Below are positions 1 to 64,000 of a stretch of DNA of 64,000 bases, piece after piece. Source of the stretch: Ktedonobacter racemifer DSM 44963 (GTDB taxonomy: Bacteria > Chloroflexota > Ktedonobacteria > Ktedonobacterales > Ktedonobacteraceae); NCBI RefSeq assembly GCF_000178855.1, contig NZ_ADVG01000002.1, positions 248,001 to 312,000 of the forward strand, written 5' to 3'. Both the position numbers and the translations under genes were made by a program. Under the pieces are notes generated by a model. The model saw only the letters and a list, made by a program, of their open reading frames with translations, had not been told where the DNA came from and did no database searches. Positions within the stretch are counted from its first letter, which is position 1. Each line of letters opens with the position of its first letter.

Positions 1-395
1 CAAATCTTAATTTGCTGCTTGCGCAGGCGCACGCCCATACTATTACGCGCCTCCAACCCACCGTGGCAGCGTCGCTGGCTATTGTCGACCAGTTTGGTGC
101 AGAGCGGCTCTTACTTGATGCCTTAAGACAAACTGGGTGTTCAATTACCCTGGAGCAGAGGCCCCGGGCCGAAGATGATACTGCGGTGGCCGCAGCCTCC
201 ATTATGGCGCGCGCCGCCTTTGTTCGTGAGCTGGCAAAGCTTTCACGAAGCGTAGGGATTGAGCTTCCCAAGGGCGCCTCCAATCCACAGATTGTTGCCA
301 TTGGACGAGAACTGGTTGCACAGCATGGGGCAGACATCCTACGCAAAGTAGCCAAGCTCCACTTCAAAACGACCGACATGATTGTTGTATCATAG
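1..395 (+). CDS. rnhC: Ribonuclease HIII, C-terminal part (5' end outside window)
   Basis: The reading frame is open to the left edge, so this is the 3' part of a longer gene. The visible residues carry the type 2 RNase H signature AEDDTAVAAASIMARAAF, with the acidic residue and the conserved Ala-Ser-Ile helix, preceded by a LLAQAHAHTI helix that resembles LAWGHAKAI of RNase HIII. These enzymes cut the RNA strand of RNA-DNA hybrids in the cytoplasm. RNase HII is the alternative; the helix and spacing favour HIII. The N-terminal TBP-like domain that would settle it is outside the window. Confidence 0.82.
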   Translation, partial: NLNLLLAQAHAHTITRLQPTVAASLAIVDQFGAERLLLDALRQTGCSITLEQRPRAEDDTAVAAASIMARAAFVRELAKLSRSVGIELPKGASNPQIVAIGRELVAQHGADILRKVAKLHFKTTDMIVVS

Positions 396-499
396 AACAA
401 TATTCCTGATTGTATTCATACCCTAAATGTTATTGCTTCATTTGGCATCATAGAGAAAATATAGAGACCCTGCTTGGAGAAAGGATTTGAGAAGCCAAT

Positions 500-1483
500 A
501 TGGTGTTTTGTGGTCAATGTGGCTTGCTTATACCACCCGGCTCGACGAAGTGCCCCCGCTGTGGCGCCCCGGTCGATGAGAACCCGGTAGGCCAGCAAGC
601 GCCTACTACCAATGACATAAATAACGAGACGCAGGTCTCGATGCAGGCGATACCACAGCATCAGCCAGGCCAGCCGGGTGATGCCTATTCCGCACGCACG
701 CAACAGGATCAGAGAGGCTATGAAACCTATAGCAACAACAACGCGCCCACGAGTGCCGTGCCGTCCTCTACACGGCCAACACCCGCTTATCCCGCGCCCC
801 CTCCTCATACCTCTAATCCCTACAATCCAGTATCTCCATCCCCATATCCCTATAGGCAGCAACAAGAGGGCTACACTCCTCCTCAGCCCACTCCATACTA
901 TCAGCCCCAGCCTCCCAGGCGCGGCAATGGGCTACTCATCACCCTCATCACCCTCGCCGTTCTGCTTGTCCTTGTGACTGGGGGCATCTTACTCGCTGGC
1001 CCGGGCAGACTCTTCCCAAACACGGCCAATAATGCCACAGCGACGACTGCCCCTCAGGCCACTCCGACAACCGCCAACCAACCCACAGACACGGCGACGG
1101 CCCAACCAACTGACACACCGGAGGCCACGGCAACTCCAAACCAGACCACACCGACGCCAACAGTGACCTCAGCCCAGGCCGAGAGCGTAGTTTACAATTA
1201 CTACAACTACATCAATGCCAAACAATATCAACAAGCCTATGATCTCTGGACCCACATCAATCAAACCTATGATGACTTTAAAAATGGCTTTGCTACGACT
1301 GACAAAGACACCATCCAAACGATCCGTAGCAGCGATGATCCCCAGGGGCAAAAGGTTTCCCTCACCTTGCAAGCCCTCTCCACGGATGGACAGACCACCA
1401 TGTATAGTGGCTACTATATCGTCAGCCAGCAGGCAGACGGATCGCTCAAATTCGTAGATGGACAGATGAACAAAGCCTCCTGA
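500..1483 (+). CDS. Zinc-ribbon, disordered-linker, single-pass membrane protein
   Basis: This 327-residue protein opens with a zinc ribbon (MVFCGQCG then CPRCG, two CxxC knuckles, residues 4-23). A long Pro/Gln/Tyr-rich linker follows to about residue 140. A hydrophobic helix at about 146-166 should cross the membrane, then comes a Thr/Pro/Ala-rich stalk (about 175-225). The last 100 residues look like a small folded domain of the NTF2-like or DUF4878 sort, starting near VVYNYYNYINAKQYQQAYDLW. The predicted topology is ribbon in the cytosol and folded domain outside. The gene at 2369 begins almost identically. Function is unknown. Confidence 0.8.
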   Translation: MVFCGQCGLLIPPGSTKCPRCGAPVDENPVGQQAPTTNDINNETQVSMQAIPQHQPGQPGDAYSARTQQDQRGYETYSNNNAPTSAVPSSTRPTPAYPAPPPHTSNPYNPVSPSPYPYRQQQEGYTPPQPTPYYQPQPPRRGNGLLITLITLAVLLVLVTGGILLAGPGRLFPNTANNATATTAPQATPTTANQPTDTATAQPTDTPEATATPNQTTPTPTVTSAQAESVVYNYYNYINAKQYQQAYDLWTHINQTYDDFKNGFATTDKDTIQTIRSSDDPQGQKVSLTLQALSTDGQTTMYSGYYIVSQQADGSLKFVDGQMNKAS

Positions 1484-1575
1484 TAGCCCAATTTCACCTG
1501 GAAGGAGAGTACCCTGATCGTCCCAAGTGCTCTCCTTAATAAATATCTCAAGCGTTTTTGTCCTAGGAAGGTAAA

Positions 1576-2160
1576 ATGGTGCAAGACGTTCTCCATATAC
1601 ACCATAAGCTCTCGCCGGGCGAAGAGATTATCCACATTCGGCCAGTTCAGGCCAGCGATGCCGAGGCATATCTGGCCCTCATGCGGCAACTCGATCAAGA
1701 GACGACATTTATGCTCCTTGAACCAGACGAGCGCAAAGGAGACCTTGAAGAGCTACGTACGCGCTTTGCGCGCCAGCAGGAAGACATGACATCAGGTATC
1801 CTCTTTGTGGCAGAACATGGCGAGCGTCTGATCGGTTGCCTGGGAGCAGAGAGGGGCAGGGTACGACGCACCGCCCATAGCGCCCATATCTTCATTGGTG
1901 TCCTGCAAGCCTATGGCGGCAAGGGTATCGGCACGCAACTCTTTCTGGCCGTGGAAAACTGGGCGCGCTCCCTGCACCTCCATCGCCTCGCACTCGATGT
2001 ACATACCCATAATAAGGCAGGCATCTCGCTCTATAGCAGGCGTGGCTTCGTCATCGAGGGGACGCTCAAAGATGCCTATGATGTACGTGGACAATTTGTT
2101 GATGCCTATGCGATGGCAAAGCTCTTCCATGAAGCAGAGGGGCAAAACTGGAACAAATGA
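1576..2160 (+). CDS. GNAT-family N-acetyltransferase
   Basis: This 194-residue protein has the GNAT fold order: an N-terminal IRPVQASDAEAYLALMRQLD strand-helix, central strands around LFVAEHGERLIGCLGAE, and the acetyl-CoA pyrophosphate loop GGKGIGTQLF at about residues 114-123. It ends with the common LHRLALDVHTHNKAGISLY and RRGFVIEGTLKDAY segments. That ending resembles RimJ/RimL-like or phosphinothricin-type enzymes acting on small molecules or protein N termini. The substrate cannot be read from sequence. The ATG at 1576 follows an AGGAAGG ribosome-binding site. It lies between the two zinc-ribbon genes on the same strand. Confidence 0.88.
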   Translation: MVQDVLHIHHKLSPGEEIIHIRPVQASDAEAYLALMRQLDQETTFMLLEPDERKGDLEELRTRFARQQEDMTSGILFVAEHGERLIGCLGAERGRVRRTAHSAHIFIGVLQAYGGKGIGTQLFLAVENWARSLHLHRLALDVHTHNKAGISLYSRRGFVIEGTLKDAYDVRGQFVDAYAMAKLFHEAEGQNWNK

Positions 2161-2368
2161 GCTGCCTGAAACGTTGTTATATGCAAAGCGATTAAACAAT
2201 ATCGATAAAGACCTTGCCCGAAAGTCCTTCTTCTGTGGCATTTGAGATGTCATTCTCGTTTGGAATATGAGATTGTGCCCGTTCCCAATGGGCCGACCAT
2301 GGGGTATACTATCACACGAACAGCCTCGCGTCTCGGCGATGTTTGAGCGGGGTCTGAAAGGAGTTTTC

Positions 2369-3067
2369 ATGGTTTTCTGTGGTCAATGCGGTCAGCAAAT
2401 GGCCCCCGGTATCACCCGTTGCCCACGGTGTGGTGCAGCTGTTGAAAACGGCCAATCCGGCCAGAATTATGATGTCACAGGATCGAATGACCAGACGGTT
2501 GAGTCCCAGTCGTTCTTTGCGCCTCAACCACAACAGGCAGCTCGTCCCTATTCTGGTGGCTCGACGGCTAACTTTGGCGGTCACCCCTCGCAGGGTGGAC
2601 CCCAACCGATCATGCTGCGCGGAGCAGACCAGAACTACGGCACACAAAATGCCTATGACGCGACCAGCATGATGGACGCGCATACGAATATGGGAGGCAA
2701 TCCAGCTACCATGCAGCCTCAGGGCAACACCTATGCGCAGGGAGGAGGCTATCCCACCTCTCAGCCAGGTCTCTCCGGCATGCAGCAGCCTATGGGCAGA
2801 GGCTACCCGGCTTCACAGTCTTCGTTCGCGAACGCGCCCCAGAGCGGTGGTCAGTATTCATATCCAGGCTTTGCACAACCGCAGGGGAGCTTTACCCCCC
2901 AGGGGAACATGGCCTACCAGCAAGGGCAATCCGCCGAGAATTCTGCCACGACGAGTGTGACCTCACGTGGCCGCACGACAGCTCTGGTCACCATTCTGGT
3001 GGGCATGCTCTTTATTCTTGTCGCGATGGTCCTCTTTATTATGCAATTTAATCATATGCTTGGTTAG
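2369..3067 (+). CDS. Zinc-ribbon protein with Gln/Gly/Pro-rich linker and C-terminal membrane anchor
   Basis: I place the start at the ATG at 2369, which has a GAAAGGAG site just upstream and matches the N terminus of the paralogue at 500. The 232-residue product has a two-knuckle zinc ribbon (CGQCG, CPRCG), about 170 residues of low-complexity Gln/Gly/Ser/Pro/Tyr sequence, and a hydrophobic helix at its extreme C terminus (about 209-229). It therefore looks tail-anchored, unlike its neighbour, which adds an outer domain. It probably belongs to the widespread cytoplasmic-ribbon membrane proteins of Ktedonobacteria. Function is unknown. Confidence 0.78.
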   Translation: MVFCGQCGQQMAPGITRCPRCGAAVENGQSGQNYDVTGSNDQTVESQSFFAPQPQQAARPYSGGSTANFGGHPSQGGPQPIMLRGADQNYGTQNAYDATSMMDAHTNMGGNPATMQPQGNTYAQGGGYPTSQPGLSGMQQPMGRGYPASQSSFANAPQSGGQYSYPGFAQPQGSFTPQGNMAYQQGQSAENSATTSVTSRGRTTALVTILVGMLFILVAMVLFIMQFNHMLG

Positions 3068-3146
3068 AGGCCCGGTATCATATTTAGGCTCATCATTCTT
3101 GCTTTTGTGAAGCGTACATCTCCACGATAAGCGCTTCACAGGAGTC

Positions 3147-3200
3147 AGGAGGGGTGTCGTGCTCATTGCATAATGAGCACGACACCCCTCCTAGTTTTCT
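3147..3200 (+). terminator. Perfect 21-bp stem-loop after the zinc-ribbon gene
   Basis: The arms at 3147-3167 and 3172-3192 are exactly complementary (21 bp, 4-nt loop) and are followed by a short T-rich stretch (AGTTTTCT). The position, 80 bp after the stop codon at 3067, fits an intrinsic terminator. Confidence 0.8.
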
Positions 3201-3319
3201 ATGAGTTGCTAGAGAGCAGCATCTACTCGTTTCCCTGGCTATAATGATATATTTCGCTTGTCACCCTCTTTAGACTAGAAAGTGGAGGTATTGATGGAAA
3301 GAGGAGGGGAAGAGCCAGG

Positions 3320-4489
3320 TTGCACAACGCACAGACACTCCCTACCAGGGAAACACGCCTCCCACACACAACCTACCATCCACGTCCGCGTACCATGGTC
3401 ATTGCGTTTATCGCCCTCTGTATCCTGGTCAGCTACCTGTTTCTCCGCTCCGTTCAGTCCTTCGCTTTCCCACCCTTAATCTGCGCGAACCTTCTGCGCC
3501 AGGCAGACTACCAACAGATCCTTGCAACGACTACTGAACAACAACTACCACCAGTGACGCAGATCACCAGTGACCTCATACCTGGGCAGCTAAGCACCTT
3601 TGTTCAGGTAAGTCATCCCGATGATCCACGGCACCTGCTCGACGCCTATGTCTACACCTGCTCTCAACAAGGCCAGACCTCCCAGTCAACCCTTCTACCA
3701 GTCTTCCAACTTCACGACCTGATTCAGGGCACAGCCAGCATTACTCAGGCCCATTCGCTCAGCATCGGTCAGCTCGATACCACCCTTCCCACAGATACCA
3801 ACCTCTTGATGCAACCAGGCCAGCAAACGATGTACCGCGAATATCGCTGGCAGAATGGCGCCTTCATACAGGTTCCATTCCCCGCGCTCTTCCCGGTCTT
3901 AAGCCGCGCTGAGGCGCAACAGTTACAGGCACAAGCCAACGCCGGAACAATCCTGCCCTGGTCCGACCCTCTCAAAACGGCGGCCTCTCTAGCACAAAAT
4001 CTGCTGCACTGGTCCGCAGATAGCACACATATACACCTGATCCACCAATCAGCAGGCGAGGCCGAGTTGACGCTCACTGAGGAGAAACCGTCCTGTGAGC
4101 TTGATGTGACCCTGCAACGCCTAATACAAACGGACGAGCATGGGCTCTGGTTTGTCACCTCCGCCTTCTCGCCAGGCCTGACACTGCCACACAACAACCT
4201 GGATATGGCAACGAGCTCACCCCTCACCCTCAGTGGCACCCTTGATCAAGCAGGCACTCCCGCGCGCCAGTCCACTCCCACGGCCCTCCTCTTTGATCAT
4301 ACCCTGACCCACCTGGCGGTGCTCAACACCGAAGCCATCACCATCCAACCCAATGGAGGCTTTACCGGCACCCTGCATTTTACGAATGATCTGCCTGGTC
4401 AGCCCTCACTCCTGCTCCTCGCCTTCACCACATCCCGCTCAGGTCAGCAGACCACCCGGCTCCTGCTCACCAACGTCCTGCTCAGTTAA
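3320..4489 (+). CDS. Hypothetical membrane-anchored secreted protein
   Basis: The 389-residue product has one hydrophobic segment near the N terminus (MVIAFIALCILVSYLFL, about residues 26-45), then a long Thr/Gln/Leu-rich extracytoplasmic region without a family I recognise. The TTG at 3320 lies about 10 nt after GAGGAGGGG, a strong ribosome-binding site; the ATG at 3395 would start just before the membrane helix. Two Cys residues follow the helix. The C-terminal 90 residues read like a beta-sandwich. It stands alone between a terminator and prfB. Confidence 0.72.
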   Translation: MHNAQTLPTRETRLPHTTYHPRPRTMVIAFIALCILVSYLFLRSVQSFAFPPLICANLLRQADYQQILATTTEQQLPPVTQITSDLIPGQLSTFVQVSHPDDPRHLLDAYVYTCSQQGQTSQSTLLPVFQLHDLIQGTASITQAHSLSIGQLDTTLPTDTNLLMQPGQQTMYREYRWQNGAFIQVPFPALFPVLSRAEAQQLQAQANAGTILPWSDPLKTAASLAQNLLHWSADSTHIHLIHQSAGEAELTLTEEKPSCELDVTLQRLIQTDEHGLWFVTSAFSPGLTLPHNNLDMATSSPLTLSGTLDQAGTPARQSTPTALLFDHTLTHLAVLNTEAITIQPNGGFTGTLHFTNDLPGQPSLLLLAFTTSRSGQQTTRLLLTNVLLS

Positions 4490-4544
4490 GATATGACAAA
4501 GGTGCCTCTACACCAGTGCCTCATGATATGCTACAATACTGACC

Positions 4545-5673
4545 ATGAGTGAAATGACCCAACAAATCGAACGCTTACAAAGACGCGTCGAGAAAACTAT
4601 GGTGCGTCTTTGACCTGGCTACCAAAGCAGTCCAGGTAACACAACTTGAAGAAGAGAGCATGCAGCCAGACTTCTGGTCTGATAACCGCAAAGCACAGGC
4701 CCATATGCAACAACTCAATGCCCTGCGCGAAGAGGTTACGACCTGGGAGCAGCTCGCCACACAGCTTAAAGACCTGCAAGAACTTGCCCTAATGCTGGAA
4801 GAGGAGCCAGATGATGATATGCAGGCCGAAGTGGCGCAGTCCATTCACCCAATTGAGGAACAGATCGAGAAGTTAGAGTTTGCCTTAATGCTCAGTGGCG
4901 AACACGACGAGAAAAACGCCATCCTCAGTATCCACGCCGGTAGCGGCGGCGTCGATGCCCAGGATTGGGCTGAGATGCTTCTGCGTATGTACCTGCGCTG
5001 GGCGGACCAACATCGCTTCCGCACCCAGATCTATGACTATAGTGAAGGTGAAGAAGCCGGAATCAAGAGCGCGACCGTTGAGATCGAGGGGCGCTTTGCC
5101 TATGGGTATCTGCGGTCGGAAGCAGGTACACATCGCCTCATTCGTCTATCGCCCTTTGACGCAGCGCACCGTCGCCAGACCTCGTTTGCGAAGGTTGAGC
5201 TCATGCCCGATATCGAAAACACGATCGAGATTTCGATTCGACCCGAAGATATCGAGGTAGATACCTACCGCTCAACGGGCGCGGGTGGGCAGCACGTCAA
5301 CAAAACTGACTCCGCCGTGCGGATGCGCCACGTTCCGAGCGGTATTGTCGTGACCTGTCAGAACGAGCGCTCACAGCTTCAGAACCGGGAAGTCGCGCTC
5401 AAGATCCTCAAGGCCCGCCTGTTTGAGCTGGAGCAGAAGAAGCACGACGAGGAGGCGGCCCGCTTAAAAGGCGAGCATGTCCAGGCCGACTTCGGAACGC
5501 AGATTCGCTCGGTGATTGTACATCCCTATAACATTGCCAAGGATCATCGCACCAACCACGAGACCAGTGACACCACCGCGTACCTGGCTGGCAATGTTGA
5601 CCCCTTCATTCACGCCTACTTACAGGAGCAGGCATCTGGCGTTGCAAGTCCCGCCGCGGTCGCGGAAGACTAG
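4545..5673 (+). CDS. prfB: Peptide chain release factor 2, with programmed +1 frameshift
   Basis: Release factor 2 reads UGA and UAA stop codons and triggers peptide release on the ribosome. The gene starts at the ATG at 4545, runs 22 codons to an in-frame TGA at 4611, then continues in the +1 frame (GAC at 4612) to give about 375 residues. The main frame contains the stop-recognition tripeptide SPF (IRLSPFDAAHRR) and the catalytic GGQ loop (STGAGGQHVNKTDSAVR). The stop followed by C at CTT-TGA-C is the classic autoregulatory site: scarce RF2 favours slippage. Both frames are needed, so this is not a pseudogene. Confidence 0.95.
4596..4614 (+). promoter_or_regulatory. prfB: prfB programmed frameshift site
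   Basis: CTT TGA C at 4608-4614 is the usual slippery codon plus poorly terminating stop context. The upstream stimulator is weak here: ATGGTG stands where E. coli has AGGGGG, at the same 3-nt distance from CTT. The stop is codon 23. Confidence 0.9.
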
Positions 5674-5724
5674 CTCAAAATGTGGAAGCAGTAGCACACA
5701 GTTTTTTGACCAGACACAAAGAGG

Positions 5725-5760
5725 CCCGGACGTTTCTCCCGTCCGGGTCATCTCTTATTC
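5725..5760. terminator. Bidirectional terminator between prfB and the sigma factor
   Basis: CCCGGACG (5725-5732) pairs with CGTCCGGG (5740-5747) around a 7-nt loop. An outer AGAG/CTCT pairing and T-rich flank (TCATCTCTTATTC) follow. It lies between the convergent 3' ends of prfB and the sigma gene, so it can serve both. Confidence 0.75.
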
Positions 5761-5766
5761 TCCTTG

Positions 5767-6792
5767 CTATACACGCGCCAGGTCGCGCAGACCCTCATAG
5801 CGCTCCGGGTAGCGCAGCTTGCGCAGAGCCTTCACCTCGATCTGGCGAATACGCTCACGCGTCAGGTGGAAGAGTACGCTGACCTCGTCGAGCGAGAGGG
5901 AATGTCCGTCTTTTAGCCCATAGCGCATCTCAATGATCGTACGCTCGCGAGGATTGAGGACGGTCATGGCTTGCTCGATATGCTCACGCTGCAACTGCTG
6001 CGAGACCACATCAATCGTGGGCGCCATGCTAGTATCTTCGAGCATATCTGAGAGATGGTACTCCTCATCATCGGCCATCGGCGCATCCAGCGAGATGGGC
6101 TGCTCCGAGACATTGAGTAGTTCGACGACGCGCTCACGCGGCAGGCCTAGTTCAGCCGCTACCTGCTCCGGTAATGGCTCAACACCTTGCTCCTGATACA
6201 AGCGACGTGTAATACGCTTGATCTTGTAAATAAGTTCTACGACGTGGACAGGAATATGAATGCTGCGAGAATGCTCAGCGATGGCCCGGCTTATAGCCTG
6301 GCGAATCCACCAGGTGGCATAGGTGCTAAAGCGGAAGCCACGCTTGTAATCAAACTTCTGTGTCGCGCGCATCAACCCGATATTGCCCTCCTGAATCAGG
6401 TCGAGTAGCGGTAACCCCTGATTGGAATAGCGCTTCGCGATACTGACGACCAGGCGCAAGTTAGCCTCAATCAAGCGCTGCCGGGCATACTGATCGCCCC
6501 GCGCCACACGTTCTGCCAGTTGCAGCTCCTGCTCGGCGGTGAGCAGTGGATACATACCAATCTCTTTCAGGTACTGCTTTACGGAGTCATCGACCGCCCC
6601 ACGCTGATCCTCTTCCCCATCTACCTCCTCCTCGCAGGCATAGATGAAATCCTTTTCACTTTCTATCTCCACGCCATCGTCCATCAGGTCTTTGGTGTGT
6701 TTTCTCTTGCTCAACGTGACTGTCACTTCGGTATCCACACTCTGGGATGCTCTTTTTCCTCTTGCTCCCACGACATCTACTCCTTTTTCCAT
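5767..6792 (-). CDS. RNA polymerase sigma factor, sigma-70 family, primary type
   Basis: The 341-residue protein has region 1.2 ([21 protein letters not shown]), region 2 with the core-binding and -10 helix ([20 protein letters not shown], then [17 protein letters not shown]), region 3 and region 4 ([18 protein letters not shown]). It lacks the long region 1.1, which is common for SigA-type factors in this phylum. I chose the ATG at 6792, preceded by GAAGGT; a TTG at 6828 with AGAGGT is an alternative. It directs core polymerase to TTGACA/TATAAT promoters like those seen in this window. It could be an alternative RpoD-like paralogue. Confidence 0.92.
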
Positions 6793-6885
6793 ACTACCTT
6801 CACAGACAGACGCAAACGAGAAACTCAAAACGGACCTCTAGGTAATGCGATGCAGTCGGGTGCGCTTGCCAGTTCTCTGGCACTG

Positions 6886-7011
6886 TTATATGGCTCTGTC
6901 TAGAAACGCCATCTCTCCCGGCTGTGTTTTTTCTAACGTGTCGTCCGCGATATGCTCTCCCACTTTTCTATTAGTGCAAGAAACGTGCCAAACTCTAGTC
7001 CCCATTGACAT
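6886..7011 (-). CDS. Small 41-residue ORF upstream of the sigma factor
   Basis: An ATG at 7011 (minus strand) follows a strong AAAGGAG site at a 6-nt spacing, and the frame runs 41 codons to a TAA at 6886-6888, about 90 nt before the sigma-factor start. The peptide begins MSMGTRVWHVSCTNRKVGEH and is mostly polar. It matches no family I know. It could be a short protein co-transcribed with the sigma gene or a leader peptide that controls it. The good ribosome-binding site is the main evidence. Confidence 0.4.
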   Translation of the reverse strand: MSMGTRVWHVSCTNRKVGEHIADDTLEKTQPGEMAFLDRAI

Positions 7012-7279
7012 AGTTCACTCCTTTCACTCCTCGCAAGCTGGTAGAAAGCTGTAACAGTAATACTATCGGCAAGCGAACACACTTTTATAGGGAAAATTGA
7101 CCCCATATTTCAGTCTACATAAAATTTGGCATATCATACGTGCTCAAGCACGACATCCAGCACGCCTTCCTGGCTGCTCACTGCTATAGAGCAAAGTAGA
7201 CCTCTTCCATGAAGAGTTTTCCATGTTTGAGGATTTTTGCCCAACCCTTGCGCGCAGTAACATGAATAGATAGCCATGC

Positions 7280-7308
7280 TTGACTAGAGTTGTTTCACCT
7301 GTTATGCT
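7280..7308 (+). promoter_or_regulatory. Sigma-70-type promoter overlapping the island edge
   Basis: TTGACT (7280-7285), a 17-bp spacer, and TATGCT (7303-7308) with an extended -10 TG. It points rightward, yet no clear gene follows. The -10 half lies inside the 20-bp repeat that recurs at 21507. Confidence 0.6.
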
Positions 7309-7319
7309 GGAAGTAAGAA
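7300..7319 (+). repeat. 20-bp direct repeat, left copy (candidate att site)
   Basis: The sequence TGTTATGCTGGAAGTAAGAA is identical to 21507-21526. A 20-bp exact match between unrelated places in 64 kb is very unlikely by chance. Confidence 0.6.
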
Positions 7320-7389
7320 ACGCAATAATTCCCCCTCATCAATAGTCCCCCTACCCGCTTATCAAGCTCCTTTTTTGTGCTCTAAATTA

Positions 7390-7562
7390 CCCATATGTTA
7401 CACAATTTCATATGAAATACAATGTTATTTGCTGTCAAAACTGCTGTCATTTTTCTACATTGCTTATCACGTCTACATTGTCTCTGTAAGCGGGTTTATG
7501 AAATCTGCTTTGAGCACCAAAGTTCGTATTTGGGGGCTCAAATGGCTCAAACGCAGTTTTGA
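7390..7562 (+). repeat. Diverged repeat, copy 1 (partner at 15041-15203)
   Basis: This non-coding stretch begins CCCATATGTTACACAA, contains two TGCTGTCA motifs 12 bp apart (7430, 7442), and ends GGCTCAAACGCAGTTTTGA. The same landmarks occur in the same order at 15041-15203. It may be the end of an integrative element or an integrase 3' remnant. The flanking 6829-7735 region holds the small ORF above, a promoter, and otherwise nothing I can assign. Confidence 0.7.
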
Positions 7563-7735
7563 TGATGAAGCAAAGGACAACTGTTGTCAGGATCAGGCGG
7601 CATGACCTCCCGTAGGATAACCTCTGCTTCGTTGAACACAGCTTTTTGTGGTTCGTTTGTCCAGTTGCGCATGCTCTCCGGCCTCATCATCAAAAGTGCG
7701 GATGAGCCGCTAGGAAGAGAACAGTCATAGAGCAT

Positions 7736-7783
7736 AGCAGCAAAGCACCTGATAGGACATACTCTATCAGGTGCTTTGCTGCT
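7736..7783 (-). terminator. Perfect 20-bp stem-loop downstream of the WD40 gene
   Basis: Arms at 7736-7755 and 7764-7783 are exactly complementary with an 8-nt loop. It lies about 60 bp beyond the WD40 stop codon. No long U-tract follows, so termination efficiency is uncertain. Confidence 0.65.
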
Positions 7784-7846
7784 AGTTATCTAATATTAAC
7801 GTCTAGGTAAGGAAAGAGTATTCTCTTTCATGAGGTAGCCTGTATG

Positions 7847-16251: not shown

Positions 16252-17895
16252 TTACAAGTCCTCGCCGTAATTTTCCTCATCCTCTTCATAACTACTAAAA
16301 CTAGTGTGTGCTTTCTCATAGGTTGTTACGAGAGAAGGCTTGAGTTTAAAAGCTTTATCATAGTCCCCAATTGCTTGTTGCAGCTCTCCAATAGCATCAT
16401 AAATCTGAGCACGGGAAAAATAAGCATTGGCGAAAGAAGGATCGAGCTCTATAGCCCGGCTATAATCTTCTATGGCTTGCTCTATATTCCCGAGCTTAGC
16501 ATGAGATCCTCCCCGGTTGAAGTAAGTAATTGGATGAGAAGGGTTAAGTTTAATGGATTGGCTATAATCTACTATGGCTTGATATACAATGCCCAGCTTA
16601 TGATAGACATTGCCACGGTTATTGTAGATATCTGCTTTTAATGGTTCGAGCTTTATCGCCTGGTTATAGCTTATCAAAGCTTGCTCAAAATCTCCGATTT
16701 CTTGATAAGCAACAGCAAGATTATAGATGGCTCGAAAATAAGAGGGATTGAGTTCTATTGATTGACGATAATTTACAATAGCCAGTTGCCAATCACCAAG
16801 CTTTTCGTAAGCAACACCACGGTTATTGTAGATCTCTGCTTTTAATGGTTTGAGGTTGATAGCTTGGTTATAGCTTATCAAAGCTTGCTGATAATCTCCG
16901 ATTTCTTGATAAGCATCAGCAAGTTTATAGATGGCCCAAAAATAAGAGGGATTAAGTTCTATTGATCGACCATAATTTACAATGGCTAGCTGCAAATCAC
17001 CAAGCTTTTCGTAAGCAAGACCACAATTATAATATGCTATTGAATCAGAAGGATCAAGCTCTATGGCTTTTTTGAAGTTTGAGAGCGCTTTCTGAATATC
17101 TCCAGCTTCGGCATAATCAATACCAATGTTAACATAATTTATTGAAAAAGAATCTTCAACAAAAGAGTCACTCCCTTCTGTTTCCGCTGGTTTGCTAGAA
17201 GTTTTTTCAAGAGAAGGATCAAGTTTAATAGCTTGATTATAGTTCAAGAGACCTTGTTGGGAATCTCCAAGCTTGGTATAAATTTTTCCACGCAGATGAT
17301 AAGCCATAGCAAGAGAAGGATCGAGCTCTATGGCTTTGTTGCAGTTCGTAAGGGCCTGTTTGAGTTCATTCAGCTCAAAATAAGCAATACCACGATTACA
17401 ATAATATATTGCATCGGAAGGATCAAGCTCTATGGCTTTGTTATAGTTCCGAACCGCTTGTCGAGGATATCCAATCAATGCATAAGCATTACCTTGATAG
17501 TAGTAGAAGTCCGCGCAAGAAGGATCGAGTTTAATAGCCTGACTATAATTCGAAAAGGCCTGCAAGAAATCCTTTCGCTTAGCATAAATTTTTCCACGCA
17601 GATGATAAGCCATAGCAAGAGAAGGATCGAGCTCTATGGCTTTATCATAATTCACAAGCGCTTGCTGAAAATCTCCAAGCAGATCGTAACTAAGGGCACG
17701 ATTAAAGTAAGCGAAAATATGGGCAGGATCGAGCTCTATGGCTTTATCATAGTATAGAATGGCCTGTTCGAAGTTACTAAGCTTAATACAAACATTGCCA
17801 CGCATGTAGTAAGCATTAACAAGAGAAGGATCAAGTTCTATGGCTTTATCAGAGTATAGTTGGATCGTCCTGGTGCGCCTGGTCGTTCCCCTCAT
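16252..17895 (-). CDS. TPR-repeat protein, 5'-truncated by a rearrangement
   Basis: The 547-residue product has about fourteen 34-residue tetratricopeptide repeats (pattern AY..RG..Y..LGD..QAI..Y.KAIELDPS) in two blocks, with a short acidic insert after the sixth. Such proteins are scaffolds for protein contacts. The first repeat is only half present: TPR-like sequence begins at about 17861, and the codons before it (MRGTTRRTRT) come from the unrelated high-GC block on the right. The native N terminus is therefore lost and the present start may not be used. The gene is AT-rich compared with that block. Confidence 0.75.
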   Translation of the reverse strand: MRGTTRRTRTIQLYSDKAIELDPSLVNAYYMRGNVCIKLSNFEQAILYYDKAIELDPAHIFAYFNRALSYDLLGDFQQALVNYDKAIELDPSLAMAYHLRGKIYAKRKDFLQAFSNYSQAIKLDPSCADFYYYQGNAYALIGYPRQAVRNYNKAIELDPSDAIYYCNRGIAYFELNELKQALTNCNKAIELDPSLAMAYHLRGKIYTKLGDSQQGLLNYNQAIKLDPSLEKTSSKPAETEGSDSFVEDSFSINYVNIGIDYAEAGDIQKALSNFKKAIELDPSDSIAYYNCGLAYEKLGDLQLAIVNYGRSIELNPSYFWAIYKLADAYQEIGDYQQALISYNQAINLKPLKAEIYNNRGVAYEKLGDWQLAIVNYRQSIELNPSYFRAIYNLAVAYQEIGDFEQALISYNQAIKLEPLKADIYNNRGNVYHKLGIVYQAIVDYSQSIKLNPSHPITYFNRGGSHAKLGNIEQAIEDYSRAIELDPSFANAYFSRAQIYDAIGELQQAIGDYDKAFKLKPSLVTTYEKAHTSFSSYEEDEENYGEDL

Positions 17896-18562
17896 CTTCT
17901 TCCTCTCCTTTGGCTATGAGGACGGCCTCTTCATGACAGGATTTCGGGATTTCTCCTGGGAACGCTTCATCCTGATCATGTATGTGATTGGCTATGCGCT
18001 GGAGGGCTTGCGTGTGGCGATGGTGTACTCCATGAATTTCAGCAAGTCTGAAGAGCGCAAGAAGGCCTACAAGGCGCAGCTGATCATTTGGGCTGTGATG
18101 AGTCTGGGCTGTGGCGTTGCCCAGCTGGCGTCAGCCATCGTCATTCAGGCCCTTGGTGGCGATCAGTCAGTAGCAGGCGATAGCGCGATTGCCCAGGGCG
18201 CGAAGGCAATCATGGCAACCATTCCCTGGTTGGTTTATGCAGCTATCGCCATTCGCGTGGTCCTCTGTGCGGTCGCTGACTGGGCCTGTAGTGGGCACCT
18301 GCACAAGAAGAAAGAGACCATCGAGCAGAAAGTCGCGAAGATCACGACCAGGGCCACCAACCTCTCAACCGTCATCCAATCACAGATCAATGCCCAGTCG
18401 ATGATTGATAACGCAAGGCAATTTCAAGCGATGGTTCAGAACCAGCGCGAGGAGTTGCAGGAACTACGCGCCCAACAAAAGACGGTGTTCGATGTGGTCT
18501 TTCAGGCTGGCATGCGTCAAATCAATCGCGTCGCCGAGGAGATGCCTGAGGATGATGCATAG
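17840..18562 (+). CDS. Membrane protein with C-terminal coiled coil, 5'-truncated
   Basis: Real sequence appears to start at about 17861 (WIVLVRLVVPLIFFLSFGYE); the first codons of this frame are antisense TPR DNA. Three to four hydrophobic helices follow (to about residue 150), then a polar region KKKETIEQKVAKITTRATNL and a Gln-rich helical tail. It is followed at 20 bp by 18582 and then 19162, an operon of plasmid/ICE character with markedly higher GC than the TPR gene. Family unknown. The lost N terminus makes function doubtful. Confidence 0.6.
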   Translation: MALSEYSWIVLVRLVVPLIFFLSFGYEDGLFMTGFRDFSWERFILIMYVIGYALEGLRVAMVYSMNFSKSEERKKAYKAQLIIWAVMSLGCGVAQLASAIVIQALGGDQSVAGDSAIAQGAKAIMATIPWLVYAAIAIRVVLCAVADWACSGHLHKKKETIEQKVAKITTRATNLSTVIQSQINAQSMIDNARQFQAMVQNQREELQELRAQQKTVFDVVFQAGMRQINRVAEEMPEDDA

Positions 18563-18581
18563 GAAGTGAAGGTGAGCGCGC

Positions 18582-19160
18582 ATGCCGAAACGACGCTACT
18601 GCCAGTACACCCTTGAGGATACGCAACGGGCCATCCAGCACCAGCAGCGGCAACTAGGCGTGCGCATTCTTCCTGGCTCCGCCTCGAGCAACGGGCGGCG
18701 TATCCGCATCTACTCCGAGAAGCACCGGCGCGAACTGTGGGTCGTCATCCTGGCCCGCTCGTCTGATTGGTATACGTTTTGCTTGAACACCTATAACAGC
18801 GGCATGGAAGCGGCCGTAGTGGGAACTCACGACAGCTGCATCTCCGTTCCCGTCCTGGCCATGGATAGTCTGGAATGGTACGAGCCCTACAAGATACGCT
18901 TCGAGCAATCGCTTCCTCCCGCCAAAGATTTTCACCTTCCCGATAAACCTGATAAATTTGACCGGCTCCGGCGCGGCCACTATGGGCATTGCGTCTTTGT
19001 TGGAGCCCTCATTGTTGGCCGCAAGGAGGCCGTAGAGCGTTTAATGAAACTTCCCGAGCGCACGCGCTTTGACCTGGAAGCAGAAGTGAAACGCCTACGG
19101 CACCGGCGACCAGGTCGTCCCTTGAAGCTATGGGATAGCGAAGAAAAAGGAGAAGCTTAA
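18582..19160 (+). CDS. Hypothetical basic protein of a mobile-element operon
   Basis: The 192-residue product is rich in Arg and Lys at both ends (MPKRRYCQYTLEDTQRAIQH and RLRHRRPGRPLKLW, an AT-hook-like GRP). It starts after GAAGGTGAG and ends 1 bp before the excisionase-like gene. I do not recognise a domain. Its place beside a MerR/Xis-type protein suggests a role in maintenance or transfer of the element, which is inference only. Confidence 0.6.
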   Translation: MPKRRYCQYTLEDTQRAIQHQQRQLGVRILPGSASSNGRRIRIYSEKHRRELWVVILARSSDWYTFCLNTYNSGMEAAVVGTHDSCISVPVLAMDSLEWYEPYKIRFEQSLPPAKDFHLPDKPDKFDRLRRGHYGHCVFVGALIVGRKEAVERLMKLPERTRFDLEAEVKRLRHRRPGRPLKLWDSEEKGEA

Positions 19161-19161
19161 C

Positions 19162-19350
19162 ATGAGTAGCGAACTCTTAACCGTTTCTGAAGTCGCTCGT
19201 ATCCTGCGCGTCGATGATACCACCGTGCGCCGTTGGGTCAAGCAGGGCGCGCTAGAGGCGGTGGTCTTGCCGCATGTGAACGCCCGTCAGGCGTACAGAA
19301 TCAAGCGCGAAGCGCTTAATAAGGTTCTTTCCAGTAGCGCGGCCTCTTAG
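19162..19350 (+). CDS. Excisionase/MerR-type helix-turn-helix protein
   Basis: The 62-residue protein is a complete winged-helix DNA-binding unit of the excisionase family: LLTVSEVARILRVDDTTVRR then WVKQGALEAV and a basic wing with KREALNKVL. The ATG follows AAAGGAGAAGC. Such proteins steer integrase toward excision or act as small regulators. A terminator follows within 90 bp, making this the last gene of its operon. Confidence 0.78.
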   Translation: MSSELLTVSEVARILRVDDTTVRRWVKQGALEAVVLPHVNARQAYRIKREALNKVLSSSAAS

Positions 19351-19438
19351 CACAGCTCTTACAAAAAGACAAAAAAAGCGCGGTTCTCTGAGACCTGTTT
19401 AGCGACATGACAGAGATAGACCGCGCGTGTGAACCTTG

Positions 19439-19480
19439 AAGCCCACATGTTCAGAATAGTATAACATGTGGGCTTTCCTT
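19439..19480 (+). terminator. Intrinsic terminator after the excisionase-like gene
   Basis: AAGCCCACATGTT (19439-19451) pairs exactly with AACATGTGGGCTT (19463-19475), 13 bp with an 11-nt loop, then TCCTTT. Confidence 0.8.
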
Positions 19481-19505
19481 TGGGAAGGAGACCCACCATG
19501 CCTAC

Positions 19506-20814
19506 CCAGGGTTTCTCAAAAGTCTGGTGAGGGGTGAAAAAGAAGAGTCAATCCAGTAGAATGCATGACATCAAAAAACACAGCATTCAAGGAGTGACTC
19601 AGCATGGACTATACAACATTGCTGGAAGAAAACAAGGGGGAGCCCGTCTGCTCGTCGAGACAGATGCAATCCCTGTATCAGGTTTGTCACCATCTGAGAG
19701 ACGGAAGAAAAGCACGAGGAAGGCAATATGACCTCGCGGGGGTGCTGCTGGTGGTCGTCCTGGCAAAATTGGCGGGGATGAGCAGCCTGCTAGCAGCAAG
19801 TGAATGGGCAAAGGATCAGGAAAAGGTCATCCGCGCGAATGTGAACCTTTCCTGGAAACGGATGCCTTGTGCCAATACCTACAGCTACGTCCTGGCACGC
19901 TTAGACAGTCAACAGGTCAATGCTCATCTGGCCGCGTGGTTTGTGCGCCAGATGAGCCACCAGCGAGAAGGAGAGCCAGACGACCAGCACGTCCATCTGG
20001 CCATTGATGGCAAAGCGCTCAAAAGCACTGGGGAGCAGGCATATGGAGGAGAGCATCCCCAACAACATCTTCTGCATATTTATGAAGCAGAAACGGGTGT
20101 GGTCCTCCAGCAGATCCCCATTGGCTCTAAGACGAATGAGGTTGGCGCGCTCAAACCGTTTCTGACCGAGGTGACATGTAAAGGGCGAGTGATCACCGTT
20201 GATGCGGCGCAAAGCTATCACGAGATGACTCGGCTGGTGCGCACGAGCTGGAGGGGAGGTGATTCTCATCATCAAGGACAATACACCTGTTGCTCGCGCG
20301 GACCTCGAACTGTTTTTTGAAGACCCGCAAGCAGATCAGAGCACCTGGCAATCGTATACTCAGCTTGACAAGGGCCATGGTCGTCTGGAACGTCGCTCGA
20401 TTATGAGCAGTCCCGATCTCAATGGCTTGTTCTTCAAGGATTGGGGCGAGATTGGACAGGTCTTTCGCTTACAGCGCGAACGAACGATCAAAGGGAAGCA
20501 CAGTTGCGAGGTTCGCTACGGGTTAACAACGCTTTCTCTGAGGCATTGTCCTCCAGAACGTCTTCTGCACTACCTTCGAGCACACTGGAAGGTGGAGAAT
20601 CATCTCCACTGGCATCGAGATGCCACCCTTGGGGAGGACCGTTGCCGAGTCCGCTTCATTCCGGTGATGGAAATGCTGGCCGTGCTCAATAACGTGGTTC
20701 TTTCTCTCATGCACCTGCACCGGGTTTCCACCGTCGCTCGCCAGCTTCGTCGTTTTGCCTCTCATCCAGAGGAGGCTCTTGCTTGGTTGCTTCAGGACTT
20801 TTGAGAAACCCTGG
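19506..20814 (+). mobile_element. ISAs1-type insertion sequence
   Basis: Terminal inverted repeats CCAGGGTTTCTCAAAAGTC are exact at both ends (left 19506-19524, right ending 20814). The 1309-bp body encodes one transposase in two frames. The flanks (CATGCCTAC left, CGCTCCAC right) are not a target duplication, which suggests a deletion or recombination next to the element after insertion. The right end abuts the integrase remnant. Confidence 0.88.
19604..20804 (+). pseudogene. ISAs1-family transposase, frameshifted
   Basis: The first frame (19604-20320) carries the DDE_Tnp_1-associated N terminus and the catalytic strands HLAIDGKALKSTG and KGRVITVDAAQSYHEM. The second frame (starting by 20259) carries IIKDNTPVARADLELFF and the C-terminal helix HWKVENHLHWHRDATLGED with the Glu. 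Together they make a normal-length transposase of about 395 residues. The frame change near 20255 lies in the expected join (GG-D..LIIKDN), so a single indel has broken it. Programmed frameshifting is not usual for this family. Confidence 0.82.
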
Positions 20815-21341
20815 CGCTCCACTGGAACCAGGTTGACATTGAAAGAAAATTGTTGCGTATCGAATCGACCGTGAGCTATGACGAGACAGAGCGTATACTT
20901 TTCGAGTCAGACCCAAAGTCACGCACGAGCAATCGCACGCTCCCGCTTCCTAACCTTGCTATAGAGGCCCTGAGTACACATCACATCAATCAGATTGAAC
21001 AGCGTCTGGAATCAGCAAAGTGGGTAGAGAGTGACCTTATCTTCGCCAACCCACGCACGCGTTCAGGACACATGTGGGATAGCACAGTCAGAGCACACTT
21101 CTATAGATTTCTCACACAGGAATGCGACTTGCCCGCGAAGCGCGCCAATGGCATCGTGCCACACGACCTTCGCCACAATGTCGCCACGGCCTTGTTGGCC
21201 GCAGGCGTCCCGATGAAAACCGTCTCGGAAATGCTGGGACACTCCGACATCCGCGTCACAGTGAATATCTACGGTCATGTGACCGAGCGCATGGCAGAAG
21301 TGGCAAGCAATGAGATTGACAGGATCTATGGGCAAGGATAG
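20814..21341 (+). pseudogene. Tyrosine recombinase (integrase), C-terminal catalytic domain only
   Basis: In-frame sequence begins at the IS edge with ALHWNQVDIERKLLRIESTV and runs through the catalytic HDLRHNVATALL (H..R), LGHSDIRVTVNIYGH (H and the nucleophile Tyr). The first Arg motif and the N-terminal DNA-binding domain are absent, and no matching sequence lies left of the IS. A TTG at 20850 could start a 163-residue stub. Loss of the active-site Arg makes it inactive. Confidence 0.85.
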
Positions 21342-21358
21342 AGGAGAAAACCAACAAC

Positions 21359-21389
21359 GGGCCAGTGATATTCCTGGCCCTCTCTTTTT
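21359..21389 (+). terminator. Terminator after the integrase remnant
   Basis: GGGCCAG (21359-21365) pairs with CTGGCCC (21374-21380), followed by TCTCTTTTT. Confidence 0.75.
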
Positions 21390-21429
21390 GACCAAATTCG
21401 ACCCAAAAATGATGACTTTTTCGCCATAC

Positions 21430-21449
21430 TGCTGTCAACACTGCTGTGA
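21430..21449 (+). repeat. Paired TGCTGTCA/TGCTGTGA motif near the integrase end
   Basis: Two 8-mers with a 12-bp period follow the integrase stop by about 90 bp. The same arrangement occurs at 7430, 15081 and, inverted, at 25707 beside another integrase. They may be recombinase arm-binding sites. Confidence 0.5.
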
Positions 21450-21506
21450 ATTTGTTCATGCAACTGCATGAAGTGGCCTGTATAGCCAAGTGGGCATACA
21501 TATTTG

Positions 21507-21526
21507 TGTTATGCTGGAAGTAAGAA
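21507..21526 (+). repeat. 20-bp direct repeat, right copy (candidate att site)
   Basis: Identical to 7300-7319. It contains an extended -10 (TGTTATGCT) but here has no matching -35 at 17 bp. Confidence 0.6.
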
Positions 21527-21865
21527 GCAAAAGAACGCGGGTGTTCCGAGCGTTGTCCTCGCAATTTCACGCTCAGTAGGGAAGGCGTAGCCAGGGATGT
21601 CTGTTCTCTTGTTTCACCTCTCTTCTATGTGCCTGGTTGGTGAAGCGCTCTTGCACCTCCCCCAGGAACATGAATATTTCTTCACATACTTGCTGACATT
21701 GGGATGGAGTTGTGGTATGATAGGAGAGGCATGGATTAGACCTGCTGTGGGGATGCGGATGCAGCGGCGGAGGCTCCCCCCTCGGCTTACTTTTTTGTTA
21801 AGCCTCGCTTGAACCTGGTTAGGCAAGCGAATATACCCTCCAGAGAGAAGGAAGGAGGCGATTTC

Positions 21866-22081
21866 GTGGAAAACGCATTTCCTCGGTGTCGCAAATGTAG
21901 TGAAGGTGATCTGGTTCCGCTTTCGGATTTCGGTAGCCAGGGAGCTTCCATCGAGTACAAGGCATGGGTCTGCACCAACCCCTCCTGCTTGTACAATATA
22001 AAAATCCGTAACGGCGACATCATCATTAACGAACCTATCAGTGACGGCTCACTCCACTCATATCGTAGCGGTCGCCAATAG
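21866..22081 (+). CDS. Small zinc-finger protein
   Basis: A GTG at 21866 sits 7 nt after AAGGAGG and gives a 71-residue product with two Cys pairs (RCRKCSEGDL and WVCTNPSCLY), a rubredoxin-like zinc ribbon. No membrane helix is seen. A longer in-frame start at 21809 lacks a ribosome-binding site. The region 21527-21865 before it shows no other gene. Function is unknown. Confidence 0.65.
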   Translation: MENAFPRCRKCSEGDLVPLSDFGSQGASIEYKAWVCTNPSCLYNIKIRNGDIIINEPISDGSLHSYRSGRQ

Positions 22082-22145
22082 GGCTGAGATGTTGTTTCGC
22101 TTTGCACGTCTTTGGGTGGTTTCAACCACTCACTGACGTGTATTG

Positions 22146-22180
22146 CATTTTAGCAGGATTTCTCCTGCTAAAATGTTGTT
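22146..22180 (+). terminator. Intrinsic terminator before the ftsY operon
   Basis: CATTTTAGCAGGA (22146-22158) pairs exactly with TCCTGCTAAAATG (22163-22175) across a 4-nt loop, then TTGTT. Confidence 0.8.
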
Positions 22181-22206
22181 CTGCACGATGAGCATTTCCG
22201 GTCCTC

Positions 22207-22236
22207 TTGTCCTGTTCCGCGTCACAATGTTATACT
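22207..22236 (+). promoter_or_regulatory. Promoter of the ftsY-accD-accA operon
   Basis: TTGTCC, an 18-bp spacer, then TATACT with an extended -10 TG (TGTTATACT). It predicts a start near 22243 and a 240-nt untranslated leader. Confidence 0.6.
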
Positions 22237-22242
22237 CTGTGG

Positions 22243-22480
22243 GGACTGAAGTTCCCGCCGTAAGGCATTATGGCGTGGAGGTCGACTCCTAGAAGCTCTC
22301 GGGCACAACCGAGGGAGATATCGCTCTCTTTCGCTTCCCTGCTAAAGAGAGGGTCACTCACTTTTATCCAGGTGAGTCATAGTGATCTATTTTTTCTTCG
22401 CCTGGTAAAGGGACTGCTTTTATACATAACGCACTTATACGTTCAGCATAGAGAAGAGATACATAAGGAGTCAACACAAC
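22243..22480 (+). promoter_or_regulatory. Long structured 5' leader of ftsY
   Basis: The leader can form several local hairpins, among them GGAGGTCGACTCC (22276 area), CTCTCGG with CCGAGGGAG, and CTCTCTTT with AAAGAGAG around the 22330-22355 stretch. It has no ORF and does not carry the conserved SRP RNA apical sequence. It may be an attenuator or a small RNA. The pairings were read by eye. Confidence 0.4.
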
Positions 22481-23494
22481 GTGTTCAATCGCTTCTTTGG
22501 GCAGAAACCACAAGAAGAATCCGACGACAAGAATCAGGGTCCTGCTCAGGAACGAGCAGGAGATGCTCCTTCCCGTCCAGAACAACAATCACCACAACGC
22601 TTCGGCTTTCTTAACCGCACACGTCAACTCTTTAGTCGCATGAGTGAGGTCGTAGAGGAGACCGATCTGATCACGGATGAGATGTGGGACGATCTCGAAG
22701 AGTCGCTACTGGCCGCAGATGTCGGTCCCAGCACCACCATCTGGCTGATTGAACGCCTGCGCCAGCGTGCCGAAAATGAGCATATGCGCACCGGCGCCCA
22801 GGTGCAACGCGCCTTACGAGAAGAACTGGTCATGCTGCTTGGTGATCCCTCCCCACTACGCCTCTCGCAACGCTCTCCCCTGACAGTCATTCTTGTCATC
22901 GGGGTCAATGGCTCTGGGAAGACGACCTCCATTGCGAAAATGGCCCACCGTCTCTCGCGCGAAGGGCGCCAGGTCATACTGGCCGCGGCCGACACCTTCC
23001 GCGCCGCCGCGATTGATCAGCTCAAAGAATGGGGGCAGCGCATCTCCGTTCCCGTTATCAGTCAACAGCCAAACGCTGACCCGGGCGCGGTCGTCTATGA
23101 CGCCATCCAGGCCGCTCAATCGCGTGGCAGCGATGTCTTGATCGTTGATACCGCTGGTCGCTTGCATACTAAGTATAATCTTATGGAGGAGCTAAAAAAG
23201 ATCAACAAGGTCATCCAGAAGTTTATCCCCGATGGCCCACATGAGCTGCTCATTGTTATTGATGCGACGACCGGACAGAACGCGCTCTTGCAGGCGCGTA
23301 AGTTCGCGGAAGACATTGGCCTGACAGGCGTCATTATTAGCAAATTGGATAGCACCGCCAAGGGTGGGTTCGCGTTTGCCGTCGCTGACGACCTGGGTGT
23401 GCCCATTAAATTCATTGCGACAGGTGAGAAGGTCGAAAACTTGATTCCCTTTGATCCACAGAGCTTCGTTGCGGCTCTCTTCACACAAGAATAA
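22481..23494 (+). CDS. ftsY: Signal recognition particle receptor FtsY
   Basis: FtsY is the membrane-associated GTPase that receives ribosome-SRP complexes for co-translational insertion. The 337-residue protein has a short charged N-terminal A region, the four-helix N domain (SRMSEVVEETDLITDEMWDD), and the G domain: G1 GVNGSGKTTS, G2 DTFRAAAIDQL, G3 DTAGR, G4 SKLDSTAKGG, G5 ATGEK. GTG start at 22481 after AAGGAGT. FtsY is shorter than in E. coli because the acidic A domain is reduced. accD follows at 15 bp. Confidence 0.97.
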   Translation: MFNRFFGQKPQEESDDKNQGPAQERAGDAPSRPEQQSPQRFGFLNRTRQLFSRMSEVVEETDLITDEMWDDLEESLLAADVGPSTTIWLIERLRQRAENEHMRTGAQVQRALREELVMLLGDPSPLRLSQRSPLTVILVIGVNGSGKTTSIAKMAHRLSREGRQVILAAADTFRAAAIDQLKEWGQRISVPVISQQPNADPGAVVYDAIQAAQSRGSDVLIVDTAGRLHTKYNLMEELKKINKVIQKFIPDGPHELLIVIDATTGQNALLQARKFAEDIGLTGVIISKLDSTAKGGFAFAVADDLGVPIKFIATGEKVENLIPFDPQSFVAALFTQE

Positions 23495-23509
23495 CCAGGA
23501 GGACCTAGT

Positions 23510-24397
23510 ATGGTGAAAGAAGCGGCTGCTCCATCGAACAGTTCCACCTTCTCGGCAGCACGCGCGCAGTCTTCGCTCACTGCGATGGGCAATATTGTTG
23601 TCAAATGCCCAAAATGCAAAGAGATTTTATATGGACGCGACTGGGAGAAGAATCAAAAAGTCTGCTCACGCTGTAACCATCATTTTCGCTTGACGGCACG
23701 CGAACGCATTACGCTGCTCGTCGATTCCAATAGCTTTGAAGAGACGGATGCCACCATGATTCCAGGCGATCCGCTCAAATTCACCGCCCGTCCCGCCAAT
23801 ATGGCCAATCAGCCTGACTACGCCAATAAGCTCATCGAGGAACGGCAGAAAGCCGGCCAGAATGAGGCGGTCGTCAGCGGTATTGCCACCGTTGATGGCC
23901 AGTCCCTGGCCCTGGCCGTGATGGACTTCCACTTCATGGGTGGCAGCATGGGATCCGTCGTTGGAGAGAAGATTACGCGCACGATTGAGCTGGCTATTGA
24001 GCGCCAACTACCAGTGCTGGTCGTCTCCACCTCGGGCGGCGCTCGCATGCAGGAAGGCATCTTCTCCCTCATGCAAATGGCCAAAACCTCGGCCGCACTC
24101 GCCAAGCTTGGTGAGGCTGGACTCCCTTATTTTAGCCTGCTTACCGATCCCACCACAGGCGGCGTCTCAGCCAGCTTTGCCTTCCTGGGCGATGTGATCC
24201 TGGCCGAACCCGGTGCGCTTGTCTGTTTCACCGGCCCTCGTGTAATTGAAGGCTTTATGCACATTAAGCTGCCCGAAGGAACCATCAATTCCAACTTTGC
24301 CCTGGAACACGGCATGATCGACACGGTTGTTCACCGCCACGAACTACGCCAGACGCTCTCGCGCCTACTCACCATGTATGCGCCCTCGACCAAATAG
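23510..24397 (+). CDS. accD: Acetyl-CoA carboxylase carboxyltransferase subunit beta
   Basis: AccD pairs with AccA to transfer carboxyl from biotin to acetyl-CoA, giving malonyl-CoA for fatty acid synthesis. The 295-residue protein has the N-terminal zinc finger (VKCPKCKEILYGRDW and VCSRCNHHF, four Cys) and the crotonase-like carboxyltransferase core with SGGARMQEGIFSLMQMAKTS, GGVSASFAFLGDVILAEPGA and FTGPRVIEGFM. It starts after CAGGAGG and is clustered with ftsY and accA. The chain is of normal length. Confidence 0.97.
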   Translation: MVKEAAAPSNSSTFSAARAQSSLTAMGNIVVKCPKCKEILYGRDWEKNQKVCSRCNHHFRLTARERITLLVDSNSFEETDATMIPGDPLKFTARPANMANQPDYANKLIEERQKAGQNEAVVSGIATVDGQSLALAVMDFHFMGGSMGSVVGEKITRTIELAIERQLPVLVVSTSGGARMQEGIFSLMQMAKTSAALAKLGEAGLPYFSLLTDPTTGGVSASFAFLGDVILAEPGALVCFTGPRVIEGFMHIKLPEGTINSNFALEHGMIDTVVHRHELRQTLSRLLTMYAPSTK

Positions 24398-24481
24398 AAA
24401 AAGGGAGTCTGCTTGCTTCCATCTTGTGTTCTGGTGTCTCATTTAGATAGAGGATTAGCCAAGTAGAGGAAGATACATACG

Positions 24482-25468
24482 ATGCCTTATGATCTAGACT
24501 TTGAAAAGCCGCTCGCGGAGTTGGAAAAGAAAATCAACGGACTTCAGCGCAAGGGCGAGCGCTTAAAACCAGATGAAACCAAACAGCTACAAAGCCTGGA
24601 AAATGATCTGCGTAAGCGTACCGAGGAGATCTACAGCAACCTGACCGCCTGGCAAACTGTGCAGGTCGCGCGCCATAAAAACCGTCCCTACACCCTCGAC
24701 TACATCAAGCATATTTGTGATGACTTCTTTGAACTGCACGGCGACCGCTCTTTTGCCGATGATCATGCCATTGTCGCCGGCACCGCCCGCCTGGGAGAGC
24801 AGACCGTCATGCTCATTGGGCATCAAAAGGGACGCGATATGAAAGAGCAACAATATCGCAACCTGGGCATGCCCCATCCTGAAGGCTATCGCAAAGCCTA
24901 CCGCATGATGCAGCAAGCCGAGAAGTTCGGCTTCCCCATCATCAACCTCATCGATACCTCTGGCGCCTCCCCCGCCCTGGTGGACGAAGAGCGTGGACAA
25001 TCCGAAGCTATCGCCTCCTGCCTCTACCTCATGCCCCGCCTGCGTGTACCCATCCTTGCCATCGTCATTGGTGAGGGCAACAGCGGTGGCGCGCTCGCCA
25101 TCAGCATCGCTGACCGCATCCTCATGTTTGAGCACAGCTACTACACCGTCGCGGCCCCTGAGGCAGCGGCCAATATCATCTGGCGTGATGCGGGCCAGGC
25201 GCCCCTGGCAGCCGAGGGGCAGCGCATTCGCGCCAAGGACCTGCTCTCCTTCAAGATCGTCGACGAGATCATCCCCGAGCCACTGGGAGGAGCGCACCGC
25301 AACCATCACCTGGCAGCCGAAGCCTTAAAGGTCTCCCTCCTGCGCAACCTTGAAGAGCTCAAGCAGCTCCCCACCGATGAACTGCTGGCCAAACGCTACG
25401 AGAAGTTCAGAGTCATCGGTCAATTCGACCACGAGGTGCTCGAGACAAGCTCAGAAATTGGGGTCTGA
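24482..25468 (+). CDS. accA: Acetyl-CoA carboxylase carboxyltransferase subunit alpha
   Basis: The 328-residue protein is the second half of the carboxyltransferase. It shows the N-terminal helical region (LDFEKPLAELEKKINGLQ), the HRPYTLDYI-like segment NRPYTLDYIKHICDDFFELH, GDRSFADD, the GRDMKEQQYRNLGMPHPEGY substrate region and the oxyanion helix GEGNSGGALAI. The C terminus contains the usual EIIPEPLGGAHRN. It follows accD at 84 bp on the same strand, so the two subunits are made together. Confidence 0.97.
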   Translation: MPYDLDFEKPLAELEKKINGLQRKGERLKPDETKQLQSLENDLRKRTEEIYSNLTAWQTVQVARHKNRPYTLDYIKHICDDFFELHGDRSFADDHAIVAGTARLGEQTVMLIGHQKGRDMKEQQYRNLGMPHPEGYRKAYRMMQQAEKFGFPIINLIDTSGASPALVDEERGQSEAIASCLYLMPRLRVPILAIVIGEGNSGGALAISIADRILMFEHSYYTVAAPEAAANIIWRDAGQAPLAAEGQRIRAKDLLSFKIVDEIIPEPLGGAHRNHHLAAEALKVSLLRNLEELKQLPTDELLAKRYEKFRVIGQFDHEVLETSSEIGV

Positions 25469-25473
25469 TCCCC

Positions 25474-25502
25474 TTGACTTCTGTTCGTGAATGCGCTATT
25501 AT
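25474..25502 (+). promoter_or_regulatory. Promoter of tRNA-Leu
   Basis: TTGACT (25474-25479), 17-bp spacer, TATTAT (25497-25502). The start would be near 25509, about 36 nt before the tRNA. Confidence 0.8.
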
Positions 25503-25544
25503 AGGCATCGCAAGTGATGAATATGCCTTGCATCACGAACACCT

Positions 25545-25625
25545 GCCGGTGTGGCGGAACGGTATACGCGTCTGTCTCAAAAACAGATCCCGCAAGGGTT
25601 GAGGGTTCGAATCTCTCCACCGGCA
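25545..25625 (+). tRNA. tRNA-Leu (anticodon CAA)
   Basis: Acceptor arms GCCGGTG and CACCGGC pair fully. The D arm is GCG/CGC, the anticodon arm TCTGT-CTCAAAA-ACAGA reads CAA, a long variable arm (TCCCGCAAGGGTTG region) marks a class II tRNA, and the T arm has GGTTCGAAT. The discriminator is A and CCA is not encoded. An integrase gene lies just downstream on the other strand, so the 3' end is a likely integration target. Confidence 0.95.
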
Positions 25626-25644
25626 CCTCCCTCTTATGAGGACG

Positions 25645-25690
25645 ACGCTCTCAGGCCCATTCTAGACGTTCCTGAGGGCGTTTCCCTTTT
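25645..25690 (+). terminator. Terminator of tRNA-Leu
   Basis: ACGCTCTCAGG (25645-25655) pairs with CCTGAGGGCGT (25671-25681), one G-U, followed by TTCCCTTTTT. Confidence 0.8.
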
Positions 25691-25706
25691 TGGCGAAACG
25701 CATCGT

Positions 25707-25726
25707 TGACAGCAAAAGTGACAGCA
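25707..25726 (-). repeat. Paired TGACAGCA motif at the integrase 3' end
   Basis: TGACAGCA at 25707 and 25719 (12-bp period) is the reverse complement of the TGCTGTCA pairs at 7430, 21430 and, as TGCCGTCA, 15081. It lies 10 bp beyond the integrase stop, between the tRNA and int. Confidence 0.6.
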
Positions 25727-25735
25727 AAACGCCTT

Positions 25736-26872
25736 CTAGCTCCCCAGGGCATCGTCGAGCAGCCTCATCGCATCCTTCTGCATCGTCGGCAACACGTGAG
25801 AATACACGTCCAGCGTCATATTGATCCGGCTGTGCCCCAGGATCTCCTGGACGATCTTGGGATGTACTCCCATGCTCAGCATGAGCGTCGCAGCGCTGTG
25901 CCGCAGGTCGTGAAAGCGGATATTCGGCAGCCCCGCTTTCTTGAGCAGCTTCTTGAACGGCTCCTGGATATCCCTGTCGGGGTTCACATGCGTTCCCACC
26001 GACGTGCAGAACACATAATCGTGCTCCTCCCACCGCGGGCCGGCCTTCAACTTCGCCTCCAGCTGGCGCACACGATGCTGTTTGAGACCCTCCAGCACAA
26101 AAGAGGGTAACACGATATTCCTCCGGCTCTTCTCGCTCTTGGGTTCGTCCTCGATATACCCCTTACCCGAGATCCTGCTCGGGATGCGTGTCAGCACCCG
26201 GCGGACCTGAAGCCTCCTGGTAGCCAGGTCGATGTCGCGCCACTTCAGGCCCATGATCTCGCCCCGGCGCATTCCGGTCCCGATGGCAAGCAGAAAGAGC
26301 GCCTCCTGGGGGTGGTCTCGAACGGCAGAGAGAAACTGCTGGGCCTGCTCCATATTCAACGTCTCCAGTTCTATGTGTTTTCGCCGCGGCGGTGAGACCA
26401 GATCACAGACGTTATACGCCATGAGCCTCCAGCGCATAGCATGATCCAGGGCTTTATGCAGCACATTGTGAAAGCTGATCACAGTGGTGGCCGAGAGCCC
26501 CTCCCGCAGTTTGCTGTTGTAAAACGTCTGGAGATGCTGCGGGGCCAGCTTTTGCAGCATGTGGTGTCCCAACGCCGGTACGAGGTGAAGGCGGACAATT
26601 TCCTCATACCGCTCATAGGTACGAATGCGAATGTTCTGCCGATGCACCTCCTCCAGCCAGTACTCGAGGTAGTGCTTGATAGTCTGCTGCGGGGCCGTGA
26701 TAAGCCTCCCTTCCTGCTGCTCGTGGAGCGCCTTCTTGAGCTTTTCCTGTACCTCCTTGCGCGTCTTTCCGTACAACGTTTTCCGTTTACCATTGTCCAG
26801 GGAAATGACGGCGGCCCATCTGCCATCATTCCTGTGATAGATAGATCCTTCACCGTGGCCTCGTCTTGCCAT
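25736..26872 (-). CDS. Tyrosine site-specific integrase
   Basis: The 378-residue recombinase has an AP2-like arm-binding N terminus (GEGSIYHRNDGRWAAVISLD), a SAM-like core-binding domain (about 65-165) and a complete catalytic domain: Arg in GTGMRRGEIMGLKW, HDLRHSAATLML, LGHSRINMTLDVYSHV with the nucleophile Tyr. Its stop lies 111 bp from tRNA-Leu, pointing toward it, as in elements that insert into tRNA 3' ends. An excisionase-like gene lies upstream. All active-site residues are present, so it may be functional. Confidence 0.93.
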   Translation of the reverse strand: MARRGHGEGSIYHRNDGRWAAVISLDNGKRKTLYGKTRKEVQEKLKKALHEQQEGRLITAPQQTIKHYLEYWLEEVHRQNIRIRTYERYEEIVRLHLVPALGHHMLQKLAPQHLQTFYNSKLREGLSATTVISFHNVLHKALDHAMRWRLMAYNVCDLVSPPRRKHIELETLNMEQAQQFLSAVRDHPQEALFLLAIGTGMRRGEIMGLKWRDIDLATRRLQVRRVLTRIPSRISGKGYIEDEPKSEKSRRNIVLPSFVLEGLKQHRVRQLEAKLKAGPRWEEHDYVFCTSVGTHVNPDRDIQEPFKKLLKKAGLPNIRFHDLRHSAATLMLSMGVHPKIVQEILGHSRINMTLDVYSHVLPTMQKDAMRLLDDALGS

Positions 26873-27040
26873 AGGGTAAAGCTCCTTTTCAATCTATTCT
26901 CAGTGCAAAGCTGCACCGGCCTCTAGAGTACCATGATGAGCATCAGTTGTGAACATACGTCCTACAAAAATCCTATGCGATGCAATTCAGATCTGCATAT
27001 AATGGCTGGAAGAGGGGCACGTTTCTCATACGCATTTCAC

Positions 27041-27253
27041 TCATGTACCACCGACATCCTTTGCCTGCCTCTCCTTTAGCCAGAGCACTAAATCCTCCTG
27101 TGAGACCCGTATAGCACGCCCAAACCGTTGGACAGGTAAGTTTTCCTTTTCAATCAATTCGTAGACCTTTGTTCGGCCCAGGTTCAGAGCCTTCGCGACT
27201 TGAGGAATCGTCAGAAGCAACTGAAGAGATGGCATGACGTCATACTGTTCCAT
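27041..27253 (-). CDS. Excisionase-like helix-turn-helix protein
   Basis: The 70-residue protein has the excisionase/AlpA signature LLTIPQVAKALNLGRTKVYE LIEKENLPVQRFGRAIRVSQ (read as helix, turn, recognition helix, wing), then LVLWLKERQA. Together with the adjacent integrase it forms an integration-excision pair. It lies 168 bp upstream of int on the same strand. Confidence 0.82.
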   Translation of the reverse strand: MEQYDVMPSLQLLLTIPQVAKALNLGRTKVYELIEKENLPVQRFGRAIRVSQEDLVLWLKERQAKDVGGT

Positions 27254-27446
27254 AACTGCTCCTTTTCATAATCATCAATCTTGGCTACAAGAAATCCTCA
27301 ATGAGATCACTCACCCCACACTAGCTTTTATGCTTGAGCTTGGGCCATTTTGTAGAGGCTCTAAAGATCGAGATAAACACATGATTTCCAGTGCTTTCTG
27401 CATATACGGCATACATATGCTGCCCAGCAAAGCGCTACTTCCGCTC

Positions 27447-27824
27447 TTAGAGGGAGACGACTTCGCTCACCTGTTCAGGCACAACAACAGCTGAGTGAGC
27501 GTACCATTCCAGCCATGCAAGAATCTGCTGCTGGTTGGCCAAATGCCAGACCCGTTCTGGCTTGGCATGCTCAATAATTTCAATGACACGTCGACGACTT
27601 CGAGGAGCCAGACGCACGCCAATAGAATAGCGATCAGTATCAATACGCTTGCCCAGAGCACTCATCCATTGCACCAAGGGGCGTGGTAAATTGGTAAGGA
27701 GCGTCTGCTCTTCTTCTGCAGGAAGCCTCTGAGACTCAGCCCAGGCCAGATAGGTCTGGATCTCATACATCACCTCTGCATCATTGGGGTCATATGGGGC
27801 GGAAAGAACTTCATTCACCGCCAC
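27447..27824 (-). CDS. Hypothetical mobile-element protein
   Basis: The 125-residue product (GTG start) is mixed helical with a basic stretch APRSRRRVIEIIEHAKPERV and several Trp residues. No signal peptide or membrane helix. It lies upstream of the excisionase-like gene on the same strand. I do not recognise a family. Confidence 0.5.
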   Translation of the reverse strand: MAVNEVLSAPYDPNDAEVMYEIQTYLAWAESQRLPAEEEQTLLTNLPRPLVQWMSALGKRIDTDRYSIGVRLAPRSRRRVIEIIEHAKPERVWHLANQQQILAWLEWYAHSAVVVPEQVSEVVSL

Positions 27825-27899
27825 CTGACGCAGCTCCGAACACGAAGAATTCGCTGCGATTGTGACATCCTCTCCACCCTGACTGATTGGCCCTCGTAA

Positions 27900-28145
27900 T
27901 CAGGCTAGTTTCCCCACGTCATTCCTCCCTCTTTCCTCTCTCTGTTCATGCCTCTCTGTGCGCATGCGGTTGTCTTCCACTAGAAAAGCCCACCACCAGG
28001 CACGTCGTGGTGCTTCTGGTCGAGCTTCACGCCCACAGCCAGGACATGCGCGAGAGAAGAAAGAGGGACACACCTGCATGCAGGGACAATGCATTCTCCC
28101 TGCATGTGTCTTTTGTATGAAGCCCCCTGTCAGCGCTGATGTCAT
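27900..28145 (-). CDS. Doubtful 81-codon ORF with one Cys pair
   Basis: The frame contains ACPGCGREARPEAPRRAWWW and a charged tail rich in Arg and Glu. It could be a small nucleic-acid-associated protein of the element, or chance. No clear ribosome-binding site is seen. The whole 27825-28205 interval is otherwise empty apart from the hairpin at 28077. Confidence 0.25.
   Translation of the reverse strand: MTSALTGGFIQKTHAGRMHCPCMQVCPSFFSRACPGCGREARPEAPRRAWWWAFLVEDNRMRTERHEQREERGRNDVGKLA
28077..28112. terminator. Hairpin, possible terminator
   Basis: CATGCAGGGA (28077-28086) pairs exactly with TCCCTGCATG (28097-28106), followed by TGTCTTTT. Confidence 0.45.
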
Positions 28146-28205
28146 TCGATCAGAACTGGCAGAGGGCGTTGTGTGTGTCTGTTGTTGAACAGAAGGAGCA
28201 ATACA

Positions 28206-28711
28206 TCAATATCAGAACGAAAGGCAAAACGACAGCGTCGTGCCGAGAGAAAAGCAGCAGCACGCCAGCCGCAAAGCTCATCTCACGCTCACATAGACAC
28301 ATCTCCTCTCCAGCCATCGTCGGTTGCCTCAAGCCATCTCGCCATCGCCTTGAGTGCTGCTGTCCCACTTCGCGTGCTCGGGCTCTATGAACGGCAGGGG
28401 CCAGATGAGAAGGATCTGGAAGTCGCCCGCAAAGTAGGAACCCTCCTTGCCTCAAAAGGAGATGTCTTCCTCTTTGGAAGCCAGATGAAAGGATAAACAG
28501 CTGATGTCTTCAATCAGACAGCGCAGGCTCTTGCGGTGTCTCATTTGCGCCAGGTGGGGTCACCTGTTTTGGGCATCACTTTGATGCTCAAGAGATCCTC
28601 TCAGGATTCTTTGGGGCAGAAACGGCGGAGCACTATTGTCAGCAGGTGACAGGAACGCCTCTTGCTACACAACAAGAGCACAAGACTGCTCACAACGAAG
28701 ATGAGTATTAG
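28206..28711 (+). pseudogene. Decayed hypothetical gene (in-frame stop plus frameshift)
   Basis: Protein-like sequence runs from a basic N-terminal region (ERKAKRQRRAERKAAARQ) through VLGLYERQGPDEKDLEVARK and VFLFGSQMKG to a TAA at 28494. It continues past the stop in the same frame (TADVFNQTAQALAVSHL) and then in another frame from about 28547 (APGGVTCFGHHFDAQEILSG, FFGAETAEHYC) to a TAG at 28709. No usable start codon follows the GAAGGAG at 28191. I read this as one broken gene; three separate short genes is the alternative. The family is unknown. Confidence 0.5.
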
Positions 28712-28795
28712 GCCGACACCACAAGAATTGGTTTGAAAAGCGACAGATGGCGCCCCAGTAAGGCGTCACCTGTTTTTATAAAGAAAGAAAAAGCG

Positions 28796-29146
28796 ATGAA
28801 ACGCAAGAAACCGCACCACACACACGATCTTCTGAGTATCCCCTGGACCCCGTTTATCCAGTGTGAGCAAGATCCACGAGACCCTGAAAGTGAGATCTAT
28901 CTCAACAGCCGCTATCAGGTCCACCTCAGACGCCTCAAGGCAAACGACGGCGGCCCCGATCTGATCCACCTCTCGTTTCGGCGCTTAGACAGGGAAATCT
29001 TTGTGCCGTATAGGGACAAAATGCGTATAAAAGACGAGTTAGTGGGGCCTGAATGCGAAGGCGTTGAACTTTTTCCCGCTCGCTCAAGGGAAGTAGACAC
29101 AGCCAATCACTACGTGCGCCGCATCGTCGGCAGTGTTCGAGCATAG
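28796..29146 (+). CDS. DUF7694-type hypothetical protein
   Basis: The 116-residue product (ATG 28796; a TTG at 28733 is less likely) has the features DLIHLSFRRLDREIFVPYRD, IKDELVGPECEGVELFPARS and REVDTANHYVR of the DUF7694 family, small proteins found in phage and mobile DNA. Activity is unknown. Two hairpins follow its stop codon, the second directly preceding the group II intron. Confidence 0.65.
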   Translation: MKRKKPHHTHDLLSIPWTPFIQCEQDPRDPESEIYLNSRYQVHLRRLKANDGGPDLIHLSFRRLDREIFVPYRDKMRIKDELVGPECEGVELFPARSREVDTANHYVRRIVGSVRA

Positions 29147-29188
29147 CTTGGCGAAAACAAGCTATCAGGAGAAGTGGAATCTCCTGTG
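29141..29188 (+). terminator. Tandem hairpins at the 5' edge of group II intron A
   Basis: AGCTTG...CAAGCT (from 29146) is followed by CAGGAGA (29166-29172) pairing with TCTCCTG (29180-29186). The second hairpin ends exactly where the intron begins. Confidence 0.55.
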
Positions 29189-29711
29189 TGCGCCTCACCT
29201 ACCCCGAAGTTCGAAAGGATAGGGCAACCATAGCATGTGAGGAAAAGGCCGCGTAAGAAGGAGCTATCACCGACCAAGTGGTCAGCACAAGGCATATATG
29301 GCGAAAACTAAACTGTCTGAATCCCAGTCCACCGATATTAATTTTGGCTGTGGCAGCGGAAGATAGCTACAAACGCTGTCTCAGAGTCTGAAGCGGTATT
29401 GGTAGTGTGCCACTTCATCCACTGGCTCTGACGGACCCTCCATACAGAGGGAAGGGACGAACGGGACGCCTACGTATGCCAGAACTCGACCTGCTGAAAA
29501 CGCGGGATTACCTACACAGGTAGCACCCTACCTGCATGGTAACGGACCCTCCATATTACTCAAAGTGAGTTCGTAACGGAACTTGCAGGCTCTCTCAGCA
29601 GAGCACCGAGAGCAGTATAAGTGAGCAGTAATGTTCGCGAAAGCCCGCTCTTTGGGAGGAAGGGAGGGAGTGAAGAATCGTCACAAGTCAACCGAAAAGG
29701 AGGTTGTGCTG

Positions 29712-30017
29712 ATGCTAACCGCTACAGTGATTAGGAGACTTGAGACCATCGGAGACATTTCTAGACAAGGGAAACAACTCAACGGTCTGTTCCGGCTCAT
29801 GGAAAACCCTCTTCTCTGGGTAGAAGCGTACTCCCGCATCTATGCCAATACAGGCGCAGTGACAAAGGGAATCAACGACAATACCCTGGATGGGTTCTCC
29901 TATGAACGCGTAGAAGCCTTGATCAACCAACTACGCAATGGAACCTACCATCCAAAACCTGTCAGGCGTATCTACATTCCCAAAAAGAACGGCAAAAAGA
30001 GGCCTCTTGGTGTCCCG
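29712..30017 (+). pseudogene. Intron A reverse transcriptase, piece 1 (RT0-RT1)
   Basis: ATG 29712 follows AAAGGAGG. The 102 codons encode the N-terminal RT motifs (LFRLMENPLLWVEAYSRIYA, GFSYERVEALINQLRNGTYH, RRIYIPKKNGKKRPLGVP). The frame then runs into foreign sequence (IGLSYCLSFPAR) at the serine-recombinase element. Continuation is found at 32753 (TGDDKLVQEV), the normal next motif. The three pieces sum to about 608 residues. Confidence 0.88.
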
Positions 30018-30113
30018 ATAGGTCTTTCATACTGCCTCTCTTTCCCGGCGCGTTTCGGAATACCGATGGTCGCCAACGGGGTGGACTAGAAGCCCCAGCC
30101 CACCCTCTTCGTA

Positions 30114-32231
30114 CTACTCTACCACGTTCTGCTGTGACTTTCCAGCCTGACTGGATTTCCAATGTTGTTGCGTCGGCTTACGAAGCTCCGCGATGCGTTC
30201 TGGGGTGAGCGTAATCCAGCGTGGTCCATGAGGAGCCGTTTGCACATACTCCAAGCGCCCCGTTTCACACCACTTCGCAATGGTTGAGATATTGACATGA
30301 AGCAAGGTGGCCACTGTTCGTGCTGAATAGCGCCCATCACCACGCTGCCCGGTGGGGCACGCTGCCGGGCCCTGAGGGCAGCCTGCCTCAATCTGGTAAT
30401 CATACCGCAGGGATTGCACTTTCTTCGCCGTAAACATTCCTCCTCCGCCAGCGCTGTATCCAGCTTCATTCAGCAAACTAGCCATGGATGCGTCCGAATA
30501 GGTGGGAGCCCATTTCTGGATAGATGCAATGACCTCCGGTTGGGTTTGGCGAAGCTCCCACGATTTTTTGAGGCGCGGGATGGACAGACTGGTGCGGGCC
30601 TCTGTCTGCCAGCGAATGTCGATCACCACCAGGTCGCCACGCTTGGCCAGGGTCACGTCTTTGATCAGCCAGCGCACGAGTTGTTTCCGTTGGGCGTTCG
30701 TCGTCGTGGGAGCGCCCCAGAGCGTCGGCAGGTCCTGGGCCAGCGCGCGGATCTGTTCCCGTTGCTCCGCCGACAGCCTCAGTGCATCAGGCACCGGTTG
30801 GGTTTGATATTCCCGTTCCAGCCGATCCACTTCCACGAGTTTCTCGTTCCAGTCCCGTTCCAGGCTACGCGCCACGAGTCGATTCTCTGGGTCCACTGCA
30901 TGGTAGCGTCGGCGCGCCAGGTCAGCATCGTACTGCGCCCGCTCAATTTGCCGCTTTGCCTGCTGATCGAGTTGTTTGGCACGCCCCTCCAGATGGGCGA
31001 GAGCCGAGAGCGCGACTTCCAACTGCGCTGGCTCCATGGCTTCCAACAGCGCCTTACCAACGACCTGGTCAATGCGATCCCCTCGCATGGTCTGGCAGAC
31101 CTTGACCGCCAACTGGATATGTGCCTGGCTGCATTCGTAGATCAACACCGATCCCTCGCGCTGATAGCGTACGCTCATCCGACGGCCACACGAGCCACAG
31201 AGCACGATCCCTTGCAAGAGCGAAGGACCGTCACGTACCGCTCCTCGGTGGGCAGCAGCTGGGGTATTCTGGTTATCAGCCAATTGCTGCTGATTGCACC
31301 GGAACTGGTCCCAGGTGATGTAGCCTGGATGCCTGTCCAGCAGCACGATGGGCCACTCCTCCTGCTTGACTCTGCGTGTACGTCCCTTGATCCGTGGTTC
31401 TTCGCCGGGCAGGGCGTGCCGACGGGTGTGCGTTCGCCCGTAGACGTAAGCTCCGGCATACAGCGGGCTATGCAATACATCTAACACTCGGCCATGACAG
31501 AGTGGTACCCACTCCAACTCACCAGAACGGGCACCGCCCCAGTGCCGGGTAGGGAAGCGCAACTGATGCTTGGCGAAGTGGCTTACCACGGCCAGCGCCG
31601 ATTGATGCTGCTCAAAGAGGGTGAACACCAAACGGATGGCTCCCTGAACCGCCTCATCGGGATCAAGGACCACATGTCCCACCGGGTCATAGATGAGTCC
31701 GCTCGGCAGGCGGAAGCGCAGCTTCCCTTGTTCGGCTTTGGTCAGCTTGCCACCCTGCAAGCGCTGATGCAGCCAATGCAGTTCCGCTTCGCTCATGGTC
31801 CCCTTGAAGCCCAACAGAAGACGGTCATTGTACAAGCCAGGGTCGTAGACGCCCTCCTCGTCAATGACCAGGGTATCAGTGAGAGCACAGATCTCCAGCA
31901 GGCGATACCAATCACTGCATGAGCGGGCCAAGCGCGAGACTTCCAAACTCAGGACCGCTCCTACATGGCCCAGCCCGACTTCAGCCACCAGCAATTGAAA
32001 ACCGTCGCGTCCGATGGTCGAGGAACCGGATTGCCCTTGATCCTGGTCAATCACTTCGATGCCTGCCTGTTCCCAGCCCAACTCGTGCGCGCGCTTGACC
32101 AGGTCATATTGGCGCGTGGTACTGCCGATATTCTCGCGAACTTGCAGCAGCGTCGATTGGCGCACATAGATCACCGCTTGCCTGCTGAGATGATCAGGAC
32201 GGATTTTGAGGGTGTGCTGCTGGATCGGCAT
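30114..32231 (-). CDS. Large serine recombinase
   Basis: ATG 32231 lies just after GAGGAGG and gives 705 residues. The resolvase domain has the catalytic Ser in AVIYVRQSTLLQVRE, the Arg-containing SLEVSRLARSCSDWYRLLE and an E-helix (about 125-150). The recombinase domain (LVFTLFEQHQSALAVVSHFA), a zinc ribbon (VLCGSCGRRMSVRYQ ... YECSQAHIQ), a long coiled coil (about 425-490) and a C-terminal MerR-like HTH (TVATLLHVNISTIAKW) follow. It would catalyse movement of its own transposon. Confidence 0.93.
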   Translation of the reverse strand: MPIQQHTLKIRPDHLSRQAVIYVRQSTLLQVRENIGSTTRQYDLVKRAHELGWEQAGIEVIDQDQGQSGSSTIGRDGFQLLVAEVGLGHVGAVLSLEVSRLARSCSDWYRLLEICALTDTLVIDEEGVYDPGLYNDRLLLGFKGTMSEAELHWLHQRLQGGKLTKAEQGKLRFRLPSGLIYDPVGHVVLDPDEAVQGAIRLVFTLFEQHQSALAVVSHFAKHQLRFPTRHWGGARSGELEWVPLCHGRVLDVLHSPLYAGAYVYGRTHTRRHALPGEEPRIKGRTRRVKQEEWPIVLLDRHPGYITWDQFRCNQQQLADNQNTPAAAHRGAVRDGPSLLQGIVLCGSCGRRMSVRYQREGSVLIYECSQAHIQLAVKVCQTMRGDRIDQVVGKALLEAMEPAQLEVALSALAHLEGRAKQLDQQAKRQIERAQYDADLARRRYHAVDPENRLVARSLERDWNEKLVEVDRLEREYQTQPVPDALRLSAEQREQIRALAQDLPTLWGAPTTTNAQRKQLVRWLIKDVTLAKRGDLVVIDIRWQTEARTSLSIPRLKKSWELRQTQPEVIASIQKWAPTYSDASMASLLNEAGYSAGGGGMFTAKKVQSLRYDYQIEAGCPQGPAACPTGQRGDGRYSARTVATLLHVNISTIAKWCETGRLEYVQTAPHGPRWITLTPERIAELRKPTQQHWKSSQAGKSQQNVVE

Positions 32232-32397
32232 CGCACGCCTCCTCTCTTTCACACTGGCTAGCAGGACGCGTTACGACTGCATTCAAAGCTAACTGTGCTA
32301 AGAGGCTAATGACGCGGATTTGCAGGTCAGAAGAGAGGTGAGCCCAGATGTGGACCAACGCGCTCTGCTCCTGATCAGAAGAGGGAAGTGGGACCAT
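32194..32397 (-). CDS. Small accessory ORF of the serine-recombinase transposon
   Basis: ATG 32397 follows AAGGAGG with good spacing and gives 67 residues, a helical core HLSSDLQIRVISLLAQLALN with a polar tail. It overlaps the recombinase start by 38 bp, so the two are likely translated together. No family is recognised. Confidence 0.55.
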   Translation of the reverse strand: MVPLPSSDQEQSALVHIWAHLSSDLQIRVISLLAQLALNAVVTRPASQCEREEACDADPAAHPQNPS

Positions 32398-32447
32398 GCA
32401 GCGACCTCCTTGCTGTGCCCAAACCACAAGACAGGCAGATAGCTCTA

Positions 32448-32711
32448 TCATATCTCATGGGCTCCTTTCTGCTGCCTGACCCATTGCGCGATCTGCCACA
32501 AGCCCTCAATCGAGAGCAACGGGGGTTCAACTGCACTGAGATCAGGATCAGCTGGCCCTGCGTAGTCGGTCAAACTGGCTGCGATGGCTCCGTGATAGCC
32601 GTCGGGCATGCGAATGATGAGGTCAGGATCTGGCCCGCGTCGCACGCGGACGAGCTGGACGCGCTGCCCGTGCAGAGGGTGGTGGGGATGGGTTACCGTT
32701 ACCCATTCCAC
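32448..32711 (-). CDS. DUF5372-like accessory protein of the transposon
   Basis: The frame contains VTVTHPHHPLHGQRVQLVRV, which resembles the VTHPFHPL(F/R)GRE segment of DUF5372 proteins found with transposon-borne recombinases, then MPDGYHGAIAASLTDY. I place the start at GTG 32711; longer starts run into intron A sequence. The 87-residue product precedes the small ORF and the recombinase on the same strand. Confidence 0.6.
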   Translation of the reverse strand: MEWVTVTHPHHPLHGQRVQLVRVRRGPDPDLIIRMPDGYHGAIAASLTDYAGPADPDLSAVEPPLLSIEGLWQIAQWVRQQKGAHEI

Positions 32712-32752
32712 AGATCCTTTGGTAAAGGGGGTAGTGTGCTGTGAATATGCCA

Positions 32753-33382
32753 ACTGGCGATGACAAGCTAGTCCAGGAAGTGATACGGATTTTGCTCGAA
32801 CGAATCTATGAGCCAATCTTCTCGAATGACTCACATGGATTTCGCCCAGGGCGGTCTCCACTCACTGCCTTGAAACAGATTGAGCATGACTGGACGGGCA
32901 TCAAATGGATCGTGGATATGGATATACAGGGTTTCTTTGACAATATGAATCATGAGATTCTCATGAGGCTATTAACAAAGAAAATCGGAGACCTTCGGTT
33001 TCTTGACCTCATCAGACAACTGCTGAAAGCGGGATATCTGGAGGACTGGAAATTCCATAAGACGTACAGCGGTGCCCCGCAGGGAGGCATTTGTTCACCC
33101 GTCCTTTCCAACATCTACCTTCATGAGCTTGATTGCTTCATGCAACATATGAGTAACCAATTCATGAAGGGAAAGAAGAGAGCACCAAACAAGCAGTACG
33201 TCGCGCTTTCAAGAAAAATAAAGGTCATCAGGAAGGCAGTAGACCAGAAGAAACTGGACCTGACAACCGCGAAAAGAGAGATTGCGGCACTTGAAAAAGA
33301 ACGTAAACCCCTTCCAGCGGGTGACCCACTCGATCCACATTACCGACGACTCTACTATTGTAGATATGCCGATGACTTCGTG
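32753..33382 (+). pseudogene. Intron A reverse transcriptase, piece 2 (RT2-RT5)
   Basis: The frame resumes with TGDDKLVQEVIRILLERIYE, passes SHGFRPGRS, the first catalytic Asp strand (WIVDMDIQGFFDNMNHEILM), GAPQGGICSPVLSNIYLHEL, and ends exactly after the codons for RYADDFV at 33382. The next base begins intron B. The continuation IGVTGSKADAE lies 2454 bp away. Confidence 0.92.
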
Positions 33383-33975
33383 GTGCGACACGATGTCGCT
33401 TGTGTTGAGAGGAGCAAAGGCGCTCCCAGCCTAGTATCCGGGGCTGTCTCCAATCTCTCTCTGCGACACTGGTAACGGTGAAGTGGAAAGCGAGAGGTAA
33501 CGTCTAAGGGAGCTTCGAGCCGAACGAGGCAACCGGGCAAGGAGAAAATCGGAAGGATGAACGCAAGTGAACCCTTGACGAGGCTGCGTGACGTCGTGGT
33601 CATCGTAACGGCTGATACGATGATGAATGGGACAACGGTCCCTGTGGGCTGCGAAATCACAGGAAAGGATACCCAGTCCCCGCAGTAAAGAGGGCACCCT
33701 CACCGATTGCGCCTCACACATGCGGAACGTGATAACCCCAATGAGGTCTAGATCATGGTCGATAGCTCTAGTAAGCCAACCGTAAGGAAGGCCGAATTCC
33801 CCAGTGGGAAAGGGAAGGATCAAGAAGCGAACACTGCCAGCCGAAAGGCAACAGAAATCCATAACTGGGCAGATAGGGCTGGAAACAGAAATACCCACGC
33901 TGAAAGGTGGCTGACGTGATCCTGGTACATCACCCAAAGATCGATGTGAAAGATACTTATCAAGGGAAAAGTTAG

Positions 33976-35754
33976 ATGCAAGCACAAGAGTGCCTAGCAA
34001 ACGGAACCGAGAAGCAGACCGATTGGAACACCATTGATTGGCAGAAGGCTAACCGGACTGTTCGTAACTTGAGACACCGCATCTTTCGGGCCACACAAGA
34101 GGGCAACCTGAAAAAGGTGCGCTCGCTCCAAAAACTCATGCTGAAAAGCTACTCGAATCGGTTGATGAGCGTGCGACGAGTAGCGCAGATCAACGCTGGG
34201 AAACACACGCCGGGAGTGGACAAACTGGTGATCAAAACACCAGCCGCCAGAGCAAGGATGGTCGATGCGCTCGCTCATTACACCCTCTGGCAAGCCAAGC
34301 CAGCAAGAAGAGTTTACATCCCAAAAGCGAACAATAAGCTCAGGCCATTAGGCATCCCCGTCGTCGTGGATCGCTGCCTGCAAGCAATGGTCAAGAATGC
34401 CCTTGAGCCAGCCTGGGAAGCCAGATTTGAAGGAAGTAGCTATGGGTTCCGTCCAGGACGAAGTTCCCACGATGCCATCGAGAAGATCTACGGCTTGGCC
34501 CGTCCCAACAAGACCAAGAAGTGGGTTCTCGATGCCGACATACGAGGGGCCTTTGACAACATTTCGCACGAATACCTGCTCAAAACCCTTGGGCCTGTTC
34601 CTGGAAAGGAACTCATTAAACAATGGCTCAAAGCAGGCTATGTGGAACATGGAACGTTTCATGCAACGGAGCAAGGAACCCCGCAGGGCGGCGTCGTGTC
34701 GCCAGTGCTGGCCAACATTGCGTTGCATGGGATGGAAGAAGCCATCGGCGTCAAGTATGACTACCGGGGCCAACTCATTGGTAAACGTGCAGTCGTGAGG
34801 TATGCGGATGATTTCGTCTGCTTCTGTGAAACCAAGGAAGATGCCGAACAGGTCCAGAAGATCCTGGTGGAATGGCTGAAGGAGCGAGGTCTAACACTCT
34901 CAGAGGAAAAGACGCGCATTGTTCACCTCACTGAAGGGTTTTCTTTTCTGGGCTTTAACATTCGACACTACCCTGCGCCACTAACCTCACGGACGGGATG
35001 GAAACTCTTGATCAAACCCAGCAAAGAATCAATACACGATGTGCAAAAGAAGCTCAAGGACCTCTGGAAAAAGGTACAAGGAACCAATATTCAAGTGGTC
35101 TTGGGAAAGCTAAATCCTGTCATTCGAGGATGGGCTAACTACTTTCGCACAGCAGTTGCTAAAGAAATCTTCAGCAGCCTGGATCGATGGATGTTCTACA
35201 AGGCAGACCGTCATACCAGACGCATGCACCCCAAGAAATCAAAAGACTGGCGACACCAGAAATACTGGGGCCGATTTCATCTGGATCGACTGGACCCCTG
35301 GGTATTTGGCGACAAACAAACAGGAGCCTACTTACTCAAGTTTAGCTGGTTCCCGATAGAACGGCATGTGCTGGTCAAAGGCACTTCATCACCAGATGAT
35401 CCGCGTCTAGCGGACTACTGGATGAAGAGGCAGGCGGCAAAAGCAAAAGACCTCACATTCTCCAAACAGAAGCTTGCCAAACGGCAAAAGGGCCGATGTT
35501 TAGAATGTGGGGAATCCCTCTTCAACGACGAAGAACTACACGTTCACCATCGCCTCGCAAAATCTCAGGGTGGCAAGGATACCTACAGCAACTTGGTACT
35601 GGTTCACCTGCTCTGCCATCAGCACATTCATGCTGTGACCGAACGAACGATGCGCGACTGCCAGAAGTACAACGACCAGGAACTTCTGAAAGACGAAAGC
35701 GCAACCACTCAACGGTCAAAGCAAAAAGAGAAGAAGGAGTCGTGCTGCTCGTGA
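33976..35754 (+). CDS. Intron B-encoded reverse transcriptase/maturase with HNH domain
   Basis: The 592-residue protein has RT0 (VRNLRHRIFRATQEGNLKKV), the palm strands (KKWVLDADIRGAFDNISHEY, VRYADDFVCF, GTPQGGVVSPVLANIAL), a maturase X domain (LGKLNPVIRGWANYFRTAVA) and a C-terminal HNH nuclease (CLECGESLFNDEELHVHH, NLVLVHLLCHQHIH). It would assist splicing and target-primed insertion. All catalytic Asp residues are present. The ORF lies in domain IV and ends two bases before domain V. Confidence 0.95.
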   Translation: MQAQECLANGTEKQTDWNTIDWQKANRTVRNLRHRIFRATQEGNLKKVRSLQKLMLKSYSNRLMSVRRVAQINAGKHTPGVDKLVIKTPAARARMVDALAHYTLWQAKPARRVYIPKANNKLRPLGIPVVVDRCLQAMVKNALEPAWEARFEGSSYGFRPGRSSHDAIEKIYGLARPNKTKKWVLDADIRGAFDNISHEYLLKTLGPVPGKELIKQWLKAGYVEHGTFHATEQGTPQGGVVSPVLANIALHGMEEAIGVKYDYRGQLIGKRAVVRYADDFVCFCETKEDAEQVQKILVEWLKERGLTLSEEKTRIVHLTEGFSFLGFNIRHYPAPLTSRTGWKLLIKPSKESIHDVQKKLKDLWKKVQGTNIQVVLGKLNPVIRGWANYFRTAVAKEIFSSLDRWMFYKADRHTRRMHPKKSKDWRHQKYWGRFHLDRLDPWVFGDKQTGAYLLKFSWFPIERHVLVKGTSSPDDPRLADYWMKRQAAKAKDLTFSKQKLAKRQKGRCLECGESLFNDEELHVHHRLAKSQGGKDTYSNLVLVHLLCHQHIHAVTERTMRDCQKYNDQELLKDESATTQRSKQKEKKESCCS

Positions 35755-35756
35755 TG

Positions 35757-35836
35757 TACTCAAGCTGGGTGCGCTGAGAGGCGCACGCCCAGTTTCAAGG
35801 GGAGGGAGTCGTAGCAATACGACTTCCTTACCCGAC
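35757..35836 (+). ncRNA. Intron B domains V and VI
   Basis: Domain V is read at about 35757-35798 with the catalytic AGC and a GAGA-type cap (arms CAAGCTGGG / CCCAGTTTC). Domain VI is the hairpin GGGAGTCGTA-GCAA-TACGACTTCC, and the intron ends TTACCCGAC. Confidence 0.75.
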
Positions 35837-36727
35837 ATCGGAGTGACCGGGTCGAAGGCGGATGCGGAACGGATGAAACAGCAGGTACAAGACTATGTGG
35901 CTACTGAGTTGAAGCTGAACATTGCGGAAGAAAAATCCTCAATAGTTCATGCGCAAAAAGGAGTGGACTTCCTGGGATATACCTTGAAAATCTACACAGG
36001 ACGCAGGATCATCAAGCTCAAACGTGGCACGCGCCACACGACGATGAAAAGCGTCACTGAACAGATGCAATTGCATATCCCCAAAGGACGACTGGAAAAA
36101 TTCTGTACGGAGAAAGGGTACGGGAACTACCAGAAGTTCAAAGCCCTCCATCGCCCACAACAGACCAACCTAAGCGAGGTGGAAATCATCTCGATCTACA
36201 ATGCCGAACTTCAGGGACTGGCGAACTACTATGCACTGGCAAAAGATGTGAAAACGCGGATAAACAAACCGTACCGACTATGGCAGGTAAGTTTATTCAA
36301 GACATTGGCTGCCAAGCGAAAACAAACGGTAAATCAGATCGCCAGAAGCATGAGACTGAGGGATGGAAGCCACGGCGTCCATTATCACGTCAAAGGCGAG
36401 ACACGTACCCGAAAGCTCTTTAGAACAAAGACATGGAAAATGCCACGCATCACGGAGCCAATCCTCGACCTGTTGCCACGTGTGAGCTTTGCGATGAACA
36501 CAACGGAACTGGTCAGGAGGCTGAACTCGCAACAATGCGAATATTGTGAGACGATGCAAGGCCCGTTTGAGATCCACCATGTCAGAGGGCTCAAGAGTAT
36601 TCAAAAGGGAAAAGAGCCATGGCAGCAAATGATGATTGCCAGGAATCGAAAGACCTTGGTACTCTGTAGGCGCTGCCACAGACTCCTGACAGCAGGAAAA
36701 CTACCCGCGCCAGAAAAACTCCGATGA
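35837..36727 (+). pseudogene. Intron A reverse transcriptase, piece 3 (thumb, X, HNH)
   Basis: The frame resumes with IGVTGSKADAERMKQQVQ, followed by VDFLGYTLKIY, the maturase domain (ISIYNAELQGLANYYALA) and an HNH-type end (CEYCETMQGPFEIHHVRG, LVLCRRCHRLLTAGK). The first Met of this piece alone is not a natural start; it is read only if intron B is spliced out. The recombinase transposon upstream would still block full-length protein. Confidence 0.88.
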
Positions 36728-36742
36728 AAGCAGATTCTTCAT

Positions 36743-36842
36743 GGAGAGCCGGATAAGCTGAAAGGTTTACGTCCGGTTCGGAGGGTTGCGACACGAAGTT
36801 GCATACATAGCAGTTGAGCCTGGAAACAGGACTCAACCCGAT
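36743..36842 (+). ncRNA. Intron A domains V and VI
   Basis: Domain V (about 36743-36781) has GAGCCGGA pairing with TCCGGTTC, the AGC triad and a GAAA-type cap. Domain VI is GTTGAGCCTG-GAAA-CAGG-A-CTCAAC with the bulged branch-point A at 36831; the intron ends CCCGAT. Confidence 0.8.
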
Positions 36843-37382
36843 GTTCTGCCATCGGTACTCTACTAGGACATGCAGCAGGGGCAACCATGTTGTGTGAAGC
36901 TCCTAGGACAATGTAGCCTCACTCGAGAGAGTGGCGCTCCATCCGTGAGGAAGAAGCGTGACTGCTAGCACGAAAGCGGTCTGGAGCTAGGGTGAATGAT
37001 ATGGTCAATGAGAAGTGAATCGCTGATAAACGTCGTAAACCGGCAACAAGCCAAACGTGCTGAGAGGCTTGACCCAAAAGGGACGTGGCTGGATCGGGAT
37101 TTCCCTCATGTCCTGACGCAGACAGAATGCCACCGGCGAACAGGCGAGACCTACGTCATTCGGGTATGTATGCAGAACGTGGAAACTCCGTCGTTCCCCC
37201 GACATCGGGAAAGCCAACTGTAAAGAAAGCCGATAGAACGGCGGAAACAGGAAGATGGAAAAAGCAAAAGCTGCTCTGTAATGGAGCAGATAGGGGCAGA
37301 TGCCCCACGCGAAAGCGGGCAGACTTCCATCTGGTCTTTCATGACGAGAAAGTTTGGCAAACCGAGAAAGGAAACAAGGCAG

Positions 37383-39107
37383 ATGGCGGCAAACACACCT
37401 GCTCAGACAGGAATGGATGCTGGTGCGGTTTCCCACGAAGAAGTAGACTGGGATTCCATTGATTGGAATACAGCCCACCGAAACGTGTGTCGGCTCCAGA
37501 TGCGTATCGTCAAGGCAACGAAGGCAAAGAAATGGGGCAAGGTGAAAGCTTTGCAACGGATCTTAACCCGCTCGTTTAGCGGCAAAGCACTTGCTGTACG
37601 ACGAGTGACGGAAAACCAGGGGCGAAAGACGCCAGGCGTGGACGGAGAAATCTGGACCATGCCAAGTCAGAAAGCGCAAGCCATCCAAGAATTGCGACAA
37701 AGGGGGTATCATCCCAAGCCGCTTAGACGGGTGTACATCCCAAAAAGCTCAGGGAAGATGCGCCCACTCTCGATTCCTTGCATGAGGGACCGAGCCATGC
37801 AAGCTCTCTACCTGCTGGCTCTGGACCCCATTGCAGAAGTCACCAGTGACCCCAATTCCTACGGATTCCGTCAAGAACGCTCTCCGGCAGATGCCATTGA
37901 GCAATGTTTTTCAGCTCTGTCTCGACAGAACTCAGCCCAATGGATACTCGAAGGCGACATTAAATCGTGCTTCGATCAAATCTCGCATGAATGGCTTCTG
38001 GCGCATATCCCTATGGAAAAAGTAATTCTTCAAAGATGGCTCAAAGCAGGATTCATGGAAAAGGATGTTCTCCATGTAACGGAAGAAGGTACACCTCAAG
38101 GGGCAATTTGTTCACCCGTCCTCGCCAACATGACCTTAAATGGTCTTGAAAAGGAGCTTCGTAAGAAGTTTCCAAAGCATCCTCGCGGAGGAAGTAACGA
38201 GAAGATCAATTTTGTTCGCTTTGCCGATGATTTTATCGTGACAGGCAAGTCGAAAGAGGTCTTGGAAAACGAAGTAAAATCGCTCGTGGAGCAATTCATG
38301 AGGGAACGCGGGCTCACACTCTCCCAAGAGAAAACGCTCATCACGCACATTGAGAACGGCCTTGATTTTCTCGGACAGCATCTCCGAAAATACAACGGAA
38401 AATTGCTGATTACCCCCTCCAAAAAGAACATCCACACGTTTTTGAAGGGTATCCGAAAAGTTATCAAGGCGAACAAGCAAGCCACAGCAGGGAATCTCAT
38501 TGCCCAACTCAATCCGAAAATTCGAGGGTGGGGCAATTATCACCGGCACGTGGTAAGCTCAAAAACCTACAACAAAGTGGATCATGCGATCTTTCAGGCG
38601 CTCTGGCAATGGGCGAAACGAAGGCACCCACACAAGCCTCACACCTGGATCAAGAAGAAATACTTCAAATCCTCTGGGGGGCAGAATTGGGTGTTCACAG
38701 GAGAAATCTTTGGACGTGAGGGGACATTGCAACCAATCCGTCTCGTAAAGGCGAGCAGTATTCCTATTGAAAGGCATATCAAAATTCGGAGCGAAGCCAA
38801 TCCCTATGATCCTGAATGGGAAACGTACTTCGAAAAACGGCTTGACGTAAAGATGGTACACAACCTGAAAGGCAAACGGACATTGCTTCACCTCTGGAAA
38901 CAACAAGGCGGCCTCTGTCCTCTTTGTAACCGCAAGATTACGAAGCTCACAGGATGGCACAGCCATCATATTGAGTGGAGAAGTCACGGTGGCAGAGATC
39001 AGACAGGAAATCGCGTCCTTCTCCACCCAGAATGTCATGAGCGGCTTCATCGTCAAGGGCTAACCGTCTCGAAACCGCGTCCCTCACGGGGCGTTAGAAA
39101 GGCTTGA
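37383..39107 (+). CDS. Intron C-encoded reverse transcriptase/maturase with HNH domain
   Basis: I chose ATG 37383 (574 residues); the frame is open from 37281. Visible motifs are the RT0 region (WNTAHRNVCRLQMRIVKATK), RRVYIPKSSGKMRPLSIPCM, the first Asp strand QWILEGDIKSCFDQISHEWL, GTPQGAICSPVLANMTL, the variant active site VRFADDFIV (FADD), X domain LNPKIRGWGNYHRHV, and HNH residues CPLCNRKI and GWHSHHIEWRSHGG. The stop codon overlaps the start of domain V. Confidence 0.94.
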   Translation: MAANTPAQTGMDAGAVSHEEVDWDSIDWNTAHRNVCRLQMRIVKATKAKKWGKVKALQRILTRSFSGKALAVRRVTENQGRKTPGVDGEIWTMPSQKAQAIQELRQRGYHPKPLRRVYIPKSSGKMRPLSIPCMRDRAMQALYLLALDPIAEVTSDPNSYGFRQERSPADAIEQCFSALSRQNSAQWILEGDIKSCFDQISHEWLLAHIPMEKVILQRWLKAGFMEKDVLHVTEEGTPQGAICSPVLANMTLNGLEKELRKKFPKHPRGGSNEKINFVRFADDFIVTGKSKEVLENEVKSLVEQFMRERGLTLSQEKTLITHIENGLDFLGQHLRKYNGKLLITPSKKNIHTFLKGIRKVIKANKQATAGNLIAQLNPKIRGWGNYHRHVVSSKTYNKVDHAIFQALWQWAKRRHPHKPHTWIKKKYFKSSGGQNWVFTGEIFGREGTLQPIRLVKASSIPIERHIKIRSEANPYDPEWETYFEKRLDVKMVHNLKGKRTLLHLWKQQGGLCPLCNRKITKLTGWHSHHIEWRSHGGRDQTGNRVLLHPECHERLHRQGLTVSKPRPSRGVRKA

Positions 39108-39175
39108 GCGGCATGCAGGGAAACTTGCACGTGTCGTTCTTAGAGGGCTTGGAGGCGGTAACGCCTCCCGGCTAC
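39102..39175 (+). ncRNA. Intron C domains V and VI
   Basis: Domain V is TTGAGCGGCATGCA...GGAAAC...TGCACGTGTCGTTC; domain VI is the GGAGGCG-GTAA-CGCCTCC hairpin, then CGGCTAC. Confidence 0.75.
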
Positions 39176-39703
39176 TCGGCGGGATGCCGAGCGATCCAAG
39201 TAATCGGACGTTCGCTTCCTACCCTACCACCTTTGGACCATTAATAATGATACGTTCCGTTTTCCCTTTGGCTTCACCCAGCGCCTAGTCACCGAAGCAG
39301 CCCTTGATGGCGCGCAACAGGAGCCATGGCCCGCCAACGAGCGTCCAGCAGATTGCCTTTCCGAAGAGGAAATGAGAACCCTTCTCCAACAGGAGAAACG
39401 CAAACGCTCCTAATAGATAGGCAATGAAAGACGTCTTCAGGTACTGCATCTTTTTACATGCAATACCTGAAGACGTCCACAATGAGTTAGCAAAACGCTC
39501 TTTTTTTGCGCAGGCAATTCTATAAATAATCACATTACCAAACTTTGGTAATCTTGGGTCTCCAAAGAGCGGAGGGCGTCTTTTCTTAGCTCTGAGCTGA
39601 TTGATTTTAATGCCAATGTGAGCAGGTGGTCCGAGGCATAAGATGCCATAGCACTTTCTCAAAAAAGAGCCTACCCCAGCGAATGAGGTAGGTCCAAAAA
39701 CCG
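39176..39703. other. Non-coding stretch with a 20-bp hairpin and a doubtful small ORF
   Basis: Arms at 39430-39449 and 39458-39477 pair over 20 bp with one G-U, loop 8 nt. A minus-strand ORF at 39285-39449 would give a 54-residue membrane peptide (FIAYLLGAFAFLLLEKG) but its start codon lies inside the hairpin. The hairpin may be a terminator for the gene ending at 39704 or a small palindromic repeat. Confidence 0.45.
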
Positions 39704-40669
39704 CTAGCTTTTCGCTATATCTGGCAACATCCACTGATCGTCGTAGATTTGATTATTCCAGGCATCCTGCTCGGATAGGTTATCCCAATGGAATTTGGAG
39801 GCCGTATCTTTTGTGAGAGTTGCCCGTCCAATATCGTCAGTGCTGCTATTTCCATAAACATCGGTTAGCTTCGATTGAAGGTGAAATGTCACAAAGGTGA
39901 GCATTCCCTTGAGAGTGTTATCCATCCAGATGTCCTTTAGTACATTGAAACAGTCGAATTCAATTTCGGTCTTTGCAGAACCATTATCCCAAAACGCGTC
40001 CTGATAGAAATACACCTCTAGAGATTTCTGATCTGGGTCATAAGTCACTTTGGTTACCTGCGCCCCCCCAATTCCAGAACCTAATAACTGCGTAACATAC
40101 GCCTCGACTCCACGTGTCGTCTTGAGATTAGGTGTGGGGGTAGGTGGTACTGGTGTGTCAGTTGGCACTGGTGTAAGATCCGCGTTGATGCTTGCCTGCA
40201 TGGCAGGATTATTGGCTGCCACCACAAAATACAGAATAAGCGAACCTAATATTATAGCCGCAATAATAAGATTTTTCCTGCGTTTGCGCTTGAGGTATTG
40301 CTGAAGTTGTTCAGGGCTAAGGCTAGCTTGGTATGCTAGTTCCCTCTCTCTGGCAATTCTTTGGGCTTCTTGGTACCTTGCCTGCCTTTCAGCTTTTGCT
40401 CTAGCCTTATTTGCAGCGATAATCGCCGCTTCTTGCGCTTTTTCTTGAGTTCTGGTCGCTGTTGATGTTCTACCGTCGTCCGCCACATCTCTTTCGTAGA
40501 TTGCAGTCAATTGGATAATGCGTCCAAAGGCTCGCTTTTTGGTCGGTGTAACACTCACCAACCTCCACCCTTCACGCTGCTGTTTTTTCAGATCCTTTTC
40601 AAATTGGCTTTGCGCAGTTGAGAAGGATTTCTCATTGTAAATAACAACATCTTGCTGTGTTTTAGCCAT
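39704..40669 (-). CDS. Hypothetical single-pass membrane protein with DUF4177-like N terminus
   Basis: The 321-residue protein begins with a small domain (VVIYNEKSFSTAQSQFEKDL, QQREGWRLVSVTPTKK) like DUF4177, then an Ala/Arg/Glu-rich coiled coil (about 75-130), a membrane helix (NLIIAAIILGSLILYFVVAA), a Pro/Thr linker (TPVPTDTPVPPTPTP) and an outer domain of about 140 residues. The linker style matches the zinc-ribbon protein at 500. Function is unknown. Confidence 0.72.
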   Translation of the reverse strand: MAKTQQDVVIYNEKSFSTAQSQFEKDLKKQQREGWRLVSVTPTKKRAFGRIIQLTAIYERDVADDGRTSTATRTQEKAQEAAIIAANKARAKAERQARYQEAQRIARERELAYQASLSPEQLQQYLKRKRRKNLIIAAIILGSLILYFVVAANNPAMQASINADLTPVPTDTPVPPTPTPNLKTTRGVEAYVTQLLGSGIGGAQVTKVTYDPDQKSLEVYFYQDAFWDNGSAKTEIEFDCFNVLKDIWMDNTLKGMLTFVTFHLQSKLTDVYGNSSTDDIGRATLTKDTASKFHWDNLSEQDAWNNQIYDDQWMLPDIAKS

Positions 40670-41087
40670 CGATTATCCCCATCCTGCCAGGTGTTAAATG
40701 TAGTTAGTCAAAGAGGCAAATTTTGAAGATAAAAAGATGTATGTCAAGGGACCCAAAAATGAGAAAACCCTATCAATATATACAATGAGGTGTTACGATT
40801 TAATTGTAGCTGAAAGAGGCACAACAGCTTTTACTTGAGTAACTGAAAGATCATAACATAAGAGAAATTATAACATAGTTATACATCAATCTACAACACA
40901 CTCTTATAGCTAACCAGGGCAATCGCATCTTATTTTTGACTCATAAGACAAGTGGCAGGTAGTTGTATAGCCGCCTGCCACTTGCCTTATGAATATGTTG
41001 AGAACCTGCGTGTCTAGGCCAGAACCAATGAGGCTCTTCTTCACTCATGAACGTTGGTGAGAGTTCCTGGAAAAGAGCCAACGCCGT
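40670..41087. other. Intergenic region with an 18-bp hairpin
   Basis: TCATAAG plus CAAGTGGCAGG (40941-40959) pairs with CCTGCCACTTG plus CTTATGA (40974-40992), with one internal A/C mismatch. It can terminate the isochorismatase remnant on the minus strand. Nothing else is seen in about 400 bp. Confidence 0.55.
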
Positions 41088-41474
41088 TTACTCGCTGCTC
41101 GGCTTGACCACAACCACGTATTCGTCGTTGCCAAAGTCATCCAGCGTTTCATTGTGATGGGCCACGATCTGCGCCGCCGCCAGGGTGCCGCTCTCGGTGG
41201 TGGTGTGGGCGTCGCTGGCCAGGGTGACATCATAGCCCAGGGTGGTAGCGCGCCGGCTGATCGTATCGATGCAATACTGTGTTTTACAGCCGGTGACGCC
41301 CAAGTGCATAATGCCCAATGCTTCCAGTTCTTGTTGGAGGGAGGTCTGATAAAACGAATCCGAGGCGCGTTTACTCAGCACTGTTTCGCCCTCCTAGGGC
41401 GCGATCTGCGGGTGGACCTGCCACCCGGCGGAATGAACTTCCAATGAACTGCCCTCATTACCTGCATGTTGGGC
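41088..41474 (-). pseudogene. Isochorismatase-family cysteine hydrolase, broken by a nonsense codon
   Basis: The 3' part (41088-41381) encodes KRASDSFYQTSLQQELEALG and the nucleophile strand LGVTGCKTQYCIDTISRRA with the catalytic Cys. Upstream in the same frame lies AQHAGNEGSSLEVHSAGWQV HPQIAP, then TAG at 41394-41396, then EGETVLSKRA. A sense codon (probably CAG) has become TAG. The part that would bear the catalytic Asp is missing upstream (TGA at 41475). The gene is dead as a hydrolase. Confidence 0.72.
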
Positions 41475-41523
41475 TCATGGCCTGATTTGAGAGAAAGCCC
41501 ATCCGCCAAGATCAATAGCAGTG

Positions 41524-42312
41524 TTACGTGTCGAAGAATTTCACCAGCGCGGGAGCAAGGACTTTTGCCTCGACTTCGTGGGTCTGACCTTCCAAGGTAC
41601 GATGCTCGCCGTTGGGGAGAGCCTTCGCTAGCGCCACTGCTGTGGTATTCATGAAGGGGAATGATGCAGAACCGTCCATGACGAGCGTCGGCACAGGAAT
41701 CCTGGCGGCTTTCTCGGTGGGGACTGAGCCATCCTCGCCAAGAGCCCCGGCATCATAGGGCAAGGTGTGGGCTACGGCTTCCCACATTGGCCACATCGGC
41801 TGCTGGCGCGCTCCCTCAAGATGTTCAGGCGGCATTCCCACCAGCATCATAAAAAGCCCCAGCGCGTCGCCCTTGCGGCCCTCTGCAAGCACTTCCGCAA
41901 GCTGCTTTTTGTAATTCCTCAATGCTTGTCGTGCGGCTTCATCATCGTTATATGGTGGTTCGTAGAGGGCCAGTTTCTTCACCTTATCGCCGAGCTTGAG
42001 CGTTGCCTCCAGAGCCAGGGCAGCGCCGGAGGAGATGCCGTATAAGCATGCCTCACCCCCCGCTTCGTTGATGAGAGCTTCGATATCCTCAATTTCGCGC
42101 TCAAGGGTAAACGGCTGTGTATCTGTGCTCTCGCCTCGCCCCCTACGGTCATAGGTGATTACCGTGAAGTGTGGTGAAAGCCCGGCTGCTAGCGGCACCA
42201 TAAATCCAAATGCTCGAGAGCCTAATGCTCCATCTATTAAAATCACTGCGGGTCCATTGCCAATTTGATCGTATGCGATGATCGTGCCATCGGCTGACTG
42301 GGCTTGCTTCAT
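41524..42312 (-). CDS. Alpha/beta-fold hydrolase
   Basis: The 262-residue protein has the full alpha/beta hydrolase pattern: an N-terminal GTIIAYDQIGNGPAVILIDG, the oxyanion region, YDRRGRGES, the nucleophile elbow LYGISSGAALALEA (GxSxG, Ser about 95), a late Asp strand VPTLVMDGSASFPF and the catalytic His in LEGQTHEV. No signal peptide, so cytosolic. Esterase-like substrates are likely; the natural one is unknown. The ATG at 42312 has GGGAGATGCT upstream. Confidence 0.9.
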   Translation of the reverse strand: MKQAQSADGTIIAYDQIGNGPAVILIDGALGSRAFGFMVPLAAGLSPHFTVITYDRRGRGESTDTQPFTLEREIEDIEALINEAGGEACLYGISSGAALALEATLKLGDKVKKLALYEPPYNDDEAARQALRNYKKQLAEVLAEGRKGDALGLFMMLVGMPPEHLEGARQQPMWPMWEAVAHTLPYDAGALGEDGSVPTEKAARIPVPTLVMDGSASFPFMNTTAVALAKALPNGEHRTLEGQTHEVEAKVLAPALVKFFDT

Positions 42313-42362
42313 AGCATCTCCCTTGTTGCTCGTTCATCTGAATCTCGCACTCTGGAAAACGG

Positions 42363-42731
42363 TCATGATCCTTTTTCTGGGGTTTCCTTTATGAGGAGGG
42401 TCACAATTTGCACCACCAAATCGTATGGGATCGGTTTATCTAAGGGGAACTGTATGGAACCCTTTGCTCTTTTATAGTGCGCTATTGCTTGCTGGAAAGC
42501 TTCATCGCCTGCTGGGAGCGGATACAAGGAAATATGGTGTTTCCAACCAGCGAAGAACACGACGTGTTTGCCATTGAGGTCGAAGGTAGGTATCGCGTAG
42601 CTCATTGTCTCCGCGGCTTCAGGCGCCGCTTTGTGTATTGCCTGCCTCACCTTTTCAAGGATGACCTGGATATCCGCCGGAAAGATACTAATGTATTCGT
42701 CAATAGTCGCGAAGGGCTTTTTGTCTGTCAT
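42363..42731 (-). CDS. DUF1801 (YdhG/iron-chaperone-like) protein
   Basis: The 122-residue protein matches DUF1801: FATIDEYISIFPADIQVILE, AIHKAAPEAAETMSYAIPTF, then GKHVVFFAGWKHHISLYPLP and the final SIQFPLDKPIPYDLVVQIV. This fold resembles frataxin-like iron chaperones and is widespread as a small cytosolic protein. It lies 51 bp upstream of the hydrolase on the same strand, so they may be co-transcribed. Confidence 0.9.
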   Translation of the reverse strand: MTDKKPFATIDEYISIFPADIQVILEKVRQAIHKAAPEAAETMSYAIPTFDLNGKHVVFFAGWKHHISLYPLPAGDEAFQQAIAHYKRAKGSIQFPLDKPIPYDLVVQIVTLLIKETPEKGS

Positions 42732-43360
42732 AGGTTTATCTCCTTCCTTGCCAGGATATTCGGCCTCGCAACTTGATTGCCTGCCAGGCGACAGTTATCA
42801 TCCAAACGCTTCACTCGATCAGTATAGCATGTTGAAAAGGAAAAAAACTTCTCGCATCTTGCCATCTTGTCCTGATGCCTTCTCTGAAAGAACCCAAGGT
42901 TTTTGGTACGCATGGAAGAGATTTCTCTTTTTCATCAGCGAAGTTACATAAAAACTGTAACGTGGCGCTTCTCGCACATATATTGGCGTTGGGCTAAAGA
43001 AGCGCGCAAAATAGATGGACTATAAATGTCTCGATACAAGAAAATGTGGTCACGCCAGATTATGTGAGAGGCAGTTGGCTCAAAGCACAGAGCCTCGTGG
43101 CAGATTATATGATAAACCCACGCAGGATATATGATAACTGACATCAATCTTTTTGCGCCAGGAAACCTCGTCGCGGGTTGGCATCAAAGCCAAGCGTCTC
43201 AAAGCTGGCTGGAACAACGACGATCTCCTGCGCGTTCTGGACGGGGTGAATTGGATGCGATTACCCTGATCCATCTGATTTTAAAAGCGCATTGACATAT
43301 CAAATACAATTCGATACAGAAACATTTAAATTATCTTTTTTCAAGGGATGGTAATGTCGC
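42732..43360. other. Intergenic region with a possible gene remnant
   Basis: About 630 bp without a sound gene. On the plus strand around 43150-43270 a short frame reads FLRQETSSRVGIKAKRLKAG WNNDDLLRVLDG and ends TGA; it looks protein-like but has no start and could be the 3' scrap of a lost gene. Otherwise nothing. Confidence 0.3.
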
Positions 43361-44002
43361 ATGCAAGAATGGAATGCATTCATTGGCAAATTTACCAAAG
43401 TCACTGATCAATTGGGTATGCCAATTGACACAGACATTTTTGAAACCGTTGTGGCTTTGAATGCTCTGAGCATTACCACAGTTATGTCTTGTGGCGGTCA
43501 TATTGACGAAAGGGGCCTCTTGTTACCATGGGTTGATATCGAAATGAGGAACCCTACGAGTAGAAAATCACACAAGCAATACATTATGGTGAGTGATGAT
43601 GTTGATGCATTGCAGCGAGAAGTCGATGGACTCAGAGAGAGACAAGTCAATCTTTCTGTGATTGAAGCAGCTCAGACTCGTCTCAAAGAGAAGTATGAAG
43701 AGAGACACCTCCTCAACATCCAGATACGGATGCAACAATGTGCTATGCGCGATGCATTAGTTCAGTACCTTTCACGTTTCTACGAAGGCCGTGTGGTCTC
43801 GTTTGATCGAAGACTGATACTCCACCGCTTAGGCAATAGCCGAACGCGTATGGAAAGCCAGGGATCTCATGATTTTTACTTGTGTGCCCCTCTGGATATT
43901 CAGCAACAAAAGCTTGCCGAGTACCAAGAAGAGATGAGAGATTTTACCCATTTTCTCAAACACATCTACTTTTCTCAAAGAACAGAAACTCCGCTGCCAT
44001 AA
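43361..44002 (+). CDS. Hypothetical protein
   Basis: The 213-residue product begins MQEWNAFIGKFTKVTDQLGM, has a VVALNALSITTVMSCGGHID segment and a central coiled-coil-like helix (DALQREVDGLRERQVN), and ends polar. The CGGH stretch beside an acidic residue could bind metal. No membrane helix. I do not recognise a family. It converges with the NTP pyrophosphatase gene. Confidence 0.6.
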   Translation: MQEWNAFIGKFTKVTDQLGMPIDTDIFETVVALNALSITTVMSCGGHIDERGLLLPWVDIEMRNPTSRKSHKQYIMVSDDVDALQREVDGLRERQVNLSVIEAAQTRLKEKYEERHLLNIQIRMQQCAMRDALVQYLSRFYEGRVVSFDRRLILHRLGNSRTRMESQGSHDFYLCAPLDIQQQKLAEYQEEMRDFTHFLKHIYFSQRTETPLP

Positions 44003-44022
44003 ATGATAGTCTATGAGGTCTC

Positions 44023-44589
44023 TCAAGAGGAGACCTCCTCTGTTGTAGTTCTTTGTGCAAGATAGTTCCGCAAAGCTTCTACGGCTATTTTCCGCATACT
44101 GCACTGACCTTTTTCTTCCGGCAACATCTCAGCGAATGTTTTTGCGTACCCATCTGGTTGAAATATGGCATCCCACCCAAAACCATCAGTGCCACGTGGC
44201 GCCACAACTGTTCCAGTGAGGGATCCTTCAAAAAAGTGAACAGTACCGTTTTCTTCTGCATAGCCAATCAATGCTCTCGCCGTCGCTCTCGCGTTCTTGA
44301 ATGTTTCAGTCAGTGCATAGATTCCTTCAATCCCTATGGTTTTCTCAAACCATTTCGCCAATGGTCCAGGTAGCCCATTCATTGAGTCGAGATACAGTGA
44401 TGTATCCTCTACAATGAAGGAACTCAACTGGTGTTTTTTGGCTTCCAGAAGCTTCGCAAGAATGATCTTGTGCGCATCAATCTCCTGAATTTCTGGAAGC
44501 TCCATATCGATATCTTGGATTGCTGGTATCAATGCCCTGACCTCACGGAGTTTCTCCTTGTTTCCTGTAATAAACAGTATTTTATCCAT
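44023..44589 (-). CDS. Non-canonical purine NTP pyrophosphatase (RdgB/HAM1 family)
   Basis: HAM1-type enzymes hydrolyse dITP, ITP and XTP to the monophosphate, keeping deaminated purines out of nucleic acids. The protein (188 residues from ATG 44589, which has AGAGGA at good spacing) shows ILFITGNKEKLREVRALIPA, the substrate-metal region FIVEDTSLYLDSMNGLPGPL, the loop KWFEKTIGIEGIY and the specificity segment GTDGFGWDAIFQPDGYAKTF. The usual C-terminal SHR is replaced by CSMRKIA. A second ATG lies 2 codons upstream. Confidence 0.9.
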   Translation of the reverse strand: MDKILFITGNKEKLREVRALIPAIQDIDMELPEIQEIDAHKIILAKLLEAKKHQLSSFIVEDTSLYLDSMNGLPGPLAKWFEKTIGIEGIYALTETFKNARATARALIGYAEENGTVHFFEGSLTGTVVAPRGTDGFGWDAIFQPDGYAKTFAEMLPEEKGQCSMRKIAVEALRNYLAQRTTTEEVSS

Positions 44590-44701
44590 ACGCATCCTCT
44601 TGCTTGTTAAGTTGTAAATAGAGTAAGATCAGATAAGATCTTACTACACCTGGCGGTAAAAAGACAGCTAGCAAAGAACAAGGAAAGACTTTTCGACCAC
44701 C

Positions 44702-45097
44702 TTGAAAACAAAGGGAGTGCATTATCTAGCGGCCATCCGTCTTGACCATAAACCAGATCCGACTTCTCGAGAAGAGTTTGTTGACCAAAGTGAGAAGGTA
44801 GAATTTGCTATGAAGTCGAAAGAGCTAAAGGGCACTATCCGAGTCACGCAACCGCCAATGTCTTATTTGGTAGCTGGCAGGCTGGCACGAGGTTCTGATA
44901 CCGTAGAGCAGCCCATCTTTGAAGCAAGAAGAGAGCTACAATGTATTCGTTGTCACAGAATTCTTTCTGTAGGTGAACATTTCACGAAGCAACGAAGCCC
45001 TCATCTCGGGCTGAAGAACCGAAAGCAGCACCCTTGTTGTCAGCAATGTTACCCGTTTGAAGAAGTTATGGACACAAGGCCGCCCATTTGTTCTTGA
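44702..45097 (+). CDS. Hypothetical protein with a C-terminal zinc-binding Cys cluster
   Basis: The frame from TTG 44702 gives 131 residues. The last third has CIRCHRILSVGEHF and CCQQCYPFEE, four to five Cys in pairs typical of a treble-clef or ribbon zinc site. The start is uncertain because no strong ribosome-binding site precedes the TTG. No family is recognised. Confidence 0.45.
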   Translation: MKTKGVHYLAAIRLDHKPDPTSREEFVDQSEKVEFAMKSKELKGTIRVTQPPMSYLVAGRLARGSDTVEQPIFEARRELQCIRCHRILSVGEHFTKQRSPHLGLKNRKQHPCCQQCYPFEEVMDTRPPICS

Positions 45098-45187
45098 TTC
45101 GATAGGTGTTCTCTTGGTGAGGAAGAAACAATTGATGAACCCAAGGGCTTATGAGAGCAAGCGTTGTCTGACACAGAAGGAGTGCAT

Positions 45188-45361
45188 ATGACAACGAGCC
45201 GATGGATTTCTGTACAGCAATGGGTACTCGATGTGCTGCGTTCTGAAGGGAGGCCCTTAGACATATGGCATACCAATCGAGGTCTTATTGACTTCGTGTT
45301 CATCAATACCTTTGTGGGGCAGCTCGATTTGCACCAGGAAATGTCTCAACAACATGCATAA
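45188..45361 (+). CDS. Small hypothetical protein overlapping the acetyltransferase gene
   Basis: ATG 45188 lies 7 nt after AAGGAG and gives 57 residues (MTTSRWISVQQWVLDVLRSE, then RGLIDFVFINTFVGQLDLH). It overlaps the next gene's start by 8 bp, which points to coupled translation. Family unknown. Confidence 0.5.
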   Translation: MTTSRWISVQQWVLDVLRSEGRPLDIWHTNRGLIDFVFINTFVGQLDLHQEMSQQHA

Positions 45362-45932
45362 TCCGTCTCCTCAGCCAGTTCCCTTGATGACGCTGCGGCT
45401 TCACCTGCGGGCTCTCAAGGCAGAGGATGCGCCAGCGCTCTCTGCCATCATGGCCGATCCTGAAACGTTGCGCTACTTCAACCTGGCTCCTTTTGCTACC
45501 CTTGCCGCTTGTCAGGCGTATGTCAGAGCGCTTTTGCTCAAGCAGCACCAGGGGCAATTGGTCTGTTGGGGGATCGAACAACTCGATCAGCGTCAGCTTA
45601 TTGGGCGCATCTTTCTCAAAAATTGGAGGAATGATGTCCCAAGCGCGGAGGTGACCTATCTCTTGTCTCGTAATGCCTGGGGACAAGGATATATGACGGA
45701 AGCCCTTACAGTTGTTGTTGCCTATTGTTTTGAGCAAACATCGTTGATGTGTTTAGAGGCAAGATGCTGGAAAGAAAACCAGGCCTCTGCCAGGGTACTC
45801 GAAAAAGTAGGAATGCGTTGTGAAGGCCCTCTTCCTGAGCGTTATGTTGCCCAAGGAAGAGAGCCCGAGGTCTTACTCTTTCGTCTTCAGAGAACCAAGA
45901 GCCATGGTGAAAGGTGTATGGCAAACAGGTGA
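45354..45932 (+). CDS. GNAT-family acetyltransferase (RimJ/RimL-like)
   Basis: From ATG 45354 the protein has 192 residues: TLRLHLRALKAEDAPALSAI, then LIGRIFLKNWRNDVPSAEVT, the acetyl-CoA loop RNAWGQGYMTEALTVVVAYC and the C-terminal LEARCWKENQASARVLEKVG and MRCEGPLPERYV. This is the RimJ/RimL type that acetylates protein N termini or small amines. The longer frame from 45288 would overlap the preceding ORF much more and has no ribosome-binding site. Confidence 0.9.
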   Translation: MHNPSPQPVPLMTLRLHLRALKAEDAPALSAIMADPETLRYFNLAPFATLAACQAYVRALLLKQHQGQLVCWGIEQLDQRQLIGRIFLKNWRNDVPSAEVTYLLSRNAWGQGYMTEALTVVVAYCFEQTSLMCLEARCWKENQASARVLEKVGMRCEGPLPERYVAQGREPEVLLFRLQRTKSHGERCMANR

Positions 45933-46060
45933 AAGAAACAAGTGTTGAGAGCACTTCTCTATAGTAGAAGCTTTAAGGACATCTGCTTTTGTAGTACTCG
46001 TATTGTGCTAAGAGCGATTTACATATTTCCGCTTGCAACTGTCTTGAGGGAGAAGCAGAT

Positions 46061-46633
46061 ATGGCTCCTACTAACTACTTCTATGAACGCACCAAAGATA
46101 ATGAACCTTCGCGGCTCCTCAGACAAGCTGTTGCGTTGCTTCCATTGAGGGGATACGCTCTGGACCTTGGTTGTGGTGCTGGGCGAGATGTGAAGTTTCT
46201 TGTGGAGCACGGTTTTCATGTCACCGCTGTCGATAAAGATGAAGAGGCCTTGCCCTACCTTGCGGTATTTCCGCCAGAGCAGGTGCATTGGGTGCATTCG
46301 GCATTTGCGCAGTTTGACTTTGTCCCCTCAACATATGATCTGATTACCGCCCAGTGGTCGCTTCCCTTCCAGCAACCAGCAGTCTTTGAGGAGGTATTTA
46401 CCCGCCTTCGCGAAGCTTTGCGACCTGGCGGCATTTTCAGCGGTCACTTTTTTGGTGTGAACGACGAATGGAATACCCCCGGTTCGTCGTTCACCTTCCT
46501 TACCCAAGGGCAAGCCAGAGCCGTCCTCCAAGGCCTTTCTCTCCATGTCTTTAGGGAAGGCGAGAGAGACAGTACGACTGCCGATGGCACTCCCAAACAC
46601 TGGCATACGTTTCATATCATCGCACAACGTTAA
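46061..46633 (+). CDS. Class I SAM-dependent methyltransferase
   Basis: The 190-residue protein has a clear AdoMet fold: motif I ALDLGCGAGRDVKFLVEHGF, an acidic residue ending strand 2 (VTAVDKDEEAL), YDLITAQWSLPFQ for motif IV and LREALRPGGIFSGHFFG for motif V/VI. The overall shape is like TehB or small-molecule methyltransferases. A ribosome-binding site (GGGAG) precedes the ATG. Substrate unknown. Confidence 0.9.
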   Translation: MAPTNYFYERTKDNEPSRLLRQAVALLPLRGYALDLGCGAGRDVKFLVEHGFHVTAVDKDEEALPYLAVFPPEQVHWVHSAFAQFDFVPSTYDLITAQWSLPFQQPAVFEEVFTRLREALRPGGIFSGHFFGVNDEWNTPGSSFTFLTQGQARAVLQGLSLHVFREGERDSTTADGTPKHWHTFHIIAQR

Positions 46634-46695
46634 GAGTTGAGGCCGACCCGTTTGGCAAAATATCTCACTCGCAGGAACGTTGAGAGAGGTTACGC

Positions 46696-47589
46696 ATGGT
46701 AGAGGACCACTCTTCAATTCAAACGTCAACGGATGTTGTCTCACTCCCATACACCGTAGAAGAACGGTTTCTCGCAGCAAAAACGGGTATTGAGCAGGAG
46801 TGTGAGGATATCATCTATGCTGGCCCCCATTTTGTTGCGGTCATTGATGGAGCGACCTCGAAAACGCCGAGAAGATGGGATGGTCAAACAGGAGGCCGCA
46901 GGGGTGCAACAGTCATACGAAATGCTTTTGCATCGCTTCCGCCTAATGTTACTGCGCGTCAGGCTGTTGATCAATTGACGATGGCACTCCAGCAGTTATA
47001 TGAGCAGCATAAGGTCGTTGATATCATGCAAGCTGACCCGGTGCAACGTGCGGTTGCTTCTTTCATCGCTGTGAGCTTTTTTCGGAGAGAGGTATGGCTG
47101 GTTGGTGATTGCCAGTGTCTGCTCAATCAGGAACACATTGTCAATACCAAAGAAGTAGACCGTATTACATCCCTGGCTCGCTCGTTGTTTTTAGAGGCAG
47201 AGATTGCTCAGGGGAAATCTCTTGACCAATTGCGTCAGGAGGATACTGGCCGAGCGTTTATTTTGCCGCTCCTAGAGCGGCAAATGCTATTCCAAAACAA
47301 CCCTTCAGCCGGTCAGTACTGGTTCCCCGTACTTGATGGCTTTCATGTCCCTGATGAAGGCATCCGTGTTCTTCCTTTGCCCGAAGATACGACAACTATT
47401 ATTCTGGCTTCAGATGGCTACCCTGTATTAAAAGAGACAGTAGCATCTTCTGAGCAAGCGTTGCAAGACCTGCTGGCTGAAGATCCTCTCCTCTTTCGCA
47501 AATATCTCTCCACAAAAGGCGTTGCAGCCGGAAATGTATCCTATGATGATAGAGCCTACGTAAAAATACGAGTGAATAAGCCGAACTGA
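46696..47589 (+). CDS. PP2C-like protein phosphatase
   Basis: The 297-residue protein keeps the metal-binding skeleton of PP2C phosphatases: FVAVIDGATSKTP (Asp), RREVWLVGDCQCLLN (GD), IILASDGYPVLK (Asp) and SYDDRAYV (Asp-Asp near the end). The canonical GGHG after the first Asp is absent. It probably dephosphorylates Ser/Thr proteins, or is a degenerate relative. A second PP2C-type gene sits at 61684. Confidence 0.7.
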   Translation: MVEDHSSIQTSTDVVSLPYTVEERFLAAKTGIEQECEDIIYAGPHFVAVIDGATSKTPRRWDGQTGGRRGATVIRNAFASLPPNVTARQAVDQLTMALQQLYEQHKVVDIMQADPVQRAVASFIAVSFFRREVWLVGDCQCLLNQEHIVNTKEVDRITSLARSLFLEAEIAQGKSLDQLRQEDTGRAFILPLLERQMLFQNNPSAGQYWFPVLDGFHVPDEGIRVLPLPEDTTTIILASDGYPVLKETVASSEQALQDLLAEDPLLFRKYLSTKGVAAGNVSYDDRAYVKIRVNKPN

Positions 47590-47685
47590 TGCTCTAAGAT
47601 GAGGTTCTGCGATAGACGCGTTGTGTTCTCGTAGGCAGAAAAAGCCTGATGCCATAGTGTTTACTCGAGAGAAACAGAGGAAAAG

Positions 47686-48693
47686 ATGCTTTTTGAAAAT
47701 GAGTCTATGGGATTCAATCATGATGAGATCTGTGCAACATGGAATATTCCGCCTCTGGTTTCGGTGCAAAAGCCACTGACTGGCACCATTCATAATGTAT
47801 TTCTTCTGACAACCAGGGAAGCAAAATATGTTCTACGAATATATAGCTATCCTCCAGAGAAACGATTTCGTATTGTCAATGAGCATGCTATCGCTCGTTA
47901 TGTACAATCTCACCATCTTCCCGCTATTGCTCCTTTGCCCATCTCATCAGGTTGCGAGACATTTCTTGAGCGGGATGGACATTTTTATGCTTTGTATCCA
48001 TTTGCCCAAGGTGAGCAACTTTCACGTGCTATGCTCAATTCAAATCAGTCTCATGTGGGCGAGATCATTTCCGCAATGGGACATTCACTCGCAGAGGTAC
48101 ACCTGGTCCTTTCTTCATATTGTCTGCCCACTACTCGACCGTTGTCTCTCGTTGTGAATCGTGAACAGACAATAGCAAAAATTGAAGAGCTTGAAATAGT
48201 CATTCCTGCCAAGGAAGCTCTTGATGACCTCGATCAGCGGGTGCTTAGTGCGCTTCGAGCGCGGAAACAGTATCTTCTTACTGCCAGTGATGTGGATGTA
48301 TCTGAGCTGAATGCTTTACCGTGGCAACCACTCCACGGTGATTTCCAAGAGACCAATCTTTTCTTTTCACATGGGAGGGTCAGCGCCATCATTGATTGGG
48401 ATCAAGCATGTTCGGGGCCACGGGCCTGGGAGATTCTTCGCACCTTGCACTACGTTTTTGCCCTTGATCCTTCTCGATGTCAGCGTTTCCTCGAGGCCTA
48501 TCAACAAGTGTTTCCTCTTCCTATGGAGGTGCTTCATCTCACCGCTAAAGTCTACACTTGGGTACAATTGAACAATCTGTGGGGATGGCGTTCTTACTAT
48601 CTCGATAACAACCAGAGCCTTCGACAGCTCTTGAGCACGAGTGATTCGCAGCCATTTACGACAAGGTGGGCGCAACTGGCAAAAATGCTGTAA
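47686..48693 (+). CDS. Phosphotransferase of the APH/choline-kinase fold
   Basis: The 335-residue protein has the ATP-binding lobe (KYVLRIYSYPPEKRFRIVNE, with Lys/Arg and Glu), YPFAQGEQLSRA as hinge, the catalytic Brenner-like motif LHGDFQETNLFF and metal site VSAIIDWDQACSGPRAWE. This is the fold of aminoglycoside phosphotransferases and homoserine kinase II. The substrate is unknown; antibiotic resistance cannot be claimed from the motif. ATG 47686 follows AGAGGAAAAG. Confidence 0.85.
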   Translation: MLFENESMGFNHDEICATWNIPPLVSVQKPLTGTIHNVFLLTTREAKYVLRIYSYPPEKRFRIVNEHAIARYVQSHHLPAIAPLPISSGCETFLERDGHFYALYPFAQGEQLSRAMLNSNQSHVGEIISAMGHSLAEVHLVLSSYCLPTTRPLSLVVNREQTIAKIEELEIVIPAKEALDDLDQRVLSALRARKQYLLTASDVDVSELNALPWQPLHGDFQETNLFFSHGRVSAIIDWDQACSGPRAWEILRTLHYVFALDPSRCQRFLEAYQQVFPLPMEVLHLTAKVYTWVQLNNLWGWRSYYLDNNQSLRQLLSTSDSQPFTTRWAQLAKML

Positions 48694-48717
48694 TGATCAT
48701 TTTAAACCACAAAATTG

Positions 48718-49428
48718 CTAGAAAGACATTTTCTCCTCAAGAATTTGCATGAGAAGTGCTTGTATGTGTTCAGATTCCCAACTCGGTAAAGTGAGCACGG
48801 GAAAGGGAACAGTATGAAGCGGAAGAGTATTCAGGGGAACACCAAAGGCAACGAGCGTCAGACGTAAAGGATATTCTGCGAGAATAGGCCACTTCTCGAC
48901 AGTGCGAGGCCAGGCACTGATCAATTTACTCGCATTGTCATCAATAAGAATAACCGGTTCATTGGTCGCTTTGGTGTTCGCATATGATGCCATATATTTA
49001 ACATAGAAATTCTTGCAAGAAACAATTTCTCGTTCGGGGGGAAAGTTGTGTTGGGCGAACCACGCGTGCGTTGTGTCCTGCATGGTGAGATCGCGTGAGG
49101 TATAGTAAGCAACTTTCCCATACTGCATGAGAGTATACACCCCATTGGCTGCACCGGAAATAGGATGCAGTCCAGCAAGAACCTCGAGAGATGTTTTAGC
49201 CTGTATGTAAGCTTCTTGAAAGCAACTTTCATTGTTTAGGGAAGCGCTGCGGTAGGCGATAACTTCAGGAAGTTGGCAGAACTCCCAAAAACTCCCTATG
49301 GATGAGAGAACCTCTGGCGAAAAGGAGAGATGGAGAGATTGGCTGATAAAGGTGGCGTAAGCGCTACGATCTATCGCAACGGTTCTATCAATGTCTACAG
49401 CAAAAAGCATCTCTACCTCATATTTCAT
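48718..49428 (-). CDS. HAD-superfamily hydrolase
   Basis: The 236-residue protein begins with the HAD nucleophile motif (MLFAVDIDRTVAI, DxDxT), has motif II-like YYTSRDL, and an acidic motif IV (PVILIDDNASKLISAWP). This is a small phosphohydrolase with a helical cap. It converges with the APH gene, so the two have separate transcripts. Substrate unknown. Confidence 0.8.
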   Translation of the reverse strand: MKYEVEMLFAVDIDRTVAIDRSAYATFISQSLHLSFSPEVLSSIGSFWEFCQLPEVIAYRSASLNNESCFQEAYIQAKTSLEVLAGLHPISGAANGVYTLMQYGKVAYYTSRDLTMQDTTHAWFAQHNFPPEREIVSCKNFYVKYMASYANTKATNEPVILIDDNASKLISAWPRTVEKWPILAEYPLRLTLVAFGVPLNTLPLHTVPFPVLTLPSWESEHIQALLMQILEEKMSF

Positions 49429-49463
49429 CAGTAGTACTTGCTCACAGTCTTGGTTTTCGTCGT

Positions 49464-50597
49464 TTAATATGTTTCCTCAGGAAGGAACGGAAGGATACTC
49501 TTCGGAGTTTTGTTTGTGACGATGAGTTCGGTGATAACCTCACCTGTCAGAATACTCAAGGTGATGCCAAAGCCTCCATGCCCACTTGCGACAAGAACAT
49601 TGTTCCAGTGTGGAACACGACCTATGATTGGTTTTGAGCGGGGTGTTTTGGGGCGTAAACCCGCCCATGTGCGATGAATAGAAGAAGTCGTAAGATCAGG
49701 AAGGAGTCGTGTCGCAACCGTTAGTAAATGTAAAATCCCTCCACTGGAAACAGAAGTGTCAAAACCGACATGAGCTTTGGTTGATCCTATGATAATAGTG
49801 CCATCAGGTTTGGGGGCGAGATAGATATCCTCATCAAAAATACCTTCGTCAAAGAGAATAGGCTGTAGTGGAGGTGACAGTTGTTTGACTGCGATGAGTT
49901 CTCCCCGCACAGGATGTACAGGAATGGATACGTCCAACAAGTGGCCTATATCTTTTGACCAGGCTCCCGCCGCAATAATAAGTGTGCCACAAGAGATGAT
50001 CTCGTTCTTTGCAGTACGAACACCAGTAACACAGGAAGTATTATCAGATCGTTGTATCTCTACAACTTCCGTATTCTCATAGAAATGAGCCCCCAACTCA
50101 CGTGCTGCTTGTGCGAATACCTGTACCAGTTGTGATGGTGACACCTGGGCTTCGTCCTTGATACTGACTGCGCCCTCTACACCTGGAAGAAGCCGAGGCT
50201 CATTCGCATAGAGCTCTTCTTTGGAAAGAAGCTGCATGCTAAAGCCAGCGTTTTGCCACTCTCTTACCCAGGCTTGTGTAGGTGCGACCTTTTCAAGTGG
50301 TAGAAGGCGTAATGTGCCTGTCTGTTCATAGGTCACCCTGAGGCCTGTGATTGCTTCTAGCTCGGGGAGAATTGCCGGGAACCGCCTCATACCAGCCAGT
50401 AATAGCGCTTTGTAAGCGTCGAGCTGTGCTAATGGGCGAATTGGTGCGAGGAGTCCTACAGCAGCGCCTGATGCTTGAGCTCCAATATTTCCTTTTTCCA
50501 CGACAGATACCTTTATCCCATTTTTACGCAAGAAGTAGGCGATAGAGCAACCAATAACGCCGCCTCCTATAACAAGGATATCGGTTGATTTTGTCAT
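49464..50597 (-). CDS. thiO: Glycine oxidase ThiO-type FAD-dependent amino-acid oxidase
   Basis: The 377-residue flavoprotein has the N-terminal dinucleotide-binding motif ILVIGGGVIGCSIAYFLRKN, the FAD-contacting ASGAAVGLLAPIRPLAQLDA, VTYEQTGTLRLL, HPVRGELIAV and the C-terminal ASGHGGFGITLSILTGEVI. Glycine oxidase turns glycine to iminoacetate, a precursor of the thiazole part of thiamin. No other thiamin gene is nearby, so the assignment is to the family; a related D-amino-acid oxidase is possible. It lies 35 bp upstream of the HAD gene and is probably co-transcribed. Confidence 0.85.
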   Translation of the reverse strand: MTKSTDILVIGGGVIGCSIAYFLRKNGIKVSVVEKGNIGAQASGAAVGLLAPIRPLAQLDAYKALLLAGMRRFPAILPELEAITGLRVTYEQTGTLRLLPLEKVAPTQAWVREWQNAGFSMQLLSKEELYANEPRLLPGVEGAVSIKDEAQVSPSQLVQVFAQAARELGAHFYENTEVVEIQRSDNTSCVTGVRTAKNEIISCGTLIIAAGAWSKDIGHLLDVSIPVHPVRGELIAVKQLSPPLQPILFDEGIFDEDIYLAPKPDGTIIIGSTKAHVGFDTSVSSGGILHLLTVATRLLPDLTTSSIHRTWAGLRPKTPRSKPIIGRVPHWNNVLVASGHGGFGITLSILTGEVITELIVTNKTPKSILPFLPEETY

Positions 50598-50652
50598 AAC
50601 GGAAATTCTCCTTCAAAAAGATGCTCTTCGCCTTTTCAGCCCATATTACCTC

Positions 50653-50692
50653 AATAGAAGATGAACAAAATATATCTAGTTCATCTTCTATT
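50653..50692. terminator. 14-bp perfect hairpin
   Basis: AATAGAAGATGAAC (50653-50666) pairs with GTTCATCTTCTATT (50679-50692). It lies between the PIMT and thiO genes, both on the minus strand. Confidence 0.5.
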
Positions 50693-50737
50693 GCTCACAT
50701 TTCTCATCCAAGAGCAGACTTGAGTCTTCCACCAAGG

Positions 50738-50775
50738 TATGCTCCTTCATCGTTGTTCAACGATGAAGGAGCATA
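50738..50775 (-). terminator. 18-bp perfect hairpin after the PIMT gene
   Basis: Arms 50738-50755 and 50758-50775 are fully complementary with a 2-nt loop; it is about 110 bp after the PIMT stop. Confidence 0.6.
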
Positions 50776-50888
50776 GTGTGTCCTGGCAAGCCCTTTCCTC
50801 TGGTACGATGAGAAAGAAATAACCCTCTGTGTGCGCTTCGCTCATAAGGTCGATCCTTTCGCTCCATTGATATCTCTTCTTACCAATT

Positions 50889-52187
50889 TCAAGAAAGAAG
50901 AGACGTATCCATAAGGCCGGGTAACAAGAACTCTCGACCATTTCGGCTGATTGTCATAGCTGTTTCGTTGAGTGAGAGGACATACTCTTCCACCTGTGGA
51001 TCGCCCAGGTCGTGATAAGTTTGGAGACAGGACTGGATGGCACTTGCTATGGGCTCTGCTTGCCCATAACAGGTAAGACAGCCTTTTTGAACACAGACGA
51101 TGGTTTCGTGTTGCGGCTGCGAAATCAGGTAGAGGGCATAGGGTTGTTCCTGCTCAGGAGAAGGGCGAAAGTAGGCTTTTGTGAGCGTGGGGCAAAAACA
51201 ATGGAGCAGAACGGCAAAGCTGTTTGATTGTTTTAAGAGCGCTTCAACATCCTCCTCAAGCTGAAGCGTTTTCTTGGGTAAGCTCGACAACTCTTTCCAA
51301 TGAAATCTGGGGACAAGAGGACTACTATTGGGGCCAGTGAGTCGCATATAACCAGCTCGAATGGGAAGGAACGTCCCAACACCGGTATTTCCAACCTTCT
51401 TAATACGCACAAAGATACTCGCCAGGGGAAGGAGCACATTGGTGATCAGGATACCCCCCTCTCGAAGTTGCGGAAGCCAAAACGGAGGAATGGCCGTCAC
51501 GCCACACGTTGCTAACAACCGATCATAGGGCGCATACGGTGCGTATCCCTCATATCCATCGGCAGCAAATGTCTCTACATTGTTGATCCCTATGTGTCGG
51601 AGCCGATCTGCCGCGCGCAGCACCAGATCCTCAGCGATATCAACGCTGACCACTGTCCCCAATGGTTCCACCATATGGGCCATAAGACCTGCGTTATACC
51701 CCGTTCCTGACCCGATTTCTAGAACGCGTTGCCCTGGGGCAAGTGCGAGTGCTTCCAGTTGAGCGGCCATAATTGAGGGTTGTGAGCTCGAACTGCTTGA
51801 CATCTTGCGTTCATTGATTCTGGTTACCAAATAATCGTCCTGATAGAGTTCTTCGAGAGTAGGGTGAAGGATCACATCCCAGTCTAACGTATTGCTGCGT
51901 CGCTGATAGTACTGGTCTACAAAGGCTTCACGAGGAATGGTCAGAAAGGCATCGCGAACACGTGCGGAAAGGTGATATCCAAGTGAAACCTCGATGGTTT
52001 CCACAAGCTGCTGGCGATATTGTGCTGTTTGGGACTGTCTCATTAGCTGGGTTATGCTCCTTTCTCGGCTCTTGTGAGAGATGATAGACAGGACGCCGGT
52101 GACTACAGACGTAATACATTTTTTCAGGAACGAGATACATACTCCTATAAGGCGTGCATACCCTCTGTGTTTTTTGTTTGTTGACAC
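50889..52187 (-). CDS. PIMT-family protein methyltransferase, of the RiPP-associated long type
   Basis: The methyltransferase core (about residues 60-265) matches protein-L-isoaspartate O-methyltransferase: SSSSSQPSIMAAQLEALALA, motif I VLEIGSGTGYNAGLMAHMVE, VVSVDIAEDLV and the post-I loop PYDRLLATCGVTAIPPFW. A C-terminal extension of about 170 residues has no repair-type counterpart and is of the kind seen in methyltransferases of modified-peptide clusters. The start is uncertain: GTG 52187 or ATG 52043. It is a paralogue of the gene at 60446. No precursor peptide is evident beside it. Confidence 0.8.
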   Translation of the reverse strand: MSTNKKHRGYARLIGVCISFLKKCITSVVTGVLSIISHKSRERSITQLMRQSQTAQYRQQLVETIEVSLGYHLSARVRDAFLTIPREAFVDQYYQRRSNTLDWDVILHPTLEELYQDDYLVTRINERKMSSSSSSQPSIMAAQLEALALAPGQRVLEIGSGTGYNAGLMAHMVEPLGTVVSVDIAEDLVLRAADRLRHIGINNVETFAADGYEGYAPYAPYDRLLATCGVTAIPPFWLPQLREGGILITNVLLPLASIFVRIKKVGNTGVGTFLPIRAGYMRLTGPNSSPLVPRFHWKELSSLPKKTLQLEEDVEALLKQSNSFAVLLHCFCPTLTKAYFRPSPEQEQPYALYLISQPQHETIVCVQKGCLTCYGQAEPIASAIQSCLQTYHDLGDPQVEEYVLSLNETAMTISRNGREFLLPGLMDTSLLS

Positions 52188-52397
52188 CCCACAAGCCTCT
52201 CTTTTTGCCTTTTTATAATCTATTCATGATTTTTGCTTTTTCTTCTTTGAGTTTACCATGTTTCTGGTGGCAAAAGAGGGACGAGATGGGATAAGTAGGT
52301 ATTTCTGGTAGGAAATCATCTTTTTCCTATCCTTGATGTATAGTCTCTCTTCCGCACATTTCTTCGTTTAATAACTGCAGAAAGGCAATAAATCATT

Positions 52398-52406
52398 TGT
52401 TATAAT
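52398..52406 (+). promoter_or_regulatory. Extended -10 promoter of dnaE
   Basis: TGTTATAAT has the extended TG and a consensus TATAAT (52401-52406), about 32 nt before the ATG at 52438. No good -35 is visible, as often with extended -10. Confidence 0.6.
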
Positions 52407-52437
52407 ACCAGTACATATTTTGTCGAGGGAGATGTGT

Positions 52438-55400
52438 ATGGCGAGCGATTTTGCGCACTTACATGTCCATACCGAGTATTCTTTGCTTGATGGACTCAGT
52501 CGTATTCCGACGCTGATCAAACAAGCCAAAGCATTAGGCATGGAACACCTGGCGATAACTGATCATGGCGCTATGTATGGTGCCATGGAGTTTTATCTGG
52601 AGTGCCAGAAACAAGGGATCCATCCAGTTATTGGTATGGAAGCCTATCTTGTGGATGACGTGAATTATAAGCCAAAGAAAAGCAACGCCTACTGGCATCT
52701 GGTGCTTCTCGCTCATACTCAGGCCGGGTATGAGAACCTGATGAAATTGACCACACTGGGATTTACACAGGGCCTCTACTATGGAAAACCTCGTATTGAC
52801 AAGAAGATGTTAAAGAATCATGCCGAGGGGCTCATTGCGACATCATCCTGCCTGGGTGGAGAGATTCCAGAACTCCTGGTGGAGAGGCAGGATATGGATT
52901 CGGCGCGACGTGCTGTCCGCTGGTATCAAGATGTTTTTGGTCCTGAGAACTTTTACTTGGAGTTCCAACAGCACTATGGCAAAGGATCTCCTCAAGACGC
53001 ATGCAATACTGGCCTCTACCAGATCTATCAGAGTATGCATGTGCCTGCCATTCTCACCAATGATTTGCACTACGTAAACAAAGACCAAGCCAATGCGCAT
53101 GACCTCTTCCTCTGTATTCAAATGGGCAATCGGTACGATGACCCTGATCGTTTCCGATTTGACTCCGACGAGTACTTCCTCAAATCCCCGCAGGAGATGG
53201 CACTCCTCTATCCAGATATCCCTGATGTTCTGCGCAATACGGTGTTACTTGCCGAACGTTGCCAGATTGATCCGACAGCGAAGAAGGCAGGGCTACCAAC
53301 CTTTGATATCCCTGCTGGCTTTCCCTCTCCCGATGACTACCTCTACGATCTCTGTTTAAAGGGAGCGCGGTGGCGCTTTGGGGAGGTAAGTACCAGTGTG
53401 CAAGAGCAAATTGATTACGAGTTTAGCATCATCAAGCAGAAAGGCTTTGCGAGCTACTTTCTGATTCAGCAGGATGTGACCAACTATGCTCGCGATCATG
53501 GTATCACCTGTCTGGCCAGGGGATCGGCTGCGGGAAGTCTCATTGCCTATTGCCTGGGCATTACCAATGTTGATCCGTTGCGCTATGGCTTACTCTTTGA
53601 GCGCTTCATGAACCCTGAGCGCAATGACATGCCCGATATTGATATGGATTACCCTGATTCCAGACGTGAAGAAGTCATCAACTATACCATGCAGCGCTAT
53701 GGGCTTGAGAAGACGGCCCAGATGGTGACCTTCAATACGCTGGCAGCAAAAGGATCGGTCAAAGATGTGGCCCGCGCTCTGGGAAAGACGGATCTTGGAG
53801 AGCGGATTACGCGCCTCATCCCAACAGGGCCAAAGGTGACGCTCCAAAGCTCGCTTGATGACGTCGCTGAACTGAGGATGCTCTATACCCAAAATGGGGA
53901 AGTTAGCGAAATCATTGACTTTGCCCGTCAGTTAGAGGGCCTGAATCGGTCAACTGGCGTTCATGCAGCGGGCGTCCTTCTCTCGGCCAGGCCGCTCAAT
54001 GAGATTGTGCCTCTTTCGCGCAAAGATCCCAAGGACCCAACGACTCCCCTGGTCTGTGGTTACGAGCATAAGTGGCTAGAAGATAATTTAGGACTCATCA
54101 AGTATGACTTCCTCGGACTTGCCAACCTTTCTGTGCTCAGGGAGGCGCTCAATTTTGTGGCCAGGACGCAGGGTGAGGAATTGCTCCTGGAGCACATTCC
54201 CGTTGACCCCACACCTGATCCTGTCTTACGTGAGCGCAGGGAGAAAGCATTTGCGATGCTCTCTCGTGGTGATGCCATTGCAGTCTTTCAGCTAGAGTCA
54301 GCAAAGATGCGCGAGTATCTTAAACAGCTCAAACCAACATGTATTGAAGACATCATGGCCATGGTGGCTCTCTATCGTCCCGGCCCCATGGATAGCATCC
54401 CCGAGTTTGTGGCCTGTAAGCATGGACGCAAAAAGATTGAGTATCTTGACCCTCGCCTTTCGGAATGGCTCGCCGAGTCGTATGGAGTGATCGTCTATCA
54501 GGACCAGGTGCTTCAGATCGCCAACAACCTGGCTGGTTTCTCCTGGGGTAAAGTCAACAAGTTCCGGAAAGCCCTGAGTAAAAAGAAGATGGAGGAAGTG
54601 GAGGGGTATAAAGGCGATTTTATTCAGGGGTGTGTCAATAATGGAATGAAGGCTGCGGCGGCGGAAAAGCTCTTTGAACTAGTCCTTCCCTTTGGTGGTT
54701 ACGGTTTCAATAAGGCACATGCCGCAAGTTACGGCGTGGTCGCCTACTATACGGCCTACCTCAAGGCCAATTATCCAGCAGAGTACATGGCAGCGGCCCT
54801 CACGGCAGATGCCGGTGACTCGAAGCAGGTGGCAGTCTTCATTGCAGAAGCCCATAAGATGGGCGTCAAGGTACTGGGGCCAGATATCAACAAAAGTGAA
54901 TTGGGCTTCTCTGTTGAGGAGGGGAACATTCGCTTTGGCCTGCTGGCCATCAAAGGTATCGGTGAGGGGCCAATTACCGAGATTCTGCGTGCGCGCACGG
55001 ATAATGGACCATTTACCTCACTCGTGGATTTCTGCGTTCGCGTGGGCGTGGGAAAAGGCGTCATTGAAAACCTCATTAAAGCGGGCGCTCTGGACTCTCT
55101 GGAGGGAGAAGGGAAACGTCATCAACTCCTGGCTTCAGTGGAAACAGCGATTACCTACGGCAAACGAGAGCGCCAGGCCAGAGAACGAGAAGTATTTAGT
55201 CTCTTTAAAGATCTCGCATCTGCCCCGGTTCCGCTTGTTTTTTCCCTTGTGGAGGCAGCAGAGATATCACGCAAGCAACTCCTGGACTGGGAAAAGGAGC
55301 TGATAGGCATCTATATTTCACCTCACCCACTTACGTATTTAGCGCATCTGTTTGATGGACGCGTGACGCATAGCACAACGGAACTGCTGGAAAAAGGAGC

Positions 55401-55950
55401 GGAGGTCGGGAAAGGAACTATTACTCTGGGAGGTGTCATCACCAACATTCGTGCGTTCAGCACCAAGAAGGGTGACATGATGTGCAGCTTCACCCTTGAA
55501 GATGCTCAGGGGGGTATGGTTGTTACCGTCTTTCCTCGTGACTACGAGACGTTCAAAGAGCACATCGAGGAAGACAAGGTCGTGCTCCTGACTGGCGAGA
55601 CCCAATACAGAGAGCAGCGTGACGAGGTCAATGTCCTTTGTAGCAAGATTGAACCTCTTCAGGCTGTGGAGAAGGAAATGAACCGCCAGCGGCACTTGAT
55701 CTGGTTCACCCTGCATTCATGGGGAGGAGATGAAATCGCCATCTCCGATGCCAAAATAAAGGTGCAGGATCTACATGCTTGCCTCCGTCGTGCCGAAAAA
55801 GGACATGATCTCTACGAAATCGAGGTCTGTAATGGGGAATGGTGTGCTCGCCTTACCCCTCATGAGAACACCATTGATTTTACGCCACTGCTTCATCAGC
55901 AAGTGGCAAAGATTCTCGGGGAAGAGAATATCAAAATCCAACCTTTTTAG
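52438..55950 (+). CDS. dnaE: DNA polymerase III subunit alpha
   Basis: The main replicative polymerase, 1170 residues from ATG 52438 (GGGAG upstream). The N-terminal PHP domain begins DFAHLHVHTEYSLLDGLSRI. The polymerase active site is NDMPDIDMDYPDSRREEVI with the catalytic DxD. FGGYGFNKAHAASYGVVAYY is the fingers region, VENLIKAGALDSLE-like sequence is the helix-hairpin-helix, and an OB fold (ITLGGVITNIRAFSTKKGDM) is near the C terminus. The length is normal for DnaE1. It is transcribed away from the PIMT gene. Confidence 0.98.
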   Translation: MASDFAHLHVHTEYSLLDGLSRIPTLIKQAKALGMEHLAITDHGAMYGAMEFYLECQKQGIHPVIGMEAYLVDDVNYKPKKSNAYWHLVLLAHTQAGYENLMKLTTLGFTQGLYYGKPRIDKKMLKNHAEGLIATSSCLGGEIPELLVERQDMDSARRAVRWYQDVFGPENFYLEFQQHYGKGSPQDACNTGLYQIYQSMHVPAILTNDLHYVNKDQANAHDLFLCIQMGNRYDDPDRFRFDSDEYFLKSPQEMALLYPDIPDVLRNTVLLAERCQIDPTAKKAGLPTFDIPAGFPSPDDYLYDLCLKGARWRFGEVSTSVQEQIDYEFSIIKQKGFASYFLIQQDVTNYARDHGITCLARGSAAGSLIAYCLGITNVDPLRYGLLFERFMNPERNDMPDIDMDYPDSRREEVINYTMQRYGLEKTAQMVTFNTLAAKGSVKDVARALGKTDLGERITRLIPTGPKVTLQSSLDDVAELRMLYTQNGEVSEIIDFARQLEGLNRSTGVHAAGVLLSARPLNEIVPLSRKDPKDPTTPLVCGYEHKWLEDNLGLIKYDFLGLANLSVLREALNFVARTQGEELLLEHIPVDPTPDPVLRERREKAFAMLSRGDAIAVFQLESAKMREYLKQLKPTCIEDIMAMVALYRPGPMDSIPEFVACKHGRKKIEYLDPRLSEWLAESYGVIVYQDQVLQIANNLAGFSWGKVNKFRKALSKKKMEEVEGYKGDFIQGCVNNGMKAAAAEKLFELVLPFGGYGFNKAHAASYGVVAYYTAYLKANYPAEYMAAALTADAGDSKQVAVFIAEAHKMGVKVLGPDINKSELGFSVEEGNIRFGLLAIKGIGEGPITEILRARTDNGPFTSLVDFCVRVGVGKGVIENLIKAGALDSLEGEGKRHQLLASVETAITYGKRERQAREREVFSLFKDLASAPVPLVFSLVEAAEISRKQLLDWEKELIGIYISPHPLTYLAHLFDGRVTHSTTELLEKGAEVGKGTITLGGVITNIRAFSTKKGDMMCSFTLEDAQGGMVVTVFPRDYETFKEHIEEDKVVLLTGETQYREQRDEVNVLCSKIEPLQAVEKEMNRQRHLIWFTLHSWGGDEIAISDAKIKVQDLHACLRRAEKGHDLYEIEVCNGEWCARLTPHENTIDFTPLLHQQVAKILGEENIKIQPF

Positions 55951-56041
55951 GAGAAGGGGGAGGGTATGATATCCTCCCTTATACATCTTCGCAAACCAAA
56001 TCACCCTACAATAGATTTTTCATTAAAAAATAACATGTATC

Positions 56042-56070
56042 TTGATATCACTTTAATAGAAAAATATGAT
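56042..56070 (+). promoter_or_regulatory. Promoter of the graspetide precursor gene
   Basis: TTGATA (56042-56047), a 17-bp spacer, and TATGAT (56065-56070). The start would be near 56077, about 40 nt before the precursor ATG. A GGGAGG-loop-CCTCCC hairpin (55958-55978) after dnaE separates it from dnaE transcription. Confidence 0.8.
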
Positions 56071-56117
56071 ATACTAAGCCCAGTAGTAGATTCTTCTATT
56101 TACAAGGGGTGATTTCT

Positions 56118-56348
56118 ATGGTTCAACACACACAAGCTTTCCAAGAAAGAGAAGCGTTATTAGAACCCTTTGGTCTGCACTTTCGTCAAGTACTCCCATT
56201 ACCCACACAACCACAGATGGCTCAGACGACGATGGAACCTGAAATTACGACAGGTGACGGGAATGATCCAGACAAAATTGATACTGATTGGATTCCTGAT
56301 GAGGACGAGGACAAAGATGATGACAAGGATGACAGGATAGGGCTTTAG
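56118..56348 (+). CDS. Graspetide (ATP-grasp-modified RiPP) precursor peptide
   Basis: The ATG at 56118 lies 6-9 nt after AAGGGGTG and gives 76 residues. The leader has LLEPFGLHFRQVLPLP (about 14-29), the PFxLRF-plus-PLP type motif used by ATP-grasp maturases. The rest is a Thr/Asp/Glu-rich core (TTMEPEITTGDGNDPDKIDT and an acidic tail), supplying hydroxyl donors and carboxyl acceptors for ester links; D47-G48 is a natural aspartimide site. The last codons (IGL-stop) coincide with the end hairpin of the adjacent TnpB element, so the native C terminus may have been changed. Maturase and methyltransferase genes follow after the insertion. Confidence 0.8.
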   Translation: MVQHTQAFQEREALLEPFGLHFRQVLPLPTQPQMAQTTMEPEITTGDGNDPDKIDTDWIPDEDEDKDDDKDDRIGL

Positions 56349-56508
56349 CCCGCCGCAAGCCACGGTTCTTTCGACCGTGGTGAGGCGTGTTATTGGGCTT
56401 GAGCCCTTATCAAACCTGGTACTCATAGAACACATGTTTGACAATTTCACATCAGCAGAGTATGCTCTACGAGAGATACCATCTATTTTGTGAGAGGAGG
56501 TCCTGAAA

Positions 56509-56680
56509 ATGGCAAAAGCCACGAAAACCATCAGGCAGGCGTTGCACTATCCGCCGCAGTATGCTGCCTACTTCGCGGCAAATCAGGCCCTCTTCAATCG
56601 TGTCGTGGCCTTTTATTTCGACTGTATTCAGGCGCACGAGGGTCTCCTTTCACTCAAAAACAAGCAGGCCCTCACGGCCC
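56509..56680 (+). pseudogene. tnpB: TnpB RNA-guided nuclease, N-terminal piece
   Basis: ATG 56509 follows GAGGAGGTC. The 57 codons (MAKATKTIRQALHYPPQYAA, then FNRVVAFYFDCIQAHEGLL) form the start of a TnpB protein and run into an IS at 56681. Joined across the 11-bp duplication they continue NKQALTA|LEKLTH into the second piece at 57945, a 510-residue protein. Confidence 0.88.
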
Positions 56681-57933
56681 CTCTCTCCCTGACACATTTT
56701 AGCTAGAGAGGAAGCGAGCAGAAAAAGAGACCGTCCAAAGAGAAGAAAGCAAAAATCATTCTCGGAGGAACGGCCTCAATGGATGCATCCGCTGTATTAT
56801 GGGAACGATGGAGCGCTCAAGTCAAGGAGTTGTTTCCAAAGATCCATGGGCATCAAAAGAAAACGCTTGCCTTGTTTGTCATCGGCATCGTGTTCACAGG
56901 AAATGCTGTGCTGCAACGAGTGGCCGAAGGTATCAGTTTGCATGGTATCGATCCAGCGAAGATGACCAGCATCGAACGGAGGCTTGCCCGTTTTCTCGCC
57001 AATGATCGGGTCGTGGTCACGAACGTCTGGGACGATTTTTTATCGCAGGTATTGGTATTCTGGCGCGGGAAGTCGCTGCGGTTCGTGCTGGATTGCACGC
57101 CATTTCGCGACGATGCAACCATCGTCTATCTGGGGCTGCTCGTGCATTCACGGGTCTTGCCCGTCGCATGGGCAGTGATGCCAGCTCAAGAGAAATGGGA
57201 AGAGAAACAATGGAGCATTGTGGCACGGCTGCTGGATCGCACCATCCTGCATCTGACCGGGACGGATTGCACCTTGCTCGCGGATCGAGGCTTGGCAGGT
57301 TTCCCATTGGTCAAGCTCTGTCGCGATCGCAAGTGGCACTATCTGTTACGTGTCTCGAAAGAACATACCTGTCAGCGCAAGATGGGCGACGCTTGGAGTT
57401 CCTGGTCCCGTTTTGATGCATTTGTGCACAAAAGGGGACAGCAATGGTATGGATGGGCAAAAGTCTGGAAAGAGGACACGATCGAAACCTACGTGAGTGC
57501 CTGTTGGATGCCCGATTGCGAGGAAGGCTGGATCCTGATTTCCGACCTGAAAGCCGGCAAACGGCGGGTGAACGAGTATGCATTACGCATGCGTGTTGAG
57601 TCAACCTTTCAGGACAGCAAACGTCGCGGCTGGACATTGGAAGCCAGTTTGGTCAAGGAAGAAGCTCGCCTCAATCGTTTGCTGCTGGCGCTTTTTCTGG
57701 CGATGTGGTGGGTCAGTCATTTGGCTGCCTCGTGCATGCATCATGGCAAACGAGATCGTTTTGATCGTACTGATCGGCGTGACAAAGGCATCTTTCGTCT
57801 CGGACGCCTCTGGCTGTTGGATATTCTGCGTCGAACAAGCAACCCAGCTGACCTGGTTCACTGCCTCCCTTTCCGCAAACATGCTTCTGGATGGCGCTTT
57901 TCGCTACGTTTTTAAAATGTGTCAGGGAGAGAG
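56681..57933 (+). mobile_element. IS4-type insertion sequence inside tnpB
   Basis: The 1253-bp element has 21-bp perfect terminal inverted repeats (CTCTCTCCCTGACACATTTTA at 56681-56701; its complement at 57913-57933). An 11-bp target duplication, CCTCACGGCCC, lies at 56670-56680 and 57934-57944. Intact repeats and duplication point to a recent insertion. Confidence 0.95.
56779..57915 (+). CDS. IS4-family DDE transposase
   Basis: The 378-residue protein has the DDE catalytic triad of IS4 elements: the first Asp in RFVLDCTPFRDD, the second in TLLADRGLAGFPLV, and the Glu in YALRMRVESTFQDSKRRGW (Y...R...E...K signature). The basic C terminus (HHGKRDRFDRTDRRDKGIFR) binds DNA. It is intact and, with the perfect terminal repeats, the IS is probably still able to move. 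Confidence 0.93.
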   Translation: MDASAVLWERWSAQVKELFPKIHGHQKKTLALFVIGIVFTGNAVLQRVAEGISLHGIDPAKMTSIERRLARFLANDRVVVTNVWDDFLSQVLVFWRGKSLRFVLDCTPFRDDATIVYLGLLVHSRVLPVAWAVMPAQEKWEEKQWSIVARLLDRTILHLTGTDCTLLADRGLAGFPLVKLCRDRKWHYLLRVSKEHTCQRKMGDAWSSWSRFDAFVHKRGQQWYGWAKVWKEDTIETYVSACWMPDCEEGWILISDLKAGKRRVNEYALRMRVESTFQDSKRRGWTLEASLVKEEARLNRLLLALFLAMWWVSHLAASCMHHGKRDRFDRTDRRDKGIFRLGRLWLLDILRRTSNPADLVHCLPFRKHASGWRFSLRF

Positions 57934-57944
57934 CCTCACGGCCC

Positions 57945-59305
57945 TGGAGAAACTCACGCATGCAACGGAGTCTAGCCCCCATCCGATCATGCCGCTCACC
58001 GATCTCGCGCCAGATATCCCGGCGATGTTCAGACGCGCCGCCATCAATGCGGCCCTTGGTTCGGCCCGCGCATTTTTCTCCTCCCTCAAAACATGGCGAG
58101 CACGGAAGCAGAAACACGAAGCCAAACACACGAAAAAGCGCAAGAAGAGGCCGTTTCGGGAGCGGCCACCAGTCCCACCCCGATCATGGAACAAGTCGGT
58201 TCCCTTCTACGCAAGCCTTTGGCATGAGCGTCATACGCATGGTATCGTGCTCAAGGTCTGGACCGGCTCGTGCTGGTCCTGGCTCAAAGTCCACATCCTC
58301 GGTCGCGAGCTCCCCGATGGGTACGCGATGGGCAGTCCACAGCTTGTTCGCAAGGGGGATCGCTGGTGGCTGCATACTCCCATTGAGAAGACCTTCGAGA
58401 CTCCCGCAAAGAGCGGAGAGCAACTCACCACCGCCCAGACACGTCTCTGTGCGGTGGATCTCAATCTCGACAAGCATCTCGCTGTGTGCAGTGTCCAGAC
58501 AGTTGACGGCACCATCCTGGCTACGTCCTTCATCGGAAATGGCACAGCGGTATCGGGCTGTAGGAAACAACTGCTTGGACGCATTGCACGCAACCGATCA
58601 CAGACTGGTCTCATCGCCGAGAACGAACAGGACAATGCCGACCTCTGGGCGAAGATCAGGCACGTGGACGAGCAGATCGCGCATCTGGTGAGCGCTCGCA
58701 TTGTCCAGTTCGCCAGCGAGCACAAGACGAGCATCCTGGTTTTTGAACATCTGGGCAACCTGCAACCGGAGAAGGGCACGTATTCGCGCCGGAGCAATAG
58801 CAAACGCGCCTACTGGATGAAGGGGCGCATGTTCCGCTACGCAACGTACAAAGCCTGGCATGCAGGCGGCATCATCACCTGCCGTGTGAATCCGCGCAAT
58901 ACGAGCAGAGAATGCCATCGCTGTCACGCCGCTGTCATTCGCTATAACCAGGGACACCCTGTGGAAGGCTACACCTCCGGTGCCGCACTCTGTCTGTGCC
59001 CACAATGCCAGATGCGCGATCATGCCGACCGCAATGCCAGTATCCGTGTCGGACAGCGCTTGATCGAGCGGACGCAAGAACCGTTGAAGGAAAAGCCTCA
59101 TGCTCGTTCGCAACGTGCGAAGAGGGAGTCGAAAGACTCAGGTGTTGGGATCTCCCAGGATGCCAAACGCCAGATGGGACCATCCATCCCTGCGGCCAGG
59201 CGTGGAGATCATGCCAACGGGCATGGCACCGCCCAGGGGAGAAGGCGCCGGATGGGCGCGTCTTTCCCAGATATTGCGTCCCAACTACGGGTTCACTTTG
59301 AGTAG
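57945..59305 (+). pseudogene. tnpB: TnpB RNA-guided nuclease, C-terminal piece
   Basis: This piece holds the RuvC nuclease: first Asp in LCAVDLNLDKHLAV (about residue 229 of the joined protein), Glu in ILVFEHLGNLQP and last Asp in MRDHADRNASIRVG. The zinc finger (ECHRCHAAV, CLCPQCQ) is complete. The C-terminal tail is long and basic. All catalytic residues survive, so precise loss of the IS would restore an active-looking protein; the apparent frame from 57578 starts in IS sequence. Confidence 0.9.
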
Positions 59306-59392
59306 TGGCTACGCCACCTGTCTCACGAACCCGACTACGGCACAGTGTCAGAAGCTGCTCGGCTTTAGCCGATGCGGAGTGTCACAAGAAAG
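59306..59392 (+). ncRNA. Right end of the TnpB element, candidate omega-RNA 3' part
   Basis: TnpB guide RNAs span the end of tnpB and the right transposon end. This segment has the hairpin CGGCTTTAGCCG and a paired GTGTCAG/AGTGTCAC neighbourhood. No guide boundary can be placed from sequence alone. Confidence 0.4.
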
Positions 59393-59436
59393 AGATGTTT
59401 GTTCTAACACAGCAGAAAAGCATAAAAGAGTAACTA

Positions 59437-60426
59437 ATGAAACCTCTTGTTGGCATCTATTCACGTCCAACCGATGACCATTTGGAACGCGTCGTCAGTG
59501 AACTTCAAAGACGGCGCATCCCCTGGTTACGTTTCGATACTGCCGACTTTCCTCAATTTCTTCGAGTTGCTGCTCGACTCGATAGAAATGAGGATGGTTG
59601 GCAAGGAACATTTCTTTTGGGAGACTCTCATCATCACCTGGAGGAATTTTGTAGTATCTGGTATCGTCGACCGACCAAAACATACGCTTTCCCCGCAATG
59701 TCCGAAACGGGATATGAGTATGCGAGAGCCGAGGCTCGCAAAGGATTTGGCGGCTTATTGCAGAGCCTTTCTTGTTTGTGGGTCAGCCTTCCAGACGCAA
59801 TCGCAGCAGCCGAATGCAAGCCTAAGCAGCTTGAATATGCGCGGCAGCTCGGTTGGAGTATTCCCAAAACCCTTATTACTAATGATCCACAAGCTGTACT
59901 TTGTTTTTTTGACGAGTGCCAGGGAGAAGTTATTTATAAACCGTTTAACCAGGGTATCCCTCGGCCAAAGAAAGGGGAACCATGGCGTGGTGCAATCTAC
60001 ACAACCAAAATGACGCGATCAGCATTACAAGAACATGCTCCATCTATTACATCCACGGCCACGCTCTTTCAACAATACATCCCAAAAGCGTTTGAATTGC
60101 GAATTAACGTGATAGGATCACGTGTATTCGCTGCTGAAATTCATTCTCAGCAGAGCGAGCGAGCAAAAATTGACTTCCGCATGGGATATGAGGAGTTATC
60201 GTATCGTATTCATCAGTTACCCCGAGAGATTGAAGAGCATAGCCTCGCACTAGTACATCGATTTGACTTAGAATTTTCAGCCATTGATGTAATCGTGACT
60301 CCTCAAAACGAGTATGTATTTTTGGAGCTCAACCCCTATGGACAATGGGGTTGGATTGAGAATCATACAGGTTTACCTCTTACAGAAGCGCTGGTAGACT
60401 TGTTAGTAACAGGGAAATCGTCATAG
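59437..60426 (+). CDS. tgmB: ATP-grasp ribosomal peptide maturase (graspetide synthetase)
   Basis: The 329-residue protein is of the MvdD/TgmB type: an N-terminal VGIYSRPTDDHLERVVSELQ, the SIWYRRPTKTYAFP segment typical of these maturases, and the ATP-grasp core with VIYKPFNQ (Lys), LFQQYIPKAFELRINVIGSR and the metal site VFLELNPYGQWGWIEN (ExN). Such enzymes phosphorylate Asp/Glu side chains and join them to Ser/Thr (ester) or Lys (amide) of the precursor, making macrocycles. The precursor is the gene at 56118. The methyltransferase gene starts 19 bp after the stop. Confidence 0.93.
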   Translation: MKPLVGIYSRPTDDHLERVVSELQRRRIPWLRFDTADFPQFLRVAARLDRNEDGWQGTFLLGDSHHHLEEFCSIWYRRPTKTYAFPAMSETGYEYARAEARKGFGGLLQSLSCLWVSLPDAIAAAECKPKQLEYARQLGWSIPKTLITNDPQAVLCFFDECQGEVIYKPFNQGIPRPKKGEPWRGAIYTTKMTRSALQEHAPSITSTATLFQQYIPKAFELRINVIGSRVFAAEIHSQQSERAKIDFRMGYEELSYRIHQLPREIEEHSLALVHRFDLEFSAIDVIVTPQNEYVFLELNPYGQWGWIENHTGLPLTEALVDLLVTGKSS

Positions 60427-60445
60427 AGAGAAAAAAGAGCAGTAT

Positions 60446-61597
60446 ATGGATACAATAACTTTTCGCGAACATCAACAACGGCTTGTTTCCAACATCCAAG
60501 CCATTCAGGATCTTTCGCCATCCGTCGCAGAAGCCTTTTTAACGGTTCCTCGCCATCCCTTTCTCTCTCATTATTATGTGCATCGTGCCGGAACCCGCGA
60601 ATGGACGCGCTATGAACGCAAGGAGTCGCGAGAGTGGTATGAACACATATACAAAGATCAGCCATTAGTAACACGCGTCGATGAATATGGGCGCACCTTA
60701 AGTTCGAGTTCCCAACCGAGTGTGATGGCTCGTATGCTTGATGTATTGGATGTTCAAGCAGGTATGAAGGTATTAGAAGTTGGAACCGGAACAGGGTACA
60801 ACGCAGCGCTTCTTGCTCAACTCACCAAAGATCCTCGATTCATAACAACCATTGATATAGATAGCACTGCTCTGGAAGAAGCAAGGCAAGCTCTCAAAGA
60901 AGTAGGCAACGAAGATGGAATGACAATTGCTACTGGCGATGGGAGTGCTGGCTATCACCAAAATGCCCCTTACGACCGTATCGTTGTCACGGCAAGCTCC
61001 CCTCATGTGCCTCTCGCGTGGATGCAACAATTGAAGCCTCAAGGGATTCTTGTTTGCGTTTTGCAGCCGCGATATGCACCTCTCGGAGGTATACTCAAAG
61101 CCCAGAAACAAGAAGAGGGGCTCAAGGGACAGATTGTAGGCCCCGCCTCCTTTATGGTATTGCGCGACGAACACTATGCTAAACGGAACATTCAGATCGA
61201 TATGCGAGCATCGTGCATTACCTCGTTTCCTCACTCTCCCTCGCTCTTCCCACTCAATCTGTTGCGAGAAAATCATCATTTCTCTTTTTTTCTTTATAAA
61301 CGTATTCCTGATCTTCACACGTTTCAACGACCAAAAGAGCAAGAAATGATTTTCTACCAATACTCTTCCCCTCAGGGATATCTTGTCTTCAATCAACGAA
61401 CGCACCAGGTCTCACTGTATGGCATACGTTCATGTGCCTACTCAATTTGGAACCAACTGGTAAGTACGTATAGTTTGTGGCTCCATTGTGGAACGCCTTC
61501 GATTACACAGTATCACTTCGAAATGGAGATGGTCGACGGGAAGCAATATCTTTCTTTGATAACTTCATCTGGTAACATATGGCCCTTTGAGGAGTAA
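60446..61597 (+). CDS. tgmC: PIMT-type methyltransferase of the graspetide cluster
   Basis: The 383-residue protein is a protein-L-isoaspartate methyltransferase relative with LSSSSQPSVMARMLDVLDV, motif I MKVLEVGTGTGYNAALLAQL, ITTIDIDSTALEEARQAL and PYDRIVVTASSPHVPLAWMQ. A C-terminal extension of about 170 residues marks the RiPP-cluster type rather than the repair enzyme. Known members methylate an Asp of the cross-linked peptide, which then closes to an aspartimide. Here D47-G48 of the precursor is the obvious target. It is co-transcribed with the ATP-grasp gene. Confidence 0.9.
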   Translation: MDTITFREHQQRLVSNIQAIQDLSPSVAEAFLTVPRHPFLSHYYVHRAGTREWTRYERKESREWYEHIYKDQPLVTRVDEYGRTLSSSSQPSVMARMLDVLDVQAGMKVLEVGTGTGYNAALLAQLTKDPRFITTIDIDSTALEEARQALKEVGNEDGMTIATGDGSAGYHQNAPYDRIVVTASSPHVPLAWMQQLKPQGILVCVLQPRYAPLGGILKAQKQEEGLKGQIVGPASFMVLRDEHYAKRNIQIDMRASCITSFPHSPSLFPLNLLRENHHFSFFLYKRIPDLHTFQRPKEQEMIFYQYSSPQGYLVFNQRTHQVSLYGIRSCAYSIWNQLVSTYSLWLHCGTPSITQYHFEMEMVDGKQYLSLITSSGNIWPFEE

Positions 61598-61683
61598 AAA
61601 CTCTATGGTATTTACGCCAGAAATACTCTACCCATAGTATGTGAAAGCCTCAAAAAGAAGACATTCTAGACGGCAGAGGCAAT

Positions 61684-62550
61684 ATGGTTAAACAATGCCT
61701 AAGGAACATCCTTGGGAATCAATTTGTGATTGAGAGTGCCAATCACAAGAGAGCGCAACTCACCCAGAGTGAAGATTATATTTTCATCGATCAGGACACG
61801 GGGCTCCTGGGTGTTTTTGATTCGGTCGGTGGACGTGATAAGGGACAATTAGTATCTCGCCTTGCTGGAAGAACAATTGCAGCGTCCTGGAAAAATCTTG
61901 CGACAACGAACCATCAGAAGTCACTAGCGCAGATTGAAATACACTTGCGAGCCGTATTGCAGCAGGCAGATACGGTTATCGCTGCGCTCCACCTTCCATC
62001 AGGGGAAAAACGGCCAGCTACCACTGCAACCGTTGGAGTTCTTTCACTTCAAAACGATGAAGTCTATATGACCATTGCCAACGTTGGGGACAGTCGCGCC
62101 TATCTTCTGAGATCAGGGAAAATTCAACGTTTGACGGAAGATAATGGGTATTTTCCTTGGGCTATTCGACGTGGGATTCTGACAAAGGAGGAGAGTTGGC
62201 GTATCGAGCAAGTTGCACGTGATGGCGATCTGTCATTACAAGATATGACGCACTTTCGCCGAAGAAATAAAATTACCTGTGCGGTCGGTTGGGCAGATTT
62301 CCCTCCCATTCAGCCATATTCTCTTGCTCTTACTCCTGGCGATAGGATCGTGATATGTACCGATGGTCTCCATGACAATCTCACCGATGAAGAAATTGCA
62401 GAAGTGCTCCAAGGGCCACCAGAGCACAGTGCGCAACGCCTTATAAGCGCTGCATATCACCGTTCACAGCAACCTCATATTCGTGCAAAGGAAGATGACA
62501 TCAGCGCGATTGTTGCTTGGTATATGTTCTCCCAAGCTTATAAGATCTAG
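61684..62550 (+). CDS. PP2C-family protein phosphatase
   Basis: The 288-residue protein shows LLGVFDSVGGRDKGQLVSRL (first metal Asp; GGHG is varied to GGRD), ATTATVGVLSLQNDEVYMTI, ANVGDSRAYLLRSGKI, RIVICTDGLHDNLTDEEIAE and EDDISAIVAWY at the end. These are the conserved PP2C acidic residues, so a Mn/Mg-dependent Ser/Thr phosphatase is expected. It lies 86 bp after the methyltransferase and may be the last gene of the cluster. Its relation to the peptide is not known. Confidence 0.85.
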   Translation: MVKQCLRNILGNQFVIESANHKRAQLTQSEDYIFIDQDTGLLGVFDSVGGRDKGQLVSRLAGRTIAASWKNLATTNHQKSLAQIEIHLRAVLQQADTVIAALHLPSGEKRPATTATVGVLSLQNDEVYMTIANVGDSRAYLLRSGKIQRLTEDNGYFPWAIRRGILTKEESWRIEQVARDGDLSLQDMTHFRRRNKITCAVGWADFPPIQPYSLALTPGDRIVICTDGLHDNLTDEEIAEVLQGPPEHSAQRLISAAYHRSQQPHIRAKEDDISAIVAWYMFSQAYKI

Positions 62551-62639
62551 AGTGGAGAAAACATTTAGGCAATTAGGAAGTTTGCTGGTGCTCTCGCCTG
62601 AAACTTTTTACGTTTCTTTGGCAAGAAAGAAATCCATCT

Positions 62640-63359
62640 TCACAGGAGATCACCTTTTGCCCTATACATTTGGATGCGCTTCATTTCACTATCGAGCAAC
62701 TCACGATTCGATTTAGACAAAAACCAAGCCATTGGGTGCCACGAGTCTGAATCCGCGTAATAGTTACTAATTTGGATGTCATAAGGGAGAAAAACTTTGG
62801 CAAATGTGAGATAAGTACGCAACTGGTGAAAAGGCGATGTTACCAGAATAATTTTATACCATTTGTGTTTTTGTACAATATCAAGCACATATTCAGCCGT
62901 TTCGCGCGTGTGAAGTGACTCCTCTTCGAGAACAATGGCATCATCAGGAACGCCGTATGCCATAGCTTTGTCGCGCATATATCGCGCGCCTAAAGCAATA
63001 TCCCAGGTCGCAGCAGCCCGCGCAATGTCTTTTTCCTGAATACGCCCTTGATCAACCGCCAGCCGCAATTCTTCCTGCGACATGAGTTGCGGGCTGTCCG
63101 TCACTTTAGCGCTGAATTTCCCTCCGCAGATAATGTGTTTCGCCCAGCCGTCACGATATAATCGAGCTGCGGTTTCTACTTTTTTGTGCAGAAACTCAAC
63201 ATTTCCTCGCGTCCCGGCGAGTACGACGATGGCATCAACTTTTTGGAGTTTGTCTCTCAGCGCGAAGCGTTTTCCTCGCGTATAAAAGAGCAGCCAAATA
63301 AAAATGAAGCTTAGCGTTATTGCAGAAATAGCCCAAAGAACCTTTTGTCCTTCATTCAT
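62640..63359 (-). CDS. YdcF/SanA-like DUF218 membrane protein
   Basis: The 239-residue protein has an N-terminal membrane helix (VLWAISAITLSFIFIWLLFY) and the DUF218 Rossmann-like domain: VDAIVVLAGTRGNVEF, AARLYRDGWAKHIICGGKFS, ALGARYMRDKAMAYGVPDDA, EEESLHTRETAEYVLDIVQK and IILVTSPFHQLRTYLTFAKV. Members act in the cell envelope (SanA/ElyC) or bind nucleotides. The active residues are conserved but the substrate is unknown. It converges with the PP2C gene. Confidence 0.88.
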   Translation of the reverse strand: MNEGQKVLWAISAITLSFIFIWLLFYTRGKRFALRDKLQKVDAIVVLAGTRGNVEFLHKKVETAARLYRDGWAKHIICGGKFSAKVTDSPQLMSQEELRLAVDQGRIQEKDIARAAATWDIALGARYMRDKAMAYGVPDDAIVLEEESLHTRETAEYVLDIVQKHKWYKIILVTSPFHQLRTYLTFAKVFLPYDIQISNYYADSDSWHPMAWFLSKSNRELLDSEMKRIQMYRAKGDLL

Positions 63360-63579
63360 ATTAATTTACGAGAGTACATGCTTTATACAAGAAATTCTCG
63401 TTCCTTCCTCCAAGCTAAACCATTAAGTTGAACAATATCACTACCAATTGCCTTGAGCCAATCCAATTCAGAGCCTATTTCTGGCAAAAAGTTAGTGGGA
63501 ATCAACACTTTCATATCCAATTTTACTGTTAAGTGCCCCATACCTCACCTGCACCAAAATGAAAAATGCATTACTTCTC

Positions 63580-64000
63580 CTAACTTCTCGTGTCAATCCC
63601 TAATCGCTCAAGCAGGGAACGGCAAAGCGTTGCATGGTGTTTGATGGGCATACGACCTGGAGGGCCATGTGAATCAGAGCCAGCACTTATAAGTAAATCT
63701 TGTTGCTGTGCGTATGCGTGGTAGGTTTCAATCAGTTCAGGAGTATGTGTGGGATAGTAGACCTCTATCCCGTCAAGCGGGATCTCGGCACGCACCTGGT
63801 CAAGAAGAGCTGGAGTATAAAAGGTAAACTCTTGTGATTCATGTTGCCCACGGCCAGGATGCGCAATGAACGCAATGCCACCACTGCGATGGACAGTATC
63901 TACTATTTCTGCCATATCCACTTTGATTTCTCTGTACCCTGCATCACGTATCAGATCTAAGGCAGTAGACCAATCAGGTACATATCCATGTTTGACTAAG
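63580..64000 (-). CDS. PHP-domain metal-dependent phosphoesterase, C-terminal part (5' end outside window)
   Basis: The frame is open to the right edge (LVKHGYVPDWSTALDLIRDA lies upstream of the first Met). Visible PHP features are IAFIAHPGRGQHES (His metal ligand), LDGIEVYYPTHTPELIETYH and LLISAGSDSHGPPG with the DSH ligand motif. Such proteins hydrolyse phosphoesters, for example 3',5'-nucleoside bisphosphates or short nucleotides. The N-terminal HTHTxxSDG motif would lie beyond the window. The 220 bp before the YdcF gene hold nothing I can assign. Confidence 0.88.
   Translation of the reverse strand, partial: LVKHGYVPDWSTALDLIRDAGYREIKVDMAEIVDTVHRSGGIAFIAHPGRGQHESQEFTFYTPALLDQVRAEIPLDGIEVYYPTHTPELIETYHAYAQQQDLLISAGSDSHGPPGRMPIKHHATLCRSLLERLGIDTRS

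Follow-up and report, generated by a model that had tools for sequence, protein, structure and literature searches.

A transposon-split graspimiditide gene set in Ktedonobacter racemifer

Towards the end of a 64,000-nucleotide stretch of the genome of the soil bacterium Ktedonobacter racemifer (G000:C9:248001-312000, hereafter the window; the genome comprises 13,661,586 bases in 10 contigs), a small open reading frame is followed on the same strand by genes for an ATP-grasp ligase, a PIMT and a PP2C phosphatase. The initial annotation read these genes as a cluster for an ester/amide-crosslinked, aspartimide-bearing graspetide, which raises the question of what the locus encodes and whether its parts still work together. 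Comparisons of ligase, PIMT and precursor support a graspetide cluster in this Chloroflexota genome. The genes do not form one contiguous operon, since the precursor is parted from the enzymes by two transposons, one nested in the other. With a TIGR04187-type ligase, an adjacent TIGR04188-type PIMT and a precursor consisting of a leader and a Thr/Asp stem around an Asp-Gly loop, the locus is very likely a transposon-split graspimiditide (group-13 graspetide) gene set that is probably weakly expressed or silent.

The ATP-grasp ORF (329 aa, 59437-60426, + strand) carries ELNPYGQWGWIE and is most similar to graspetide synthetases. TIGR04187 is its best NCBIfam model by a wide margin (294 bits, E 9e-88) and is covered completely, at a score under the curated cut-off of 350 bits. 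Pfam analysis detects the MvdD pre-ATP-grasp domain PF21068 above cut-off, and the closest solved structures are the microviridin ligases 5ig9, 7m4s and 5ig8 (best 5ig9, E 5e-42). The AIDVIV, ELRI and LELNP positions are kept in the alignment and, as judged from these sequence matches to solved ligases, the fold of the enzyme is settled. The annotated maturase is thus of the graspetide type, and its closest model is not that of a ligase unrelated to RiPP maturases. Located 20 nt further 3', the RiPP-associated PIMT (383 aa, 60446-61597, + strand; PCMT domain PF01135) has TIGR04188 as its best model, with 226 bits and an E of 8e-67 for residues 24-359 on model positions 13-355, again under the curated cut-off (380 bits). 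The gene was correctly recognized as a PIMT of the RiPP type; its long C-terminal extension, which had been singled out, is not unusual because TIGR04188 covers that part. The window ligase groups with that of G148, a relative from another genus of the same family (98), and the window PIMT with those of L037 and G148 (98). Since none of 400 Chloroflexota genomes exceeded the TIGR04188 cut-off, the curated NCBI cut-offs appear to be set for Actinomycetota.

In its present form the precursor gene (76 aa, 56118-56345, + strand) starts with the ATG at 56118 and combines the leader ..LEPFGLHFR.. with the core TTMEPEITTGDGNDPDKIDTDWIPDEDEDKDDDKDD; this ORF and the Thr positions T37, T38, T44, T45 and T56 were found as first annotated. 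The promoter proposed 5' of it is present as a promoter-like TTGATA-17-TATGAT (56042-56070, + strand) with 10 of 12 matches. The consensus scan returned 6 such sites between 55900 and 59500 where 1.9 were expected, all of them consensus matches only. In G148, an orthologue of the precursor (tblastn E = 8e-15; ORF of 64-69 aa) lies directly 5' of the orthologous ATP-grasp gene and has the leader PFGLHFR and the core EPEITTGDGxDPDKxDxDWxPDEDE in common with the window precursor, so that a homologue does stand beside such genes in a related genome. The window core TTGDG..DTDWIPD and the leader PFGLHFR, kept in G148, also match Pseudonocardia. Because G148 and Pseudonocardia acaciae share the core, it is less isolated than the initial annotation held when it called it unlike known ones. 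A profile search built on three precursors matched G148 and a degraded, frameshifted copy in G132; a match in G116 was weak and contained a stop. The frameshifted copy (L140, G132:C35, 4291-4466) belongs to an apparently decaying cluster at a contig end. The window precursor has no match in NCBIfam or Pfam, and its region none in the plasmid collection. Of the family models proposed for checking, TIGR04187 and TIGR04188 are the best matches of the two enzymes, below their cut-offs, whereas TIGR04186 does not match the precursor at E 1, nor the G148 homologue at E 10; the Pseudonocardia acaciae precursor just attains the curated TIGR04186 cut-off (25.4 vs 25). The window precursor is genuine, and its conservation exceeds chance.

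Precursors encoded beside such ligases share a common core pattern. The motif [TS]xxD[GNS]..DxxxD is present in 15 of 17 of them compared with a mean of 0.7 and a maximum of 5 in shuffles, a descriptive contrast, as the pattern was picked after viewing the alignment and the 17 rows are related. A Thr/Ser-x3-Thr/Ser before the loop together with an Asp-x3-Asp after it occurs in 11 of the 17, which equals the spacing in fuscimiditide (T3, T7, D18, D22; PMC12291112). In the window and G148 precursors the outer Thr is located 6-8 residues before the inner Thr.

The gap between the precursor and the ATP-grasp gene is 3,052 bp long and consists of a TnpB element (56334-59385, + strand) that lies 3' of the target TGAC in the precursor's last codons. 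Its ends were set by comparison with other genomic copies, which share their ends after TGAC. The TnpB gene, the sharp common ends, the fixed 5' tetranucleotide and the lack of a target duplication identify the element as IS200/IS605-like. The K. racemifer genome holds roughly two dozen copies with >=86% identity; given 99-100% identity to the nearest ones, the insertion seems recent. An IS4-type element (56681-57933, + strand) in turn interrupts the TnpB frame, which scores 93.3 bits with NF040570 (guided_TnpB), just under the cut-off of 100; the Pfam match is Cas12f1-like_TNB. The nested element has 21-bp perfect terminal inverted repeats (56681-56701 and 57913-57933), is flanked by the 11-bp direct repeat CCTCACGGCCC and encodes a transposase (56779-57915) that matches NF033591 (transpos_IS4_2, E 8e-29) and the Pfam family DDE_Tnp_1. 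Mis-assembly of the insertion is unlikely because precursor and ligase adjoin in G148. The genome of K. racemifer SOSP1-21T has been reported with 601 transposase genes (PMC3236041).

The insertion altered the end of the precursor and left its conserved core untouched. Native precursor codons extend from 56118 to 56333, with the insertion point after codon 72, and the last four residues (RIGL) and the stop codon are transposon sequence; consequently the 76-residue length and the exact end are not native, and of the precursor as annotated the ORF stands, with its length and tail changed by the transposon. On the other side of the element, the native right flank (59386-59436, + strand) holds the putative former 3' end of the precursor frame (KKEMFVLTQQKSIKE, stop) and the spacer before the ATP-grasp gene. 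When the flanks are joined, an 87-aa frame results that ends with KKEMFVLTQQKSIKE; its TAA stop is separated from the ATP-grasp ATG by 4 nt. It is plausible that this joined frame represents the native precursor, but an open stretch of 15 codons says little by itself, and the G148 precursor ends earlier.

In this class of peptides, ester bonds to Thr are closed by the ligase, which phosphorylates Asp side chains; methylation of the loop Asp by the PIMT follows and leads to an aspartimide (PMC12291112, PMC13001092). For the window we infer a corresponding route. Based on family knowledge, the ATP-grasp enzyme would bind the PFGLHFR leader, phosphorylate core Asp side chains and form ester links to Thr, yielding a stem-loop; the PIMT would methylate D47 of the loop pair D47-G48, and the methylated Asp would collapse to the aspartimide. 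The predicted inner link joins T44 or T45 to D55 or D57 and the predicted outer link T38 to D61 or D63, positions that are uncertain because the Thr-x3-Thr stem of 11 of 17 relatives and of fuscimiditide is missing from the window core. The TnpB element, apparently a recent arrival, entered the precursor after TGAC, within its final codons, and the IS4-type element later entered the TnpB element. The conserved core of the precursor survived this, its original C-terminus did not, and the enzyme genes were severed from the precursor promoter and from close translational coupling. Promoter and precursor now lie 3 kb away from the enzyme genes. The cluster may therefore be silent, and the gene arrangement makes polar silencing of the enzyme genes likely, with read-through or a transposon promoter serving these genes as the possible exception. 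Given how recent the insertion looks, the open frames are no proof that the genes function today.

Graspetide genes are found elsewhere in this genome and its family. Actinomycetota are reported to hold 99% of the group-13 graspetide clusters and Chloroflexi just a few (PMC13001092). Of 28 Ktedonobacteraceae sampled, 18 had a ligase match; apart from G352, the family loci examined in detail have a PIMT next to the ligase, and the precursors beside the ligases have a PF-type or related leader. In two soil MAGs (L034, L035), the precursors encoded next to ATP-grasp and PIMT genes are unusually long (136-166 aa) and contain PFGFHY and at least two DG motifs. K. racemifer itself has a second cluster (C6, L004 4730-17758) with a precursor, a split ATP-grasp gene and a PIMT. 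An 11-kb insertion, which bears large ORFs of 1183 and 942 aa, interrupts this ATP-grasp beyond roughly residue 170. Intact sister clusters were found in G358. The window also contains an orphan TIGR04188-type PIMT (432 aa from a putative start codon, 50889-52187, - strand), divergent from dnaE. G358 has a complete graspetide cluster 5' of dnaE, whose PIMT is 68% identical to the orphan, and at this position K. racemifer retains only the PIMT; the orphan occurs twice in G346, with 87% and 72% identity. It has about 40 extra N-terminal residues and no ATP-grasp nearby. Directly upstream of the second cluster, L004 18611-19000 encodes a protein with 78% identity to a 236-aa window protein (48718-49428, - strand) whose start, FAVDIDRT, resembles that of a HAD phosphatase.

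Other readings of the locus differ in which genes belong to it and in what the enzymes do. The PP2C phosphatase (288 aa, 61684-62550, + strand) had been proposed as an unusual partner in an intact, co-expressed cluster, and its ORF is indeed present, 87 nt downstream of the PIMT and on the same strand. The partnership does not hold, as no PP2C homologue occurs at about 20 related graspetide loci, and the sister genomes G346 (two loci) and G358 carry its orthologues 3' of dnaE without intervening graspetide genes. Synteny thus rules out the phosphatase as a cluster member and assigns it to the dnaE neighbourhood; with the gene set also split by two nested transposons, the intact version is highly improbable.

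Less far-fetched, though still unlikely, is that the links are amides rather than esters, or that the PIMT is an ordinary repair enzyme, so that a graspetide without aspartimide would result. The initial annotation had left the linkage as ester/amide, and the PIMT also matches the generic model PRK00312 with 138 bits. Its best model is nevertheless TIGR04188, which matches over the entire length, C-terminal part included. Among relatives whose ligase adjoins a PIMT, most preserve the loop Asp-Gly, and in the window core no Lys occupies a donor position N-terminal to the acceptors, where only T37, T38, T44 and T45 are found. The insertion that parts the window precursor from its enzymes, together with the intact precursor kept at the second locus, would also fit enzymes that still act on a precursor elsewhere, for example that of the second cluster, with the window precursor as a relic. 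We consider this very unlikely: the leader PFGLHFR is strongly unlike SSLGMQF of the second cluster, each leader type pairs with its own ligase clade, and the window core itself is undamaged. The transposon-split graspimiditide gene set is therefore the reading we retain.

Overall, the locus is a graspimiditide gene set of known type that is probably polar-disrupted, whose chemistry and expression we infer from its genes. Beyond the initial annotation, the notable points are the split by nested transposons, the removal of PP2C from the cluster and the wide spread in the family. Such clusters are common, widespread and under-annotated in the Ktedonobacteraceae, and the tested curated NCBI models miss them. 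In this transposon-rich genome, transposons are disabling graspetide clusters, with one precursor split, one ligase interrupted and one PIMT orphaned.

Among known systems, the microviridin ligases MdnC, MdnB, AMdnB and CdnC by sequence share the ATP-grasp fold family and the catalytic-site positions but act with other precursors, another leader motif and no PIMT. The G148 cluster (L078) has nearly the same core and the same gene order (ATP-grasp 51%, PIMT 39% identity), but lacks the insertion, and its precursor ends with ..EEEE, 52 nt before the ATP-grasp gene. In Pseudonocardia acaciae DSM 45401 (L036), LEPFGLTFR and TETDGKDPIAVDTDPFYD align gap-free with LEPFGLHFR and TTGDGNDPDKIDTDWIPD of the window, and the two precursors share LEPFGLxFR and TxxDGxDPxxxDTDxxxD; this cluster differs in its Actinomycetota host, its more distant enzymes (ATP-grasp 34%, PIMT 29% identity) and the lack of an acidic tail. 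Fuscimiditide (ThfA/ThfB/ThfM) and amycolimiditide resemble the window in combining a precursor with an ATP-grasp and a PIMT, in the PF-motif leader, and in Thr donors before and Asp acceptors after an Asp-Gly loop. Unlike them, the window set has a Chloroflexota host, model scores below the curated cut-offs, a transposon split, an outer Thr 6-8 rather than 4 residues before the inner one, and a long acidic tail. Tentatively, the window and G148 precursors might form a graspimiditide subgroup with an acidic tail and a wider, uneven stem, in which the outer Thr precedes the inner by 6-8 residues and the acceptors are spaced by 4 or 6, giving a ring pattern outside those of the four characterised graspimiditides.
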